A stretch of 64,000 bases of DNA, taken from NCBI GenBank assembly GCA_029251375.1, contig JAQXDL010000047.1:1-64000 (forward strand), in the 5' to 3' direction. Shown here piece by piece: positions 1 through 64,000 of this stretch; within the stretch, counting starts at the first letter, position 1; each line of letters opens with the position of its first letter. Below the pieces are notes generated by a model that was not told the DNA's origin, ran no database searches, and was given only the letters and a program-made list of their open reading frames with translations. The stretch is from Pseudomonadales bacterium (GTDB lineage Bacteria; Pseudomonadota; Gammaproteobacteria; Pseudomonadales; Azotimanducaceae). The position numbers and the translations under genes were made by a program.

Positions 1-591
1 GTCCACAACAAGCCCTGGTTTTCTACGTCGCCGTAAGTCCATAACAAGCCCTGGTTCTCTACGTCGCCGTAGGTCCATAACAAGCCCTGGTTCTCTACGT
101 CGCCGTAAGTCCACAACAAGCCCTGATTTTCTACGTCGCCGTAAGTCCACAACAAGCCCTGATTTTCTACGTCGCCGTAAGTCCAGAGTAATCCTTGATT
201 GTCGACGTCTCCACTATAATCCCAAATCAACCCTTGGTTCTGTATATCACTGTAGGTCCAAAGTAATCCCTGCTCGTCAACCGACCCACCGTAGGTCCAA
301 ATAAGCCCTTGATTTTCGACACTTGAGCCGTAGGTCCACAACAAACCTTGGTTATCAACTTCACCACTGTAGGTCCAAAGCAGACCTTGGTCTTCGACGA
401 AGCTGTAAGTCCACAACAGACCCTGCGTATCTATACCACCATAGGTCCATAGGAGCCCCTGTGCGTCCAGAACACTGTAGGTCCAAAGTAGGCCTTGGTT
501 ATCAACTTCACCACCGTAAGTCCAAAGTAACCCTTGGTTCTGCACATCACCATAAGTCCAGAGAAGACCTTGGTTTTCGACATCCCACCTT
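1..591 (-). repeat. In-frame 36/39-bp tandem repeat, C-terminal array of the S8 protease
   Basis: Sixteen units of 36 or 39 bp can be counted (boundaries at 36, 72, 108, 144, 180, 219, 255, 294, 333, 372, 408, 444, 480, 519, 555 and 591), and the array continues past the left edge. Each unit encodes 12-13 residues of the form YGDVENQGLLWT. The five units at 1-180 are nearly identical, while those at 181-591 are diverged, so the array has grown most recently at its distal, C-terminal side. All length changes are multiples of three and keep the frame. Confidence 0.95.
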
Positions 592-2996
592 ATGCTGTGG
601 TTCCAATCAACACCGAGATCCCAAGCGAAACCACTCGTTTCAACTAGCGCATCGAAATTCCAGTTGTAGCCATTGATTGCAAAATCTTCTTGCACCCAAG
701 TGCCGTTATTATCTTGTAACGCCGATTCATTCCAAAGATAACCCATATCCCAAACGAGCGACTCAGCGGCCAAGCCATCCTGACTCCAGGCCAAAGCATC
801 CTCGGACTCGACGGAAGCGTCCCATTCGTGCCCAGACATTGTTGACAGGCTATAGGTTCCATCGTCGTTGAGTTGTGCTGGTCCACCATAATGCTCCTCC
901 TGCAGAAGATCGAGCGCGATATCCATACTGTTACCTGTACAACCGGAATCGTAGGAGTGAACAGCGCCATAAGCATTAATTAAACCCGTGCCTTGCTGGA
1001 ACACACTGTATAAGAGACCGCCATTGGCGCCAGTCGCAGCACGTGCTGAGGACATCAGTCGACATTTCACATCGTTTGGACTGAGATCGGGCTGCGCTTG
1101 GATAATAAGCGCTGCTACACCCGAGGCAACAGCTGCTGCTTGCGATGTTCCTGACATTTGAAAATACTTTTCCTGATAGTGAAACTCAGGATGGTCTAAG
1201 GCAATCTGTGCTTTCTTGTGCATGATACCAACCATGTGACCACCGGGAGCCAAAATCTCTGGCTTAACGAATCCTTCTAACGTTGGTCCAACTGAAGAAA
1301 AAGTTGCAAGAAAATCGTCAGACGTGTCGGCAGGCGTGTAGTTGTCTGTCATCGCCCCAACGGTGACAACATAAGGCACGTTGCCCGGTACCGATACAGT
1401 TTGTGGTTCAGGTCCTAAGTTGCCCGCAGATGCGACAACAACAATGCCGGCTTGCCAAGCTGACATAACAGCCTGATTGATTGGATCTTGCCAGTAGTGG
1501 GACATCGGAACCCCGCCAAACGAAAGGTTCATTACACGGATATTCAGACGTTCCTTGTTCGCAATAACATAAGCAATCGATTCAATCACATCTAGATAGC
1601 TACCCTGGCCTTCTTCGCTAATTGCCTTGACGATAATAAGATTGGCGTCGGGCGCTATACCGTTATAACCACCGGTTTTCTTGCCAAATTCATCCACTGT
1701 TTTACTGCTGTTGGCAATCACACTTGCGATATGTGTACCGTGGCCATTTCCGTCGCGCAACTTGCGCTTCCAGTCTTTACGAGTCTCTAACTCGTCTAAC
1801 GAGATTTCCCGATTTTCAATCGCATCATAGTAGGCGATGACTCGACTGTTCTTATGCGTATCTCTGACAAGAGACTTGTGTCCCCATAATCCTGAGTCGA
1901 TGATTGCGATACCTACACCCGCACCGGTAATACCTTCCTTGTGGACCCGATCTGCATCGATAAAAGAGGGAAACACCGTATCGAGTGGTTCATTTTTTGA
2001 TTTATTTTTTGATTCGTTTTTTGATTTATTTTTACCACCTTTTGAGCGGACCGAAGCCGTTTTAACTTGGCCATCTTCAAACACCTGCTGTATTCCAGGT
2101 GCCGAGCGCAAGGAGCTCGCTTCAGATGCCGTTAGATTGGCGGCGACTGATCGGATAATGCCAAACTCATGTGTTGGCGTTATACCCATATTTTGCATGG
2201 TTTCTTTTACCTGGCCAAAATCTTTACCCGAAATAATGTAAGAGGCTTTAACGCCGTTCGCCTCTTCTTCGTCCCATAGATACTTGGCAAGCTGAAGTTC
2301 CGTCTGTGTTGGCTGAGCGCCGTCATCATCCCAAAGATAACGTGCTACTTGCTCTTCTTCTTGGCCATCTTCGCCCCAAAGATAGCGTACCATTTGCTGA
2401 TCTTCATCCCAGAGGTAACGTGCCAACCCTTGATCTTCGTAAACACCCTCTTCATCCCAAAGATAACGCGCCAACTGTTGATCTTCATAAACACTCTCTT
2501 CATCCCAAAGGTAACGTGCCAACCCTTGATCTTCATAAACACCCTCTTCATCCCAAAGGTAACGTGCCAACTGTTGATCTTCATAAACGCCATCTTCATC
2601 CCAAAGATACTTAGACATGGTCGGACTGGTAGGGTTTGACAGCGGAACATCAAGATAAAGTTTTGGCGCTATGCCACTGGATGGACTGCCATCTTCCCAA
2701 AGATAACGTGCTAACTGAGGTTCTTTGTCCTTAACCCCTTTTCCGTCTGTCTCCCATAAATACCGTGCCCCTTGCGAATCATGAACCGTATCCCTTGTTG
2801 TCTCAAAAAAAACGCGCTTTGCGTCCATTTGATTAGCATTGATATCGCCAACACCTAAAGGTTTGAGATTATTTTTTAGCGGCATACCGTTGCCGACTAT
2901 ACTCTCAACATTTCCTTTTGCCATTGACAGTGGCGATGCCAGTACACCCCAACTCATTATGAAGATAATTACTGGTATACGTATTGTTCTGCTCAT
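1..2996 (-). CDS. Secreted S8 (subtilisin-like) serine protease with two tandem-repeat arrays (partial)
   Basis: The frame is open from an ATG at 2996 to the left edge, giving at least 998 residues with the C-terminus missing. Residues 1-26 look like a signal peptide. Residues about 79-243 are a repeat array built on YLWDEEGVYEDQ. Residues about 250-313 resemble an I9 propeptide, and a Lys/Asn/Ser-rich linker (319-337) follows. The S8 domain has the catalytic triad D367 (IIDSG), H419 (GHGTH) and S618 (SGTSQAA), with oxyanion Asn526 (SAGN). A Trp-rich stretch then leads into a C-terminal array of YGDVENQGLLWT units. The serine motif has Gln where most relatives have Met or Pro. It is expected to act outside the cytoplasm after propeptide removal. 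The substrate and the role of the arrays are unknown. Confidence 0.9.
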   Translation of the reverse strand, partial: MSRTIRIPVIIFIMSWGVLASPLSMAKGNVESIVGNGMPLKNNLKPLGVGDINANQMDAKRVFFETTRDTVHDSQGARYLWETDGKGVKDKEPQLARYLWEDGSPSSGIAPKLYLDVPLSNPTSPTMSKYLWDEDGVYEDQQLARYLWDEEGVYEDQGLARYLWDEESVYEDQQLARYLWDEEGVYEDQGLARYLWDEDQQMVRYLWGEDGQEEEQVARYLWDDDGAQPTQTELQLAKYLWDEEEANGVKASYIISGKDFGQVKETMQNMGITPTHEFGIIRSVAANLTASEASSLRSAPGIQQVFEDGQVKTASVRSKGGKNKSKNESKNKSKNEPLDTVFPSFIDADRVHKEGITGAGVGIAIIDSGLWGHKSLVRDTHKNSRVIAYYDAIENREISLDELETRKDWKRKLRDGNGHGTHIASVIANSSKTVDEFGKKTGGYNGIAPDANLIIVKAISEEGQGSYLDVIESIAYVIANKERLNIRVMNLSFGGVPMSHYWQDPINQAVMSAWQAGIVVVASAGNLGPEPQTVSVPGNVPYVVTVGAMTDNYTPADTSDDFLATFSSVGPTLEGFVKPEILAPGGHMVGIMHKKAQIALDHPEFHYQEKYFQMSGTSQAAAVASGVAALIIQAQPDLSPNDVKCRLMSSARAATGANGGLLYSVFQQGTGLINAYGAVHSYDSGCTGNSMDIALDLLQEEHYGGPAQLNDDGTYSLSTMSGHEWDASVESEDALAWSQDGLAAESLVWDMGYLWNESALQDNNGTWVQEDFAINGYNWNFDALVETSGFAWDLGVDWNHSIRWDVENQGLLWTYGDVQNQGLLWTYGGEVDNQGLLWTYSVLDAQGLLWTYGGIDTQGLLWTYSFVEDQGLLWTYSGEVDNQGLLWTYGSSVENQGLIWTYGGSVDEQGLLWTYSDIQNQGLIWDYSGDVDNQGLLWTYGDVENQGLLWTYGDVENQGLLWTYGDVENQGLLWTYGDVENQGLLWTYGDVENQGLLW
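2268..2762 (-). repeat. In-frame 48-bp tandem repeat, N-terminal array of the S8 protease
   Basis: Ten copies of a YLW(D/E) motif occur between residues 79 and 243. The ordered core at about 2412-2612 has 48-bp (16-residue) units reading ARYLWDEEGVYEDQQL, with Q and G alternating before the final Leu. Units on both sides are degenerate or of different length. The array sits between the signal peptide and the I9-like propeptide, so it should be part of the pro-region unless it is cut separately. Confidence 0.92.
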
Positions 2997-3517
2997 GTTT
3001 TTTTCCAATGGTCTAATTCATCGAAGATTTATCGTTAATATTTTTGCCCGTTTGATGACAACACCTACGCTGATTAAAATTCGGTCAGGCGGGCGCGCAA
3101 TCATCGCAAATATTAATACATATTTCATGCCATTCTAGATAGCCATACTAAGTCATTGTTTTATAATGAAATATCAAGACACACCAACACCAAAATGAAA
3201 ATAGTGGCGAAAATAATTGGCTGTTCAACGAACTATTGGCGAGCAATAATGGCGAATTATGCGCCATATTTTTCTTTTCCGGATAAATCATGAACAATTT
3301 GAATACTAGAAAGCGTTTTAAGCAAGACCGCTAGAACGCTCTGGCTAGTTTGATTTTTGAACAACCATCGTTACTCAGACAGTGGTCGACAACTAACGAC
3401 ACGACATAACCGCGGTCAAACTAGGAATGGTTGTTAAACGAGGCACTACTGGAGAGCTGTCATTTTGTATCAAACGCCCGTGACGACAGGCACCATCATT
3501 TTTTTAGGTTGGAATAA
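2997..3517. other. Intergenic region upstream of the S8 protease gene
   Basis: This AT-rich gap must hold the promoter of the minus-strand protease gene and the 3' end of the minus-strand regulator transcript. A short inverted repeat (ATGGCG, 7-base loop, CGCCAT) lies at 3249-3267. I see no coding sequence that would stand as a gene and no convincing Rho-independent terminator. Confidence 0.5.
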
Positions 3518-6406
3518 TTATTGCGAAAGAGAAATCATTCGTCTGTAGGTAGGTACTGATACGCCGAGAATGAGCGCGGCATCTTTCTTATTAAGGCGCC
3601 TGGCTTCCAGCTCTCTGGTCAATACGAAAAGCACAAAGTCCAGCAAAGGAACGCCTTCTGACTTTGCTATGTCGCACAACAACATGAGGATATCATTAAC
3701 CTCCTCCCAACCGGGAATACGGTCCCTGCAGACTTCTTCGTCATACAGCCTCAATCGCATTGCCTTGCGTCGCAAGGTTGACTCTGGAATACCCAAAGAA
3801 ATCGCGGCTCGATTCAAGACTTCATTGTGGTGCAACAAAACTCCGCTAATCGTCTGTTGCTCCAAAAGGGTACCTAGCGGAAAGAATTCAGGCTGGTCAC
3901 GTAAACTAATACTTACCCATTTCTTAATCGATGATTCCAATTTCTTTTCGGGATCGAGGACCTGTTGGCTCTCTACCAGATCTGTTTTTACCGATGGAAA
4001 AATACCTAAGTGAATCGTACCGATGATTGAGTCTTTGCAGAGGATGAGACCCCGGTTAACGACATTGGCCAGCTCACGAATGTTGCCGGGCCAACTGTAC
4101 TGCAGTAACGCTTGCTCAGCATCTTCCGAAAAACCAATAGAACCTCGCTCGTATTGACCTGCGTACATGGACAAAAAATGCCGAGCGAGCGACAGAACGT
4201 CATCACGCCTTTCTCTCAGCGGCGGCATCTCCAAAGTAAATACGTTAAGTCGATAGAAAAGATCCTCGCGAAACGTTCCCTCATCAACCAGAGCTCTTAA
4301 GTTACGGTGGGTCGCAGCTATGACTCTTGTGTCAACCGACTGATAACGACTACTACCAACCGGAGCAATCTCTCGATTCTCAACATAGCGAAGCAGTTTC
4401 ACCTGCACATCTAAGGGCAACTCGCCAATTTCATCTAGCAAAACTGTGCCGCCTTCAGCCTCTTTCAGGCGACCAACAAAATGACTGTCTGCGCCAGTGA
4501 AAGCCCCTTTTGTATGACCGAACAATTCACTCTCTATCAAACTACCAACAACAGCACCGCAATCAACAATGATAAAAGGTTTATCCGAGCGCGGACTATT
4601 ACGGTGGACTGTTTGCGCCATAACCTCCTTACCCGAGCCAGATTCTCCGGTAATCAGCACAGTGGCATGGGTTGGCGCGACTAAATCAACGCGCTCCAAC
4701 ACGCCTTGCATTTTTTTTGAACTAGAAACAAAACCCGGATCACTCTCAATCGTTATTACGGGTACTTTTAAGTCGTAACGCTGAATACTGGCTACGAAAT
4801 AGGACAACAAATTCTGTAAAAATTCGATCTCTGAATCGGCAAGTGCTTGATGGCTTGGGAAAAACAGCAATTTAGTTGAAGAAAGTTTAAACAGGTAGGA
4901 GTCGTCGCCCGCAAAGAAAAAATTATCTGATGCTAACGTCTTATCCAATTGAACAAATGTTTTTTCGCTGAGATCGAGTTGAGACATACTATCAAGGGTC
5001 GTCTCTGCAGAGTCACCGATAATAAGCTCAAAGCCTCTCTCTGTGCGCTCCATCAATGCTACCTGTTCAAAACCGAATGACTGCCTAAGATGGCTACAAA
5101 CCTTTCGGCTTGTTTCCAACAAACTATCACCACGAGAAACAACATTGATAACATTCCAAAGCAGCACCCTATTTTGGTATTCCCTCTGCCGATCGACTTC
5201 GCCTCGTCGCTCTAGCTGAGCCTCTGATTTAGCTCTCTCAAGATTCTCATCCCAAACTATCACTCTGTCGCTGGCAGAATCCTCAGCTAAGTGCAAAGCA
5301 GACTCCGCTTGTCTGAACAACTCAAAGGGTTCTTGGTCTCCTGGCAAACTATAAGACAGCCCGATAAAAAATTTGACCGAACTTTTTGAAAACTCCTCAT
5401 TCAAATCAGTCAAAATCGAGCTTGCTATTAATTCACCTTCAGCAATCGAGGTATATGGCATGCTGACAGATAATTGAAAGTCCCCATACAAACTAACCAA
5501 GTCCGTTGCACGCAGGCGCTGATTAAGGAAATCTGTGACTCGATCTAAATCGTCAGACTCACCACCTTGATAAGAGATGAGTAGCTGGCAAATTGAAGAT
5601 TCACCCGGCGCTAATCGGTCGTGGCCTAGACCCGCCATCAGCTCCTCAGTGGAAGGCAATATTTCAATATCATCATTAATTTCCGTCAGCTCCCTAAGAA
5701 TTAGAACTGCACCGTCCTGCATCGGACCGATGATTCCATCAACTAAACGCGGGTGCTTTTCTGGAACAGAAACGATAAACGGCGCCAACTTATTAACGTT
5801 GTTGCCGGAAAAGGCTGCCTGCAAAGACAACTCTATTGAGCTGCCAATAATTGAAACGACCTCACCCCAATTTTGGCCGACAGCTTTATCGCGCGTGGTA
5901 CCTAGAATCGATTCCGCATCAACATTGAGATCTGTCACAATGCCGTCAGAGTTAATAAAGACAAGCCCTTTACCCAAACACGTCAAGGCGGTTTGGAGTA
6001 ACTGCTGTGTTTCTCTTAACTCTTTTTCTATACCGAATTTATAAAGAGCCATTTCTATGGTGATTTGCAGCTCTCTATTTTCAACTGGCTTGATGATATA
6101 CCCATAAGGCGTCGCCGCTTTCGCTCTAGAGACCGTGTCTTCGTCAGAGTAAGCAGTCAGAAAAACAATGGGCGTATCGCGATTGGCTTGTATCTCGCGC
6201 GCCATCTCAATGCCATCTTCACCATTTTTCAGATGGATATCTGTGAGAATAAGATCGGGTTCAGTTTCCTGAGCAAGCTGGATGCCGCCTCGACCATACG
6301 CGACTCCCACGACTTCATACCCAAGCGCAGTCAGCCGACTTTTCAGCTCTCGTGCGACGAGAGCTTCGTCTTCTATAATCAGAATTCTGTGCTTAGAATC
6401 GGTCAT
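3518..6406 (-). CDS. Multidomain response regulator / sigma54-dependent transcriptional activator
   Basis: A 962-residue protein. An N-terminal REC domain (residues 7-118) has phospho-acceptor D56, T84 and K106. A PAS-like segment (about 135-240) follows. Residues about 270-390 look like a degenerate GGDEF domain, with LYGDF in place of the signature. A GAF-like region spans about 415-545. The AAA+ domain has Walker A GESGSGKE (587-594), an intact GAFTGA loop (634-639) and Walker B with DE near 658, so contact with sigma54 is expected. Two helix-turn-helix segments lie in the C-terminal region, one Fis-like (about 875-905) and one at the very end (about 935-962). NtrC-type activators usually have a single HTH and are about half this length. 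Input and target genes are unknown. Malate synthase G lies 124 bp upstream on the same strand. Confidence 0.88.
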
Positions 6407-6530
6407 TGTTCGAAAAATTCAGGCCTTTACAGGACTTATCAACCTACCAGATAGGTCGAATATAATACAGGCGAAAGCGCCGATGCTCTTGACTACCGCT
6501 TTCACCTGCCACTATAAAAGTTTCACTGAC

Positions 6531-8708
6531 TTAAGACTGCCGAAGCGCCTTAGCCTCGCGGCGACGCGCATGAAGTACAGGCTCAGTATACCCGTTAGGC
6601 TGGATGGCGCCTTGAAAAATCAAATCACAGGCTGCTTGAAAAGCGACGCTCTTAGAAAAGTCAGAGGCCATCGCATGATAGGCGCCGTCACCTTCGTTTT
6701 GAGTATCAACAATAGCGGCCATTTTCTTCATGGTTTGCATGACTTGTTCCTCTGAACAGATACCATGACGAAGCCAATTGGAAATATGCTGGCTAGAAAT
6801 CCTAAGTGTCGCCCTATCCTCCATCAGACCAACATCATCAATGTCAGGCACTTTAGAACAACCGACACCCTGATCAATCCATCGGACGACATAGCCGAGA
6901 ATTCCTTGCGTGTTGTTTTCGAGCTCTTGTTGTACTTCGTCGCTGGATAAATTCGTGCCGCCTAAGACAGGTATCGTCAATAGATCATCAATATTAGCTT
7001 TCGGACGCGATTTAATTTGATCTTGAACACTCGACACGCTGACCTTGTGGTAATGCATAGCATGCAAGGTTGCAGCTGTCGGAGATGGAACCCATGCTGT
7101 TGTCGCACCGGCTTGTGGGTGGCCAATTTTAACGTCCATCATCTGCGCCATCTCGTCAGGCATTGCCCACATTCCCTTGCCGATCTGAGCTTTGCCTTTC
7201 AAGCCTGCGGCAAGCCCAACATCAACATTCCAATCTTCGTAGGCTGAAATCCAAGGTTGTTGCTTCATAAGCGTTTTGCGCACCATCGCGCCGGCTTCCA
7301 TGCTGGTATGGATCTCATCGCCAGTCCTGTCTAAGAAACCCGTATTGATAAAGATCACTCTGTTTTTTGCAACTCGAATACATTCCTTCAAATTCAACGT
7401 TGTACGTCGTTCTTCATCCATGATGCCTATTTTCAACGTATTTTCGCTAAGCCCTAACGCTTGCTCGACGCGCGCAAATAGTTCAATGGCGAATGCAACT
7501 TCTTCAGGGCCGTGCATTTTTGGCTTAACAATATACATGCTACCGGTACGAGAGTTACTCAGTTTGCCTAGCCCCTTTAAATCATAGAGTGCGCATAAAC
7601 TTGTCATCATGCAGTCGAGAATGCCTTCTGGGACTTCCTCTCCATTAAATAGTACGGCGTCGGTCGTCATCAAATGACCAACATTACGAATCAGCAACAA
7701 GCTGCGACCATGCAGCACTAGCGCAGACCCATCTGGCGCATTGTATTGTCTGTCCGGATTGAGTTGACGCGTCATGGTAACGCCGCCTTTTTGAAACTCC
7801 TCTGAAAGATCGCCTCTCATCAAACCTAACCAGTTTCGATACACGTTAGTTTTGTCTTCAGCATCAACTGCGGCGACTGAATCCTCACAATCTTGGATTG
7901 TCGATATAGCTGCTTCCATCAATATATCTTTAACGCCTGCTAAATCATCTTTGCCAATTGAATCCTCTGCATCAATCTGAATCTCAAGGTGCAGGCCGTT
8001 ATGGGCCAACAAAATGCCATCTGGACTGGCGCTGTCGCCTCGATAACCCACAAACTGATTTGTATCTACTAGTGCAGCCGAGGATCCATCTTTCATTGCA
8101 ACCGACAATCCGCCATCGGCAATGTTATAGCTAGTCGCATCTGCATGGGATTGACCTGCTAACGGCAGGTGCTCATCAAGAAATGCTCTACCGTATGCAA
8201 TGACCCGATCGCCCCTGATCGGATTATGGACCTTACCGGTACTCTGCGCACCACCGTCATCCGATATGACATCGGTGCCATAAAGCGCATCATACAAACT
8301 GCCCCAACGTGCGTTTGCGGCATTTAACGAAAACCGAGCATTATCGATCGGCACAACCAATTGTGGTCCAGCCAACAATGCAATTTCATCGTCAGTATTT
8401 GATGTTTCAATTTGAAAGTCATCACCTTCAGGAAGCAAGTAACCTATTTCCTGCAGGAATGCTTCATAAGCTGCCGCATCATGCGGCTTACCGGCTTGCG
8501 CTTTATGCCAATTGTCGATGGCTAACTGGATTTGATCGCGCTTTAAAAGCAGCGTTTTGTTCTTAGGCGCGAGGTCCGTCAATATTGCTTCAAACTTTGC
8601 CCACACATCATCGGCAGCGAGGCCAAGCCCTGGGGTAATTTCTTTCGCTACAAGATCATACAAAACCTGTTTGATTACCAGATTGCCGATGTTGATTTGG
8701 TCTGTCAT
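6531..8708 (-). CDS. glcB: Malate synthase G
   Basis: This enzyme condenses glyoxylate with acetyl-CoA to malate in the cytoplasm, completing the glyoxylate shunt or glycolate use. The 725 residues match the usual length of about 723. Family landmarks are visible: the [12 protein letters not shown] stretch, [13 protein letters not shown] with its active-site Arg, [13 protein letters not shown], and the C-terminal [20 protein letters not shown] region with the catalytic Asp. The frame is open upstream to a TTG/ATG at 8783, but family members begin with MTDxIxIG, so I start at 8708. No isocitrate lyase or glc genes lie nearby. It diverges from the MFS gene at 8984. Confidence 0.95.
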
Positions 8709-8983
8709 TACTTTGTCTCGGGTTGCGCAAATTCGGAACCGCAATGCTACGCGAAATATATTTTTTGTCCATATTTGAAGCAATGATGATAGATTGAATA
8801 AAGGCTAGAGCAACTTTTGTGAATTCCCAAGCAGCTTGGCTCGTTTCAGGTATTTCAAACAAAATAACAGTTGTTGAGGTTGGCTGGCCAAGCCTCACGC
8901 AGCAGCGATGCGTCGGATCCGCGCAAAGGTAACGCAACCGATAATGTCCGAAAATTGAAAAAGCAGGCGTATAAATAACAAAC
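8709..8983. promoter_or_regulatory. Divergent regulatory region between glcB and the MFS gene, with two inverted repeats
   Basis: This 275-bp gap must carry promoters for both divergent genes. Two perfect short inverted repeats are visible: CCAAG-CAG-CTTGG at 8827-8839 and TTGGC-TG-GCCAA at 8880-8891. They share CCAAG/TTGGC-like half-sites and lie about five helical turns apart, which would suit a dimeric regulator. I did not find a sigma54 -24/-12 element, so control by the neighbouring activator is not supported. Confidence 0.4.
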
Positions 8984-10201
8984 ATGCAAAAACTCGCCAC
9001 TATCTTCGTGTTTCTAACGGCGCTGCTGGATTCAGTCGGATTCGGCATTATTATGCCGGTCCTGCCAAGTCTTCTTGCTGACATCACAGGTCAGGGTGCT
9101 GCGCATACCGTTAGAATTGCCGGTTGGCTAATGTTCGTTTTTGCCTTTATCCAATTCTTTTTTGCACCCATCGTCGGTAACTTATCGGACAGATACGGGC
9201 GCCGTCCCGTTCTTTTGCTGTCCTTGCTGGTGATGGGAATCAACTATCTGATTATGGGATTCGCCGATAGTTTACTGCTGCTGTTCATCGGTCGCATCAT
9301 TTCGGGGCTCGGCGCCTCCACCATGAGCACCTGCAATGCTTATATGGCCGATATTACACCGCTTGATGAACGCGCTCAGAGCTTTGGCCTAATCGGCGCT
9401 GCGTTTGGATTGGGGTTTGTCTTCGGGCCTATTATCGGCGGCTTTCTTGGCGAATATGGCGCGCGCGTACCCTTTTTTGCAGCCGGTATCATTTCTCTGG
9501 CTAACATGCTGTTTGGTTTCATCGTTTTAAAGGAATCATTGAACCGAACGAATCGTCGTCAATTCGATCTCAAGCGCGCCAACCCAATTGGCACACTGAC
9601 GTCACTCAGCGCCTTCCCGATGGTGCTCGGTATATTGTTCGTCATGTTCGTCTACAACCTTGGTCATCATGTTTTACCGTCGACATGGAGTTTTTGGGCG
9701 ATAGAGCAACTTGATTGGAGCCCGAAGGAGATTGGTTATTCGCTCGGTTTTGTTGGCCTAGGTATGGCGTTCACGCAGGGTTTTCTTATTCGAATCGTAC
9801 TACCGAGAACGGGGCCAAAGGTTGCCGGAATAATCGGTATGTGCCTTACAATGACTGCGTTCATGGGCTACGCCTTTGCGACACAATCATGGATGGTTTA
9901 TTTGGCACTCGTTCCTGGCGCGTTGGCTGGGCTGAGCAGCCCCGCAATGCAAGGCATTTTGTCGACCAAAGTGGGCCCTGATCAACAAGGTGAATTACAG
10001 GGGGGGCTAGCAAGCGTCATGAGCCTAACATCGATCATCAGCCCACTAATAATGACGCAGACATTTGGCTACTTCTCGTCAGATCAGGCACCCATCTATT
10101 TTCCTGGTGCTGCTTTTATTCTTGCCACGATGCTAACCGCAATCGCTTTATTGATGTTTGTCAGAATTGCCCGCTCACCGGACTATGAAAAAGCACATTG
10201 A
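8984..10201 (+). CDS. MFS transporter, TetA-like drug/H+ antiporter
   Basis: A 405-residue, strongly hydrophobic protein with about 12 predicted membrane helices. Motif A, GNLSDRYGRRPVLL, lies between helices 2 and 3, and the N-terminus (LDSVGFGIIMPVLP) has the motif typical of TetA-type antiporters. It should sit in the inner membrane and export a small molecule against protons. Family resemblance alone does not show tetracycline as the substrate. It diverges from glcB and converges with the adaptor gene ending at 10296. The start has no clear Shine-Dalgarno sequence. Confidence 0.85.
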   Translation: MQKLATIFVFLTALLDSVGFGIIMPVLPSLLADITGQGAAHTVRIAGWLMFVFAFIQFFFAPIVGNLSDRYGRRPVLLLSLLVMGINYLIMGFADSLLLLFIGRIISGLGASTMSTCNAYMADITPLDERAQSFGLIGAAFGLGFVFGPIIGGFLGEYGARVPFFAAGIISLANMLFGFIVLKESLNRTNRRQFDLKRANPIGTLTSLSAFPMVLGILFVMFVYNLGHHVLPSTWSFWAIEQLDWSPKEIGYSLGFVGLGMAFTQGFLIRIVLPRTGPKVAGIIGMCLTMTAFMGYAFATQSWMVYLALVPGALAGLSSPAMQGILSTKVGPDQQGELQGGLASVMSLTSIISPLIMTQTFGYFSSDQAPIYFPGAAFILATMLTAIALLMFVRIARSPDYEKAH

Positions 10202-10295
10202 GCCTTCATGTCATTACATTGCCGAGCAAATTCACCTTGAGCTTGCAATCATGCTGCACCAGATTTGACGAGCAACTGTTCTACTCGAGCTAAAC

Positions 10296-11576
10296 CTAAC
10301 CTTCTATCTCAATAGCCAAAGCCTGATCAAGACTTGCCTCACCAATCGTTTCAACCAACAGACCGCTGGTGGCCCGAGATAGCTGCGTGGTGACAACGAC
10401 ATCATCTTGATTCAATGTTTCAGAACGAACTAAGACACGAAACTGACCTGCTGCATCAACATAGTCCCCGACCTGAGCAACCTGCACCGACTCAAGCCTA
10501 TTATCCGTAACACGGTAAACGCGATTACTGCCATAGATCGCTTGGACCGGTAAAGCCGCAACAGCGTCTTCGCTTGGTAATGTGATTGACAGGCTAACCA
10601 CTCTGCCAATATCCAAGTTTTCACCAAAGGTGGGCGTAAAAAAAGCATCAACGCCACTTTGCCCAGACTTCACGTCGCCAGAAAGACGCGCTAGCCTTAG
10701 CTGGACCTCAACTTCATCAACGACCGCAAGCGCAGTAATCACGACACCCTGTCTTATCTTCTGTCTAAGTTGTTTACCGACCTTTGAAGATATTGCAGCC
10801 CTCACTTCAATGCCGTCATGTTCCGCAACGGAGATCATCTGTAAACCGGGCAATACTCGATCACCTGCAGACACCATGGTTCGAATAACTCGCCCATCAA
10901 AGGGTGCTCGAATGCTGGTTTGAGCAAGATCTAATTTAGCGCGATCCAAAATGGCTTTTTTCTCAGCAAGCATGGCGTCTTGAATTTTGAGATTATTAGG
11001 AAAGTTGCGAATCTTAGAATGATGCTCCGCCACCAATATCGCTTGCTCACTCGCTTGCTGTTGGACTTCATCAACGATTGAATTCGAAACCATATTTGAG
11101 TTGTACAGATCCATGTGACGCTGTAATTTGGCATCCGCCACTTTTTTCAAACTAACATAGTGCTCAGTAAGCTCTTGCGCAAGTGCAAAGTCGTTAGACG
11201 TTGATGCATAAATAGCAGCCTGCCGATCATAGTCTGCTTGCGCAACAATAAGCGATAATTTTAGCTCACTATTATCTAACTGAATCAGCACATCATCCTT
11301 GCTTACCCATTCACCTTCGTGAGTAAATACTTCCTCAACAGGCGCCTCTATCGATGTCGTTAGATGCGCGACTTGTTTTGACTCTACTTTACCATATGCC
11401 ACTAACAGCGGAGACAAGGAACGATAATCTAGACGTTTAGTAGAAACCGGCCAAGCTTTTTCTTGCACTATACTTGGCTCTGAACTGGGGGCCGTCGCCA
11501 TTACAACAAAAGCAACAAAAACTGCACCTATTAATATGACAAAACCGGCAAAGCGAGTTTTCAAAAGATTAAGCAT
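10296..11576 (-). CDS. RND efflux periplasmic adaptor (membrane fusion protein)
   Basis: A 426-residue protein with one N-terminal membrane anchor (about residues 8-28). A biotinyl-lipoyl-like half (APVEEVFTHEGEWVSKDDVLIQLD), a coiled-coil hairpin (about 110-215) and the second lipoyl half (TSIRAPFDGRVIRTMVSAGD) follow. Beta-barrel and membrane-proximal domains complete the HlyD/AcrA fold. It links the inner-membrane RND pump to an outer-membrane channel. Its ATG overlaps the end of the pump gene by 8 bp, so translation is probably coupled. No TolC-type gene is next to it. Confidence 0.92.
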   Translation of the reverse strand: MLNLLKTRFAGFVILIGAVFVAFVVMATAPSSEPSIVQEKAWPVSTKRLDYRSLSPLLVAYGKVESKQVAHLTTSIEAPVEEVFTHEGEWVSKDDVLIQLDNSELKLSLIVAQADYDRQAAIYASTSNDFALAQELTEHYVSLKKVADAKLQRHMDLYNSNMVSNSIVDEVQQQASEQAILVAEHHSKIRNFPNNLKIQDAMLAEKKAILDRAKLDLAQTSIRAPFDGRVIRTMVSAGDRVLPGLQMISVAEHDGIEVRAAISSKVGKQLRQKIRQGVVITALAVVDEVEVQLRLARLSGDVKSGQSGVDAFFTPTFGENLDIGRVVSLSITLPSEDAVAALPVQAIYGSNRVYRVTDNRLESVQVAQVGDYVDAAGQFRVLVRSETLNQDDVVVTTQLSRATSGLLVETIGEASLDQALAIEIEG

Positions 11577-14500
11577 GACCAGATCCCCTTAGATCATTTA
11601 CTGTTTTCTGAAGCGTCAAAATAGTTTGATCCACCCTCGCACTAAAACTGACACTGGCGCCCTCAATGAGCACAACTAGGGCGGGTATAACCAGCAACAC
11701 AAGTAGTGTGGCAAAGGCCAAACCAAAACAAATTGTGATTGCGATGGGTACCATGTACATCGCCAGACTAAATGTTTCGAACATCAAGGGCGTGAGGCCT
11801 GCAATCGTTGTTATCGAAGTCAGCGCAACCGCTCTAAATCGAGATAAAGATGCATCTCGAATCGCATCATGCACTGACAAACCTTCATCAAGGCCGCGCC
11901 GGAAAAAACTAATCAGAACAATTGAATCGTTAACGACAATGCCGGTTAAGGAAAAAAATGCGAGCAAGGACATTGCACCAATATCCATACCCATAATCCA
12001 ATGACCGGCAATTGCACCGGTTAAACCTAACGGTATTGCTGTCATCACAGCAATTGGCCAGGTGTAAGAGGCAAATGACCAGGCTAGTATCAGGTAGATG
12101 AAAATCAACGTTAACATCGCACCGACTGTCATAATCTCGACAATCTGTTCATTTTGCTGCGTGTTACCGCCCACGCCGGAGGACAGACCATACCGCTGAA
12201 GAATTTCCGCTAACGCATTTTCGCGTAAGTGGCCTAGTACACGTTGAGTATTGTTTGACTCAGGATCAACACTCGCGTTAACAGACACCGACATAAAACC
12301 ATTATTGTGGTTGATCACATCGATGCCGCGGCGATTTTCAAGGTCTGCTACCGTACCTAGCGCAACCAACTCGCCACCCGGCACCTTGATAGGAAACTGT
12401 TTCAGAGAGGACAAATATTCCCTTTCTTCATCAGGCAGCATGACGAGGACTTCGAGTTCGACACTATCTTCATTGAATATCTGCACTCGACGTCCGTTGT
12501 AGGCTGCCCGTAATTGTCGACCCAATGTTTCGGTGGTCAGCCCAATTGTCTTGCCGGTCTGGTTAAGAGAAAAAACGATTTGATCCTTTCCGTAAGGCAA
12601 ATCGTCAAAAATATTCGATACACCTTGATAGCCTGCCAGAGCAGCCTGCAATTCTTCTGATGCCGTTTTTAATGTGGACATATCTTGCCCCCTCAAGATA
12701 AGCGTAATATCGGGACGACCATTATTTGCACCACCGACCACTTCAACTTGCAACTGTTCGACAAAAGGTAACTTGAGTACTTTTTTACGCCAGTCGACGA
12801 CGAATTGTTGCGGTGAAATAATGCGATCTTCTTCCCACGCATATTCGATTGTTAAAGCGCCGTACTGACTACCCCATTTTCTTTCCTGATTTAATCTTGC
12901 GCTGTTAACTCTTGAAACATAGCCATTGATATTCTGATCGCCGTTACTTTGATCAGTTTTGTACATGGTTTCTTCGAGGTGGGCTAGAAATTGCTGCTTT
13001 TGAGCGGGTGTTGCATCCGCACTGAATTCAACATTGGCTTCTAGCATTTCAAGTGACATGCCAGTGATAAAGTTCACACCCACACGACCACTGGCAGCAA
13101 GGCTGAAAGCAACGACAACACAACCTAAGGCTGCGCAGAAAGTTGCTCCCGGGTGTCGCAGTGCCAGCTCCAGGATCGGTCGGTAATAATGCTCTCTCAA
13201 ATAGATAAAGCGCGCGTCAAACCAGAGCCTGAAGCCACTCGTCTTGTCACGATCAATACGCTCAAAACTATGGCGCAGGTGCCCCGGCAGAACTAAAAAA
13301 CATTCGACCAAGGATGCAACAATGACACACAACATTACCGTTGGAATGGTAACGATAAATTGACCCATCTCACCACCGGTCAGCAGCAATGGAACAAATG
13401 CCGCCATCGTGGTCAACGAGGATGTAACAACTGGCAAGAACATCCTTTTTGCGCCGCCCGCTGCAGCTTCGGCAGGAGACTTACCCTGCTCGAACTGCGT
13501 CACCGCGTCTTCGCCAACCACAATGGCATCATCAACCACGATTCCCAACGCCATGATAAACGTGATCAGCGCAAGGATATTGATGCTGCCGCCAAACACA
13601 CTGTAATAAAGCATGATGCCGAACAAGAAACTCACCGGAATGCCAATCATCACCCACCAACCGACACGCCCGTTTAAGAATAAGAACAGTGCCGCAATAA
13701 CCAACAGCAAACCCGACAATCCATTCGACAAAATTACATTCAACTGCTCCGCTAATAACACCCAAACTTCGGCGTACAAGTGCATTTGTACCCCTTGCGG
13801 CAACTGCGGCTCCTTACGGTCCATCCAGTTATGTAGAATCATGGCTGAATCAATCGCATCGGTGTCGCTGAGGCGGTAAAGCTCCAGCTCAATAGCAACT
13901 TTGCCGTCGCGGGTAAGGCGTGGACTGTCAACAACCGTACGGCGCTCGATTGTCGCAATATCCTCTAACCTGACTAACCGACCATCCGGCTGAACCGTAA
14001 TCTCTAGGTCTTCGAAACCTTGCGCACTGCGGCGCTGTTCAAGACTTCGTAGTTGTCTTGCCCCTTGCCCACGTCCAACAGTGCCTGCCGGCGAGTTACT
14101 ACTGCTCAAACCAACTTCTCGCGCTATTTCATCCAAATCTGTATTCAGCTCAATAAGTTTGGCGCTACTCACCTGGATGGCAATTTCCTCTTCCGGTAGT
14201 CCATCAAATTGAATAAGGTCGATACCCTCGGCCAAAAGCTCACGTTCCATCTGGTACGCAATCGTCATTAACTCTGACAACTCGCCTTCGCTAGTAATAA
14301 GCAGCACCGCGATCTCTTCGTAGTCGAGATCGATCTGGATGCGAAGTGGATCCATTTCTACAGGAAAGTTTCGAATCTGCGCAACGCGATCCTTGACCAT
14401 TTCGAGAGTGACACTCATGTCTGCACTATGATTGAATTCAATGCGTATCCAGCCGCGACCGTTGACACTGCTGGATCTCACCTCAACCATTTCTGGTAAG

Positions 14501-14730
14501 TTCGTTAAGCGCTGTTCGATCGGAACGATGACGAGCCGCTCAATGTCCTCCGCCGAAGCGCCCTGCCAGCCTGCATTCACATAAACAACCGGCCATTTCA
14601 CGGTCGGATCTAGCTGCATATTTATTCTGTTCACAGCCCAAAGCCCAACAAGCACCATCATGATCATCGCGAGATTTGAGGCCACCTTGTGGTGGGAGAA
14701 AATATCGATGAGGTTGTTTGAAATCTGCAT
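11569..14730 (-). CDS. RND efflux transporter permease (HAE-type)
   Basis: A 1053-residue inner-membrane pump of the AcrB/MexB superfamily, with the usual length and the duplicated 6+6 helix layout. The N-terminus reads into helix 1 and then a periplasmic porter domain with the WxGASAEDIE stretch. Proton-relay Asp residues are visible in helix 4 (GIVVDDAIVVGED), and the second half has GIVVNDSIVL. It belongs to the branch often annotated as efflux RND transporter permease subunit; the substrate cannot be read. The gene order is pump then adaptor, the reverse of acrAB. I see no dedicated regulator. Confidence 0.93.
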   Translation of the reverse strand: MQISNNLIDIFSHHKVASNLAMIMMVLVGLWAVNRINMQLDPTVKWPVVYVNAGWQGASAEDIERLVIVPIEQRLTNLPEMVEVRSSSVNGRGWIRIEFNHSADMSVTLEMVKDRVAQIRNFPVEMDPLRIQIDLDYEEIAVLLITSEGELSELMTIAYQMERELLAEGIDLIQFDGLPEEEIAIQVSSAKLIELNTDLDEIAREVGLSSSNSPAGTVGRGQGARQLRSLEQRRSAQGFEDLEITVQPDGRLVRLEDIATIERRTVVDSPRLTRDGKVAIELELYRLSDTDAIDSAMILHNWMDRKEPQLPQGVQMHLYAEVWVLLAEQLNVILSNGLSGLLLVIAALFLFLNGRVGWWVMIGIPVSFLFGIMLYYSVFGGSINILALITFIMALGIVVDDAIVVGEDAVTQFEQGKSPAEAAAGGAKRMFLPVVTSSLTTMAAFVPLLLTGGEMGQFIVTIPTVMLCVIVASLVECFLVLPGHLRHSFERIDRDKTSGFRLWFDARFIYLREHYYRPILELALRHPGATFCAALGCVVVAFSLAASGRVGVNFITGMSLEMLEANVEFSADATPAQKQQFLAHLEETMYKTDQSNGDQNINGYVSRVNSARLNQERKWGSQYGALTIEYAWEEDRIISPQQFVVDWRKKVLKLPFVEQLQVEVVGGANNGRPDITLILRGQDMSTLKTASEELQAALAGYQGVSNIFDDLPYGKDQIVFSLNQTGKTIGLTTETLGRQLRAAYNGRRVQIFNEDSVELEVLVMLPDEEREYLSSLKQFPIKVPGGELVALGTVADLENRRGIDVINHNNGFMSVSVNASVDPESNNTQRVLGHLRENALAEILQRYGLSSGVGGNTQQNEQIVEIMTVGAMLTLIFIYLILAWSFASYTWPIAVMTAIPLGLTGAIAGHWIMGMDIGAMSLLAFFSLTGIVVNDSIVLISFFRRGLDEGLSVHDAIRDASLSRFRAVALTSITTIAGLTPLMFETFSLAMYMVPIAITICFGLAFATLLVLLVIPALVVLIEGASVSFSARVDQTILTLQKTVNDLRGSGHA

Positions 14731-15140
14731 GGGTTTGATTCAATCACTCTGCTGTAGATTTATTGGTATCCAATCATTTTCTTGCTGCTGTTAGATGAGA
14801 CGCAAACTAACGCAATTTTGTTTAAACCCTTGGATTTAAATACTTCAATACAGGTTTCATGCCAATTTCATAGATCATTGTTTTTATTGATTTTTTCTAC
14901 TGATAAACCATCCGAAAGGAAAGGTCATTAGTCAGGATAACCAGCCATTAGTGAAATACACACAACCCTAGACGTGCGCTAGCGCAACAAAGACAACGCT
15001 CACGTAAAGTTGTGTTTAACAAAAATTAGAGCGCTCGCTTGCAGCAACTAATGACCAACAAAACGTTAGGACTCGATCAATTGTTAAGATCTAAGGACTG
15101 CATTACAGTGAAGACACAAAACAAACATAAGGAATCTCTC
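14731..15140. other. Divergent intergenic region upstream of the RND pump and the dehydrogenase
   Basis: This region must hold promoters for the minus-strand RND operon and the plus-strand dehydrogenase. It has an AT-rich block at about 14810-14905 and a GCGCTAGCGC palindrome near 14975-14984. The plus-strand frame is open from 15039, but the dehydrogenase most likely starts at 15141. No other gene is apparent. Confidence 0.4.
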
Positions 15141-15893
15141 ATGAAGTTTGAACAGGTCAAACATGTCGGTGTTGTAGGTGGTGGAATTATGGGCGGCGGT
15201 ATCGCACAGGTGATTGCGGCTGCCGGCTACCGCGTCACCATCAAGGATATTTCCGATCAAATCATCGAAGAAACGCGAGATGGTTTGATTGAAGGCAAAT
15301 GGGGTGTGAAGCGAGCCGTCGAGAAAGGAAAAATGGGATACGACACTGCGGCTCAGGTGATTAAGCTGGTTGATTTTACAACCGACAATATCGACCTTAA
15401 AAACTGTGATGTCATCATTGAAGCCGTGCCAGAAAAACTGGACTTGAAACAGGCCGTGTTCAAAGAACTCGATGCCTTAGTCAAACCAGAAGCAATATTT
15501 ACATCAAATACATCGGGATTAGTAATACAAGAAATTGCCGAGGTAGTGACGGATGAACGAAAGACCCGCTTCTTAGGCATGCACTTTTCAAACCCTGTAC
15601 CGGTCATGTCAATGTGCGAGGTTGTGACCACACCACAGGCATCAACGGATTCGATTGAAGCGATTGTCGGCATCGCAAAAGCGTCCAAACGGGCAGTGAG
15701 TATGGTCAAAGATATGCCTGGCACCTATGGCTTCATCTTGAATCGCGTCTTTGCCGCTGCGGCCAAAGAAGCACGAAAAATCGTCGATGATGGCTTAGCA
15801 AGCCCGGAGGATGTCGACAAGGCAATGATTACTGGTCGAAATTGGCCCGCTGCGTTCTTCGGCAATCGCGGCGGTATTGGCAAAGAGTGGTAA
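15141..15893 (+). CDS. 3-hydroxyacyl-CoA dehydrogenase, NAD-binding, short C-terminal domain
   Basis: A 250-residue protein whose N-terminal Rossmann domain has the NAD motif GVVGGGIMGGGIAQ, followed by ASNTSG-like TSNTSGLVIQEIAE and the HFSNPVPVM segment of 3HCDH_N. It should oxidise 3-hydroxyacyl-CoA in fatty-acid or related degradation. The start at 15141 has AAGGAA eight bases upstream, and an upstream in-frame start at 15039 would add 34 unlikely residues. The C-terminal domain begins normally (GFILNRVF) but ends after GGIGKEW, some 40 residues shorter than typical HbdA-type enzymes (about 282). The shortening may be natural to a subfamily or may be a truncation. Confidence 0.85.
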   Translation: MKFEQVKHVGVVGGGIMGGGIAQVIAAAGYRVTIKDISDQIIEETRDGLIEGKWGVKRAVEKGKMGYDTAAQVIKLVDFTTDNIDLKNCDVIIEAVPEKLDLKQAVFKELDALVKPEAIFTSNTSGLVIQEIAEVVTDERKTRFLGMHFSNPVPVMSMCEVVTTPQASTDSIEAIVGIAKASKRAVSMVKDMPGTYGFILNRVFAAAAKEARKIVDDGLASPEDVDKAMITGRNWPAAFFGNRGGIGKEW

Positions 15894-15928
15894 TTGAGAT
15901 TTTTTGTAGGACGCAGGTTGTCGACTTA

Positions 15929-15976
15929 GTTGAGAGGTTGAGAGGTTGAGAGGTTGAGAGGTTGAGAGGTTGAGAA
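15929..15976. repeat. 8-bp tandem repeat (GTTGAGAG x 6)
   Basis: Six consecutive copies of GTTGAGAG, the last ending GTTGAGAA, start 36 bp after the stop of the 3-hydroxyacyl-CoA dehydrogenase gene. The unit is not a multiple of three and lies outside any supported gene. Confidence 0.95.
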
Positions 15977-16155
15977 AGCGGAGGTAATCATGGTGACCTT
16001 GGAGGCCTTAGTCGATAGCAATATCTGCGGCTCTAAACCTTCCTCTTCATAACGCTATTAATCGGACTATTAATCAGACTATTGATAATAAGCTTCCTGG
16101 GATGACCGCGCTGCGACGGCGAACACTGGGTGACCGACCTAGGGTCGATAACGTC

Positions 16156-16416
16156 TCAACTGGCGCTGACACCGAGCATAACTGTTTTATCATCCTCAAC
16201 TGTGCATGAGTAGTCTGAGTTTAAGGTGTATATGACGCCGTTGCCTTTAAGGCCTCTAATCACAAAGATCATTAACACAATTTGTTCAAGCCGGTAGTAA
16301 AGTTCGCGATCCGGAATAAATGAGAACCTGTCTTGAAGTTTTTCTATGCTCACCTCAGAGTGTGATTCTAAACATTGCAGAATCTGCGACTGTGTACCTG
16401 TGAGAGTTTTTCTCAA
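16156..16416 (-). CDS. Small hypothetical protein, possible winged-helix
   Basis: An 86-residue protein starting at TTG. Residues about 8-60 have an LTGTQSQILQCLES...VSIEKLQ...ELYYRLEQIVLM pattern, suggesting a small helix-turn-helix or winged-helix fold, followed by a beta-like V-IYTLN segment. I do not recognise a family. The TTG overlaps the TGA of the small upstream gene (TTGA), which fits translational coupling. Read upstream in the same frame, the sequence stays open for 10 more codons to a TAA, so the N-terminus is uncertain. Confidence 0.5.
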   Translation of the reverse strand: MRKTLTGTQSQILQCLESHSEVSIEKLQDRFSFIPDRELYYRLEQIVLMIFVIRGLKGNGVIYTLNSDYSCTVEDDKTVMLGVSAS

Positions 16417-16532
16417 TTCCCACCAAGCGGGTTGCTCGTAAGAATTTTTTTAACACTATTATCTCCGCTAGGTTTTACTTTGCCAATCAGGTCGCCAAGC
16501 ACCAGCCCTACAAAAACTGCAGCGGCCAGCAT
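16413..16532 (-). CDS. Very small single-span membrane protein (39 aa)
   Basis: From ATG at 16532 this frame encodes 39 residues: a hydrophobic segment (MLAAAVFVGLVLGDLIGKV), then a polar tail ending NPLGGN. It looks like a one-span membrane peptide. Its TGA overlaps the TTG start of the 86-residue gene. The frame is open five further codons upstream without a start, and no good ribosome-binding site is seen, so it may be the tail of an older, longer gene. Confidence 0.35.
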   Translation of the reverse strand: MLAAAVFVGLVLGDLIGKVKPSGDNSVKKILTSNPLGGN

Positions 16533-16798
16533 GATGTAGTCATCAATCGTCTTTTACACCATTTATGAGGTGGGCTCGTTAATTCTCACTCTGTGGGATC
16601 CGCCTTAATAGCGTTAACCCTCAATTTCCGCATAATAACATGACAATAACCGCCTCGATCTAAACGGACATTCGCCCAATCTGCGGCCAAGCATTTGTAG
16701 GCATCTCATCTGTTTGGTGATCGAATTCGGCGTTGACCTAAGTTTTAAAAAGTATACGAAACTTATAGCCTTCACAGTGACCACCTGTCAGTGCTTTA

Positions 16799-18700
16799 AT
16801 GTTATATATAAGACTGGGACAAAACCTTATTTTGAACACTCGCGCGCTTGCTGATCGATTTCATTTAATCTTGAATCATTTTAACTCTATCGCTTTGGCG
16901 GTTGGACAGTCTCTAGAACTATTCGATACAAGGAGCACTTCTAACCGCGAGCCAGCACCCTGCAACCGATTATACTATCCATCGTTGCTACTGTTAATTA
17001 GTAGCAGCCTTGTATCACCATTGAACCAGGCGGATGACTCAGGCCTGCGTTCGCTTATCGAAAACAAGCCCGTTGTCTTAAAGGAGAATATTCTCGCGCC
17101 CTGCGCACAATCACAACTGGCGAATGGTAGTTACGACTTCAAACAGCAGCATCCGAGTTATTCTGATCAGGTTTCAAGCGTCGGCAGCGTCAGCACAACG
17201 CGTTTGCAGATCTTTGATGAATCGAATGAAAAGGAAAATAACTGGTTCTTTCGAGCAGCTAACAAACTTCACATACTTACCAAGGATAGTGCGATCAAGC
17301 AGGAGCTGTTATTCAAAGAAGGCGACAGCTATGACCAAAGACTTATCGATGAATCGGCAAGACTCGTCCGCGATCTGAACCAGCTCTATGATGCAGATAT
17401 CAGAGTAGTTCGTTACTGTGATCAACGTGCAGATATAGAAATCGTCACACGGGATGTATGGTCTTTAAATCTGGATTTATCTTTCGATCGATCCGGTGGC
17501 GAGAACAACTACAACATTGGCATCGGAGAAAGTAATTTCCTTGGCCGTGGCAAGCTAATCGCGATCGATCATGAGAAAGATACTGACCGCGAATCCGATC
17601 GCATCACTTACAAAGACAATAATGTCTTTGGCAGTCGCATCAGAACACACCTACGTTATTCCGATAGCGACGACGGCTACGAAAAATTCGCTCGACTGCA
17701 GCTGCCCTTCTACGCCTTAGATTCGAAACAAGCTTGGGATATTCGATTAAAGAAAGCCGAGGAGGTAAACACACAATACTTTCATGGTGAGGATGTTTCT
17801 GAAATTGGTCGAAAACTGCAGGACTATTCGTTCAACTATGGATTCTCGCAGGGTCTAAAAAATGACGTCACGCGCCGGTGGCGGGTTGGGTATCGCTACA
17901 CCCAGGAAACATTCTTTTCAGGCCCGGATCTACCTTCACCTAATCCAATCCCCGCCGATAAAGAGCTTTCCTATCCATTCTTACAGTATGGGGCGGTAGA
18001 GGACAAATACACTCGTTCGTTCAATTTCGAACAAATTAACCGTAATGAAGACCTACATCTTGGCTATTCTCTTCGGGCAAGATTTGGATACGCAGACGAG
18101 GACTTTGGTTCAGATACGGATCGGATCGTTATCGATGGTCGATTTTCTGACACGCTCAGCTACACCGATAAAGTACTATTAAAGCACAGGGTTACCTGGG
18201 AGGGTCTTTACAACTTAGAAAATGATCAAACAGAAGACGTTGTCGTCGCCTATTCGATAACATACTTTCGCCAACAGCCACACAACAGGCAGTTTTTCAC
18301 CGAATTTGGTGCAATTTGGACAGATAACTTAAGTAGTCATCGACAAGTGCTACTGGGCGGAGAGACCGGCGTTCGCGGCTATGACAAACGATTCCAATCC
18401 GGTGATCGTCGCGTGCACTTCACCATGGAAGAAAGGCAATACACCAACTACCATCTGTTCTCGCTTGCCTATCTCGGTTTTGCGGCGTTTATTGACATCG
18501 GTCGCGCGTGGGACCCTGAAATTGATGAAGGCTTTGAAGATGACTATCTCGCCAACATCGGTTTTGGTATCCGTTTAGCTTCCAGCCGCACCGATTCGGG
18601 CAGAGTCATCCATCTCGATTTTGCGTTTCCACTCACTAATCGAGACGACCCTAACGTCAATGACTTTGAGTTCATCATCAGCGCAAAGAATACTCTCTGA
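16799..18700 (+). CDS. Omp85-superfamily outer-membrane beta-barrel protein (BamA/TamA-like)
   Basis: A protein of up to 633 residues. The N-terminal part contains a POTRA-like unit (about residues 165-215, LLFKEGDSYDQRLIDESARLVRDL). The rest is a barrel with alternating beta segments, and the loop-6 motif is present as GGETGVRGYDKRF. It ends like an outer-membrane protein (DFEFIISAKNTL). It probably inserts or secretes envelope proteins, or is a surface antigen of that family. The first 60 residues before a signal-peptide-like stretch (YYPSLLLLISSSLVSP) look non-native, so the true start may be an internal TTG near 16900-16990. It stands alone, without lptD, skp or tamB nearby. Confidence 0.82.
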   Translation: MLYIRLGQNLILNTRALADRFHLILNHFNSIALAVGQSLELFDTRSTSNREPAPCNRLYYPSLLLLISSSLVSPLNQADDSGLRSLIENKPVVLKENILAPCAQSQLANGSYDFKQQHPSYSDQVSSVGSVSTTRLQIFDESNEKENNWFFRAANKLHILTKDSAIKQELLFKEGDSYDQRLIDESARLVRDLNQLYDADIRVVRYCDQRADIEIVTRDVWSLNLDLSFDRSGGENNYNIGIGESNFLGRGKLIAIDHEKDTDRESDRITYKDNNVFGSRIRTHLRYSDSDDGYEKFARLQLPFYALDSKQAWDIRLKKAEEVNTQYFHGEDVSEIGRKLQDYSFNYGFSQGLKNDVTRRWRVGYRYTQETFFSGPDLPSPNPIPADKELSYPFLQYGAVEDKYTRSFNFEQINRNEDLHLGYSLRARFGYADEDFGSDTDRIVIDGRFSDTLSYTDKVLLKHRVTWEGLYNLENDQTEDVVVAYSITYFRQQPHNRQFFTEFGAIWTDNLSSHRQVLLGGETGVRGYDKRFQSGDRRVHFTMEERQYTNYHLFSLAYLGFAAFIDIGRAWDPEIDEGFEDDYLANIGFGIRLASSRTDSGRVIHLDFAFPLTNRDDPNVNDFEFIISAKNTL

Positions 18701-18836
18701 ACCGTCTCAAGCTCATGTGTAAACGTCACCTGCCGTTCTCAATTGTGAATGTCGACAGATCAAAAACGGCACACAACACGACACATAAGTCGGCATCAAA
18801 GCAGATGCAAACTCACTGTCATTATCAAAAACTAAC

Positions 18837-19640
18837 TCAGTTAGTCGGTTCGTTGAACATGCCCGTGCGGCCGCCATCGATAACAAGGTCGTGACTGTTA
18901 ACAAAACGTCCCTCATCACTCGCCAGATATAGCGCCCCCTGCGCAATATCCATAGGCAAACCGGTTTTACGTAACGGCGTTGCATTGGCTAGGTTACCCT
19001 CGAGTTTAGACATCTTTTTTGCATTTTCTTCATCGGACAACCTGTTTGCTCGCGCTGAACCGCCATAGAAAATTGGCGTTGCAATCGCACCCGGCGAGAT
19101 GCAATTGACGCGAATACCACGCGGACCAAATTTGACCCCGGCGAGCGTCGTATAATGTGTTAACGCCGCCTTGGCTGCTGAATAAAGAAGTGCGCCCTGA
19201 TTATCTCTAATCGCAGCGATACTCGAATTATTAATAATCGAGCCCCCGCCTCGAGCCTCCATGTGGGGTAAGGCATATTTAATACCAAGTACCGCGCTGC
19301 TGAATAACAATTGCATCGCATAGTGAATAGCCTCTTCATCAAGATCAAGAAGCTCCGAGGATGTTGGACCACCGGCATTGTTGAAGAGCACATCTAAGCC
19401 GCCGAATTCCTTCACAGCAACGTCTATTGTTGCTGCGATATCAGCTTCCTTCATAACGTCCGCTGTAACAAATCTCGCTGAAGCACCTAACCGCTCTACA
19501 ATCGCTTGCCCTTTCTCGGTAGATCGACCACATATAACAACCTTGGCGCCTTCCGCAACAAACAGCTCTGCTGTGGACTCACCAATACCGCTGGTACCAC
19601 CAGTAATTACCGCAACTTTCCCTTCTAATCTGTTGGTCAT
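18837..19640 (-). CDS. SDR family oxidoreductase (classical)
   Basis: A 267-residue Rossmann enzyme with cofactor motif TGGTSGIG (residues 13-20), NNAG, catalytic Ser (NNSSIAA) and the Tyr-Lys pair in LYSAAKAA. It is an NAD(P)-dependent alcohol/ketone oxidoreductase, and the substrate cannot be read. AGAGAG lies six bases before the ATG. It is one of six SDR genes in the window and is transcribed away from the dioxygenase gene at 20174. Confidence 0.9.
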   Translation of the reverse strand: MTNRLEGKVAVITGGTSGIGESTAELFVAEGAKVVICGRSTEKGQAIVERLGASARFVTADVMKEADIAATIDVAVKEFGGLDVLFNNAGGPTSSELLDLDEEAIHYAMQLLFSSAVLGIKYALPHMEARGGGSIINNSSIAAIRDNQGALLYSAAKAALTHYTTLAGVKFGPRGIRVNCISPGAIATPIFYGGSARANRLSDEENAKKMSKLEGNLANATPLRKTGLPMDIAQGALYLASDEGRFVNSHDLVIDGGRTGMFNEPTN

Positions 19641-19809
19641 ATCGACTCTCTAAAATGCTGAACAACGTAATCTAGCGGATTGTCTAACTAACTAAAAGCT
19701 TGATCTTTTCAGGCCTAATAAAAGGCAAACTGTTGCAGGCAAAATGAGCCATTTACTTTACGCTACATTTTATGGACGATAGCCATAACCACATTGTTAG
19801 ACCCACACT

Positions 19810-20055
19810 ATGCGCCAAAAGCTGATCGCCCCACTGGCTGTTCACGTTCTGGTTTTCATTGGATTATGGGGACAATACCTATTGAGTCCAGCACGACTTT
19901 CAGACCAATTTTCGACCTCTGTGTACCAGATAGTCATGCTCTTTTTCCTTGCCGGCGAATGAACGATTGAAATTGAGTCGCTGCCGATCCAAAATGAACT
20001 GGTTCGCTTTTTTGCCCCTTTGGCGACCATTACGTCAATCGATACGAGCTATTAA
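19810..20055 (+). pseudogene. Possible small membrane protein interrupted by an in-frame TGA
   Basis: An ATG at 19810 opens a 50-codon frame with a hydrophobic first half (APLAVHVLVFIGLWGQYLL) and a second hydrophobic run (YQIVMLFFLAGE). A TGA at 19960-19962 ends it, but the same frame continues in protein-like fashion for 30 codons to TAA at 20055. If the TGA was once TGG (Trp), the product would be 81 residues. No ribosome-binding site is seen. This is a weak call: it may simply be a 50-residue gene, or not a gene at all. Confidence 0.3.
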
Positions 20056-20173
20056 TACAACCTCCACTATTTCCAAAACCAAAGACGCAGCTTTTGATCA
20101 CAGTTGCACCGAATCCAAAATTGCCATCGAATCATGCAATTTGACAACCTAAAAACCACAAAAAATTTAAATT

Positions 20174-21205
20174 ATGCAATACAACTGGATTGATTCAAGC
20201 AACTGTTCTCAGCACCAACTCGCATCAAAGCAAATCGAACAATGGCGGCAACAAGGTTTTTGTTTCGTTTCTAATCTTTTACCCTCGGATCTCGTGCAAG
20301 AGCTTATTCAAGCTGCAGAACAAAATTTCCCGGAGCCGGGCTCAGATGCTGCCGCGGATATTTCAGACTTTGGCAGTGCGGGTAAATTCACTTTCCCTTC
20401 GCGTAAAGTAAGCTTTAATAAGATGACGCTACACCCCGCACTGTTGTCTGCCATCGCACAGTTACTCAATACCAAAGAAAATGAACTTCGACTGTCGCAA
20501 GCTGACCTATGGGCGAAATACGGACGGGCGCATAGCGACGAGACAAAGGCCGGCATTCAAGACAATGCAGATCAGCGTATCCACGTCGACTACCCTAATC
20601 ACACAATAGCCCACCCAGCGCCTTGGGATCGACCAGAAGCTGTTGAAATGATTCTGTATCTCGATGATGTCAGTAAAGTTGGCGGGCCAACCGCTGTGGT
20701 CCCGCGTGAAGGCGCGGACGATCCACGCTACCCTTGGCCAATCGTTGATTCGCCCGGCATTGGTGATCTAAGGTATATAAATGATCGGTCAAACGCAGAG
20801 GAATACTTTTCGCAACAACGACCTGCTCTGACCGACTGGCGCCAAAGTCTCTACGCCGCCGAGCGACATGTGCGTTTTAAACCGGGTGACATTTTATTTT
20901 ATCGTCACGATGTTTGGCATCGGGGCACGCCGATGAAGACAGGAAAAAGACGTTTGGTAACAAACATTACCTATCGCAAAGCAGAAGCAGAATGGATTAG
21001 CACACTTCATACTGGCTGGGCATGGAGCGCTTATTCGGACGATAAGTTTTTAGAAAAGCTGATTGCCTCAAGTAGTCTCGATCAACGTGCCGTGTTAGGT
21101 TTCCCTCAACCCGGATCAAACTATTGGTGCCCAGAAACTTTGGCAGCGGTTGATGCACGTTATGGTATGTTCGGATTCGATATCCGACCCTACCTTCAAG
21201 TCTAA
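20174..21205 (+). CDS. Phytanoyl-CoA dioxygenase (PhyH) family protein
   Basis: A 343-residue Fe(II)/2-oxoglutarate-dependent oxygenase-like protein. The metal-binding HxD is at H137/D139 (RIHVDYPNH). The distal His is probably H249 (DVWHRGTP), and Arg residues at about 259-260 are suited to bind 2-oxoglutarate. A double-stranded beta-helix core is consistent with the length. It would hydroxylate a small organic substrate that cannot be named. SDR, DUF169 and GPH-transporter genes lie downstream on the opposite strand and may serve the same catabolic route. The ATG has no clear Shine-Dalgarno sequence. Confidence 0.87.
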   Translation: MQYNWIDSSNCSQHQLASKQIEQWRQQGFCFVSNLLPSDLVQELIQAAEQNFPEPGSDAAADISDFGSAGKFTFPSRKVSFNKMTLHPALLSAIAQLLNTKENELRLSQADLWAKYGRAHSDETKAGIQDNADQRIHVDYPNHTIAHPAPWDRPEAVEMILYLDDVSKVGGPTAVVPREGADDPRYPWPIVDSPGIGDLRYINDRSNAEEYFSQQRPALTDWRQSLYAAERHVRFKPGDILFYRHDVWHRGTPMKTGKRRLVTNITYRKAEAEWISTLHTGWAWSAYSDDKFLEKLIASSSLDQRAVLGFPQPGSNYWCPETLAAVDARYGMFGFDIRPYLQV

Positions 21206-21296
21206 CGCAGGAATTAATATGTCGACCGAATAATTACTGGCGATAGCAATACAACATCAGACAGTCAAACCTTACATGATTCACCGATTAAAAAGA

Positions 21297-22034
21297 CTAA
21301 CCCCAACCGCCACTAATTGAAAAGAATTGTCCCGTTTGAAAACGGTTTTTGCCATCAAACAACGAAGCCACAAAGTGCGCTGCTTCGGCAGGTAAACCAA
21401 GCCTATTCATCGGTATCTGAGCTTCTATCGCGCGCTTAATCTTGGGGTCATCAGCACCGGTCGCAGCTCGAAAACCTGGATAGTCCAGATAATTGGTGCC
21501 CACCGCATTGATGCAGATGTTCTTATCAGCAACCTCCGCCGCTGCATTCCTCACCAGCATGTTTGCCGCAGCGCGCGTCGCGCTATACAGCGCCGCCATG
21601 GGTGTCGGTTTGCCACCTGAAGCACTGGTAACGATCACAATCTGCCCGCCACCATTATCGAGCATCGGTGGTATGAGTGCCTGCAAGGCAAATAAAACCG
21701 ACTCGATGTTTTGTGCTGGAAGTTTACGAAGGTCTTCAACAGATGCCCCTGATACTTTACCTGTAATGATTCGACCGGTTCGAATACAAGCCGCGTCCAA
21801 CCGCCCATATTTCGCAAGAGCATGTTCAACCAGTTTTTTTATTGATTCAGGATCTGAGAGATCTGCAACCCCGTCAAGGCCGGACGCATCTGCGCCCAAG
21901 CCCGTGACTTCCTCAACCAAACCAACAGCAGGCTCGCCAAGCACAAGATTGTGATTACTGGCAAGCTCACGCGCAAGATCTGGTCCCACATGCATGTTCG
22001 CGTCAGTGATTATCGCAGTTCGTTTTTGATGCAT
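21297..22034 (-). CDS. Atypical SDR family protein with altered cofactor and catalytic motifs
   Basis: A 245-residue SDR-fold protein. Where classical members have TGxxxGxG it has TDANMHVG (residues 10-17), and the catalytic YxxxK is YSATR, with Arg replacing Lys. The VTSAS serine region and the C-terminal FSISGGWG are kept. It may have lost dehydrogenase activity or use the cofactor differently. GGAGA lies about 10 bases before the ATG. Its neighbours are a PhyH dioxygenase (convergent) and a DUF169 gene upstream on the same strand. Confidence 0.82.
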   Translation of the reverse strand: MHQKRTAIITDANMHVGPDLARELASNHNLVLGEPAVGLVEEVTGLGADASGLDGVADLSDPESIKKLVEHALAKYGRLDAACIRTGRIITGKVSGASVEDLRKLPAQNIESVLFALQALIPPMLDNGGGQIVIVTSASGGKPTPMAALYSATRAAANMLVRNAAAEVADKNICINAVGTNYLDYPGFRAATGADDPKIKRAIEAQIPMNRLGLPAEAAHFVASLFDGKNRFQTGQFFSISGGWG

Positions 22035-22181
22035 TGAGCAATTTCTCCAGGCAATGTTTTTAAGTACTCAACAAGCGATCCGATTTCTCACCCCGCTCAC
22101 ATTGCATGCCCGCATCTGTCGAATGGCGCGCAACTAATTTAGTCAAAAATGAGATGTGCATTTAAAGTGGCGATTCGTGTT

Positions 22182-22967
22182 TCAGTCGGTGTAACTCACA
22201 CCCATGCCCGCTCTAACATCATTGCTCACACCATAAGGCGCGATCGGATACCGCAAACCATTGTTTGACAATGCCGCCAGCCCCGCCACAATTTTTGGCA
22301 AATAGCTTGGCGGTAAAGCAATAAGCAATTCATCGTCCATTACACCGCCATAGCGTCGCTCAGCAAAACATGGAATTGAAAGGCTTGGCTCACCTGTTTT
22401 CAATGCACGACCCCATGAGTCCGCACAGGAGGATTCGCCTACACAACTGAAATCGAGCTTTTTATAACCCAACCATTGCAGCCCATTGATGAAAAGAATC
22501 ATCTGAGCAGGCGTTGCATAAATAAGGCAGATATCCGGCGGGTTGAGGCGACCGCTACCTAACGGGCTGACCGCCATGGCCTCATATTGGCCATACTCCA
22601 ATACATCCATGGCGTCTTGATGCGCCTTCGCATCCTCTGCCGTGCCATACCAAACACCTGTCATTCTGTCCCCTGACAACCATTCTTCGTTACGGGGATG
22701 CAAACCAATGACAGTGCCGCACTGTGCACCGACGAGATCATCCATGGTGATACCTACGGTCCAGCCATTACGACATGCCTGGCCGACGATTTGATCGGTT
22801 GTATGTACATCCTTAGGCCGTCTTATGCGCGGAACTGCTTCCATTTCTTCTTTGGTTTTGAACATCTTCATGCCAATCGGCGTCGCACGTAGCCGAAGGT
22901 ATTTGTTGAGTTGTTCCAAAACTTCGTCATAATCGAAGTTCGTTTCATCCGATGCTATCAAACTCAT
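22182..22967 (-). CDS. DUF169 family protein
   Basis: A 261-residue protein matching the DUF169 pattern: an N-terminal LRLRATPIGMKMF stretch, a central cysteine-containing QACRNGW...GAQCGTVIGL region, and C-terminal CVGESSCADSWGRAL followed by the CFAERRYGGVMDDELLIALP block. The family's biochemical role is not established. A strong AAGGAG precedes the ATG. It lies between the GPH-type symporter and the atypical SDR on the same strand, so the three may be co-transcribed. Confidence 0.85.
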   Translation of the reverse strand: MSLIASDETNFDYDEVLEQLNKYLRLRATPIGMKMFKTKEEMEAVPRIRRPKDVHTTDQIVGQACRNGWTVGITMDDLVGAQCGTVIGLHPRNEEWLSGDRMTGVWYGTAEDAKAHQDAMDVLEYGQYEAMAVSPLGSGRLNPPDICLIYATPAQMILFINGLQWLGYKKLDFSCVGESSCADSWGRALKTGEPSLSIPCFAERRYGGVMDDELLIALPPSYLPKIVAGLAALSNNGLRYPIAPYGVSNDVRAGMGVSYTD

Positions 22968-23046
22968 TTGCTTCTCCTTAAATGTCTACAACCAAAACTC
23001 TTACCAAATTAAATTTAAGTCGAGCCAACATCGAGCGTCGGCACTA

Positions 23047-24408
23047 TTAGCTCAGCTTCCTCGCTTTTAGACTATGACGCTTTGCCACCATTGATTGCAC
23101 CCGACTGTGTAAGCTGGCGTTGAGGGGCCAAGTGACGCATAAATACAAAGCAATGATGAACACGGCAGTGGGTACCACAGCATAGAGTATGCCTAACCAC
23201 CTCAATTCGTCAGGACCATTTATTGAGCCCTGCGCCGTGAGATAACCTAAAGAGCCTAAAATCGGCAGACTTAACCCACCAAAAGAAACCGCACACTTGG
23301 TGATGAAACCGTGAATCGAAAAGTAGCTCGCTGGCCGCGCTTCTCCAGATCGAATCGTATCTAAGTCGATAACGTCCGCCAACATTGCTCGAGGTAAATA
23401 AGCAAACGCGCCAAAACAAAAACCTTTGAGCGCAAACAGAACATAGAACTCTTCTATTTGTCCCTTGTTTAAGGAAAAACATGCAATGGACACAAAGCCA
23501 ACCAGTACCATAGCAACACTTAGTGACTGATGCTTTCCATAACGTTTTGCGATCCAGTCCCAAAATGGTATCGCCGCTAAACCTACAACAAAGTAAAGGG
23601 TATACAACCGCCCTATCCCCGTTGCACCAATATAATCTTGGATAAAGAACAGCGATAAAGTGTTTCGAAAATTCTCCCCACCAGCGATCAACAACTCAAT
23701 GACCAACAGACGAATGAACAACTTATTCCTGAACATCTTTCCGAGCGAGCTTTTTAAACCAACGTCCTGCGTTTTTGGCGGGATCGCGACTTCCGGAACC
23801 CTCCATAGAACGATAAGGGCTGTAATTGGTAATAAGGTGATTATCACAAAAGAAAAGTTACCCATCACAAAACTCGCTGTGACGTTGTTGAAAACTTCCT
23901 GGGAAACTAAAACGATGAGTGATGCGACCACAAGACCCAGCAAAACGTACTTTTCTCTAATGGATTGGATCATCGTTCGAACATGATAATTTTGTGACAA
24001 TTCAATACCCCAAGCACCATAAGGGAGCCCAAGAATCGTGGTGGCTGCTCGGTACATGATGTAAAAGCTGGCAAGATATACAACGGTAATACCTTCAGTT
24101 GGATTTAATAACATCCAAGCGGCGAAAGCATAGATCGGCACACCAAGCACGAGCCAAGGCCGACGACGCCCCCACCGGGTTCGTGTTCTGTCGCTGACAA
24201 ACCCCATAAGTGGATCGGAGATTGCGTCAAAAATCGCCGCGGCAAAAATTACTGCACCAATCAACCCAAGGCTAATGCCCATTTCCGTTGAGTAGAGTCT
24301 CGGGATCCACACACTGATTGGATAGCTTAATATCGCTAAAGGTAGGCTCACCGCGCCATAAGCCCACATCGTCGATTTCGTGATTTCCTTTGAATGATCT
24401 AACGCCAC
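23047..24408 (-). CDS. MFS transporter, glycoside-pentoside-hexuronide (GPH) symporter type
   Basis: A 453-residue inner-membrane protein with about 12 helices. The GPH/MFS_2 signature after helix 2 is clear: DAISDPLMGFVSDRTRTRWGRRRPW runs through residues about 60-85. It probably imports a glycoside-like or other organic solute with a cation. The start is GTG, with AAGAGG about eight bases upstream. It is the first gene of a probable minus-strand set with DUF169 and the atypical SDR. Confidence 0.87.
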   Translation of the reverse strand: MALDHSKEITKSTMWAYGAVSLPLAILSYPISVWIPRLYSTEMGISLGLIGAVIFAAAIFDAISDPLMGFVSDRTRTRWGRRRPWLVLGVPIYAFAAWMLLNPTEGITVVYLASFYIMYRAATTILGLPYGAWGIELSQNYHVRTMIQSIREKYVLLGLVVASLIVLVSQEVFNNVTASFVMGNFSFVIITLLPITALIVLWRVPEVAIPPKTQDVGLKSSLGKMFRNKLFIRLLVIELLIAGGENFRNTLSLFFIQDYIGATGIGRLYTLYFVVGLAAIPFWDWIAKRYGKHQSLSVAMVLVGFVSIACFSLNKGQIEEFYVLFALKGFCFGAFAYLPRAMLADVIDLDTIRSGEARPASYFSIHGFITKCAVSFGGLSLPILGSLGYLTAQGSINGPDELRWLGILYAVVPTAVFIIALYLCVTWPLNASLHSRVQSMVAKRHSLKARKLS

Positions 24409-24561
24409 GAGATGCCTCTTATTATTATTCTATTACCGCCGCTGCCTGCAGTTGCTACAGATGGTAATTACTTTTTAATCAATAGTCACAGCAGTTAACC
24501 ATACTTAACTTTACCTGACTGTTGTTAAACTATTCGTGATCCTGATAGCGAAGGATTAGGC

Positions 24562-24591
24562 AAAAAAAACGGCGCTATCAGCGCCGTTTTA
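24562..24591 (-). terminator. Rho-independent terminator of rpoH
   Basis: A perfect 7-bp stem (ACGGCGC / GCGCCGT, loop TATCA) lies at 24569-24587. On the minus strand it is followed by eight T residues. It starts about 30 bp after the rpoH stop codon. Confidence 0.9.
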
Positions 24592-24619
24592 TTCTGTAAC
24601 AACTTAATTTAAAGAAGGT

Positions 24620-25474
24620 TTACAGGACCAAATGACCTTGCATCTGCTCGAACGCTTTTTTCTCAATTTGACGAATTCGCTCCATAGAAACACCATACTG
24701 TTGGCTAAGTTCCTTCAAACCCATTTTCTCATCCATCAACCATCGTTTCTCGACGATATCGCGAGATCGTTCATCTAGCGCAGCGAGGGCAACCGCAAGA
24801 CCTTCAGCTTTAAGACTTGTGACCTCATCGGAGGATGCAACCCAAGCAGGGTCTTCTTGCTCACCTAAACTCAGGTAGTTCGAGGGACCTACTATGAAAT
24901 CATCCTCATCAGCGGGCGCATCAAATGATTCATCAAAGTTACCGAGTCGAGACTCCATCTCGAGTACCTCTGAGGGTTTTACATTTAGATCATTTGCCAC
25001 TAATTCAACCTCATCAGAGTTAAACCAGCCTAAACGTGACTTAGCTTTTCTCAGGTTGAAGAACAATTTACGTTGTGCTTTGGTTGTCGCAATTTTAACA
25101 ATCTTCCAATTCTTTAGAATGTATTCATGGATCTCTGACTTTATCCAGTGAACGGCGAAGGTAACAAGGCGCACGTTTCGACTCGCATCAAAGCGCTTTA
25201 CCGACTTCATCAAACCAACATTGCCTTGCTGGATAAGATCCTCCAAAGGTAACCCGTAGCCTGTGTAGCTTCTGGCAATGTATGCCACATAGCGAAGATG
25301 GGACAGAACTAAGGTTCGAGCCGCATCAAGGTCATTAGTCTCGTGGAAATCTTTAAAGAGATCTTGTTCCTCTTCACGACTGAGTATTGGAATCTGTTGT
25401 AGAGAATCCAAGTAGCTCTGCAAACTAGACGTGCTTAGCGCAGGCAATGGATGTCGCAATGCAATCGCTGTCAT
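24620..25474 (-). CDS. rpoH: RNA polymerase sigma-32 (heat-shock) factor
   Basis: A 284-residue sigma factor, the same length as E. coli RpoH. Region 2 includes DLIQQGNVGLMKSVKRFD and VHWIKSEIHEYILKNW. The RpoH-specific box QRKLFFNLRKAK is present, and region 4 ends with the HTH QQYGVSMERIRQIEKKAFEQM. The frame is open 20 codons further upstream, but ATG at 25474 has GGAG eight bases before it and matches the family's N-terminus. It directs transcription of chaperone and protease genes under heat or envelope stress. It is not next to ftsEX as in many relatives, and it has its own terminator. Confidence 0.96.
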   Translation of the reverse strand: MTAIALRHPLPALSTSSLQSYLDSLQQIPILSREEEQDLFKDFHETNDLDAARTLVLSHLRYVAYIARSYTGYGLPLEDLIQQGNVGLMKSVKRFDASRNVRLVTFAVHWIKSEIHEYILKNWKIVKIATTKAQRKLFFNLRKAKSRLGWFNSDEVELVANDLNVKPSEVLEMESRLGNFDESFDAPADEDDFIVGPSNYLSLGEQEDPAWVASSDEVTSLKAEGLAVALAALDERSRDIVEKRWLMDEKMGLKELSQQYGVSMERIRQIEKKAFEQMQGHLVL

Positions 25475-25689
25475 ATTTTTAACTCCAATCTGTTCACTGT
25501 GGGTTATTGCTGTCATCAGGAGATTAGGCAACAAAACCCGATATATGTTCCCTTTATATGGGTCATTTTTTTGATTTCAAGGGCTATTTTTCTGCAGTCC
25601 AATAGCTCAAAATTTAAGGGGCAGTAACATCGCGTGCAGAGCACTATAATCAAGTGGTAGCATGGACTTGAGGACATCAGAGAGATAAA

Positions 25690-26175
25690 TTGGAACCCCT
25701 AGACGCGACAACAATACGGTCTTTATTCGACAATGAGCCGTCCAAACCCAGCATACCCAACCTGGATTATGTTGATTGGGGCGTACTTGACTATTTTGGC
25801 TGGATTCATCCTTCCGGTCATTTAGGCTATGTTGTCACCCCACTGGGCAACGAAGACGATCTGCGCGGTCTAACACTGCGACGCGCCCTGTCAAACAGCC
25901 GAATAAAACGCTATGAAATGTGCTCATGGTGTAACCACGTGCACAAATCAGCAGGCACTGCGATGTTTTCCATTGTGGTTAGGGGTAGCGATGAACGCAG
26001 AACGATTGGAACGCAGCTCTGCAAGAATCTCGATTGCAGCTTGCGCATTCGCAATCTAAGCTCTGATCCACCCAGTTATATGAATGAAACAATGCAACTT
26101 AACAACAAGGTGTACCGGCTTCAGAATGCATTATATCGAATGATGTATCGCGCTAACTGTCTCTACGAAACGTGA
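25690..26175 (+). CDS. FBP (EF-G-binding, FusB-type zinc-finger) domain protein
   Basis: A 161-residue protein with the treble-clef zinc-binding pattern of the FBP C-terminal domain: C78-x2-C81 (MCSWCNHVH) and C111-x4-C116 (LCKNLDCSLRIRN). Relatives of this domain bind elongation factor G in FusB/C proteins, but family members in proteobacteria are not known to me to act in fusidic acid resistance. The start is a TTG, with weak upstream purines. It lies 15 bp before the Rieske-domain gene, so the two are probably co-transcribed. Confidence 0.82.
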   Translation: MEPLDATTIRSLFDNEPSKPSIPNLDYVDWGVLDYFGWIHPSGHLGYVVTPLGNEDDLRGLTLRRALSNSRIKRYEMCSWCNHVHKSAGTAMFSIVVRGSDERRTIGTQLCKNLDCSLRIRNLSSDPPSYMNETMQLNNKVYRLQNALYRMMYRANCLYET

Positions 26176-26190
26176 ACAAGTGACCCTGAT

Positions 26191-27039
26191 ATGAGCAACA
26201 CGATAAAGACCGACGCAAACAAACTAACAGACACTCGATCCATGCCACAACAAAGAAATGCCCTTGAGCACAACCCAAACCAACTCGCCTTAACCGAGAT
26301 CGTCAACTTTGATCGCATAATCAACGTCAACACTGAGCGCGTTTGGGAAAATGTACTTGATTGGGAGCATCTTGCTTGGCTGCACGATACGAGTTTTGAT
26401 TACAATGAGCTTGATGCCGCGGGGGAATGGGGCTGGCGCGTTTGGTCAGACTCCGCTCACAAGAATCACATTGAGCTTTGCGTCAATCGAGACCAATCAA
26501 CCTACGTCGCTAGGTCTTATCTGGCAGGCGAACAAATTTCTGAAATCTGGACCACCATCACCGCTAATAATGGCGACACATCGATCAACGTTTCAATCAA
26601 TGCGCCCAATATCGACATCAAGAAATTACCAAAGTTAAGTGCGATCTATCTAAACCTTTATACCCAGTTGTGGGATGAAGATGAGCAGATGATGATACGA
26701 CGACAAGCAAAACTGAGTGATCGAAGCCATGGTCCTGACAGTATCAACTTAGGTGCACTCGACGCACTAGAAGCAGAAAAGATCGTAAAATTAGGACGCC
26801 ATGAATGGCAGATTCGCAAGAGTGACAAAGGCATTGAGGTTTACGCCGCCAACTGCCCTCATCTACTCGGCCCTTTGGGTCAAAACACAGATAATCAGGT
26901 AGTCTGCCCATGGCATGGTTACCGTTTCGACATCATCAGCGGCAAATGCGTTTTTCCTGAGCATGCCAACTGCCGCCTGCCTCAACCACCAACAGTTGCG
27001 ATCATCGAAGGACAGGCCTCCCTATCCCTTGTTGTCTGA
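26191..27039 (+). CDS. Rieske [2Fe-2S] protein with N-terminal SRPBCC-like domain
   Basis: A 282-residue protein. Residues about 37-180 look like a START/SRPBCC fold (IVNFDRIINVNTERVWENVLDWEHLAWLH). Residues about 200-275 are a Rieske domain with cluster ligands C222/H224 and C239/H242 (NCPHLLGPLG, CPWHGYRFD). In ring-hydroxylating oxygenase alpha subunits the Rieske domain comes first and the catalytic domain second; here the order is reversed. I do not see a clear 2-His-1-carboxylate iron site in the first domain, so function as an oxygenase is uncertain. It follows the FBP gene closely. Confidence 0.82.
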   Translation: MSNTIKTDANKLTDTRSMPQQRNALEHNPNQLALTEIVNFDRIINVNTERVWENVLDWEHLAWLHDTSFDYNELDAAGEWGWRVWSDSAHKNHIELCVNRDQSTYVARSYLAGEQISEIWTTITANNGDTSINVSINAPNIDIKKLPKLSAIYLNLYTQLWDEDEQMMIRRQAKLSDRSHGPDSINLGALDALEAEKIVKLGRHEWQIRKSDKGIEVYAANCPHLLGPLGQNTDNQVVCPWHGYRFDIISGKCVFPEHANCRLPQPPTVAIIEGQASLSLVV

Positions 27040-27094
27040 TGCTCGTAGGCGCATTGAGACACAGGCTCGCGCAACCTACTTCACACGGTGAGAC

Positions 27095-27208
27095 CTAAGT
27101 AATTGCAATAGCTAGAACGATCAACGCGGCTGTTAAAGCAATAAAGCCACCAAATGTTAACGCGAGTGATTTGACTATCTGCGTATCTTCTTCGTTGAAT
27201 ACCGACAT
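27095..27208 (-). CDS. Small single-span membrane protein (37 aa)
   Basis: ATG at 27208 begins a 37-residue protein with an acidic, soluble N-terminus (MSVFNEEDTQIVKS) and one hydrophobic helix (about residues 16-36) ending AIAIT and a TAG stop. CGGAAAAAG lies just upstream at a plausible ribosome-binding distance. The soluble head plus single helix resembles small accessory membrane proteins, but I do not recognise a family. It lies alone and is transcribed against the Rieske gene. Confidence 0.6.
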   Translation of the reverse strand: MSVFNEEDTQIVKSLALTFGGFIALTAALIVLAIAIT

Positions 27209-27528
27209 ACTTTTTCCGATTATAATTTTTGTTACAAGCAATTTACCAACTTGGGTGGAAACGTCAACGGTTTCGTCACGGCGTTTTACCGACCGGTCGC
27301 TTAAACGACACCCGCTTGCAGTTAAAGGGACTCACCTGATTTATTAAAACAAACGATAAGAGTCATCAATCCATTGTCGGGCGCAGCGAAAGGGAATAGT
27401 CTCAAACTTAGAACTTAGAACTTAGAACTTCGCACTTCGCACTTCGCACTTAGCACTTAGCACTTAGCACTTAGAACTTAAAAAATACGAGCGAAATCGA
27501 CCGACACAATCAAAAAGTTGAATGAAAT
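27209..27528. other. Intergenic region upstream of the NUDIX gene
   Basis: This gap should hold divergent promoters for the small membrane protein and the NUDIX gene. Its main feature is the heptamer repeat listed separately. I see no coding sequence in the rest. Confidence 0.4.
27406..27480. repeat. 7-bp tandem repeat in homogenised blocks
   Basis: There are 10.7 head-to-tail heptamers, ordered as (ACTTAGA)x3, (ACTTCGC)x3, (ACTTAGC)x3, ACTTAGA, ACTTA. Each variant comes in a block of exactly three before the next. The array ends 48 bp before the NUDIX start codon. The period does not keep a reading frame, and I see no gene in it. Confidence 0.95.
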
Positions 27529-28017
27529 ATGAAAGTTAGCAGTATCGATTGGACCTTGTGGCAACCAGATATCGTCGCAACACTGATGTTCGTTATTGAG
27601 GACTCCCGCGTACTGTTAATCCGCAAGAAACGCGGCCTTGGAGCTGGCAATATCAATGGTCCAGGTGGCAAACTTGACCCCGGCGAAACGCCCGAACAGT
27701 GCGCCGTCAGAGAAACGCAGGAAGAATTGTGCATCACACCAACTCAGGTTCGTTATGGCGGCGAACTTTTCTTTCATGCAGAAGATGAAATGCCTAAGAT
27801 TCATGGCTTTGTGTATGTCGCAACTGGCTATCGCGGAACACCGACCGAGACAGATGAAGCAATTCCGATTTGGACACCACTTGATCGCATCCCGTTTGAG
27901 GAGATGTGGCAGGATGACCAATTTTGGTTACCTCAGGTGCTTGCTGGACAGGTCGTCAAAGGTTGGTTTAGCTTCGAGGGGGAACAACTACTCGACTACA
28001 AGGTCGATTTTTCCTAA
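27529..28017 (+). CDS. NUDIX hydrolase, MTH1/MutT-like (8-oxo-dGTPase candidate)
   Basis: A 162-residue protein with a Nudix box at residues 47-69: G47, E53, R61, E62, E65 and E66 are in place, while the usual final Gly is Cys68. The NINGPGGKLDPGE lead-in and the C-terminal FWLPQVLAGQVVKGWFSFEG resemble MTH1-type nucleotide-pool sanitising enzymes more than E. coli MutT. It would hydrolyse oxidised purine nucleoside triphosphates in the cytoplasm. Tandem repeats flank the gene on both sides. Confidence 0.88.
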   Translation: MKVSSIDWTLWQPDIVATLMFVIEDSRVLLIRKKRGLGAGNINGPGGKLDPGETPEQCAVRETQEELCITPTQVRYGGELFFHAEDEMPKIHGFVYVATGYRGTPTETDEAIPIWTPLDRIPFEEMWQDDQFWLPQVLAGQVVKGWFSFEGEQLLDYKVDFS

Positions 28018-28063
28018 CTAACTATTTCCCGACTAACTATTTCCTGACTAATAATATACCTAG
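28004..28063. repeat. 15-bp tandem repeat overlapping the NUDIX stop codon
   Basis: Four 15-bp units lie at 28004, 28019, 28034 and 28049. The two central ones differ by one base (TAACTATTTCCCGAC and TAACTATTTCCTGAC). The first unit contains the last codons and TAA of the NUDIX gene, so the array appears to have grown from the gene's 3' end. Confidence 0.8.
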
Positions 28064-28228
28064 ATGACAAGGCACCTAACTAAGCTTTTAAACTAAGCTA
28101 ATGTCGTTATACATATGCATAAAGTCGTTCAAATACCGTTTGTCCTGATTTTACTTTCTCAAATACAGACTAACAAATACACTATGTATCGATAAAATCA
28201 AAAATAGCACAGGTTGGCAGATAAGCAG

Positions 28229-28678
28229 ATGTACGAGATTCCAAAGATTGCAACATCCGTTGTTATTAACTTGGTTAATGACGAAACTATCTCTGGTTTT
28301 ATTTGGGTCACAGAGAACTTTATCTCCCCAACGGGAGAACCACGCGTTGAAGAGCTGCTCAATCAGGATGAAGATCGGTTTTTGTCCTTCGAGAGTGATG
28401 CGGGTGCCTTCAGACTTATTAATAAGCGACACGTGACGTTTATTGAAACAGAAACCGATGACACCGAAATAATAAATCGTTCAACCATACCGCCAACGAC
28501 GATGGTTGCTCACTTTGTTAACGAACAAACGCTATTCGGCACGATATATCCCTCGCTTCCCGAAGAATCTAGGGTGTCAGACTTTTTGAATCTGCAGGAG
28601 GATTTCCTTGTCGTCTATCGCCAACAACAAAAAATTATTCTCAACAGGAATCTAATCGTCTACGCTAACGCGAATTAG
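28229..28678 (+). CDS. Hypothetical protein with a duplicated ~65-residue domain
   Basis: From ATG at 28229 (a TTG at 28214 is in frame) this encodes 149 residues made of two related halves. Each has a V-N-(D/E)-x-T-x-x-G-x-I strand, then an RV-(E/S)-(E/D)-(L/F)-LN segment and an acidic (E/D)-x-F-L stretch, for example RVEELLNQDEDRFLSF and RVSDFLNLQEDFLVVY. It is predicted to be beta-rich and soluble, without a signal peptide. I do not recognise a named family. It lies 70 bp before gloB. Confidence 0.7.
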   Translation: MYEIPKIATSVVINLVNDETISGFIWVTENFISPTGEPRVEELLNQDEDRFLSFESDAGAFRLINKRHVTFIETETDDTEIINRSTIPPTTMVAHFVNEQTLFGTIYPSLPEESRVSDFLNLQEDFLVVYRQQQKIILNRNLIVYANAN

Positions 28679-28749
28679 AGATGTCGCTTGGCTCCTCTAC
28701 TCGAATGTAAGACAATACGCAGACTTTATCGACTACTCAGGAACCGCAA

Positions 28750-29514
28750 ATGCTCCACGTACAACAAATCCCATGCCTGTCGGACAATTATGGATACTTG
28801 ATACACGATGATGAAAGTGGCATGACGGCCACAATAGATACGCCAGAGGTTGCACCCATAAATGCGGCTCTTGAACAAAAAGGTTGGAACCTAACGCATA
28901 TCCTCAATACACATCATCACTTCGATCATGCCGGCGGCAATATAGAGTTAAAAGAACAATGGGGATGCACCATTATTGGCTCGGGTCCTGATGCTGATAG
29001 AATCCCTGGTATTGATATCAAAGTCGACGACGGCGATGAGTTTTTATTCGGCAATCACAATGTGAAAGTGTTTGATGTGTCTGGCCATACAATTGGCCAT
29101 ATTGCCTTCCACTTCGTTGACTCAGAAATTCTTTTCTCCGGTGACGCCCTCTTCTCACTCGGTTGTGGCAGGCTGTTCGAAGGTACACCTGCACAAATGT
29201 GGCAGAGTCTCTCAAAACTCATCAAATTACCAGACAGTACAATTGTCTATTGTGCACATGAGTACACACAAGCCAATGCTGCCTTCGCCCTTTCCGTAGA
29301 ACCACAGAATGAAGCGTTACAGGCCCGCTCTAAAGAAATTGATGAATTGCGTGCAGCTGGGAAACCGACAGTGCCGTCACTACTTGGACTTGAAAAGGCA
29401 ACAAACCCATTCCTACGCCCAACAAGTGCGGACCTGCAAAACAACCTTGGTTTACAAGGTGCAGAACTTACCGAAGTTTTTGCTGAGACACGACGTCGAA
29501 AGGATAACTTCTAG
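28750..29514 (+). CDS. gloB: Hydroxyacylglutathione hydrolase (glyoxalase II)
   Basis: A 254-residue metallo-beta-lactamase-fold enzyme that hydrolyses S-D-lactoylglutathione in methylglyoxal detoxification. The metal site H55-x-H57-x-D59-H60 (THHHFDH) is intact. Further ligands are visible at VSGHTIGH, FSGDALFSLGCGRLFEG and CAHEYT. The C-terminal domain (NPFLRP) is the family's substrate-binding part. AGGA lies eight bases before the ATG. Confidence 0.95.
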   Translation: MLHVQQIPCLSDNYGYLIHDDESGMTATIDTPEVAPINAALEQKGWNLTHILNTHHHFDHAGGNIELKEQWGCTIIGSGPDADRIPGIDIKVDDGDEFLFGNHNVKVFDVSGHTIGHIAFHFVDSEILFSGDALFSLGCGRLFEGTPAQMWQSLSKLIKLPDSTIVYCAHEYTQANAAFALSVEPQNEALQARSKEIDELRAAGKPTVPSLLGLEKATNPFLRPTSADLQNNLGLQGAELTEVFAETRRRKDNF

Positions 29515-29600
29515 GCAGCTCGAGCTTTACGGTTCGAAACATATGCCTGAGATGAGAACGGAAAACACAAAAACCGCTCTCACCACACTAACGCATTTGT

Positions 29601-30317
29601 TCACTCAAATACTTCGCCAAGAAAATTCTTAATAGACTGCGTTGCACGTCGATCGGCTATTGGGTTAAACATCGTTCCGAAATCAGGATTATTAGCGGCG
29701 GGATTGGTAAATGCGTGCAGCGTGCCGCCATAAGCATGGACTTGCCAATCTGCATTGGCAGCACTCATTTCATTTTCGAAATCTAACACCTGTTGTGGCG
29801 GCACCATGGGATCATCTTGACCATGCAAACATAAAACCCTTGCTGTGATTTTTTCATTGGCGACATCACCAGGTGAGAAAATGCCGTGAATACTAATAAC
29901 GCCGAGTACATCACTGCCGGCTCGGGCTAATTCCAATACGCACATGCCACCGAAGCAATAACCAATGGCCGCTAACTTGCTAGCATCAACCGCGTCGAGG
30001 CCACGCACGGTATCCATCGCCGCTTCGATACGTCCCCGTAACAAAGTCCTGTCGCCGGCGAGTGGAGCCATCAAACTCGCATTGTAATCAGCATCATCAT
30101 CCTTACCGAAAACTCCCTTACCATACATATCAATCGCAACGCCGACATATCCCAGCGCAGCCATCTCATCGGCTTTACTCGTCGCAAACTCTCTTCGACC
30201 GGTCCAATCATGGGCAACCAACACCGCAGGTCTAGGGCCTGTAATCGTCTCATCAAAGCTAACATAAGCTTCGAGAGTCTCATCGCCATGTGAGTATTCT
30301 ACCAATTGTGTTTTCAT
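29601..30317 (-). CDS. Dienelactone hydrolase family protein
   Basis: A 238-residue alpha/beta hydrolase with the dienelactone hydrolase triad: nucleophile C121 (GYCFGG), Asp at about 168-169 (GQDDPM) and H201 (LHAFTNP). It should cleave an ester or lactone bond in the cytoplasm; no chlorocatechol genes are near, so a role in that pathway is not implied. A good AGGAG precedes the ATG. It converges with gloB. Confidence 0.92.
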   Translation of the reverse strand: MKTQLVEYSHGDETLEAYVSFDETITGPRPAVLVAHDWTGRREFATSKADEMAALGYVGVAIDMYGKGVFGKDDDADYNASLMAPLAGDRTLLRGRIEAAMDTVRGLDAVDASKLAAIGYCFGGMCVLELARAGSDVLGVISIHGIFSPGDVANEKITARVLCLHGQDDPMVPPQQVLDFENEMSAANADWQVHAYGGTLHAFTNPAANNPDFGTMFNPIADRRATQSIKNFLGEVFE

Positions 30318-30426
30318 TAATTTCTCCTGGCTGTCTGTGCCAAACTTATTTTGTCATGTCTTCAATTATATCAATTGTTTTTTGATAACGTCATTATCAA
30401 TGCACCGAAAAATCGAACTATGCACT

Positions 30427-32172
30427 CTAATTTTTCATTTCGCCCGATCGCATATTGGCCAGTTTCCTCATCCCAAGGTCCGCCGATAAAAATAACTCAC
30501 CTGTCATATTGTGAAGAAACGCAGTGTCTTTAAGGCTATCCATCACAGGCCCTTTGACTTCTGCTAAATGCAGCGTAACACCTACCGCCTGTAAATTATC
30601 AGACAGGGTCTCGAGCATTTCTAGCCCACTGGCATCAATGAAGTTAGTAGCAGTGCAGATAAGCAAAATATGTTCGAGTCGTTCCGAGTCAGCAATTTTA
30701 TTCAGTAGAAAGGTTTCAATGTAACGTACATTGACGAAATACAAGCTTTCGTCAATCCGCACCGCCAACACATGGGGATAGGTTTCGACATCATGGCGTT
30801 CAACGTTCCTAAAGTGCTCTGTACCCGGCAATCGTCCAACAATAGCGATGTGAGGTTTACTACTCTTACGAATCAACAAAACAAACGAAATTGCAATACC
30901 GACAAGAATACCGGACTCGACGCCGAGTCCCAGAACGGCAAAAAAGGTAAACGTAAAAGTCACGGCATCGGTTCGATTGAAGACAAAGGTTCTTTGTATA
31001 TCTTTAATATCAATCAGATGGATCGCCGACATAATAATAACAGCCGCTAATATGGCTTTTGGTAAATAATAAAATAAGCCGGCAAACGCTATTAAAGAAA
31101 AAATCAAAAGAATTGCGGTGACCAATGACGCTATCGGCGTCACTGCACCGGAACTGTTGTTAATGGCCGAGCGCGCAAAGCTTCCGGCTACTGGAAAACC
31201 ACCACCTATTGACGCCGCTACGTTTGCCACACCCAGACCGATTAACTCTTGATTGGGCTGGATTTTTTCACGACGCTTACTCGCCATTGCCGTTCCAATT
31301 GACGTACTTTCCATAAACACGACCATTGAAATTAACAGCGCAGAAGGCGCAAGCAACTCGACATCCTGCAAACTCATCATAACGAAGCCTATCGTCGGCA
31401 ACGCGGAAGGAATCACACCAACCACTGGCACGTCCTTGGCTATATCCAAACTGAACCCAGCAACGGCACAAATAGATAAGATGACGGCATACATCGGCGC
31501 AGATTTAACAATCGCGTTCAACCAGGTATCTGACAACTGAGGCAACCATCTACGCAGCACTGCTTCAAGATTAGTTTTACAAAGCCATAAAAATGCAATT
31601 GACGTTACACCAATAGATGCCACGACTAGGTTTGAATCTGTGATACCGAATACGACATGAGGAATAACTGTCCAAACTTCCGTGGATTCAGCAGTAGGTA
31701 GACCTAAAATAGCAGGAATCTGGTTAGTGATAATCAAGATCGCTGCTGCTGTGATGAAGCCAGTCACAACCGCATGACTCAGAAAACTAATGACCGCACC
31801 GAAGTTTATCAATCGAAGTAACAGCAATATGACACCAGTCAAAAGTGCTAACTTCATAGAGACAACGACAAACTCGGGACTGCCTTGGATGGCAAACCTC
31901 GACGTAGCTTCAAGCGTCATCATGGCAATGATGGCTGTTGGGCCAACAGCAAGACTGCGACTAGTGCCGAACCCTGCATAAGCGATCAACGCAAAAATTG
32001 CTGCATAGAGCCCCATCTCCGCCGGTAGTCCGGCTAAAAAAGCATAGGCAATAGACTGCGGTACTGTGATAAACAGGACGACGATCCCGGCGACGCTATC
32101 ATTGACAAAATCTTCCGAGCGATAGTCACGTAGCCAGCGAGAGAAAGGTATTAAGCGATTTATGAGATGCAT
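30427..32172 (-). CDS. SulP family inorganic anion transporter with STAS domain
   Basis: A 581-residue inner-membrane protein. The N-terminal two thirds have 10-14 hydrophobic segments, including the SulP stretch VPQSIAYAFLAGLPAEMGLYA. The C-terminal part (about 440-560) is a STAS domain (LICTATNFIDASGLEMLETL). It carries sulfate, bicarbonate or a related anion; no carbonic anhydrase or sulfur gene nearby decides which. A TTG at 32196 is in frame, but ATG at 32172 with AAGAGA upstream is the better start. Confidence 0.92.
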   Translation of the reverse strand: MHLINRLIPFSRWLRDYRSEDFVNDSVAGIVVLFITVPQSIAYAFLAGLPAEMGLYAAIFALIAYAGFGTSRSLAVGPTAIIAMMTLEATSRFAIQGSPEFVVVSMKLALLTGVILLLLRLINFGAVISFLSHAVVTGFITAAAILIITNQIPAILGLPTAESTEVWTVIPHVVFGITDSNLVVASIGVTSIAFLWLCKTNLEAVLRRWLPQLSDTWLNAIVKSAPMYAVILSICAVAGFSLDIAKDVPVVGVIPSALPTIGFVMMSLQDVELLAPSALLISMVVFMESTSIGTAMASKRREKIQPNQELIGLGVANVAASIGGGFPVAGSFARSAINNSSGAVTPIASLVTAILLIFSLIAFAGLFYYLPKAILAAVIIMSAIHLIDIKDIQRTFVFNRTDAVTFTFTFFAVLGLGVESGILVGIAISFVLLIRKSSKPHIAIVGRLPGTEHFRNVERHDVETYPHVLAVRIDESLYFVNVRYIETFLLNKIADSERLEHILLICTATNFIDASGLEMLETLSDNLQAVGVTLHLAEVKGPVMDSLKDTAFLHNMTGELFLSADLGMRKLANMRSGEMKN

Positions 32173-32265
32173 GTTGTGATTATCTCTTAAAAGCAAAAGT
32201 TAAGATATCCACATATATTAATTGACCTCTCATCCTTGCATCCCTATCATCACCGCGTCTAACAG

Positions 32266-32500
32266 TTATAGGTGTTCCAAACATAGCTTTGCATTTACGC
32301 AATATAAAGCTAAAACTTTGGAGTGAAACGAGAAGCCAGTAAGCGTAAGCAATTCTGGCGCTGCCCCCGCAACGGTAGACGAGTTAGTGATTTTATGCGC
32401 CACTGTGCTACGAGCATGGGAAGGCAAAATCACAAGGCATTACAACATTTTTGAAACTGTTGAATACCACTCGTGAGCCCGGAGACCGGCCTGAAACTTG
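32266..32500 (+). promoter_or_regulatory. Cobalamin riboswitch
   Basis: The conserved elements appear in order: the CTGGCGCTGCCCCCGCAACGG core near 32355-32375, GCCACTGTG then CATGGGAAGGC near 32399-32425, and the closing AGCCCGGAGACCGGCCTG near 32476-32493. It lies about 110 bp before the btuB start. In this class adenosyl- or other cobalamin binding usually lowers expression of B12-uptake genes. The exact ends are approximate. Confidence 0.93.
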
Positions 32501-32608
32501 TATTGATACATATCGCGGCGGGCGAATGTAGAAGTTAACCCTTCCCCCTTCCCCCTTCCCTGTCGCCCAAACAAATTTGACCGATTCACTCGGGCGGAGT
32601 GTAAAAAC

Positions 32609-34515
32609 ATGTCTAACGTTTTAGCTAAAACGGCTTTCTTGCTGTTTATAATTTCTATATATTTCTTCAATCAAGCGATGGCGGAGGTTACCGATACGGT
32701 TTCAGTCACCGCATCGAGAACAGACACCAGCTTGATGTCCTCAGGCACATCATTTTCTGTTTTGGACCGGCAAGATATCGTCAATAGTAACGCCAACAGT
32801 TTAATAGACCTTTTACGTACCGTGCCTGGCCTACAGGTTAATCAGCAAGGCAGTCGTGGTGCTGTTGCACAGATTCGCATGCGCGGCGCCGAGGCGAATC
32901 AAATTCTCGTCTTGATCAACGGCATTGAAGCTAACGATCCAGCACAGGGTAGCGAGTTTAACTTTGCCCATTTGACAACCAAACAAATTCAAAGGGTGGA
33001 AGTTGTCAGGGGACCACAAAGTGCTCTATGGGGCAGCGATGCGCTTGCAGGTGTCATTTCTATCTCGACAATACCTTCGCAGGACCAAACGTCGTCGTTA
33101 ACAGCCGGCGTCGAGGCAGGATCCTTCGCAACCACAAACGCTAATGTTGCTTGGCAACATATGGGGGACACTAAAATTAGTGCATCCTTATCCCACCTGA
33201 ACACGGACGGCACTAACATTGCGCGAAACGGTAGCGAAGATGATGGCTACGAAAATACCAGCCTCGATCTCAGTGCGAGTCGACAGTTAACGCAGAAAGT
33301 TAATTTGTCTGGCTCTTTACGGTACGTTGATTCAAGTTCTGACTTCGATGCTATCCCCTTCTCTACGGGGCTGCCTGCCGATGCCGACAACAGCACCGAT
33401 AGTGAGCAAATTTACGGGCGGGTTAATCTTCGTCTGAATAGCTTCGAAGGCCGATATCAGCAGCGATTGTCTTTATCTCGCACAGATACGGACAACGAAA
33501 CGGATACGGGCACGGCAATCAACTCTGTCGTCCGAGGTACGCGCGACCAGATACAGTATCAGGGTGACATTCTAGAGATGCGCATACCCTATCGATTGTT
33601 GCAGAGTATGAAGAAGAAGCATTTGAACAGCGCGGCGAAGCTTTCTTCTTTGGCGACCCAAACAAAAACATCGATATTGATAGCATCGGCCTCGCCTTAG
33701 AGTATCGCTATGCAGGCGACAACTGGAATCTGTCTGCAAGTGTTAGACAAGACAATAACTCAGATTTTGACGATGCAAACTCCTATCGCCTTACCGCTTC
33801 GTGGCAATCACCTATCGACGCTCTTTCTCTTTTTGGCTCGGTCGGACAGGCAAATAAAAACCCAACCTTTTCAGAGAGGTTTGGCACCTTTGATACTTTC
33901 CAGGGAAACCCTGATCTTGTCCCTGAGGAATCCCAAGCATGGGAGGTAGGCTTTAGGCATGTCGCCTTGAACGGCAATCTATTGACTTCTATCGCTTACT
34001 TCGACGCAACCTTAGAGAACGAAATCAACGGCTTCGTCTTTGACAGCAATACCTTTGCATTTACCGCAGAGAACATCGATGGTGAATCCAAACGTCAGGG
34101 TTTTGAAGCCGAAATCGATTGGAATATCAGTGATCAATTCAGTCTACGTGGTTCGTACACCTATACTGATTCCACCGCTGAAGACTCAACGGGTAAAGAT
34201 ATTGATGAGATCCGACGACCGCGACATGTCGCCGCTCTTGTCGGCAATTATGCGCTGCAAAAAACAAATATCAATATGAGCATTAGCTACAACGGCGAAC
34301 AAGACGATACATTCTTCCCTCCCTTCCCCCTACCGCAAGAACAGGTGACTCTTGATAGTTTTGTTTTGGTTAACGTTGCCATTAATCATCAATTGACAGA
34401 AAAAATTGCGCTGACTGCGCGCATCGACAATCTACTTGACGAAGATTACGAGGAAGTTTTTGGATTCACGCCGCCAGGTATTGGTGCCTACGCAGGCGTC
34501 AGACTTGCTTGGTAG
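32609..34515 (+). pseudogene. btuB: TonB-dependent B12 receptor BtuB, frameshifted
   Basis: The first frame (32609 to 33700) encodes a signal peptide, then the plug domain (TVSVTASRTDT, IRMRGAEANQILVLINGIEAND, VVRGPQSALWGSDALAGVI) and the start of the barrel. Near 33565-33575 the coding sequence moves to another frame, which reads DAHTLSIVAEYEEEAFEQRG and continues without a stop to TAG at 34515, ending in a barrel-type YAGVRLAW. One missing base would explain the shift. The joined product is about 635 residues, close to BtuB length. GGAG lies nine bases before the ATG. This is either a real broken gene or a sequence error. Confidence 0.9.
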
Positions 34516-34565
34516 GTTAGCAGCGATGTAATACGAGTATATAACCTCACTCTTCATTGTGGTCT

Positions 34566-35108
34566 ATGGATATGAAAACTCTCTCGTTCAAACAGCTAAA
34601 CGGTGGTTTGATGCTACTGATCGCCATTGCTGCTATCGCTAGGATAGTACCGCACCCTTTGGGTGTTACCCCGATTGGTGCCTTAGGATTATTCTCGGGC
34701 ACCCACATAAAGCATCGATGGGCACTTTTTGTGCCCGTATTCGCCTTGTTGTTGGGCGACGTGGTGATAGGGATATATGCAGCTCCAGTGATGGCAGCTG
34801 TCTACTTTGGCTTTCTGACGACTGTACTCGTCGGCAGATTTATTCTGGGTACAAAGCGCACGCCGCTGCGTTATTGTGTCGCCATTATTACTGGCGCCAT
34901 ATGCTTTTATCTCATATCGAATATTGGCATGTGGTACATCGCTTTCCCTCGAACCCTTGATGGTCTGATAGCTTGCTATATTCAGGGGCTACCCTTTTTA
35001 CTGCGAACACTCGGTGGTGACTTCATTTATAGTCTTTTGATGTTCGGCGGCTACGAGTGGCTACAACAATGGCAAACGAAAAAAACACACGGCACGGGCT
35101 TGATGTGA
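34566..35108 (+). CDS. DUF6580 family membrane protein, likely B12-linked
   Basis: About 180 residues with five or six hydrophobic segments and the family's N-terminal PHPLGVTPIGALGLFSG stretch. In shape it resembles the substrate-binding S components of ECF vitamin transporters. It lies directly after btuB and before a BtuF-like gene, all under a cobalamin riboswitch, so I infer a role in cobalamin or corrinoid passage through the inner membrane. A TTG at 34557 is an alternative start. No btuC or btuD is present in the window. Confidence 0.72.
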   Translation: MDMKTLSFKQLNGGLMLLIAIAAIARIVPHPLGVTPIGALGLFSGTHIKHRWALFVPVFALLLGDVVIGIYAAPVMAAVYFGFLTTVLVGRFILGTKRTPLRYCVAIITGAICFYLISNIGMWYIAFPRTLDGLIACYIQGLPFLLRTLGGDFIYSLLMFGGYEWLQQWQTKKTHGTGLM

Positions 35109-36040
35109 AGCAGCCAGTAGCAGAAAGAATAAAACAGCAACCTATAGAGAAACCGCTTACACAAGTTGGAATGCCTCATAGAATAGTGACCCTGCTGCCG
35201 AGTGCAACGGAAATCGTTTGCGCACTTGGCCTGCAGGACCAACTAGTTGGTATTACCCATGAGTGCAATTATCCGAACTCTATCGTTGATCGCCCTATCG
35301 TCACGCAAAGCACAATTGCCAAAGGACTATCGAGCCAAGATATCGATCTGAAAGTCCGTGATCATCTCAGTGACAACTCCGCACTCTATTCTATTGATCA
35401 GGCACTCATGTCTAAACTCGAGCCTACGGTGATTGTCACGCAAGCACTCTGCGATGTATGCGCCGTCGCAGAGAGCGAGGTCAAAGCCGTGATAGAAAAT
35501 TTGAACATTAAACCAAGGCTATTGAACCTTGAGCCAATGTCCTTGAACGACGTATTCGATACCATCTTGATGGTAGGCAAGGCGTGCGGGGTATCAAAAC
35601 GTGCAGAAAAACTCGTTCAGCAGGGGCAACAAACTATTAGGGATGTCGAACAACGCCGCGCAAATCTTCCGAGCAAGCCGAAGGTCGCATTTCTTGAATG
35701 GATTGATCCGCCATTTAATGCGGGTCATTGGACGCCTGAGATCATAGAACTGGCCGGCGGCATAGATTGTCTAGGTAATAAACACCAACCCTCAAGAACG
35801 ATCAGCTATGAGGAAATTCAGGCTGCTGCCCCCGATGTGATGGTGGTTGCCTTGTGCGGCTTCGACGAGCAAAGAGCGGCAATGGATATGGACATACTAA
35901 AGTCAAATCTTGACTGGGCCTCTCTGCCTTGTGTTAAAAACGACAGAGTTCATGTGGTTGACGGCAATGCGTACTTTAGCCGTTCAGGTCCTCGGCTAAT
36001 CGATAGCCTACTTATCATGGAAGATATTCTCTGGCGCTAA
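35069..36040 (+). CDS. Cobalamin-binding protein, BtuF-like
   Basis: About 323 residues with the type III periplasmic-binding-protein pattern: PHRIVTLLPSATEIVCALGL near the start, THECNYP, and ALCDVCAVAESEV. The C-terminal FLEWIDPPFNAGHWTPEIIELAGG matches the BtuF-like cobalamin-binding family. There is no signal peptide, and the first 34 residues are polar and unlike the family; ATG at 35171 (MPHRIVTL) is a good alternative start and would remove the overlap with the DUF6580 gene. It may be cytoplasmic or exported in an unusual way. Confidence 0.85.
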   Translation: MANEKNTRHGLDVKQPVAERIKQQPIEKPLTQVGMPHRIVTLLPSATEIVCALGLQDQLVGITHECNYPNSIVDRPIVTQSTIAKGLSSQDIDLKVRDHLSDNSALYSIDQALMSKLEPTVIVTQALCDVCAVAESEVKAVIENLNIKPRLLNLEPMSLNDVFDTILMVGKACGVSKRAEKLVQQGQQTIRDVEQRRANLPSKPKVAFLEWIDPPFNAGHWTPEIIELAGGIDCLGNKHQPSRTISYEEIQAAAPDVMVVALCGFDEQRAAMDMDILKSNLDWASLPCVKNDRVHVVDGNAYFSRSGPRLIDSLLIMEDILWR

Positions 36041-36082
36041 AAACGCCTACCGATATTAATAGCCGACATTACTCTTCCACAT

Positions 36083-36121
36083 GACTAACCTATACGACTA
36101 GCTTATACGCCTAGATAGGAT
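36083..36121. repeat. 13-bp tandem repeat (two to three units)
   Basis: GACTAACCTATAC at 36083-36095 is followed directly by GACTAGCTTATAC at 36096-36108 and a degenerate third unit, 43 bp after the btuF-like stop and just before the stop of the convergent MscS gene. Confidence 0.6.
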
Positions 36122-36131
36122 CATTAAGGAC

Positions 36132-37799
36132 CTAATCCTTACTGATAATGTGAACATCTCTTTGTGGAAATGGAATCGAAATACCTTCTTCATCAAATCG
36201 CAGCTTTACAGTGCGATTAATATCCCAATAAACAGTCCAATAGTCGGCTGTCTTGACCCAGGGTCTTACCGCAATGTTGACCGATGAGTCGCCAAGTTCA
36301 TGCACCTTCACGAGCGGTAGTGGGTCTTTCAAAATCAACTCGTGACTATTTAATATGTTCCAGATGACTGCCTCTGCATCTGGAATATAGTCTCCATAAC
36401 TAATGCCGAATAGAAAATCGACTCTTCGTATTTTCTGCGCCGTGACATTTTTAATGACGTTGCCCCAAATGTTGCTATTCGGAACAATAAGCGTTTGATT
36501 GTCAAAGGTGAGGATGGTTGTATTGACTAGACTCATGTGACTCACCTCGCCAAACACACCACCGGAATCGATCACATCGCCGACATCGAAAGGTCTATAA
36601 AAAAGGATCATTAAACCTGAGGCAAAGTTTGACAATGTGTCTTGAAGAGCAAAACCAATGACAAAACCGGCGATACCTAAACCGGCTAGTAGCGGTCCGA
36701 GTGAGAAACCGATCTGAGACAACGCGATCAACAACCCAATGACGTAGACCGAGGATGCCGCTGTGGATACGATCATTCGCCTGAGCAGTGTTGACATCTT
36801 TGCTGTCGATAGGCTCAAGCCCTTCTCAACAGCTTGCTTTATCCAACGTGACAAAAATCGACTGATAACGACAATGACGATAAACGTAATAAGATTGAAG
36901 ATGATCTCAACGCCGTTAGAACCGAACCAAGTAAGCGTATAATCTAGGCCTTTACTCAACAGTTTCGACAATACACCGATATCAAAAATATCCTGCGACA
37001 AAGACCCTGTTGCTGCCAAGATCTGCGATCGATAATTTGTCGTGTCAACCTGGCCTAACTGATCTAGGGTGGTGGTCACGGTTTGTAACTCATTCACGAC
37101 GATTGATAATAACTTGACGCTGATCCGATAACGGGCCTGCAAATCTTGATCGTCGGGAAGTATCGCCGCTTCACTCTTGAGCGATTTAACATCACCAAGC
37201 ACCACACCCAGATAAGCTGACGCATTTTCCGCACGCTCAAATGTCGCAACATTCAACAGGTTTTCTTCTTGCTCAACATCTAAGCCAATTAATTTGGAGA
37301 GCTCCAAATTCACGACCAGTTGCGCGTGTTTCTCTCCCGCACGCATCAACAACATATCAAGTCTCGACATCTGAGCTGCGATTTCCTGAGCAGAGATTGT
37401 GCTTTCAGGTAAAACAACATTATTCGTAATTCGACTCAAACCCGCGCGAATACGCCCAGGCTCTGATGCCAGATAACCTTGCAAGCGTCCATCGGACAAG
37501 ACAGCATCAATAGCGTCGGGTTTTTCTTTCAAAAGTGAAGCTGTGAAATCATGCAACAGCTGAGTGTGACTTGACTCAAGATGCGTCAGACGCGACTTAA
37601 TAATGCGGGGGTTGGTGCGCTCTGTAGACTTGAGATCAGCTGTGAGGCGAGCAATCGTTGTTTCCAACGTTTTAAGCTTATCGAAAACAGCCTCTGCGCT
37701 CTGCAGGTCGGCAGCATAAACATAACTTCCCCAAAATGAGAGGAGTAACGCGCAACACATCTTATTAAACGACACTCTGTATTCCTTTTCTAACCGCAT
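36132..37799 (-). CDS. MscS-family mechanosensitive ion channel
   Basis: A 555-residue protein with a signal peptide (about 1-29), a long helical periplasmic domain (about 35-260, with many Leu heptads) and then membrane segments. The pore helix and beta domain carry the MscS pattern: GLGIAGFVIGFALQDTLSNFASGLMILFYRPFDVGD. The C-terminal cage follows to FPQRDVHI. It should open under membrane tension to release solutes. I start at ATG 37799; a GTG at 37820 is also in frame. Confidence 0.92.
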   Translation of the reverse strand: MRLEKEYRVSFNKMCCALLLSFWGSYVYAADLQSAEAVFDKLKTLETTIARLTADLKSTERTNPRIIKSRLTHLESSHTQLLHDFTASLLKEKPDAIDAVLSDGRLQGYLASEPGRIRAGLSRITNNVVLPESTISAQEIAAQMSRLDMLLMRAGEKHAQLVVNLELSKLIGLDVEQEENLLNVATFERAENASAYLGVVLGDVKSLKSEAAILPDDQDLQARYRISVKLLSIVVNELQTVTTTLDQLGQVDTTNYRSQILAATGSLSQDIFDIGVLSKLLSKGLDYTLTWFGSNGVEIIFNLITFIVIVVISRFLSRWIKQAVEKGLSLSTAKMSTLLRRMIVSTAASSVYVIGLLIALSQIGFSLGPLLAGLGIAGFVIGFALQDTLSNFASGLMILFYRPFDVGDVIDSGGVFGEVSHMSLVNTTILTFDNQTLIVPNSNIWGNVIKNVTAQKIRRVDFLFGISYGDYIPDAEAVIWNILNSHELILKDPLPLVKVHELGDSSVNIAVRPWVKTADYWTVYWDINRTVKLRFDEEGISIPFPQRDVHIISKD

Positions 37800-38205
37800 G
37801 AGCAAGGCAAGATTATCCACGAAACGCGCTCAAAATGGGAGTTTCCGAGCGGATCTCGAAACCCTTAGCGACTAAGAGCCCCATCCGGTCGACACGATTA
37901 TCAATCCGCATCCACACATCCGACCACGATAGTCTGCACTTGATTGTAGGAGGCAAAAAACTGACAGCCTTTAAGCACCCTTGATTTGCGAGACTAAGAC
38001 ATGCGCTTCCTCCAACACAGCAACAAATAGTTATCGAATGTTTAGCTTCGCTCTGGGTCATATACGCTAAGAATATATTGTTGAAGAACGAACAAACGCC
38101 CAGCAATCAGACGGGCGCACTGCCGTAATTGAATAATATTTCCACGTATCATTGTGATCACTTGACGTTTATATTGGAACTTTCCGGCACGCGAACCCAG
38201 CCTCA
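37800..38205. other. Divergent intergenic region between the MscS and OppA-like genes
   Basis: This 406-bp gap must hold promoters for both divergent genes. A minus-strand frame of 97 codons (37813-38106, TTG start) exists, but its cysteine-rich product looks like no protein I know, and I do not call it. No clear hairpin or operator stands out. Confidence 0.4.
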
Positions 38206-39810
38206 ATGTTGATTTCTCTTGTTATGCTTCTCAGTCTTTTCGCGCTTGCTATTTTTCCCGTCGCGACTTGTGCCAAAGCAATCGATGATTCAGAAAGCTC
38301 AATCACACTGGCTTTGGGCTCTGAGCCACCGAACATTGACAGTAACCTATCAAGTGACGTGATTAGTGCTCAGATTCTAAGTTTAACTAACGAAGGCTTG
38401 GTGAGAACCAATAAACGCGGCCAAACAGTTCCTGGTATGGCTGAAAGATGGACTCTCGATGGCATGACGCTGACGTTCTATTTGCGCGAAGCAAACTGGA
38501 GTAATGGTTCCCCGGTCACCGCACGGGATTTCAGCTATGCCTTTAGACGCTTAGTAGATCCAAAAACAGGCGCTGGTGGTTCGACATTTTTTGCCTACAT
38601 GATTAACAATGCGACGGATATTCTCGCGGGTAAAAAACAACCGAGCGAGCTTGGAGTTCGCGCTATCGACGACAAGACCTTCGAAATCACCTTGAGCCAA
38701 CCAACACCTTATGCACTCATCGTGCTTGGCGGTGTGAATTACATGCCCTTGTCGCAAAAATTTGTCGAACAGCAAGCTGACACATATGGTGCTGATGCGG
38801 GAAAAACATTATCAAACGGCCCCTTCATTTTGACTGGGTGGAAACACAGCTCGTCACTTTCTTTAGTGGCTAACCCTGATTACTGGGACAGTAAAAATGT
38901 GCACCTCAATGCGATAAATTTTGGATATATTACGAATGATACCCGCGCCTTACTAAATCTTTACCAGAGTGATCAACTTGCTGCGCTCAGACTAAATGAA
39001 GATATTCTTCAAGACACAATTACTTCTGGTGCGCGCATACGTACATCCCCAACAAATTGTCTAAGCTGGGTGATGATGAATATGGATGAAAGTAAGGTCA
39101 CCAGTAATATCAAGTTGAGACAGGCGATCCGTCTAGCGTTGGATAGAGAAGCCTATGTGAATAAAATCGTTGGACTACCCGGTTCCCGCAAGGTTGATAG
39201 CGTGTTCACAAAAAGAATGCGCAGCACTAACGGTTCTTTTCAAGCCGATTTCCCGGCAACGCCGATTATTCAAGATATACCCAGAGCCAAAGCATTGCTT
39301 GAGGAAGCTAAATTGGAACTAGGCCTTCAACAACTGCCTCCCCTTGTGATGCTGGCAAACGAAAGCCGGCAGATTGAAGCCGAGTTTGTGCAATCACAAC
39401 TGATCAACAATCTAGGATTAGACGTCAAAGTAGACAAACAGACCTTTAAACAGTCGCTGGTCAAGTTTAGGCAAGGTGAATTTGATCTGGCACGAAGCGG
39501 TTTCTGCGGTGGCGCCTTACAGGATCCTGTTTTCTTTGCGGGGATCTTCGCTTCCAACAGCCCATATAACGATATGAATTTCAAAAATGCGGAATATGAT
39601 CGCTTGATGAAACTGACACATGAAACAGATGATCAACAGGCCCGAATGCAAGCATTCGGGCGAATGCAGGATATCCTGTACGAGCAGGTGCCCATGATTC
39701 CCACATTAGAATCCGCTTGGGTCTATGTACAATCAAATCGACTCAAGGGTGTAACACGCTATCCGGTCGCCGTCTTCTCGCGCGGCAGAATTATTGCTGA
39801 ATCACCTTAA
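38206..39810 (+). CDS. Peptide ABC transporter substrate-binding protein (OppA-like)
   Basis: A 534-residue solute-binding protein of family 5. A signal peptide covers about residues 1-24 (ending CAKA). Family landmarks are LALGSEPPNIDSNLSSD, GLVRTNKRGQTVPGMAERW, TFYLREANWSNGSPVTARDFSYAFRRLVDP and RQAIRLALDREAYV. It binds oligopeptides or related ligands in the periplasm for an ABC importer. The partner permease and ATPase genes are not in the window. It converges with an acyl-CoA dehydrogenase gene. Confidence 0.92.
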   Translation: MLISLVMLLSLFALAIFPVATCAKAIDDSESSITLALGSEPPNIDSNLSSDVISAQILSLTNEGLVRTNKRGQTVPGMAERWTLDGMTLTFYLREANWSNGSPVTARDFSYAFRRLVDPKTGAGGSTFFAYMINNATDILAGKKQPSELGVRAIDDKTFEITLSQPTPYALIVLGGVNYMPLSQKFVEQQADTYGADAGKTLSNGPFILTGWKHSSSLSLVANPDYWDSKNVHLNAINFGYITNDTRALLNLYQSDQLAALRLNEDILQDTITSGARIRTSPTNCLSWVMMNMDESKVTSNIKLRQAIRLALDREAYVNKIVGLPGSRKVDSVFTKRMRSTNGSFQADFPATPIIQDIPRAKALLEEAKLELGLQQLPPLVMLANESRQIEAEFVQSQLINNLGLDVKVDKQTFKQSLVKFRQGEFDLARSGFCGGALQDPVFFAGIFASNSPYNDMNFKNAEYDRLMKLTHETDDQQARMQAFGRMQDILYEQVPMIPTLESAWVYVQSNRLKGVTRYPVAVFSRGRIIAESP

Positions 39811-39859
39811 CGTCAGCCTTTTCGTCCTAAGGTGATTGTAGCCACGAACTATTAAAAAC

Positions 39860-41047
39860 TTATTCCGGCAAACCTAGAACGCGTTTCGCAATTATATTAA
39901 GTTGTACTTCATTCGTACCACCATAGATCGTGTGCGCTCTTGCACTGAGGAAATCGCGCGTTGATTCGATTTCCTTTTTATCAAAACCTTCGCCTTCCCA
40001 GCCGTAACCTTGTGATCCCCTCAGCTTACAGAGAAGGTCTGACGTATCTCGGCTCCAAGATGCACCAACCAGCTTAAAGATAGAGGTCGCTTCGCCCATC
40101 GTTTGACCAGAGTCGTTTTCCTCTCGAGCTCTTTTTTGGGTAAGTTTGAAACTCGCACGATCCATCACGAACTGAGTAACTTCTTGTCGTGCTTGAGAAT
40201 CTGCAATCTTGCCAGTCGAATCAACGCCGACATATTGCTTTGCAACTTCTGCAAGCTTGGGTTCAGGCACGACTCGACGCGCGCCCGCTTGCCCTAAACC
40301 ACCTTGACCTGACCTTTCGTGCTGTAAAAGCCTTTTACCAACAGTCCAACCTCGATTGAGTTGACCTACCAAATCAGTCTTTTGCGCAATCGCATTATCA
40401 AAAAACGTTTCGCAAAAAGGTGACGAACCCGATATGAGTTTTATGGGTTTAATGGAAACACCAGGCTGACTCATATCCATCAAAACAAAGCTGATACCCT
40501 CATGTTTAGGCACGTCGAAGTCCGTTCGAACCAAGGCAAATATCCAATCGGCAAATTGCGCACCCGAGGTCCAAATCTTTTGGCCATTAACTTCAAAAAA
40601 GTCGCCTTTGTCCTCGGCTTTGGTACGTAAACTCGCCAAGTCAGAGCCTGCACCCGGTTCGGAATAGCCTTGACACCAAGAGACATCACCCGAGGCGATG
40701 CCCGGTATGTGGAGTTTCTTTTGTTCTTCTGTTCCGTATTCCAAAAGGGTCGGTCCTATCATGGAGACGCCCATCCCCGGCATGGGTAAGCGCGCCTTTA
40801 TCTTCGCGATTTCCTCATACAATACAGCAGCTTCATCATTAGTGAGCCCGCCGCCACCATACTCTTTTGGCCATGTGGGCACTGTCCATCCCTTTGCACC
40901 CAAACTGTGACGCCACTGCAGCAGGCTAGGATCTTGCATCGGCCTTTTACTGCCTATCGTGACTAACTCGCCCTTACCGCGAGCAGAGACTGGACAGTTT
41001 TCTGCCAACCAATCACTGACTTCTGCTCTAAAATTTTCTAAAGACAT
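39860..41047 (-). CDS. Acyl-CoA dehydrogenase family protein
   Basis: A 395-residue flavoprotein with the family signatures WCQGYSEPGAGSDLASL (FAD and substrate region), WTSGAQFADWIFALVRT, and the C-terminal YGGTNEVQLNIIAKRVLGL. It introduces a double bond at C2-C3 of an acyl-CoA in the cytoplasm. A Shine-Dalgarno AGGAGA lies before the ATG. The SDR gene 52 bp upstream on the same strand is probably in the same operon, which points to degradation of an unknown acyl substrate. Confidence 0.92.
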   Translation of the reverse strand: MSLENFRAEVSDWLAENCPVSARGKGELVTIGSKRPMQDPSLLQWRHSLGAKGWTVPTWPKEYGGGGLTNDEAAVLYEEIAKIKARLPMPGMGVSMIGPTLLEYGTEEQKKLHIPGIASGDVSWCQGYSEPGAGSDLASLRTKAEDKGDFFEVNGQKIWTSGAQFADWIFALVRTDFDVPKHEGISFVLMDMSQPGVSIKPIKLISGSSPFCETFFDNAIAQKTDLVGQLNRGWTVGKRLLQHERSGQGGLGQAGARRVVPEPKLAEVAKQYVGVDSTGKIADSQARQEVTQFVMDRASFKLTQKRAREENDSGQTMGEATSIFKLVGASWSRDTSDLLCKLRGSQGYGWEGEGFDKKEIESTRDFLSARAHTIYGGTNEVQLNIIAKRVLGLPE

Positions 41048-41099
41048 TTACGCTCTCCTGATAAGTTCTCTACGCTGAACAGCCGCGGGTGCAAATAAA

Positions 41100-41882
41100 C
41101 TAGACCGCGGTATAACCACCATCGATAACCAACTCACTACCTGTCATAAAAGATGAGTCGTCAGATGCCAAAAACAGGACACCCTTAGCAATATCCTCTG
41201 CTACACCTAAACGCCCTATTGGGTGTTTCTCGGTTAGCATTTCTCGAAAGCCGTCCTCGGTAAGATTATCCACACCGACATGCTCAAAAATATTCTCAAC
41301 CAACGGTGTCCATATATAACCAGGATGGACAGAGTTCACTCTAATGTTATAACCCATCGTGCCACAATGAACAGCAACAGACTTCGTTAACAGTCTGACA
41401 CCACCTTTTGAGGCGTTGTAAGCGGGACCCGCGCCACCAACGATGCCCATGACAGAGGAAATATTAATGATAGAGCCACCGCTGTCTTTCATCGCTAGCA
41501 CAGCTTTTTGTGTACCTAAAAACACTGAGTCAAGATTGATAGCAGTCACTTTCTGAAAACTCGCCAGTGATGCCTCTTCGATTGGCGGCAGCCCTACACC
41601 ACTGATGCCTGCATTATTCACCAATATATCCAACTTACCGTAGGCATCAAGCAGCAAGCTCATTACCTCGTCCCATCGACCCTCGTCGGTGACATCCTGA
41701 TGCACCCCTGTCGCCAAGCCACCGCTGGACACAATAATTTCGACTGTTTCGTCTAGTGCCATCTGGTTAATGTCTGTCACAAACACCTTGGCCCCGGCTT
41801 GCGCAAGCAAACAACAACTGGCGCGACCAATGCCGCTGCCGCCACCTGTCACCAACGCGACTTTATTATTAACCCTATTCAT
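41100..41882 (-). CDS. SDR family oxidoreductase (classical)
   Basis: A 260-residue enzyme with TGGGSGIG (residues 13-20), NNAG, NISSVMG and the catalytic pair in YNASKGG. The C-terminal FMTGSELVIDGGYTAV is typical of glucose-1-dehydrogenase-like members. The substrate is unknown. It lies 52 bp upstream of the acyl-CoA dehydrogenase and probably serves the same pathway. Confidence 0.91.
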   Translation of the reverse strand: MNRVNNKVALVTGGGSGIGRASCCLLAQAGAKVFVTDINQMALDETVEIIVSSGGLATGVHQDVTDEGRWDEVMSLLLDAYGKLDILVNNAGISGVGLPPIEEASLASFQKVTAINLDSVFLGTQKAVLAMKDSGGSIINISSVMGIVGGAGPAYNASKGGVRLLTKSVAVHCGTMGYNIRVNSVHPGYIWTPLVENIFEHVGVDNLTEDGFREMLTEKHPIGRLGVAEDIAKGVLFLASDDSSFMTGSELVIDGGYTAV

Positions 41883-41982
41883 TCAACAACCTTAACTCCA
41901 AACGGAAATAATACCTTCACATCAGTGACTAAAAACAACCAAATTAACCGCCGCGGGAAAGTATAGACAAAATCTTCACAAA

Positions 41983-42609
41983 TTATGCAGCAGAATCTTT
42001 CAGCGTGTTTTGACTCATAAACATGAACATACACGCGCCGATCATCTCCATACCTTCCTCAATTGCGGTCGCGACAATGTAAGCGAACGTCTCCTCGTCC
42101 ATATCTTCAGAAACAAGCTCTACGCCAATCGCACCGCCAAAGAAAACCAGTGCCGACAATAAAAAACCTGAAAAAAGAAACTTTGACAAAGACAACGCAA
42201 AGGGAACAAAAAACAAACCTATGACAAACAACAATGCTGCCGCCGGATAAACCCAACTGATATCAATCGCGGTATTAAATGTCTCGTGTAAACCTGCAAC
42301 CTCATCTAGGGACAGAATAAGAAAGCCTAACGACACTAACAACCAATGAGTTTTGAATACAGATGTCGATTGGAACTTTAGAAACAAGAAAAAAGTCACA
42401 TTGAGGAGAAGAAATGAAGAGAACCAAGTAGGTATATTATTCTCCTCATCTAGGTGAAATAGCTGGGTTAACAACCATGGGACTTCTACGATGTTGTAAT
42501 TAATATAACCAAGTACAAGATGGCATGCCACTAGGATGCACACGATCGCTAACAGGGAAACAAGGTATCTTTTTGGCTTGAGAATAAAAGAATAAGTTAT
42601 TACTGACAT
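41983..42609 (-). CDS. Hypothetical multi-span membrane protein
   Basis: A 208-residue protein with about six hydrophobic segments. Conserved-looking polar residues sit inside the membrane part: LDEVAGLHE at about residues 101-109 and AIEEGMEMIGACMF near residues 182-195, with acidic and His residues that could bind metal. I do not recognise the family. It lies about 100 bp upstream of the SDR gene on the same strand. Confidence 0.65.
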   Translation of the reverse strand: MSVITYSFILKPKRYLVSLLAIVCILVACHLVLGYINYNIVEVPWLLTQLFHLDEENNIPTWFSSFLLLNVTFFLFLKFQSTSVFKTHWLLVSLGFLILSLDEVAGLHETFNTAIDISWVYPAAALLFVIGLFFVPFALSLSKFLFSGFLLSALVFFGGAIGVELVSEDMDEETFAYIVATAIEEGMEMIGACMFMFMSQNTLKDSAA

Positions 42610-42675
42610 GTAGTTTAAGTTTTTAGATAGTCGAACCTATACTACCTGTGCGGCCATTGATCGCGAAACAAAAAA

Positions 42676-42693
42676 AGAGCGGTCGACCGCTCT
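42676..42693 (-). terminator. Rho-independent terminator (perfect palindrome with T-tract)
   Basis: AGAGCGGTCGACCGCTCT is an 18-bp perfect palindrome. On the minus strand it is followed by a run of T residues. It stands downstream of the decayed minus-strand reading frame at 42796-43190 and has no intact gene to serve on that strand. Confidence 0.75.
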
Positions 42694-42795
42694 AGAAAAT
42701 GCTACGACGGCAAGTTTGCCGACTATGGCATTAAAACATCAAGTTGTTACAAAGCGACTAAAGGGTTTCGGATCTGAAAGGTCACCTGTCAGGTC

Positions 42796-43190
42796 TTAGT
42801 CATCATCCAAGTCCGAAGAATCCAGGATGTCATCTGAATCCGCGTCTTACTCAAAGCCAGAAACATCGCCTAGGAAAGTGAGCTCAAACGGGTCAACAGA
42901 CCCTCAGTAATCTACTTGCACTCCGACCGAATAGGTTCCCGCCGCGGGGTCGGCTCATAGCCTTGATTGCTGTATGGCGTCGTTGATGCCAAAACTCGTT
43001 ACTTCAATACCTCCTAGTATGCTCAGCACTCACGCCACGCCGCCAAAGCCTATATTCGTCGATCTAAATCCAATAACTATAACGCCAGATGACTCTTCAT
43101 CGAATTGAAGTGAAGGATTACCGGGCGAGCCTTCGCTATCAAAACTATCCCAGCTGATTTTTCATTAGCGTCGGATCAATACTTGCCATA
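42796..43190 (-). pseudogene. Decayed gene for a secreted-looking, acidic-tailed protein
   Basis: One minus-strand frame from 43155 to a TAA at 42796-42798 reads like protein: SWDSFDSEGSPGNPSLQF, then a VIVIGFRSTNIGFGG stretch, AGTYSVGVQVDY, VDPFELTFLGDVSGFE and the acidic tail DDILDSSDLDDD. It is interrupted by three TGA codons and one internal TAA. A short upstream piece (YGKY, TGA, SDANEK) fits after a one-base shift. The TGA codons sit where Trp would be natural. A terminator follows about 100 bp downstream. The number of stops is close to chance, so the call rests on composition and context. Confidence 0.45.
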
Positions 43191-43276
43191 ATTAACCCTC
43201 TCAGCCAACGATATGAGAAATCATTTAACAAGCGCAATAAAAGGCCTAGACTAAATCAAAAATACCCTGAGGGCCG

Positions 43277-44716
43277 ATGATGAAACGATTCTTAAAGCGA
43301 AGAGACATAATTAAAACAGGCGCGATGTTACCTTTAGCGCCGGCTCTACTCAGCGCTTGTGACGGTTCAGCAGGCACAACCAACGCATTCTACGATGACG
43401 GCGTCTATCTTTCCGGTAACTTCAAACCGGTCGATGTTGAATCAACTCTTACTGAACTTGAAGTAATAGGCACAATCCCGCAGGAGCTCACAGGAAGGTT
43501 CTTAAGAAATGGCCCTAACCCGCTCGGCAAAACCGATACAGATTCATACCATTGGTTTACCGGAGACGGCATGGTGCATGGTTTGCGTCTCGATAATGGT
43601 AAAGCTGATTGGTATCGTAATCGCTGGGTTCGCAGCGAATCAGTGATCGAAGCACTGAACGAGTCTGTTGACGGCAGAGACCTAGGCTTTGGACCCAACA
43701 CCAACGTGATTGGTCATGGCGGCAGAACTTGGGCGATTGTCGAATCAGGCTCGCGTCCGATCGAGCTCAGCTACACGCTAGATACCGTTGGTCAAAACCC
43801 CGGCTGGGGTGGCTATACCGCACACCCCAAAATCGATCCTGATACCGGCGAACTACATGCCATTAGCTACGATTGGGGTAACTACCGTGACCATGTGAAA
43901 TACACCGTCATGGATGTTAATGCCAACCTCATCAAAACAGTCGATATTCCGTTACCCGGCATGCCCATGCTGCATGACATGAGTTTAACCAAGAATTACA
44001 TTGTGCTATTCGATCTCCCTGTAACTGTTAGCTTTCTGGCGCTCGGCACCGGTGCGAGCTTCCCGTTTCGTTGGAATGACGAACATGAAGCGCGGGTTGG
44101 TGTTATGCCACGCAATGGCACAGGCAAAGACATAGTTTGGAGCAGCATCAGCCAAAACTATGCCTACCACCCGATGAACGCTTATGAAGATGAAAACGGT
44201 CAGATTGTTATCGACATTTGTCGATACGAAAAGATGTTCGCCGCCGACACTAACGGACCTTTCGGTGACGCCCTACCCCGACTCGACCGTTGGACGATTA
44301 ATCCCAAGGGTGGCAAAGTCTCTGAACAAATCATTGATGAACGCGCTCAAGAGTTTCCTCGTTGCCATCCAGACCTGAACAGTAAACCTTATCAATACGG
44401 CTATGTTTTGGCCGTCGGTAATCAGTCGTTCCCCAGTATCTATAAACAAGATGTAAAATCAGGAACCAGTACGGAGTTTAATTTTGGACCGGGCCGACAT
44501 GGTGCGGAACCAAACTTTATTCCTAAACAATCTGCTCAGTCTGAGGATGATGGCTACCTGATGACGTTTGTTTATGATGAGCAGCGTAAAGCCAGTGAAC
44601 TGATTATTCTTGACGCACTTGATCTATCTCGTCCAGCGCTTGCACAAATAAAACTGCCCGTGCGTGTGCCCTATGGTTTTCACGGCAATTGGGTACCTGA
44701 CACGGATGTCTCGTAG
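43277..44716 (+). CDS. Carotenoid oxygenase family protein (RPE65/CCD-like)
   Basis: A 479-residue protein. The four iron-binding His residues of the seven-bladed propeller are visible: H183 (YTAHPK), H233 (MLHDMS), H298 (AYHPMN) and H469 (GFHGNW). It should cleave carotenoids, apocarotenoids or stilbene-like substrates with O2. The N-terminus KRFLKRRDIIKTG resembles a twin-arginine signal and leads to a lipobox-like LLSAC with C28, so it may be an exported lipoprotein, which is unusual for the family. GAGGG precedes the double ATG. Confidence 0.9.
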   Translation: MMKRFLKRRDIIKTGAMLPLAPALLSACDGSAGTTNAFYDDGVYLSGNFKPVDVESTLTELEVIGTIPQELTGRFLRNGPNPLGKTDTDSYHWFTGDGMVHGLRLDNGKADWYRNRWVRSESVIEALNESVDGRDLGFGPNTNVIGHGGRTWAIVESGSRPIELSYTLDTVGQNPGWGGYTAHPKIDPDTGELHAISYDWGNYRDHVKYTVMDVNANLIKTVDIPLPGMPMLHDMSLTKNYIVLFDLPVTVSFLALGTGASFPFRWNDEHEARVGVMPRNGTGKDIVWSSISQNYAYHPMNAYEDENGQIVIDICRYEKMFAADTNGPFGDALPRLDRWTINPKGGKVSEQIIDERAQEFPRCHPDLNSKPYQYGYVLAVGNQSFPSIYKQDVKSGTSTEFNFGPGRHGAEPNFIPKQSAQSEDDGYLMTFVYDEQRKASELIILDALDLSRPALAQIKLPVRVPYGFHGNWVPDTDVS

Positions 44717-44835
44717 TGCTATCAGTATTAGGTGAATATGCTGAAATAGTCGTGTAAGCACGACGCCAGAGCGATACAAGGCAGAGATGACGCAATGGTA
44801 CGCAATGCATAAGTGAACAGACGGTTCGAAATTAG

Positions 44836-44925
44836 TGACTTATTAACGAGTGCCTTATTAACGAGTGACTTTCTGACTAGTGCCTTGCTAGCTGGCGACT
44901 TGTTAACGAGTACCTTACAAACTAC
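44836..44925. repeat. 15-bp tandem repeat, six units in alternating pairs
   Basis: Six 15-bp units run from 44836 to 44925: TGACTTATTAACGAG, TGCCTTATTAACGAG, TGACTTTCTGACTAG, TGCCTTGCTAGCTGG, CGACTTGTTAACGAG and TACCTTACAAACTAC. Units with GACTT and (G/A)CCTT alternate, so the older repeat may have been 30 bp. The array lies 120 bp after the carotenoid oxygenase stop. Confidence 0.8.
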
Positions 44926-44978
44926 CGACTGAATTGTATAAAAATTAAACTCAGCCGGTTGTATGGCATCAATAGGTC

Positions 44979-45929
44979 TTAGTAAATTGAAACCATATAG
45001 CCGACATAGCCAATCAGGAAAATGACCCCTGCCGGTTTACCGATCCTAGCTTTCGCAAGCACAAACAACCAAAGCACAATCGCAGCCGCAAACATCACCC
45101 AAAGATCGAAACTAATGAAACGCGCTTCAACCGGGATGTCCGTCATCATCGCTGTGATGCCAAGAATGGCCAAGATATTAAACAAATTACTGCCGATAAC
45201 ATTGCCAATGGCAACATCTGAATTCTTGTGCAGCGCAGCGATGACGGTCGTACTGAGTTCCGGCAGAGACGTGCCGAGCGCAATGAGACTCAAGCCGATA
45301 ACCGCTTCCGAAACACCCCAACTTGATGCGAGACCAGCGGCACCTTCAACCGCTAAGTCGGCGCCCATCGGCAGCGCAATCATGCCAAGTACAATGAATA
45401 AGGTGATCGTCGGTTTATAGCTAGGCAACCCGAGCACCCGTTCAAGCTCTTCCTCGACATCATCAAGACCAGGCATCACGGCAACACCTCGTGTCGTCGC
45501 AATTAAAAAACAGATGAGGATAGTCACTAACAAGGCACCCTCCCAAAACGTAATCGGCTCTTGCACACAGAGAAAAATAAATAATAGAGAAACGGCGACC
45601 ATTAGACCGGTCTGTTTCGACAGACCTTCTTGATCACAAACAATGGGATGTATGAGCACTGGCACACCCAATACAAGCAAAACGTTGGCGATGTTACTGC
45701 CAATGACATTGCCTATCGCAATATTCGGGTAGCCCGACAAGGCTGAAAAGGTCGACACCATTAATTCAGGCGCCGACGTACCCATTGCAACAACTGTCAG
45801 CCCGACAACGACGGGTGGAATCTTACTTTCCCGCGCCAGTCCAAGTGCACCTCTGACAAGCAAATCACCGCCCATCAATAGATAAACGAAGCCGCCAAAT
45901 AATTTTAGGAAATCAACGGCTTCAGACAT
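44979..45929 (-). CDS. Calcium/sodium antiporter (CaCA superfamily, YrbG-like)
   Basis: A 316-residue inner-membrane protein with about 10 helices and the two inverted alpha repeats: VAMGTSAPELMVS with IGNVIGSNIANVLL, and IALGTSLPELSTT with IGNVIGSNLFNILA. It exchanges Ca2+ or a similar cation for Na+, K+ or H+. Its start overlaps the Cache-HAMP gene by 8 bp, so the two are probably translated together. Confidence 0.93.
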   Translation of the reverse strand: MSEAVDFLKLFGGFVYLLMGGDLLVRGALGLARESKIPPVVVGLTVVAMGTSAPELMVSTFSALSGYPNIAIGNVIGSNIANVLLVLGVPVLIHPIVCDQEGLSKQTGLMVAVSLLFIFLCVQEPITFWEGALLVTILICFLIATTRGVAVMPGLDDVEEELERVLGLPSYKPTITLFIVLGMIALPMGADLAVEGAAGLASSWGVSEAVIGLSLIALGTSLPELSTTVIAALHKNSDVAIGNVIGSNLFNILAILGITAMMTDIPVEARFISFDLWVMFAAAIVLWLFVLAKARIGKPAGVIFLIGYVGYMVSIY

Positions 45930-47127
45930 TGGTGTTCTTAGTTGTTGTGTCTAATTCGTCCGAACTTTTCGGCCCTGTGTGAGCCTCCTGTGTATCCGAT
46001 TCATCATAAGCAACATGATCAAGCAGTTCATTCAACGATTCCGCTAGGTAGGCAATCTCATCGTCACCTTCAAATTCAGCACGAAGATCGGTTTCGCCTT
46101 TACGAACACGCTCAACGAGTACAGCAAGTTCATGTATCGGACGGGCAAGGTAGAAACCGAGCAAAGTACCACCGATGATAGCGAATGCTGATAACGCAAT
46201 GCCGATGTCGAACATGGCTTCAAGTAAGGTATCGGCTCGTAACTCTTCCTCTGTCGTATCAACCTTTACGACCAAACCCCATTCAACGTCTGGCAAGTAG
46301 CGAGTCGCCGCCCAAACTTGTTGACCACGATAGTCTTCATAACTATCGATATGGATACCGGACTCACCGTCGAGTACCCTCTGCACGACTGCCGATGTAC
46401 TGCTAATCGGCACAACTCGCGGCATTATCTCTAGATGATGCCGACGGGGATTCAACAAAATTGCACTCTCTTGATCTTGCCGACTTATCACCATGATTTC
46501 ACCGGTCTCACCAAGCCCTGTGTGGTCAGATGTCGCGGTCTGCAGATCGGATGTATTGAATGCGACTTCCATGAAACCAAGCACGTTTTCATCAACGGGG
46601 TTATCCGACACCAAGCCGGAGGGTTTAGCTGGAATATGACGGTCCCGCGTGATCTTGGTCGTCATAACAATTCTGATATGGCCATCATCGTCGTGGAATG
46701 CGCCGCCGTAGCCAACGTCGTCTGAAACGATAGGCATACCGGGTTTACCGTAATCGTAGCTCTCGCCCCAACTCATGATATTGCCACGATTGTCGTAAAT
46801 TTTTACCTTCGCAACATTTTTGACGGCACCCGCTGTGTGCTCGATGATATGACGCACAGCTTCTTGTGTGGCAGGTTCAGCCAGGTCATTGACTGATAGA
46901 GTTTCCTTTAGATCGGTTGAGCTACGAATGAGGCGAACTTGGTCCTTCCAACCTTCTTGAACCTTGCTGAGGTCTTGAGCTTTGCTTTCTGCTAAAGAGT
47001 CTAATTGACGGATCGAAATTTCCTTCAACAATTCTGATGAAGTTTGATACGCAAAAGCGCCGAGCAGAAGCATGCTCAAAAGGGATACAAATACGAGAGT
47101 TAACGCAAGTTTAGTCCGAATGTCCAA
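45922..47127 (-). CDS. Cache-HAMP membrane sensor protein without an output domain
   Basis: A 401-residue protein with an N-terminal membrane helix (about 6-28) and a periplasmic double-Cache-like domain (about 40-310), with features such as VKIYDNRGNIMSWGESYDYG and AATRYLPDVEWGLVVKVDT. A second helix (about 318-340) and a HAMP domain (about 341-393) follow. The protein then ends in a short acidic, Thr-rich tail. No kinase, GGDEF or methyl-accepting domain follows. The start is TTG. The 8-bp overlap with the antiporter gene suggests that it may act on that transporter. Confidence 0.85.
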   Translation of the reverse strand: MDIRTKLALTLVFVSLLSMLLLGAFAYQTSSELLKEISIRQLDSLAESKAQDLSKVQEGWKDQVRLIRSSTDLKETLSVNDLAEPATQEAVRHIIEHTAGAVKNVAKVKIYDNRGNIMSWGESYDYGKPGMPIVSDDVGYGGAFHDDDGHIRIVMTTKITRDRHIPAKPSGLVSDNPVDENVLGFMEVAFNTSDLQTATSDHTGLGETGEIMVISRQDQESAILLNPRRHHLEIMPRVVPISSTSAVVQRVLDGESGIHIDSYEDYRGQQVWAATRYLPDVEWGLVVKVDTTEEELRADTLLEAMFDIGIALSAFAIIGGTLLGFYLARPIHELAVLVERVRKGETDLRAEFEGDDEIAYLAESLNELLDHVAYDESDTQEAHTGPKSSDELDTTTKNTNV

Positions 47128-47375
47128 AAGCTAAAGTACCTTATTACCGAGGACGCATATTGGCATTTTTCACAAAGATTTGCATGTTTCTTACCCACTA
47201 GAATGTAATAGCGAATCAATAAAAAAAGCATGATTCATTGAGCCTAAGAATGCTGCAATTCGCGGACCATTTGGTTCCTCTGTTAAAAGAGCATGCTTCG
47301 TAGGAGCACATTGCTACTCATCTATAGGCGGCGCTGATATCATCTGCCCGCTTTTATAAATCGGAAATCATTGTT

Positions 47376-48629
47376 TTGCGCCCAATCTACTATGGCTACT
47401 GGTTGATTCTCGCCGCATTTGTTGCCCAGTTTATTTCAACAGGTGTGCAAAACTACGTCATCGGTCCGTTTATGATTCCTATGACTGAAGAGCTTGGTTG
47501 GACGCGCGCAGAATTCACGTTACCCAGAACACTGGGTCAGGTTGTCATGGCATTGACTGGTTTCCTGATCGGTAGCCACGTGGATAAACAAGGTGCCAAA
47601 GGTTTTATGCTGATCGGCACGGCGGTTTTAGCCGTCGCACTCTACGGTACATCAATGATTACCAACTTGTGGCACTGGGTATTTTTGAACGGCATCGTCT
47701 TAACGATTGGCGCGGCACTGGTAGGCAACCTCATTGTGAATGTCACCTTGGCAAAGTGGTTCGTTGATTTCCGGGGTCGAGCCGTCGCCTTCGCCGCCAT
47801 GGGTGTATCTTTCGCTGGCGTGCTACTCACGCCATTAACGACCTGGGCCATAGACACATTTGATTGGCGCGCAGCATGGCAATTGTTATCGATCATTACC
47901 GTCATCTGCATTATTCCCGCTGCACTGGCGATGCGTCGTACACCAGAAGATCACGGCTTACATCCGGACGGAAAAACAAGCGAAGAAGTTAATGCAGGCT
48001 TCGCGCAAAGGGCCGCGTTGGATTTCGAGAACTCACTAACTCGCAGCCAGGCGTTACGCACCGGCACCTTCTACTATCTGGTTTTTGCCTTCGCCCTGTT
48101 TTTGATCACAATCCAAGTCATGTTGATTCAAACCGTACCCTTTATGACTGATGCCGGTTATAGCAGAAGCACGGCAGCGCTGATGATTACCGCCGCGTCT
48201 GTGCCTGCGCTATTAGCGAAACCCATCTGGGGTTGGTTAATCGATGGTTTACAGCCCAACCGTCTGGCCGCTACCAGTGCAGCTATCACAGGCTTATCCC
48301 TTTTCATCATCGTATTTGCAGCAAGAGCAGAATCCCTGAATGGTACGATCGCCGGCTTCGTCATCCTAGGCTTGGGCTGGGGCGGCATGATTCCTTTAAC
48401 GGAAGTTATATGGGCGTCGTATTTTGGCAGAAGGTACATCGGTGCGGTCAGAAGCGCGGCTCTGCCCTTCACCATTTTTCTCACTGCGGGTGCTCCCTTG
48501 GCAACCTCGTATTACTTTGACGTTACTGGCAGTTATGACGGTGCAATTCTTGCGGTGGGTTTCTCAAACCTGGTCAGTGCCTTTCTGATTCTCTTTATCA
48601 AGAAACCGGTCGTCCCGAGTTCGTCCTGA
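47376..48629 (+). CDS. MFS transporter (monocarboxylate/OFA-like)
   Basis: A 417-residue protein with about 12 helices. The N-terminus YYGYWLILAAFVAQFISTG and GPFMIPMTEELGWTRAEFTL are typical of the MFS group that includes oxalate/formate antiporters and monocarboxylate carriers. The central loop TPEDHGLHPDG is also common there. The start is TTG with GGAAA upstream. It diverges from the Cache-HAMP gene and converges with feoB. The substrate is unknown. Confidence 0.87.
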   Translation: MRPIYYGYWLILAAFVAQFISTGVQNYVIGPFMIPMTEELGWTRAEFTLPRTLGQVVMALTGFLIGSHVDKQGAKGFMLIGTAVLAVALYGTSMITNLWHWVFLNGIVLTIGAALVGNLIVNVTLAKWFVDFRGRAVAFAAMGVSFAGVLLTPLTTWAIDTFDWRAAWQLLSIITVICIIPAALAMRRTPEDHGLHPDGKTSEEVNAGFAQRAALDFENSLTRSQALRTGTFYYLVFAFALFLITIQVMLIQTVPFMTDAGYSRSTAALMITAASVPALLAKPIWGWLIDGLQPNRLAATSAAITGLSLFIIVFAARAESLNGTIAGFVILGLGWGGMIPLTEVIWASYFGRRYIGAVRSAALPFTIFLTAGAPLATSYYFDVTGSYDGAILAVGFSNLVSAFLILFIKKPVVPSSS

Positions 48630-48684
48630 TGAGCAAGCGAGTCTAAACCCTAAACAGGACGCTAAGCGACATATTGAAAGCCGT

Positions 48685-50844
48685 CTAGCTCACCTGAATC
48701 GCGGGTATCAGATTAGCTGATCGGCGCCCGATACGCTTCAGATTGTGAATAAAAAACCACATCACCAGTACTGAACCCAACAACCAAGAGACGGAAAATG
48801 TCGGATGCTCGGAGAAGGTTCCCAGCTGATAAATGTTACTTGCAGCCACATAGGCGACCGTAGTCGTCCAACTAAAAATAAGTACCATCCAGCGCCAGCC
48901 TGCTTCTTTGGTAATCGCGCCCAAAACGGCAACACAGGGGGCGTAAAGTAGTATGAACACAAGGTATGAAAAAGCTGCGAGTTGACTACCGAACAGCGAC
49001 GCCATATTCGTCAGGGTTGAAGACTGAACACCCTGTTCCTGCGCCGCAATCGATACATTGTCAATATTGGCAATACCTAAGCCCAAGGGGTCTGCAAGAC
49101 CGCTAAGTAAACCGGCGCCATTATCGACAATTGACATCACTGCCGCTTGCGCTGATTGAACAAGATTAGGTGTGCTGTCGTCCTTATCCGCAGCTGTGTA
49201 GAGCGCATCCAAAGTGCCGACGACAGCTTCCTTCGCGAAGATACCGGTAAATAAACCGACCGTCGCAGGCCAGTTATCTTCTTGAACGCCGATAGGTGCA
49301 AAAATCGGCGTAATTGTCTTACCGATTGTAGACAAAGCGGACGCTTCAGAATCTTCATTACCGAATGACCCGTCTGTACTAATTGAATTTAGGAAACTCA
49401 ACGCAATCACAACCAAGACAATAGTCTTGCCCGCTCTAAAAACAAAACTCTTAAGCCTGAACCACGTCGTGATCAATATATTTCGAAGTACAGGAATGTG
49501 ATAGGCAGGCATCTCTTGAAACGAAGGCGTAATTTCATGACCAAAAATCTGACGCCTGAATATGAAGCCCGTCATCACAGCCAGCAGGATGCCTAACAAA
49601 TAAAGTCCAAATACAACATTCTGACCGTTGGATTGAAAAAACGCGGCAGCAAACAAGGCGTACACCGTCAGTCTCGCGCCACAGGACATAAACGGCGCCA
49701 TAGCAATTGTCATTAATCGATCACTGTCACGGCCAAGCGTCCGAGACGCCATGACAGCCGGCACGTTACAACCAAAACCGACGATTAACGGCACAAATGC
49801 CGAGCCCGGTAAACCCAACTTACTCATTAGGCTGTCCACTACAAAAGCCGCTCGCGACATATAACCCGAATCTTCTAGTACGGACAAACACAGAAACAGC
49901 AGACCAATAACGGGGATAAAGGTCGCGACCAATTGAATACCGCCACCTAAACCATCGGCAAGTAACACGATCATCCATTGCGGAAAGGATGCTGATTCAA
50001 GCAACCAACGAAAGCCATCAACAAATACAGCAGCAAACAGGATGTCAAAAAAGTCGATAAAAACAGCGCCAACATTTACCGCAACGGTAAACATCAGATA
50101 CATCATGAATAGAAAGAAAGGGATGCCCAACCATTTATTTAGCACCCAACGATCTATTCGCTCGGTTAACGAGTCAAACACAGGCGAGACCTCAACGGCA
50201 CCATTCACCAATTGGGTTGAACGATGATAACGCCTGATAAGTTTCTCAGGCGCCGACAGTTGCTCCGTGTCTTCAGCTGATGCGTTGTTAATGGCAGTCG
50301 CATCGCTAGAACCTGCAACATGGGTATCTGAATCACTGCTCAGATCGGCTAAATAGGTTTCAAGTTTTTGACTTAACGCCTCAACACCTTCCGAGCGGGA
50401 GGCAACGATCGGGTATACATCGATACCGAGGTTCTGCTGAAGTAAATCGACATCAATTTTGACACCCTGTTGTTCCGCAACATCTAGCATATTCAACGCA
50501 ATAACGATGGGCACGTTCTCTTCGACCAGTTGTTGCGTTAACACGAGGTTGCGTTCTAGATTCGTCGCATCAAGAATATTTATGACAAGATCGACGTCTC
50601 CAGCCCTTAGAAAGTCGAGCGCAATCTTTTCATCTAAGCCTAAGTATTCTTGCTCTAGAGAATAAATACCGGGCAAATCCACTAACTGTATTTGCTGCCC
50701 ACCAAGCGTAAAGGTACCCACTTTTTGCTCTACCGTTACACCCGGCCAGTTACCCACTTTCTGATGTGAACCGGTGAGTCTATTGAAGAGTGTTGTTTTG
50801 CCGGCGTTGGGGTTGCCGATCAGCGCGATGGTGACGAGGCTCAT
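48685..50844 (-). CDS. feoB: Ferrous iron transport protein B
   Basis: A 719-residue inner-membrane Fe(II) transporter with an N-terminal G domain: G1 GNPNAGKTT (residues 9-17), switch GNWPGVTVEQKVG, G3 DLPG and G4 NMLD. The membrane part has the two Gate regions (VPLIVGFGCNVPAVMASRTL and the later CVAVLGAITKEAGW). It is slightly shorter than E. coli FeoB (773). It overlaps feoA by 4 bp, so the two are coupled. No feoC follows. Confidence 0.96.
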   Translation of the reverse strand: MSLVTIALIGNPNAGKTTLFNRLTGSHQKVGNWPGVTVEQKVGTFTLGGQQIQLVDLPGIYSLEQEYLGLDEKIALDFLRAGDVDLVINILDATNLERNLVLTQQLVEENVPIVIALNMLDVAEQQGVKIDVDLLQQNLGIDVYPIVASRSEGVEALSQKLETYLADLSSDSDTHVAGSSDATAINNASAEDTEQLSAPEKLIRRYHRSTQLVNGAVEVSPVFDSLTERIDRWVLNKWLGIPFFLFMMYLMFTVAVNVGAVFIDFFDILFAAVFVDGFRWLLESASFPQWMIVLLADGLGGGIQLVATFIPVIGLLFLCLSVLEDSGYMSRAAFVVDSLMSKLGLPGSAFVPLIVGFGCNVPAVMASRTLGRDSDRLMTIAMAPFMSCGARLTVYALFAAAFFQSNGQNVVFGLYLLGILLAVMTGFIFRRQIFGHEITPSFQEMPAYHIPVLRNILITTWFRLKSFVFRAGKTIVLVVIALSFLNSISTDGSFGNEDSEASALSTIGKTITPIFAPIGVQEDNWPATVGLFTGIFAKEAVVGTLDALYTAADKDDSTPNLVQSAQAAVMSIVDNGAGLLSGLADPLGLGIANIDNVSIAAQEQGVQSSTLTNMASLFGSQLAAFSYLVFILLYAPCVAVLGAITKEAGWRWMVLIFSWTTTVAYVAASNIYQLGTFSEHPTFSVSWLLGSVLVMWFFIHNLKRIGRRSANLIPAIQVS

Positions 50845-51071
50845 GTTGTTGCCTCCACGAAGATCTGTTCTGCTTCTTGCTTTCGAATACTGATAAGCGT
50901 GCCGCCAACACGCACTTGCATGGGGTCGCCGGTCGGTGCAAACCTCAACACGTCCATCATTACGCCTGGGTATACACCAAGCGCATATAAGCGGCTCTGT
51001 AGCTCTTTGTTTTCGTCAGCGGCGGACTGCACTCGGCATTGTGCACCAGCGGATATCTCGGCGAGTTTCAT
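50841..51071 (-). CDS. feoA: Ferrous iron transport protein A
   Basis: A 76-residue SH3-like protein of the FeoA family, with RLYALGVYPGVMMDVLRFAP and VRVGGTLISIRKQEAEQIFV. It assists FeoB at the inner membrane. It is the first gene of a two-gene operon, and a Fur box lies 56 bp upstream of its ATG. Confidence 0.95.
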   Translation of the reverse strand: MKLAEISAGAQCRVQSAADENKELQSRLYALGVYPGVMMDVLRFAPTGDPMQVRVGGTLISIRKQEAEQIFVEATT

Positions 51072-51126
51072 ATCTTTACATCTAAATCGATCAACAGTTT
51101 AAGACTGCGTGCATCCTAAACTATAT

Positions 51127-51145
51127 GAGAACAATTATCATTACC
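51127..51145 (-). promoter_or_regulatory. Fur box upstream of feoAB
   Basis: Read on the minus strand the site is GGTAATGATAATTGTTCTC, which agrees with the 19-bp Fur consensus GATAATGATAATCATTATC at 15 positions. It lies between the feoA start (51071) and the SDR stop (51159), as expected for repression of feoAB by Fe(II)-Fur. Confidence 0.8.
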
Positions 51146-51158
51146 ATCATTGCACCGA

Positions 51159-51956
51159 CTATAACTCAGCGCAAATATGACCGCCATCGACAACCACGGT
51201 CGAGCCTGTCATGTAGCTCGATGCATTCGATGACAGCAGCAGAATCGGGCCATCGAGATCTTCAAATTCACCATAACGCCGCATCGGAATGCCACTTTGA
51301 AAGGATTCTGACATCTCACTTTCCAGCAATATGCGGCTGACATCCGTAAGGATGTATCCAGGCGCCAGAGCATTAACGCGGACCCCATAGCGAGCGCCCT
51401 CTAGCGCCATAATCTCTGTTGCCTTGACAAGCGCTGCTTTTGATACAGCATAGGGGAACTGACCCTTAATTGTGCGAAATGCTGTGATTGAGGCGATATT
51501 GACGATCGTGCCAGTTCTTGCTTTATCAGCGCCAACCATCTGCGTAAACATCTTCGACAAACGCCAAACGGACTTTAAGTTGGTGTCAAATACATAGTCC
51601 CAATCATCCTCGTCGATCATAGAGTAGGTCTTTGCACCCGCCTCGACCCCCGCATTGTTTATCAAGACATCGATCTTGCCCATTTTCGATTCAGCGTCCT
51701 GCAGAAACTGCTCGGCGCTGTCAGCATTAGTGACATCAAGCGTAAGCCCAAGCGCACTGCCGCCGTTTTCGTTAATTTCAGCAACCCGCTGCGCAACCTT
51801 TTCGGTGCGCCGTGCACCCAGCACAACCGATGCACCAGCACTGGCGAGTACACCAGCAAAATGATGACCAAAACCTGAAGATGCACCGGTTATAGCGACA
51901 GTCTTGCCCGTCATATCAAAAGTACTTAAACTTTTGTTCGTTTCTGCTGCATCCAT
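51159..51956 (-). CDS. SDR family oxidoreductase (classical)
   Basis: A 265-residue enzyme with TGASSGFG (residues about 23-30), NNAG, NIASITA and the catalytic pair in YAVSKAA. It ends SYMTGSTVVVDGGHICAEL. It resembles 3-oxoacyl-ACP reductase-like and gluconate dehydrogenase-like members, and the substrate is unknown. GGAGAGG precedes the ATG. It ends next to the Fur box but is probably not part of the feo operon. Confidence 0.9.
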   Translation of the reverse strand: MDAAETNKSLSTFDMTGKTVAITGASSGFGHHFAGVLASAGASVVLGARRTEKVAQRVAEINENGGSALGLTLDVTNADSAEQFLQDAESKMGKIDVLINNAGVEAGAKTYSMIDEDDWDYVFDTNLKSVWRLSKMFTQMVGADKARTGTIVNIASITAFRTIKGQFPYAVSKAALVKATEIMALEGARYGVRVNALAPGYILTDVSRILLESEMSESFQSGIPMRRYGEFEDLDGPILLLSSNASSYMTGSTVVVDGGHICAEL

Positions 51957-52160
51957 CGTGTCCTCTCCCTATTCAACAATTAGTGTTAAGCGATATTCGC
52001 CTTGATGATTACTATTAAGCCACTGAGTATCCGCTCGTTGAGACTTATGTAAATTACCGTCAATGTCATCACGACCGTCGGTATATTACAACAGTTCCTC
52101 CAAACCCTTGTATCATTGTGACCGTCTAACTGTATATACAATCGTTGTTGCCGGTATCCC

Positions 52161-53459
52161 ATGCTATTAAACGACCTATCAAATCAAGAACAGCTGAAGA
52201 TGACCGAACTGGTGCGGATGAAACGTATCGCATCCGGTTTACTCATATTGATGACGGTCATATTTATCGTTAGCCGCTATTTCCATGCACAATTACCATG
52301 GCTGGGCTATATCGAAGCTACTGCCGAGGCGGCTATGGTCGGCGCGATTGCGGATTGGTTTGCGGTCACTGCACTTTTTCGACATCCCCTTGGCATCAAG
52401 ATTCCGCACACCGCAATCATCCCCAACAGAAAAAACAGCATTGCTGAGCAATTCGGTCTCTTCGTTCAAGAGAACTTCTTATCGGAAGACGTCATTTCCG
52501 ACAAAATCAGGTCGATGCAATTGAGTCATCGCGTCGCCAAATGGATTTCTGAACCCGACAATGCCGACGCGATTGCCACTCAAATCACCTCAGGCATCGC
52601 CGGGGTTGTGAAAGTGATGGATGATAAAGACATTCGACACATGATCGAAAATAAACTTCAGCAACAAATCCGTGAAACCTCATTTGCACCCATAATCGGC
52701 GACATACTGACCTTTGTTACATCCGGTAAGCGACAGCAAGACTTATTCGACTCTTTTGTCGGCATCGGTCTGCATTTACTCGAAGACAGTGACGCTGATA
52801 TTCGACAAACAGTTGAAGAAGAAACGCCGTGGTGGTTTCCAGGTACTGTCGATCGAGCGATATATCACAAAATTGTTAGATCCGTCAGTAAAACCCTATA
52901 CGAAATGCAGGTCGACATTTTTCACCCGATGCGCATTCGCTTGATGAAAATGAGCACAGATTTCATGACGGATTTAAAACTTTCCGAGGAAATCAAAGAG
53001 AAGGAAATTGCCCTTAAGGAAGACTTCTTAAACGCACCTGCGCTAGATGAATTCGCCCATTCACTTTGGGCTGACATCAAGACAGCGTTGTTGAATCAAA
53101 GCCAAAACCCGGACGCCGAGCTCAAACAAGCTATCGCTGACGCCGTCAGAGGCTTTGGTGAGTCAATCCTCAAGGATGAAGTCTTAGCGGCAAAAATAGA
53201 TGGTTGGGCTGAAGACAGTGCGAGGTATTTGATTCGTACCTACGGTCATGAAGTCGCAAACCTTGTTTCACAAACCATTGAAGGTTGGGACCCGCAAGCC
53301 GCTTCCGAACGAATCGAATTGCAAATTGGCAAAGATCTTCAATTTATACGCATCAATGGCACGGTGGTTGGAGGTCTCGCTGGCCTCAGCATCTATAGCC
53401 TGTCGCAACTGTTCGCATCGATTCCGGTTGATCAGTTACCACAATGGCTGCAGCCCTAA
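52161..53459 (+). CDS. DUF445 family membrane protein
   Basis: A 432-residue protein with the DUF445 N-terminus: a membrane helix (about 23-43), then EATAEAAMVGAIADWFAVTALFRHPLGIKIPHTAIIP. A long helical domain and a final hydrophobic segment follow (GTVVGGLAGLSIYSLSQLF). The family's function is not known. An internal ATG at 52200 is an alternative start. It converges with the broken methyltransferase gene. Confidence 0.87.
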   Translation: MLLNDLSNQEQLKMTELVRMKRIASGLLILMTVIFIVSRYFHAQLPWLGYIEATAEAAMVGAIADWFAVTALFRHPLGIKIPHTAIIPNRKNSIAEQFGLFVQENFLSEDVISDKIRSMQLSHRVAKWISEPDNADAIATQITSGIAGVVKVMDDKDIRHMIENKLQQQIRETSFAPIIGDILTFVTSGKRQQDLFDSFVGIGLHLLEDSDADIRQTVEEETPWWFPGTVDRAIYHKIVRSVSKTLYEMQVDIFHPMRIRLMKMSTDFMTDLKLSEEIKEKEIALKEDFLNAPALDEFAHSLWADIKTALLNQSQNPDAELKQAIADAVRGFGESILKDEVLAAKIDGWAEDSARYLIRTYGHEVANLVSQTIEGWDPQAASERIELQIGKDLQFIRINGTVVGGLAGLSIYSLSQLFASIPVDQLPQWLQP

Positions 53460-53543
53460 TTGCATTGCAACGTCTGCACCAAACCTCGGACCGGCACGTT
53501 GTTATGACTGACCGTATGACTTGCTGCTTTTACGAAAGCTACC

Positions 53544-54305
53544 CTACGGCTTTGTTAACTTTAGAACAAAGCGATCTGTTGCACCGCGACTAGCAAATAC
53601 ATTTTGACTCTTATCGTCATTTGGATTTGCAAGCACATCACTGGATTCAACAATGAAGCCCGCCTTTTCGGCGACTTCAATGGCCTGTGATTGGGTCATG
53701 CGATGAAGTTTGGCGTTGTCCTGACTCGGGTCACCATTGTGATCAACCACACCCATTATGCCACCGGGTTTCAGCAACGATTTGATATTGCTGAGCATGT
53801 CTACTGCCGCCTCTGGGGATCGGTTATAGACGTCATGTAAATTCAAAGCCGTAAATGCTGCATCCAGACTATTGGCCGTCAGCTGAAGATCAGTCAACTC
53901 TGTATCGAGCCGAACAACATTCGCGAGACGATTGTTAGACAAGCGCGCAGACAGTGCTTTGACGTTATAACCCTCTCTCATGCGCAATACAAAATCGGGG
54001 TTTTGTGCGTAAACCGGACCATCTTGCCCAACGGTCATCGCAAGTGCTTCCGTGCAGTAGCCACTGGCGGCAATAACGTCAAGCACCTGCATGCCTGGCT
54101 CAATACCCAGAAAAGCTAAAACCTCGGCTGGCTTAGGGCCAGCATCTCTGGCTTTGTCTTCATCTTATATATCGGACTGCAACAAATCAGTAATGGCTAC
54201 CTGTTTAGACACACTCGTTTCTTTGTCCGCTGTATTATCTGCAGACGCACCGCCAATTAAAGCCGCCGCAAAAACGAGGCTCATAAATAATTTCACACTG
54301 TTCAT
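53544..54305 (-). pseudogene. Exported SAM-dependent methyltransferase-like gene interrupted by an in-frame TAA
   Basis: ATG at 54305, with AGAGGA at the right spacing, opens a frame with a signal peptide (MNSVKLFMSLVFAAALIGG) that reads 46 codons to a TAA at 54165-54167. The same frame continues DEDKARDAGPKPAEVLAFLGI and then the SAM-binding motif PGMQVLDVIAASGYCTE, to the stop at 53544. Homologues I know of this type keep the (A)RDAGRKPAEVLAF stretch before the Rossmann core, so the TAA splits one gene. The part from ATG 54092 (182 residues) could still be made, but without a signal peptide. Confidence 0.78.
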
Positions 54306-54394
54306 TAGCATTTCCTCTAACCGAAACTTCAGGTGATATTAAGTAAATTAACTACTCATTCAGCAGACGTAAGTTTTTATAAGTTTAGTTTGCC

Positions 54395-55846
54395 TTACGT
54401 CACCGATTGACTAATCGCATTGCGAAAGCCGCTATACTTAGGTTGATCTATCGCAATTTGATTCACAGCAGTTTGCCTTAGATGATGTTGTAGTGCCTCA
54501 TCATGTAACGATTGACTGCCGTCGCGTAAGGCATGCACCAACTTCCAACGCAGACTACCAAGATCAGTTTGCTCGCCCGTGAATGCTTGCAAGCGAGCAA
54601 GCTCAGCCTGCTTTGCCTTCGCACCAAGCTGCCATTCTCGCAAAGCGATATCGAGTGAGTTTGAAGAAACTCGGGCTAAGAAGTTCACTCGCCCGGTCGT
54701 CTCTGCCATAACGTCAGCACGGAGAAAATCTCTTACACTGGTAAGCAACTCGTCAACTCGAGGCATATCAAGGTCGTTAGAATCGGAGTCAGGAGTTATC
54801 AACTCAACAGCACCGGGGATCAGCAGATTGACACAATCTATTTGGCACTCGGAACTTCGTCGACCAATCGCCGGCCGCTCAACGGTTTTGTCCGGTCCAT
54901 TGCGATAATGCTCCGCCATACCCAAACAACCGACCGCCCACCAGAAAGACCCGAACACTTCCCAAAATTTGACAGCCTTCGGATCGACCTTCTGGCCACT
55001 GACTTCTTCATAACCTTTAAATAGGTCTTCATAATCGCCAAAACCACCGACGGGTTTGGCGCCACCAAAACGCCAAGAATTCACACATATCCAACCAAGG
55101 TCTCGCATCGGATCACCGATGTGTGCAAGCTCCCAGTCAAGTACCGCAACAATCTCTGATTCAGAAACCATGAAGTTACCGTTTCGAAAATCATTGTGAA
55201 CGAGCGCCGGTGTGTAGGATTCGGGCAAATTATCCATCAACCAGACAGCGGTATAGTCAATCATTGGGTGAGGCGTATCGAACAACTTGTATCGCTCCCA
55301 CGTTTGTTCAACAAAATCTCTTGGCGACACTTCATCCAGCTTTTGACGTAAACCAGTTTGGTCCAAATCAATCTGGTGAACCTGTGCCATGATCTTGCCG
55401 CATTCGTAAGCAAGTGATTCTCGTAAGCCCGCGTAAGCCTCACCGCGCGTGATACGTGCACCCAACGCTTCCCCTTCAAGCCACTCCATAATAAAGCCAC
55501 TGCCAAGGTCATCGGATGGCTTTAACACATAATAGATTTCAGGTTCAGGTACCCCAGAGCGTTTTGCACTTTGAATCAGCAGCGCTTCTGCTTCCAGCCC
55601 AGGGTGACCAACAACAGGTTCACTCTGTATGCCACCGGCGGCTCGACGCATGGCATGGACAACATTACCCAGCTGAGTTTCGACAGTAATTCGATACGTC
55701 TCCTGGCTCGCGCCTCCTGAGAGGCGCTCAACGGAGACAAGTGAAACAAAACCAAAGTCTGTTTCATCGAAAGATTGGCGATAAACCTGCTCGAGCTTTT
55801 GCTCAAACGTTTGCTGAACATTTTCCAAACTGGACGACCCGCTCAT
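54395..55846 (-). CDS. Phosphotransferase family protein (APH/ACAD10-like kinase fold)
   Basis: A 483-residue protein with an aminoglycoside-phosphotransferase-like kinase fold. The N-lobe has LSGGASQETYRI. The catalytic loop is LVHNDFRNGNFM, and the metal-binding motif is VLDWELAHIGDPMRDLGW. A helical C-terminal extension of about 130 residues follows. Such proteins often sit beside acyl-CoA dehydrogenases, as here: its ATG directly follows the TAA of the dehydrogenase gene. It may phosphorylate a hydroxyacyl-CoA or hydroxy-acid intermediate, as proposed for ACAD10/11. Confidence 0.88.
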   Translation of the reverse strand: MSGSSSLENVQQTFEQKLEQVYRQSFDETDFGFVSLVSVERLSGGASQETYRITVETQLGNVVHAMRRAAGGIQSEPVVGHPGLEAEALLIQSAKRSGVPEPEIYYVLKPSDDLGSGFIMEWLEGEALGARITRGEAYAGLRESLAYECGKIMAQVHQIDLDQTGLRQKLDEVSPRDFVEQTWERYKLFDTPHPMIDYTAVWLMDNLPESYTPALVHNDFRNGNFMVSESEIVAVLDWELAHIGDPMRDLGWICVNSWRFGGAKPVGGFGDYEDLFKGYEEVSGQKVDPKAVKFWEVFGSFWWAVGCLGMAEHYRNGPDKTVERPAIGRRSSECQIDCVNLLIPGAVELITPDSDSNDLDMPRVDELLTSVRDFLRADVMAETTGRVNFLARVSSNSLDIALREWQLGAKAKQAELARLQAFTGEQTDLGSLRWKLVHALRDGSQSLHDEALQHHLRQTAVNQIAIDQPKYSGFRNAISQSVT

Positions 55847-57118
55847 TTAATCTTCTCTTACACCTTTTGGTGCCTGTTGCTTCATGAACCCAAACATATA
55901 ACCCGCAATCCGGCGAATTTGAATCTCTTCTGCACCCTCGGTGATTCTGTATCGGCGATGATGTCGGTAAATATGTTCAAACGGTTTATGTCGTGAGTAA
56001 CCCAAGCCACCGTGCACCTGCATTGCTCTATCAGCGGCATCACAACAGAGTCGATTGGCGTAGAAGTTACACATCGACACCTTGTCTGACACCTTGAAGT
56101 TACCGTAAGTATCCATCTGCCAGGCAGTCTTATGAATCAATGCTCGCAGTAGTTCACACTGGGTTTGCAATTCCGCCAGAGGAAACTGAATGCCTTGATT
56201 AGTTGATAGGGGCTTTCCGAACGGTTTACGTTCCATTGCGTACTTAACTGATTCAGTCACACAGAACTGCGCGGCACCTAGGCTAGATGCGGCCTGTCGA
56301 ATACGGTTTTCATTGAAAAAATGCTGAACGACGCCTAAACCGCGGCCTTCTCCACCAAAAACAGCATCATCGGATACATAGACGTCTGACAAAGACACCC
56401 GTCCGTGGTCGGTCGGCATGTTGAAGGTCCACAGCATCTCTTCAACTTTAAAACCTTCAGAGTTTGTTGGCACTAAGAACGCCGTGATGCCGTCGCCGTC
56501 ACCCGGTTTGCCGCTCGTTCTGGCTAGGATCATGTCATAGGCGGCCTTGTGAATACCCGTGTTCCATGTCTTAGCACCGTTAATTCGCCAACCGTCGCCG
56601 TCTCTAACAGCACTGGTCTCCATGTGAGTCGCGTCCGAACCGTGGTCAGGTTCCGTAATACCAAATGCAAAACCTCGCTTGCCTTCGAGCAGCAACGGTA
56701 TCCATTCATCTTTTTGGGTGTCGGTGCCGTAAGCTAGCATCAGCAGCAAGCCTACATTGTTGGCAACGATTGAATGTTCATTCTGCAGGTCGTTATGCAG
56801 GCCGAGACCCATTGAAGCAAAATGTTCGCGAATGATTGCCATACCCAAGTTGCTGCCATCTTGGCCACCATACTCTTTAGGGACCGGATATCGATAGTGA
56901 CCCGCCGCATCAGCTCTACGCCTCGCCTCGCCTAACAATGCCTCCCATTCTTCATTCGGTAAACCACCTCTATCCCAGTCGGTGCGAGCATCTTCGCGCC
57001 GATGATCAAAAAATCGAATATTGTCATCCTGCTGCTCAAGGGGCTTTATGTCCGACTCAATAAATGCGTCAAGTACACCGAGGTAATCTTGGATATCCTG
57101 TGGTATATCGAAATTCAT
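55847..57118 (-). CDS. Acyl-CoA dehydrogenase family protein
   Basis: A 423-residue flavoenzyme. FAD/substrate motifs are FAFGITEPDHGSDATHM and INGAKTWNTGIHKAAYD. The C-terminal part has MQVHGGLGYSRHKPFEHIYRHHRRYRITEGAEEIQ, containing the region of the catalytic Glu. AGGAAGAG precedes the ATG. It is flanked by a DJ-1/PfpI gene 53 bp upstream and the phosphotransferase directly downstream, probably one operon. Confidence 0.92.
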   Translation of the reverse strand: MNFDIPQDIQDYLGVLDAFIESDIKPLEQQDDNIRFFDHRREDARTDWDRGGLPNEEWEALLGEARRRADAAGHYRYPVPKEYGGQDGSNLGMAIIREHFASMGLGLHNDLQNEHSIVANNVGLLLMLAYGTDTQKDEWIPLLLEGKRGFAFGITEPDHGSDATHMETSAVRDGDGWRINGAKTWNTGIHKAAYDMILARTSGKPGDGDGITAFLVPTNSEGFKVEEMLWTFNMPTDHGRVSLSDVYVSDDAVFGGEGRGLGVVQHFFNENRIRQAASSLGAAQFCVTESVKYAMERKPFGKPLSTNQGIQFPLAELQTQCELLRALIHKTAWQMDTYGNFKVSDKVSMCNFYANRLCCDAADRAMQVHGGLGYSRHKPFEHIYRHHRRYRITEGAEEIQIRRIAGYMFGFMKQQAPKGVRED

Positions 57119-57171
57119 AACACTCTTCCTACGTTGATATTAAAATTTAAAAAATATTACTGTCATAAAAA

Positions 57172-57816
57172 CTAGGCAGGCAATGCGACCTGATTTAGAT
57201 ATTGTACAAATGGGTCAACATTGGCCTCTCTATGCCAAGTATATTCCGCTCCATTGGCTATGGCCTCGGCTGTCTCAACATCAAATAGTCGCGCGATGAT
57301 AGCCAATGACATATCGATGCCGGCTGACACACCTGAGCTTGTGACAACATTACCGTCATCAACCCAACGCGCCGATTCAATCCATTCCACCTTATCTGAG
57401 CTGCTCGCTGCGAGATTGAAAACCTGCTTATTTGACGTCGCCTTTTTCCCATCCAAGATACCCGCCTTAGCCAGCAATGCAGAGCCAGTGCATACTGAAC
57501 TGGTGATAATCGCCGTTTTGGCACGATCAGCAAGAAAATTGAGCATCGCAGTGTTGTCTAGTTCAGGGATGGTTCCCATGCCACCTGGCACCAATATCAA
57601 ATCAAGTGCCGGCGCTGTCTCGAAACTATATTCAGCCAACACCGATGGCATGGGTGCACCCGACATAGAAGCTGCATTTACAGCGCCTTTTTGTTCAGCA
57701 ATCATCACAACTTCCAACATTTCAGCCGGCAACGCTGTGAACATTTCTAACGGACCGAACATGTCTAACAGTTCAAATCCTTCATACAAAATCGCGCCGA
57801 GCATTAATTTTGACAT
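57172..57816 (-). CDS. DJ-1/PfpI family protein
   Basis: A 214-residue class-I glutamine-amidotransferase-like protein. The nucleophile is C109 in SSVCTGSALLAKAG, the YEGFELLDMFGPLEMF N-terminus matches the isonitrile hydratase/ThiJ-like branch, and the VPGGMGT loop is present. It could act on an isonitrile or glyoxal-type substrate, or be a transcriptional-regulator relative without the DNA-binding domain. AGGAAG precedes the ATG. It is first in the group with the acyl-CoA dehydrogenase and the phosphotransferase. Confidence 0.88.
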   Translation of the reverse strand: MSKLMLGAILYEGFELLDMFGPLEMFTALPAEMLEVVMIAEQKGAVNAASMSGAPMPSVLAEYSFETAPALDLILVPGGMGTIPELDNTAMLNFLADRAKTAIITSSVCTGSALLAKAGILDGKKATSNKQVFNLAASSSDKVEWIESARWVDDGNVVTSSGVSAGIDMSLAIIARLFDVETAEAIANGAEYTWHREANVDPFVQYLNQVALPA

Positions 57817-57846
57817 ATCGCTTCCTCACTAGCGGACCATCTTCTA

Positions 57847-57906
57847 TTGACGTTTGTTCCGTTGACGTTTGTTCCGTTGACGTTTGTTATATTGACCTTT
57901 GCTTTA
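57847..57906. repeat. 15-bp tandem repeat upstream of the DJ-1 gene
   Basis: Four 15-bp units start at 57847, 57862, 57877 and 57892. The first two are identical (TTGACGTTTGTTCCG), the third ends TTATA and the fourth is degenerate. They begin 30 bp from the DJ-1 start codon, where that gene's leader or promoter should be. Three close copies of TTGACG also look like -35 elements, though that may be coincidence. Confidence 0.85.
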
Positions 57907-58087
57907 CTCAGCAGCCAGTCACGATCTGCTCAATATTGACTGCATCAATAATCTAACGCAACCAACTCATCAGCATTCTTAGATGGCTGAAAATGAAAAA
58001 AATACCTGCTTATCTCCGTATTTACCCTGTTCAACTAATGTCGCGACTGGGCGCTCAATTGAAACCTTGGCCCACCCGGCAGTTTAC

Positions 58088-58933
58088 TTAAGTCAACGTC
58101 ACATCAACGCGCCCTAAGCCATTGTATACGGCCTCATAAACACCCGTTTGGCCAACATAGACTTTGCCTAACGAACCCGTCAGAAGATAGTCACCTGCTT
58201 TCGGGCGATAGCCTAATGAATAAACTTGATTAATCAGCCATGCAAGCGATCCGCATTGGCCACCGCTGGTATCGCCCCCTGCACCGGAGCCGATAGGCTC
58301 ACCATCTTTCGACATACCTATCGCAATCGTATCTAAAGTCTTTATGTCTAAATCACTGAGGGCAAACTCCTCGCCCAGAACATATCCGCCAAAAGCTGTG
58401 TTTGCTGAAACCAAGTCAACCAAGGACGTCAGTCTTGCAGAAAATCCAACATCTGCTATTTCGATCACCGGCATAATTGCATCAACATACTCAAAAACAT
58501 TCTCAGCCGTTACAGGCAACGAACTTGATGGATCTAATGCACCAAAAAGCGATTCAATATTAGCATTCAGCTTATAGCCGATTTCGGTTTCTAAGATTGG
58601 TTGCTGAAAACGATTTAAGGCAATACTTGCACCGGTTGAAAAGGCGTTGTTAGCAAACAGGATTCCGCTGGCCGGTACTGTCGTCGCAAACATTTTTTGC
58701 ACAGCGCTATTGGATACTGCCGCTTTATAGCCACTGATCGACTCCGACTTGGATAATTCACTCACAAAATCCGACTGAATTTTATAGGCTTGCTGCAACG
58801 TGCATTCAGGCCAATCAATTGTAATCAAAGAGCGCCGCTCACCTGCCAGCCACTGTGACGCAAGACCACCGGCTAGGCCTTGGATTTTTTTAACATTTTT
58901 ATCAAGGTCGTTGATCGTCGTCATTCTTAGCAT
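58088..58933 (-). CDS. 2-keto-4-pentenoate hydratase/fumarylacetoacetase-family protein
   Basis: A 281-residue protein resembling MhpD-type hydratases: AYKIQSDFVSELSKSESISGYKAAVSN near the start, the metal-binding ETEIGYKL (about residue 115), IMPVIEIADVGF, and the C-terminal YLLTGSLGKVYVGQTGVYEAVYNGLGRVDV. It would hydrate a 2-hydroxypentadienoate-like intermediate from ring cleavage. No meta-cleavage dioxygenase is in the window, so the pathway is not shown. Confidence 0.87.
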   Translation of the reverse strand: MLRMTTINDLDKNVKKIQGLAGGLASQWLAGERRSLITIDWPECTLQQAYKIQSDFVSELSKSESISGYKAAVSNSAVQKMFATTVPASGILFANNAFSTGASIALNRFQQPILETEIGYKLNANIESLFGALDPSSSLPVTAENVFEYVDAIMPVIEIADVGFSARLTSLVDLVSANTAFGGYVLGEEFALSDLDIKTLDTIAIGMSKDGEPIGSGAGGDTSGGQCGSLAWLINQVYSLGYRPKAGDYLLTGSLGKVYVGQTGVYEAVYNGLGRVDVTLT

Positions 58934-59190
58934 TACCTTTCAATATTGTGTGTCACATCGCGCATTTATTGTACGCATTCTTGCAAGCTAGTAATCGGAA
59001 CCAAACTGATGCCAAAGCACCAGAATGAACAGTTGCAAAATGTCGTCGATATTTCGTATACCAACCGTAGTAACACATAAGTTACCGCATTGGGCAAGTT
59101 GACTAAACTGATTTGTAACACTTGAGTTGGATCGGTTATCTCGTTAGCCTGCCTGCTTCTTGTTGTAGATAGCAGATCGGTCGTTCATCA

Positions 59191-60207
59191 ATGGATCCAA
59201 TTTCACAGGGCGCCCTCGGCGCTGTATTACCGCAAAGTGTCAGTCGTAAAGATACTATTAAGACCACCACATGGCTTGGCGTTTTATCGGGGATGGCTCC
59301 CGACATCGATGTCATTATCCGCTCGAGTAGCAATCCGATCTTATTCTTGGAATATCATCGACAATTTACCCATGCTCTTGCATTTATCCCCTTCGGTGCA
59401 CTGATTTGTGCCGCGCTTTTTTACCGATGGTCTCGGCCGGTTCTAAACTTCTCACAGACTTATCTTGTTTGCCTACTCGCCTACAGCACCCACGCCCTTT
59501 TAGATGCATGTACGACCTACGGTACCCAGCTGTTTTGGCCCTTTAGTGACTATCGCGTCGCCTGGAATAATGTTTCCGTTGTAGACCCAATCGCAACCGT
59601 GCCGTTATTGGTTTGCGCTATTTGCGCTTATAGAGCGACAGACACTGATAAGATTCGCGGCTACGCCCGCATCGGCCTGATCTGGTTTATCGGCTATTTA
59701 CTCTTTGGCGCGATCCAAAATGAGCGCGCAGAACAGGCCGGTTTACAACTTGCCCGTGACAGAGGCCATGTGCCGGAAAACATGGCCGCCAAGCCTGGCT
59801 TTGGTAATCTGCTGTTATGGAAAACTATCTATGAATACGACGGCCACTACTACATTGATGCGATGCGAGCCGGTTTTAACGTGTTTAGCTATCAAGGCAC
59901 GCGTATCGAGAAGTTGGATATCGCAGTGGATTTCCCCTGGTTGGACCCTCAGTCACAGCAAGCACGCGACCTTGAAAGATTTCGTTGGTTTTCAAACGGA
60001 TATGTCGCAAAAGGCAAGCCTAAAAACAGCGTCATTGATATACGCTATTCGATGCTACCCAACGAAGTTGACCCATTATGGGGCATTCAGATAAAACCTA
60101 ACGCCAGTCCGAGCGAACATGTCGATTACATCACGAATCGGCAGCTCACCGATACAAAACGTAAACGACTGCTGCTCATGCTGTACGGCGACACATTGCT
60201 GCACTAG
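59191..60207 (+). CDS. YdjM-type metal-dependent hydrolase, membrane-associated
   Basis: A 338-residue protein of the YdjM/DUF457 family. The N-terminus has MDPISQGALGAVLPQ and GMAPDIDV. Metal-binding candidates are in HRQFTHALAFIPFG and STHALLDACTTYGTQLFWPF. About four hydrophobic segments lie in the first 200 residues, and the C-terminal third is soluble. It probably acts on a lipid or other membrane-bound substrate, but no activity is established. A short tandem repeat follows six bases after the stop. Confidence 0.87.
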   Translation: MDPISQGALGAVLPQSVSRKDTIKTTTWLGVLSGMAPDIDVIIRSSSNPILFLEYHRQFTHALAFIPFGALICAALFYRWSRPVLNFSQTYLVCLLAYSTHALLDACTTYGTQLFWPFSDYRVAWNNVSVVDPIATVPLLVCAICAYRATDTDKIRGYARIGLIWFIGYLLFGAIQNERAEQAGLQLARDRGHVPENMAAKPGFGNLLLWKTIYEYDGHYYIDAMRAGFNVFSYQGTRIEKLDIAVDFPWLDPQSQQARDLERFRWFSNGYVAKGKPKNSVIDIRYSMLPNEVDPLWGIQIKPNASPSEHVDYITNRQLTDTKRKRLLLMLYGDTLLH

Positions 60208-60212
60208 CCGTG

Positions 60213-60254
60213 CTTCACAAGCCATCCTTCACAAACCATCCTTCACAAACAAGG
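60213..60254. repeat. 14-bp tandem repeat after the YdjM-like gene
   Basis: Three 14-bp units begin at 60213 (CTTCACAAGCCATC), 60227 (CTTCACAAACCATC) and 60241 (CTTCACAAACAAGG), directly behind the stop codon at 60207 and before the convergent SDR stop at 60284. Confidence 0.85.
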
Positions 60255-60283
60255 CAGCACATGCTGTTCGGCACCAACTACAA

Positions 60284-61060
60284 TCAAGCGTTTCGAATTG
60301 TCATACCGCCATCCACCGGCAGTGCTGTACCCGTAATGTACTGCGAGGCTGGCAAAGCAAAGGACAGTGTCGCATGCGCGACCTCCTCAGGCTCGGCATA
60401 ACGGCGTAGCGCAACCCGTCGCCTAGCGAAAATCTCTTTGTGTTCATCAGAGATGCCGTCTGTCATACCGGTATTGATGGGACCGGGACAGATACAATTA
60501 ACGGTGATGTTTTCAGGTCCAAGCTCTACTGCCAAAGACCGCGTCAGACCAACCACCCCTGATTTTGCTGCGGTGTAGGGACTGCCGAACTTGGTTGCGC
60601 CAAGCGCTTCCGTGGAGGCAATGTTGATAATTCTCGGATGTTCGGCTTGGCGCAAATAAGGCAATGCAGCACGAACAGTTAACGCTTGAGCGGTAAGCAT
60701 GACCGCAAAAGATTTATCCCAAGCGGCCAAGTACTCTGGCGCGTCAATTGGTGCAAATAGAGAGATTCCGGCATTGTTGACGAGTATATCAATACTGCCA
60801 AAATGCTCCCCCACGTCCTTGATAACCCGTCCTACCGCGTCCGCATCCGATAAATCAAGGGTCCAGCCTTTGGCTTCAAGACCTTCCGCATGAATCTCTC
60901 CAACAACCTCCGCAAGGGGGCCCGCGTTAATGTCGATAAGTGCGACTGTGGCGCCTTCATCAGCGAATAGATGTGCTGTTGCTCGACCCATACCGCTGGC
61001 TGCACCTGTAACGATGACTACCTTGCCTTTAATCGATCGACTTAACTTTGATAATGCCAT
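60284..61060 (-). CDS. SDR family oxidoreductase (classical)
   Basis: A 258-residue enzyme with TGAASGMG (residues about 18-25), NNAG, NIASTEA and the catalytic pair in YTAAKSG. It ends [26 protein letters not shown] lies before the ATG. It diverges from the PTPS/SDR/YhhQ operon at 61171. The substrate is unknown. Confidence 0.91.
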
Positions 61061-61170
61061 GATCTATCACCTCTAAATTGCCTTTGATTTTGCTTTTTGA
61101 AAGTGTGCCTATCTCCCCCGTGACAATCAAATAGGTTACTATGTCGACTTATTCATAAAGAGCCAAAATT

Positions 61171-61683
61171 TTGAGCAATCATCCATCAGGCAGAACAAGC
61201 CGCATCGAAATCGCTAAGCAGGCAATGAACTTTTCTATTGCCCACTTCACCATTTTCTCCAAAACAGATCGTGAAGACCTACATGGGCACAATTACCAAG
61301 TTGAGTGTCATGTCACGGCCACGCTGGGGGATGATGGGCTGATGTTCGACTACGCAATATTGAAGGCGATTTTGAAGGATATGTGCGATGAACTTGACGA
61401 GCAGACGATTCTGCCAGAGAACTCGCCGCATCTTTCTCTAACAGAAGACAACGGTTACATTGTCGCAATCTTTAACGGCGAGCGTATTCCATTTCTACCT
61501 CGTGACGTCATGACTTTGCCGATCGCAAATGCAACGGTAGAAGAATTTTCATATTATTTTCTACAAAAACTGATCCATCATGATGATCTACAAGAAAAAG
61601 GTGTTACGGCATACACAGTGAAAATCTCCTCAAGCCCAGGACAGTACGGCGTGGCGGAGTGGCAATTAGGACAGGATCTATAG
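61171..61683 (+). CDS. 6-pyruvoyl-tetrahydropterin synthase / QueD family protein lacking the usual Cys
   Basis: A 170-residue T-fold protein. Zinc-binding His residues are H25 (FSIAHF), H38 and H40 (LHGHNY). The substrate-binding Glu region is present as ANATVEEFSYYF, and MFDYAILKAILKDMCDELDEQ matches the family. In QueD a catalytic Cys stands four residues before the first His of HGH; here that position is Arg (REDLHGH) and no Cys is nearby, so chemistry different from QueD is likely. The start is TTG at 61171; ATG at 61228 is possible but would cut the first strand. It is the first gene of an operon with an SDR four bases downstream. Confidence 0.85.
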   Translation: MSNHPSGRTSRIEIAKQAMNFSIAHFTIFSKTDREDLHGHNYQVECHVTATLGDDGLMFDYAILKAILKDMCDELDEQTILPENSPHLSLTEDNGYIVAIFNGERIPFLPRDVMTLPIANATVEEFSYYFLQKLIHHDDLQEKGVTAYTVKISSSPGQYGVAEWQLGQDL

Positions 61684-61687
61684 AATC

Positions 61688-62386
61688 ATGCGAACCCTCA
61701 TAATTACAGGCGCTAGCAAAGGTATTGGCTTTAAAACTGCGAAACTATTTGCTGATGATGGCTACCGCGTCATCAATATTTCAAGAACCGTCGCTGCAGA
61801 CTCACGTATTGAGAATCACAGCATCGATCTGTCTGGTCCTGATGCAGAAACTATTACCAGAACACTGCTTGATGACATACTCGAAGATGGTGTGTTGTCG
61901 TTGGTCCACAACGCAGCAAGGTTGATCAATGATTCCGCAGCGGACTCTATTACCGCAGATTTTCGCAGCATGCTGGATATCAACGTCGTTGCACCGCATA
62001 TTTTGAACCAAATCCTCATTCCAAAAATGCAACCGGGTTCAAGTATCACCTACATAGGTTCAACGCTTTCAGAAAAAGCTGTCGCTAACTCTTACAGTTA
62101 CGTTGTCAGCAAACATGCGGTGGTTGGTATGATGCGATCGACCTGCCAGGATTTACAGGGTAAACAGATTCACACCTCCTGCGTTTGTCCGGGATTCACA
62201 GACACCGAAATGCTTCGTACTCACGTTGGCGAAGATCAGGAGATATTAGATAGTATTGCCTCTGGTTCAACCTTTGGGCGACTCGTGCAGCCTGAAGAAG
62301 TTGCAGAGACAATCAAATTTGCCGCGACGCACCCGGTTATAAACGGAACAATTATCCACGCTAACCTCGGACAAATTGAGAACTAA
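61688..62386 (+). CDS. SDR family oxidoreductase, possibly pterin-related
   Basis: A 232-residue SDR with TGASKGIG (residues 7-14), the HNAA variant of NNAG, a YIGSTLSEKA serine region and the catalytic pair in YVVSK. It is short, like sepiapterin- and dihydropteridine-reductase-type members. It begins four bases after the PTPS-like gene and ends two bases before the YhhQ gene. A reductive step on a pterin or deazapurine is therefore plausible, but only by context. Confidence 0.87.
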   Translation: MRTLIITGASKGIGFKTAKLFADDGYRVINISRTVAADSRIENHSIDLSGPDAETITRTLLDDILEDGVLSLVHNAARLINDSAADSITADFRSMLDINVVAPHILNQILIPKMQPGSSITYIGSTLSEKAVANSYSYVVSKHAVVGMMRSTCQDLQGKQIHTSCVCPGFTDTEMLRTHVGEDQEILDSIASGSTFGRLVQPEEVAETIKFAATHPVINGTIIHANLGQIEN

Positions 62387-62388
62387 CG

Positions 62389-63150
62389 ATGACGCTGCAA
62401 CTCAATCCTATTCAAGTAAAACGAGAACGTGCATTCCTCGTCCTTGCAGGTATTTTTCTTTGTGCGATGACGATGCTCAATATCATCGGCATTACGCGTT
62501 TCATCCAACTCGGTCCGTTCGCTGTCGCCGTAGGTGTCCTACCCTATCCCATCACCTTTCTCGTCACCGACCTTATTAGCGAGCTGTATGGCAAAGCCCG
62601 TGCAAACTTTTTAGTCACCGTTGGACTAGCACTAAATTTTTTCATTCTTGGCACTATGTGGCTTGGCGATATTCTGCCTGCCGCAGATAACCAGCCACCG
62701 TGGCAACAACTTACCTTGGCAGGCCCCGTTGGCTTACCTAATGGCGAGACCGTAGAAGGTCAAGTCGGACTCTTCTCATTGATGTTTGCGACCACATCCG
62801 GCGCTGTGTTCGCATCGATGTTGGCGTACATCGCTGCTCAATATTGTGACGTTTATCTATTCCACTTTTGGAAAAGACTCACCAATGGCAAACATCTATG
62901 GCTGCGTAACAACGGCAGTACGGTGGTCAGCCAGATCGTCGATTCCTTTATGGTGATTAGCGTAACCTTTGGCGCGTCTTACTTCGCCGGTGCCGTGACC
63001 CTAAATCAAATGGGCAGCATGATGGCTGACAATTATCTGTTCAAGCTTACTATCGCTCTATGCGACACACCTTTCGTTTATCTCGGCGTTTATTATTTGA
63101 AAAAACACCTCGAGTTTAGCGACGAAGAAATCCTCGCCCTTGCACATTAA
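62389..63150 (+). CDS. Queuosine precursor transporter, YhhQ/VUT family
   Basis: A 253-residue inner-membrane protein with about six helices. Family landmarks are MLNIIGITRFIQLG, LPYPITFLVTDLISELYGKARANF and the C-terminal STVVSQIVDSFMVISVTFG with TIALCDTPFVYLGVYYL. YhhQ imports preQ0/preQ1 in E. coli. It starts two bases after the SDR stop. The combination with a QueD-like protein suggests handling of a deazaguanine or pterin compound. Confidence 0.9.
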   Translation: MTLQLNPIQVKRERAFLVLAGIFLCAMTMLNIIGITRFIQLGPFAVAVGVLPYPITFLVTDLISELYGKARANFLVTVGLALNFFILGTMWLGDILPAADNQPPWQQLTLAGPVGLPNGETVEGQVGLFSLMFATTSGAVFASMLAYIAAQYCDVYLFHFWKRLTNGKHLWLRNNGSTVVSQIVDSFMVISVTFGASYFAGAVTLNQMGSMMADNYLFKLTIALCDTPFVYLGVYYLKKHLEFSDEEILALAH

Positions 63151-63166
63151 GGGCTGCGGATAGAGC

Positions 63167-63766
63167 GTGCTTGCCGATGTACTGACATATTGGCTCGGTG
63201 ACGCCCCGACAAGTGCGGCCGAGTCCAAACGTCGATCCAAACTATGGTATGGCAGCACACAAAAAGCGGATACTGAAATCCAAGAAAAGTTCGGCGCACT
63301 ACTGAAACAAGCAGAAGACGGTGAACTCGACTCAAAACTGAACACGTTGAAAAACCGGATCGCGATGGTGATATTGCTCGACCAGCTTTCCCGTAATATT
63401 TATCGTGGCAAGCCAACTGCATTCCAAAATGATGCACGGTGTCTCGAAATTGCGAAACAAACCGTCGAAGAAAAACTGCACCTGCAACTGTCTTACATCG
63501 AACGCGTTTTTCTTTACCACCCCTACGAGCACTCTGAGTCAAGACAGGACCAACAGAACGGCGTGGCGTTGTTTGAACAACTGCTGGCTGAGGTACCGAG
63601 CGCTTGGCGAGTTCAAATCCAATCATTCACCAACCACGCCTATGCACACTTCGACATCATCAAAACATATGGACGATTCCCCCATAGAAATGTCACATTG
63701 GGAAGAACAAGTACACCTGCAGAAACAGAGTTCCTAAACAAAGACGGTCGGCGTTTCGGTCAGTGA
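63167..63766 (+). CDS. DUF924 family protein
   Basis: A 199-residue, mostly helical protein with the DUF924 pattern: VLTYWLGD at the start, KLWYGSTQKADTEIQEKF, IAMVILLDQLSRNIYRG, FLYHPYEHSE and the C-terminal GRFPHRNVTLGRTSTPAE. Its role is unknown; the fold resembles TPR-like helical proteins. The start is GTG, 16 bases after the yhhQ-like stop, in the same operon. Confidence 0.9.
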   Translation: MLADVLTYWLGDAPTSAAESKRRSKLWYGSTQKADTEIQEKFGALLKQAEDGELDSKLNTLKNRIAMVILLDQLSRNIYRGKPTAFQNDARCLEIAKQTVEEKLHLQLSYIERVFLYHPYEHSESRQDQQNGVALFEQLLAEVPSAWRVQIQSFTNHAYAHFDIIKTYGRFPHRNVTLGRTSTPAETEFLNKDGRRFGQ

Positions 63767-63783
63767 TCCGATGGAAATCAAAC

Positions 63784-64000
63784 ATGCAACAAATTGAAAA
63801 CCAACAAGGACTCGCATTTTCAGCAGACCAAATCTCTAGCGTTGAACGCTTTGATGACCTTATCGAAGCCTATCTTGGTTCAAAGGCCGATGTGATGTCC
63901 AAGCTGACCTTGATACTCGAGCAAGATCAGGATATGCCCATGGCACATTGCTTTAAGGCTTACCTGATGAAATTAGGCAGCGATCCAAGACTCCTGCCTG
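63784..64000 (+). CDS. TPR protein, TTC38-like (partial, 3' end missing)
   Basis: ATG at 63784, with TGGA upstream, opens a frame of 72 codons that runs off the right edge. Its product has ERFDDLIEAYLGSKADVMSKL and MAHCFKAYLMKLGSDPRLLP, which looks like the N-terminus of TTC38-type tetratricopeptide proteins. It lies 17 bases after the DUF924 stop and is probably the last visible gene of the operon. Confidence 0.7.
   Translation, partial: MQQIENQQGLAFSADQISSVERFDDLIEAYLGSKADVMSKLTLILEQDQDMPMAHCFKAYLMKLGSDPRLLP

Follow-up and report, generated by a model that had tools for sequence, protein, structure and literature searches.

The sensor and antiporter genes

We analysed a stretch of 64,000 nucleotides (the window) from a Pseudomonadales bacterium of the family Azotimanducaceae (assembly GCA_029251375.1, contig JAQXDL010000047.1, positions 1-64,000). 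At 44979-47127, a gene for a membrane sensor without output domain precedes a gene for a putative cation antiporter of the CaCA family (Table 1). An earlier note on this DNA had described an 8-bp overlap of the two genes, and the ORF coordinates confirmed it. The same spacing of -8 bp was present in 26 of the 33 other pairs from the family (27/34 with the window's pair included), and all 34 lay within -8 to +8 bp. A gene for an RPE65-type carotenoid oxygenase (43277-44716) is convergent with the antiporter gene. At the other end, an MFS transporter gene (47376-48629) is divergent and also adjoins the pair in several relatives, and a FeoB gene (48685-50844) is located nearby. A scan for promoters and terminators gave counts not above those in shuffles.

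Table 1. Positions within the window of the two genes and of the parts of their products
Feature	Positions	Strand	Details and basis
Output-less dCache-HAMP sensor gene	45922..47127	-	401 aa, TTG start; ORF, Pfam, AlphaFold2 model, PDB fold match
Cytoplasmic N-terminus and TM1, residues 1-30	47038..47127	-	sequence and model
Predicted periplasmic dCache domain, residues 31-290	46258..47037	-	model, PDB fold match; absent in two species
TM2, residues 291-328	46144..46257	-	model, conservation
HAMP, residues 326-371	46015..46152	-	Pfam PF00672
C-terminal tail, residues 373-401, and stop	45922..46011	-	not conserved
Overlap of sensor stop and antiporter start	45922..45929	-	8 bp; ORF coordinates
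Putative CaCA (TIGR00367/YrbG-type) antiporter gene	44979..45929	-	316 aa; ORF, Pfam, TIGR00367, fold match
Antiporter TM1 positions 12-23 (G12, Y16, L18, L23)	45861..45896	-	conserved with sensor, changed in sensor-less relatives
TM5-TM6 cytoplasmic linker, residues 147-171, with helix 156-166	45417..45491	-	model and conservation
G167-L168-P169 motif just before TM6	45423..45431	-	CaCA comparison

HAMP was the sole cytoplasmic domain of the sensor according to ORF and Pfam (E 1.2e-7; 32.3 bits against a cut-off of 25), and the frame stops 30 residues past this match. No kinase, cyclase, GGDEF, EAL, PP2C or MCP domain was found in the sensor by Pfam at E 1 or better, in agreement with the earlier claim that it has no kinase, cyclase or chemotaxis output. 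Pfam Cache models remained below their cut-offs (dCache_1, E 1.9e-4, 21.5 against 45 bits; Cache_3-Cache_2, E 1.2e-3, 18.7 against 27.7 bits). When the AlphaFold2 model (mean pLDDT 78.6, alignment of 20 relatives) was compared with the PDB, two integrative chemoreceptor models ranked at the top, followed by the dCache ligand-binding domains of Mlp37, mmHK1, Tlp3 and PscC (E 2e-7 to 1.2e-6). Despite the sub-cut-off Pfam scores, a dCache fold of the periplasmic part is well supported by the predicted structure. The alignments used, A1 and A3, comprised 20 and 28 of the available sequences, respectively.

Mean pairwise identity over 38 sensors was highest in the N-terminus with TM1 (70%), followed by TM2 (60%) and HAMP (55%); it varied between 30 and 61% among segments of the dCache domain, the distal Cache standing at 30%, and dropped to 11% in the tail. 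The tail had been described as short and acidic. This holds for the 29 residues found in the window, but the acidity is not conserved, since the tails of the 38 sensors are 7-29 residues long with net charges from -6 to +15. Poor conservation rules out the acidic tail as an effector. One sensor (L041:3161-4432, genome G027) carries a repetitive insertion of VMKTT/VMKAR-like units in its Cache domain.

The dN/dS ratio of the sensor was 0.03-0.14 in nine of ten species pairs, the tenth being saturated, and that of the antiporter was 0.02-0.10. Judged by these ratios, the sensor is under purifying selection and is not a relic, and its being a pseudogene is ruled out. For the Cache region taken separately, values of 0.06-0.16 were obtained in the seven full-length pairs with a finite ratio, two more being saturated.

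The antiporter matched PF01699 (E 1.2e-61) and exceeded the curated cut-off of TIGR00367 (219.4 against 179.65 bits). Its best match in both sequence and fold was NCX_Mj. Residues E55, N82 and E224 match E54, N81 and E213 of NCX_Mj, while N251 stands at the position of D240, and an excerpt of PMC4746289 describes the D240N change as making NCX_Mj faster. At the six ion-site positions checked, residues were identical in all 81 CaCAs compared, 29 control genes (see below) included. By family, the protein is a putative CaCA cation exchanger, and exchange of Ca2+ for Na+ or H+ is a prediction from this membership. In its structural model (pLDDT 87.1), TM5 and TM6 are joined by a linker with a short helix and GLP just before TM6.

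Recurrence of the sensor-antiporter pair

The earlier note had proposed a genome-neighbourhood search for output-less Cache-HAMP proteins beside CaCA genes. The pair does recur, in 43 genomes including distant lineages: 34 are from the window's family and nine are others, seven of the latter in one distant order. Intergenic distances ranged from -20 to +46 bp over these pairs.

Sensor relatives at E 1e-12 or better were detected in 37 of the 206 genomes of the family. In 34 of them, the window's included, an output-less sensor directly precedes a CaCA gene; the remaining three are G158, cut by a contig end, and G106 and G172, which carry the relay forms described below. CaCA genes at E 1e-85 or better were present in 44 of the 206 genomes, and 35 of these share 61% identity or more with the window's antiporter. 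Thirty-four adjoin the sensor, and the CaCA gene of the last (G183) is truncated by the start of its contig, so that every testable close orthologue in the family (34) has the sensor. The other nine family CaCAs, 50-56% identical, comprise those of G106 and G172 and seven from a single genus without the sensor. In these seven genomes, CaCA comes immediately after FeoB without an intervening sensor, and a sensor relative at E 1e-12 was not found in any of them. At E 1e-75, a search of 293 genomes from the order gave three CaCA matches, all from the window's family.

When 84,980 species genomes were scanned for sensor relatives, 76 loci were obtained, namely 37 output-less sensors beside CaCA, one locus cut by its contig (L166) and 38 without CaCA in the stretch read. 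The latter consisted of 36 more distant relatives in longer frames (455-1441 aa), one output-less protein (L174) and one locus without a hit (L205). No CaCA was found near the 36 in the stretches read, several of which end at a contig end; these relatives were classed by frame length, some frames being open at the contig end. In the window's order, nine relatives with an output domain, one of them from the same genus, likewise showed no CaCA within the 13-17 kb read around them. Seven of the 37 linked loci lie outside the family's 206 genomes: two in Gammaproteobacteria MAGs (L147 and L156) and five in MAGs titled delta-proteobacteria (two also Myxococcota) or Proteobacteria, which belong to one order. 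Two further pairs (G730 and G751) came from that order, of which 79 genomes were searched. Loci cut by contig ends (L094/L166 of G158, and L098) were excluded from the counts; the CaCA of L073, which is counted, is itself cut.

Neighbourhoods of paired and control genes

For comparison we used 29 control CaCA genes of the window's class, the best-scoring of the matches that 91 of 143 genomes contained. Their neighbours were taken as mechanical ORFs, longest first, within 1.5 kb, and include some shadow frames in GC-rich loci. A HAMP profile built from the sensor family and its relatives, which matched two kinases used as positive control, gave no match among the 111 neighbour ORFs. Pfam families among the 68 of these ORFs scanned included SIS/CBS (9/68) and HAD-like (5/68), as far as the 25 of 73 families listed are concerned. 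A chance neighbourhood of sensor and antiporter is ruled out by the 43 genomes, by these 29 control loci and by the clades common to the sensor and CaCA trees.

Beside 42 of the 43 output-less pairs, 116 of 140 ORFs were scanned, FeoB-length ORFs and a few long frames being left out. The commonest families were amino-acid permease (16), SDR (10) and MFS (8), EAL occurred in 2/116, and no kinase or receiver family was found in at least three of the 116 ORFs among the 25 of 75 families listed. A single ORF contained HAMP, in a HAMP-GAF-GGDEF-EAL protein convergent with the pair (L163:6048-8891). Within the window, Pfam scans of the sensor and six other genes revealed neither a receiver nor the core of a histidine kinase.

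Apart from the window, 33 family regions contain the pair, and FeoB was present in 24 of them; of the nine without it, three start no more than 0.6 kb from the sensor or inside it. FeoB also directly preceded the sensor-less CaCA in all seven cases (L206, L207, L209-L213). Within the family, the neighbourhood itself is therefore conserved, as would be expected if two membrane proteins of the same physiology, such as divalent-cation or envelope stress, were made together and never touched each other. Against this, the pair persists in the seven linked loci outside the family's 206 genomes, where FeoB gave no match, the 8-bp overlap is kept in the large majority of family pairs, and a signature in the antiporter linker tracks the sensor (see below). 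We consider such a purely operonic association very improbable.

Relay forms and split receptors

In three relatives of the sensor, from G106, G172 and G722, HAMP is followed by REC-REC(-Hpt), with the gene of a CHASE8 kinase nearby. In G106 (L096:4246-12337), the gene order is YfiR-like, CHASE8-HAMP-kinase-REC-REC, Cache-HAMP-REC-REC-Hpt (771 aa), REC-SpoIIE-STAS and CaCA. This cluster adjoins a TonB-dependent receptor gene and looks like a phosphorelay/partner-switch set ending in the antiporter. In G172, the genes at the end of one contig encode the CHASE8 kinase and a 799-aa Cache-HAMP-REC-REC-Hpt protein, after which a receiver-like frame begins. A second contig starts with the end of a PP2C-like frame followed by CaCA; from inspection by eye, we infer that the two contigs belong together. 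G722 possesses an output-less pair and, elsewhere, a Cache-HAMP-REC-REC gene convergent with a second CaCA (L259:5833-13288). Beyond the latter lie a TonB-receptor-like frame, a YfiR-like gene and a CHASE8 kinase, a gene set like that of G106 in another order.

In a tree of 42 sensors, the CaCA-linked full-length sensors formed one clade against four output-bearing relatives (100/99), and they did so in a separate tree against ten such relatives. The three relay forms constituted one clade (100/99) nested inside the CaCA-linked sensors. In the CaCA trees, linked, relay and sensor-less rows together made up one clade (100/100). The trees left out 12 of 54 sensor rows and 24 of 84 CaCA rows (near-identical sequences, long outgroup rows, many controls and one own paralogue). 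A single clade of output-less sensors, and with it a single loss of the output domain, was rejected when three relay rows were included (p-AU 0.023) but not with two (0.229). According to these tests, the output was gained a single time or else lost on two or more occasions; what is constant through either history is Cache-HAMP plus this CaCA.

A lost output domain visible in homologues of the sensor had been named beforehand as a finding that would refute its link to the antiporter. This is borne out in part: three members of the clade do carry REC-REC(-Hpt), yet the same antiporter lies alongside them (in G172 by the inferred joining of contigs). Being nested among the linked sensors and beside the same antiporter, the relay forms extend the sensor-antiporter link rather than remove it. 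They also show that a phosphorelay can receive input from the Cache-HAMP module or provide input to it. One might further ask whether the output-less sensor is a degenerate remnant of a phosphorelay sensor, seeing that relay-form homologues exist and that some tails outside the family (..ANRELERRV..) resemble what we take to be the start of a lost output linker. The low dN/dS of the sensor and its occurrence with the antiporter in 43 genomes largely refute this, and we regard it as scarcely credible.

The sensor might instead act in trans on a kinase or another HAMP protein, through a heterodimer or stacked HAMP domains, the antiporter being a co-sensor or co-regulated, as in transporter-linked sensor kinases. 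The relay relatives with their nearby CHASE8 kinases fit this picture, and so does L174 (the same gene as L267), a distant output-less dCache-HAMP protein without CaCA, 28% identical over part of its length. Its gene precedes one for a soluble hybrid kinase with poly-HAMP, GAF, HisKA, HATPase and triple REC (L174:5314-11824). This arrangement shows that a HAMP receptor and its likely effector can be separate proteins, and that something other than a transporter can be the effector. Action in trans is nevertheless improbable for the output-less pairs, beside which, FeoB-length ORFs left out, no kinase or receiver family recurred (see above). Furthermore, the window's genome contains no sensor paralogue at E 1e-3, and its two other HAMP matches at this threshold (one under the cut-off) are both complete kinases with an adjacent response regulator. 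A paralogous kinase in this genome was on these grounds rejected as the partner of the sensor.

Sensors without a Cache domain

Two species (G017 and G163) have lost the Cache domain, but a protein of 138 or 144 residues with the architecture TM-TM-HAMP (TM helices assigned by sequence) stays at -8 bp from CaCA. The dN and dS of its TM2-HAMP part were 0.15 and 1.49, respectively, and both CaCAs beside these mini sensors retain the linker motif. The two mini sensors were absent from every sensor tree. The loss of Cache means that sensing is dispensable in these species, and the part kept is the one that could touch a membrane partner.

The mini form, still paired with the antiporter, could also be explained if the sensor were an assembly or stability factor, a structural subunit that passes no signal, with an inherited Cache domain that is slowly being lost. 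The far better conservation of TM1, TM2 and HAMP relative to the distal Cache would agree with this. On the other hand, the Cache region is kept in 41 of the 43 paired sensors and evolves under the constraint described above in all seven pairs with a finite ratio. We therefore think a purely structural role rather unlikely.

A signature in the antiporter

Linked antiporters share a motif in the TM5-TM6 linker. The pattern [GR][LMI]P was present in 43/43 linked and 3/3 relay CaCAs, in 0/7 sensor-less ones, in 1/29 controls and in 0/2 own paralogues; for the stricter G[LMI]P, the counts were 42/43 (R replacing G in the 43rd), 3/3, 0/7, 0/29 and 0/2. More generally, 117 positions were conserved to at least 90% in 41 linked CaCAs, and 15 of them were changed in the nested sensor-less group: 5/6 in the TM5-TM6 linker, 4/14 in residues 1-35 and 6/97 elsewhere. 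The linker differed from the rest (5/6 against 10/111; Fisher p 1e-4), for a region picked after seeing the data; enrichment in TM1 alone, likewise a region picked afterwards, was not significant (p 0.08). The sensor-less CaCAs form one clade on a long stem (0.73-0.76), so that loss of the motif counts as one event, which could have another cause.

According to excerpts of PMC8366772 and PMC4746289, TM1 and TM6 of NCX_Mj act as a sliding gate; TM5 and TM6 are joined by a 12-residue loop in this protein, and the loop at the same place in eukaryotic NCX is the regulatory f-loop. With TM1 and TM6 as the moving gate, the positions that track the sensor cluster on or beside the gate and not at the ion site. 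These sequence changes suggest that the sensor is the regulatory partner of the antiporter and does not signal elsewhere.

A model of sensor action

We propose that the sensor is probably a dedicated regulatory subunit of the adjacent antiporter, setting its rate via the TM helices, HAMP and the linker. The antiporter had already been named in the earlier note as the likeliest partner, and both the pairing in 43 genomes and the antiporter features that track the sensor speak for it; against the strict form of that proposal, in which a periplasmic ligand provides the signal, stand the two species with a deleted Cache domain. According to the model, the overlapping genes would allow coupled synthesis of the two proteins. 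The sensor, presumably dimeric like HAMP proteins, would place its TM helices and its HAMP bundle in contact with the TM1 face and the TM5-TM6 linker of the antiporter, the linker contact being formed by helix 156-166 plus GLP, running into TM6. A periplasmic ligand or condition acting at dCache would then shift TM2 and HAMP and thereby alter the exchange rate, the signal passing from sensor to antiporter. Since TM1 and TM6 form the sliding gate of CaCA proteins, such a shift would be expected to alter exchange.

In the minority of species where HAMP is extended by REC-REC(-Hpt) and a CHASE8 kinase lies alongside, a phosphorelay might act on the same module. It is possible, and put forward tentatively, that the Cache-HAMP membrane module in all its forms is the regulatory subunit of one CaCA clade, with REC-REC-Hpt of the relay forms as an extra cytoplasmic input. 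The phosphorelay (YfiR-like protein and CHASE8 kinase) would in that case gate ion exchange directly, after translation, via HAMP and the linker.

Comparison with known systems

In the transporter-linked sensor kinases DcuS-DctA and BceS-BceAB, a membrane sensor cooperates with a transporter whose gene is close by. These sensors possess a kinase and are informed by the transporter, whereas the window's sensor is without output, which leaves the transporter as its likely target. The split receptor L174 likewise combines an output-less dCache-HAMP protein with a presumed effector in the next gene, but that effector would be a kinase, and L174 itself is only distantly related to our sensor. Sensor-less YrbG/TIGR00367 antiporters belong to the same family and have the same six ion-site residues as the window's antiporter; the control members differ in lacking the linker G[LMI]P and in having neighbours that include SIS/CBS and HAD-like proteins.

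Eukaryotic NCX is also a CaCA exchanger with the TM5-TM6 cytoplasmic loop as regulatory site (excerpt of PMC4746289). Its regulation, as described there, proceeds through Ca2+-binding domains inside the loop; the linker of the window's antiporter has about 25 residues, and a receptor encoded separately is the putative regulator. Af1503 of Archaeoglobus fulgidus, the prototype HAMP structure, resembles the sensor in being a membrane protein that ends in HAMP with no output, and an excerpt of PMC3585426 presents it as a non-signalling TM protein without input and output domains. The sensor profile A1 found its HAMP chains 3zrw and 2y21 (E 0.006-0.04), with only HAMP aligned, both being HAMP-only constructs. 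In contrast to our sensor, that excerpt describes neither a periplasmic dCache domain nor an antiporter partner for Af1503.

The literature searched, mainly at the level of titles and abstract openings, contained no HAMP protein regulating a CaCA antiporter. Both proteins belong to known families; the literature searched made no mention of their pairing, of the minimal form or of the linker signature. Cache and HAMP are among the commonest bacterial signalling modules, and their outputs are taken to be kinases, cyclases, phosphatases and chemotaxis proteins. If regulation by the sensor is direct, it would represent a new kind of receptor output, and a secondary transporter in this role would extend what a receptor can do. 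The pair would be a prokaryotic counterpart of the loop-regulated NCX, with regulator and exchanger encoded by separate genes and easy to assay, and the linker motif offers a direct prediction for point changes. Such regulation would also explain some of the annotated "HAMP-domain proteins" that have no output.
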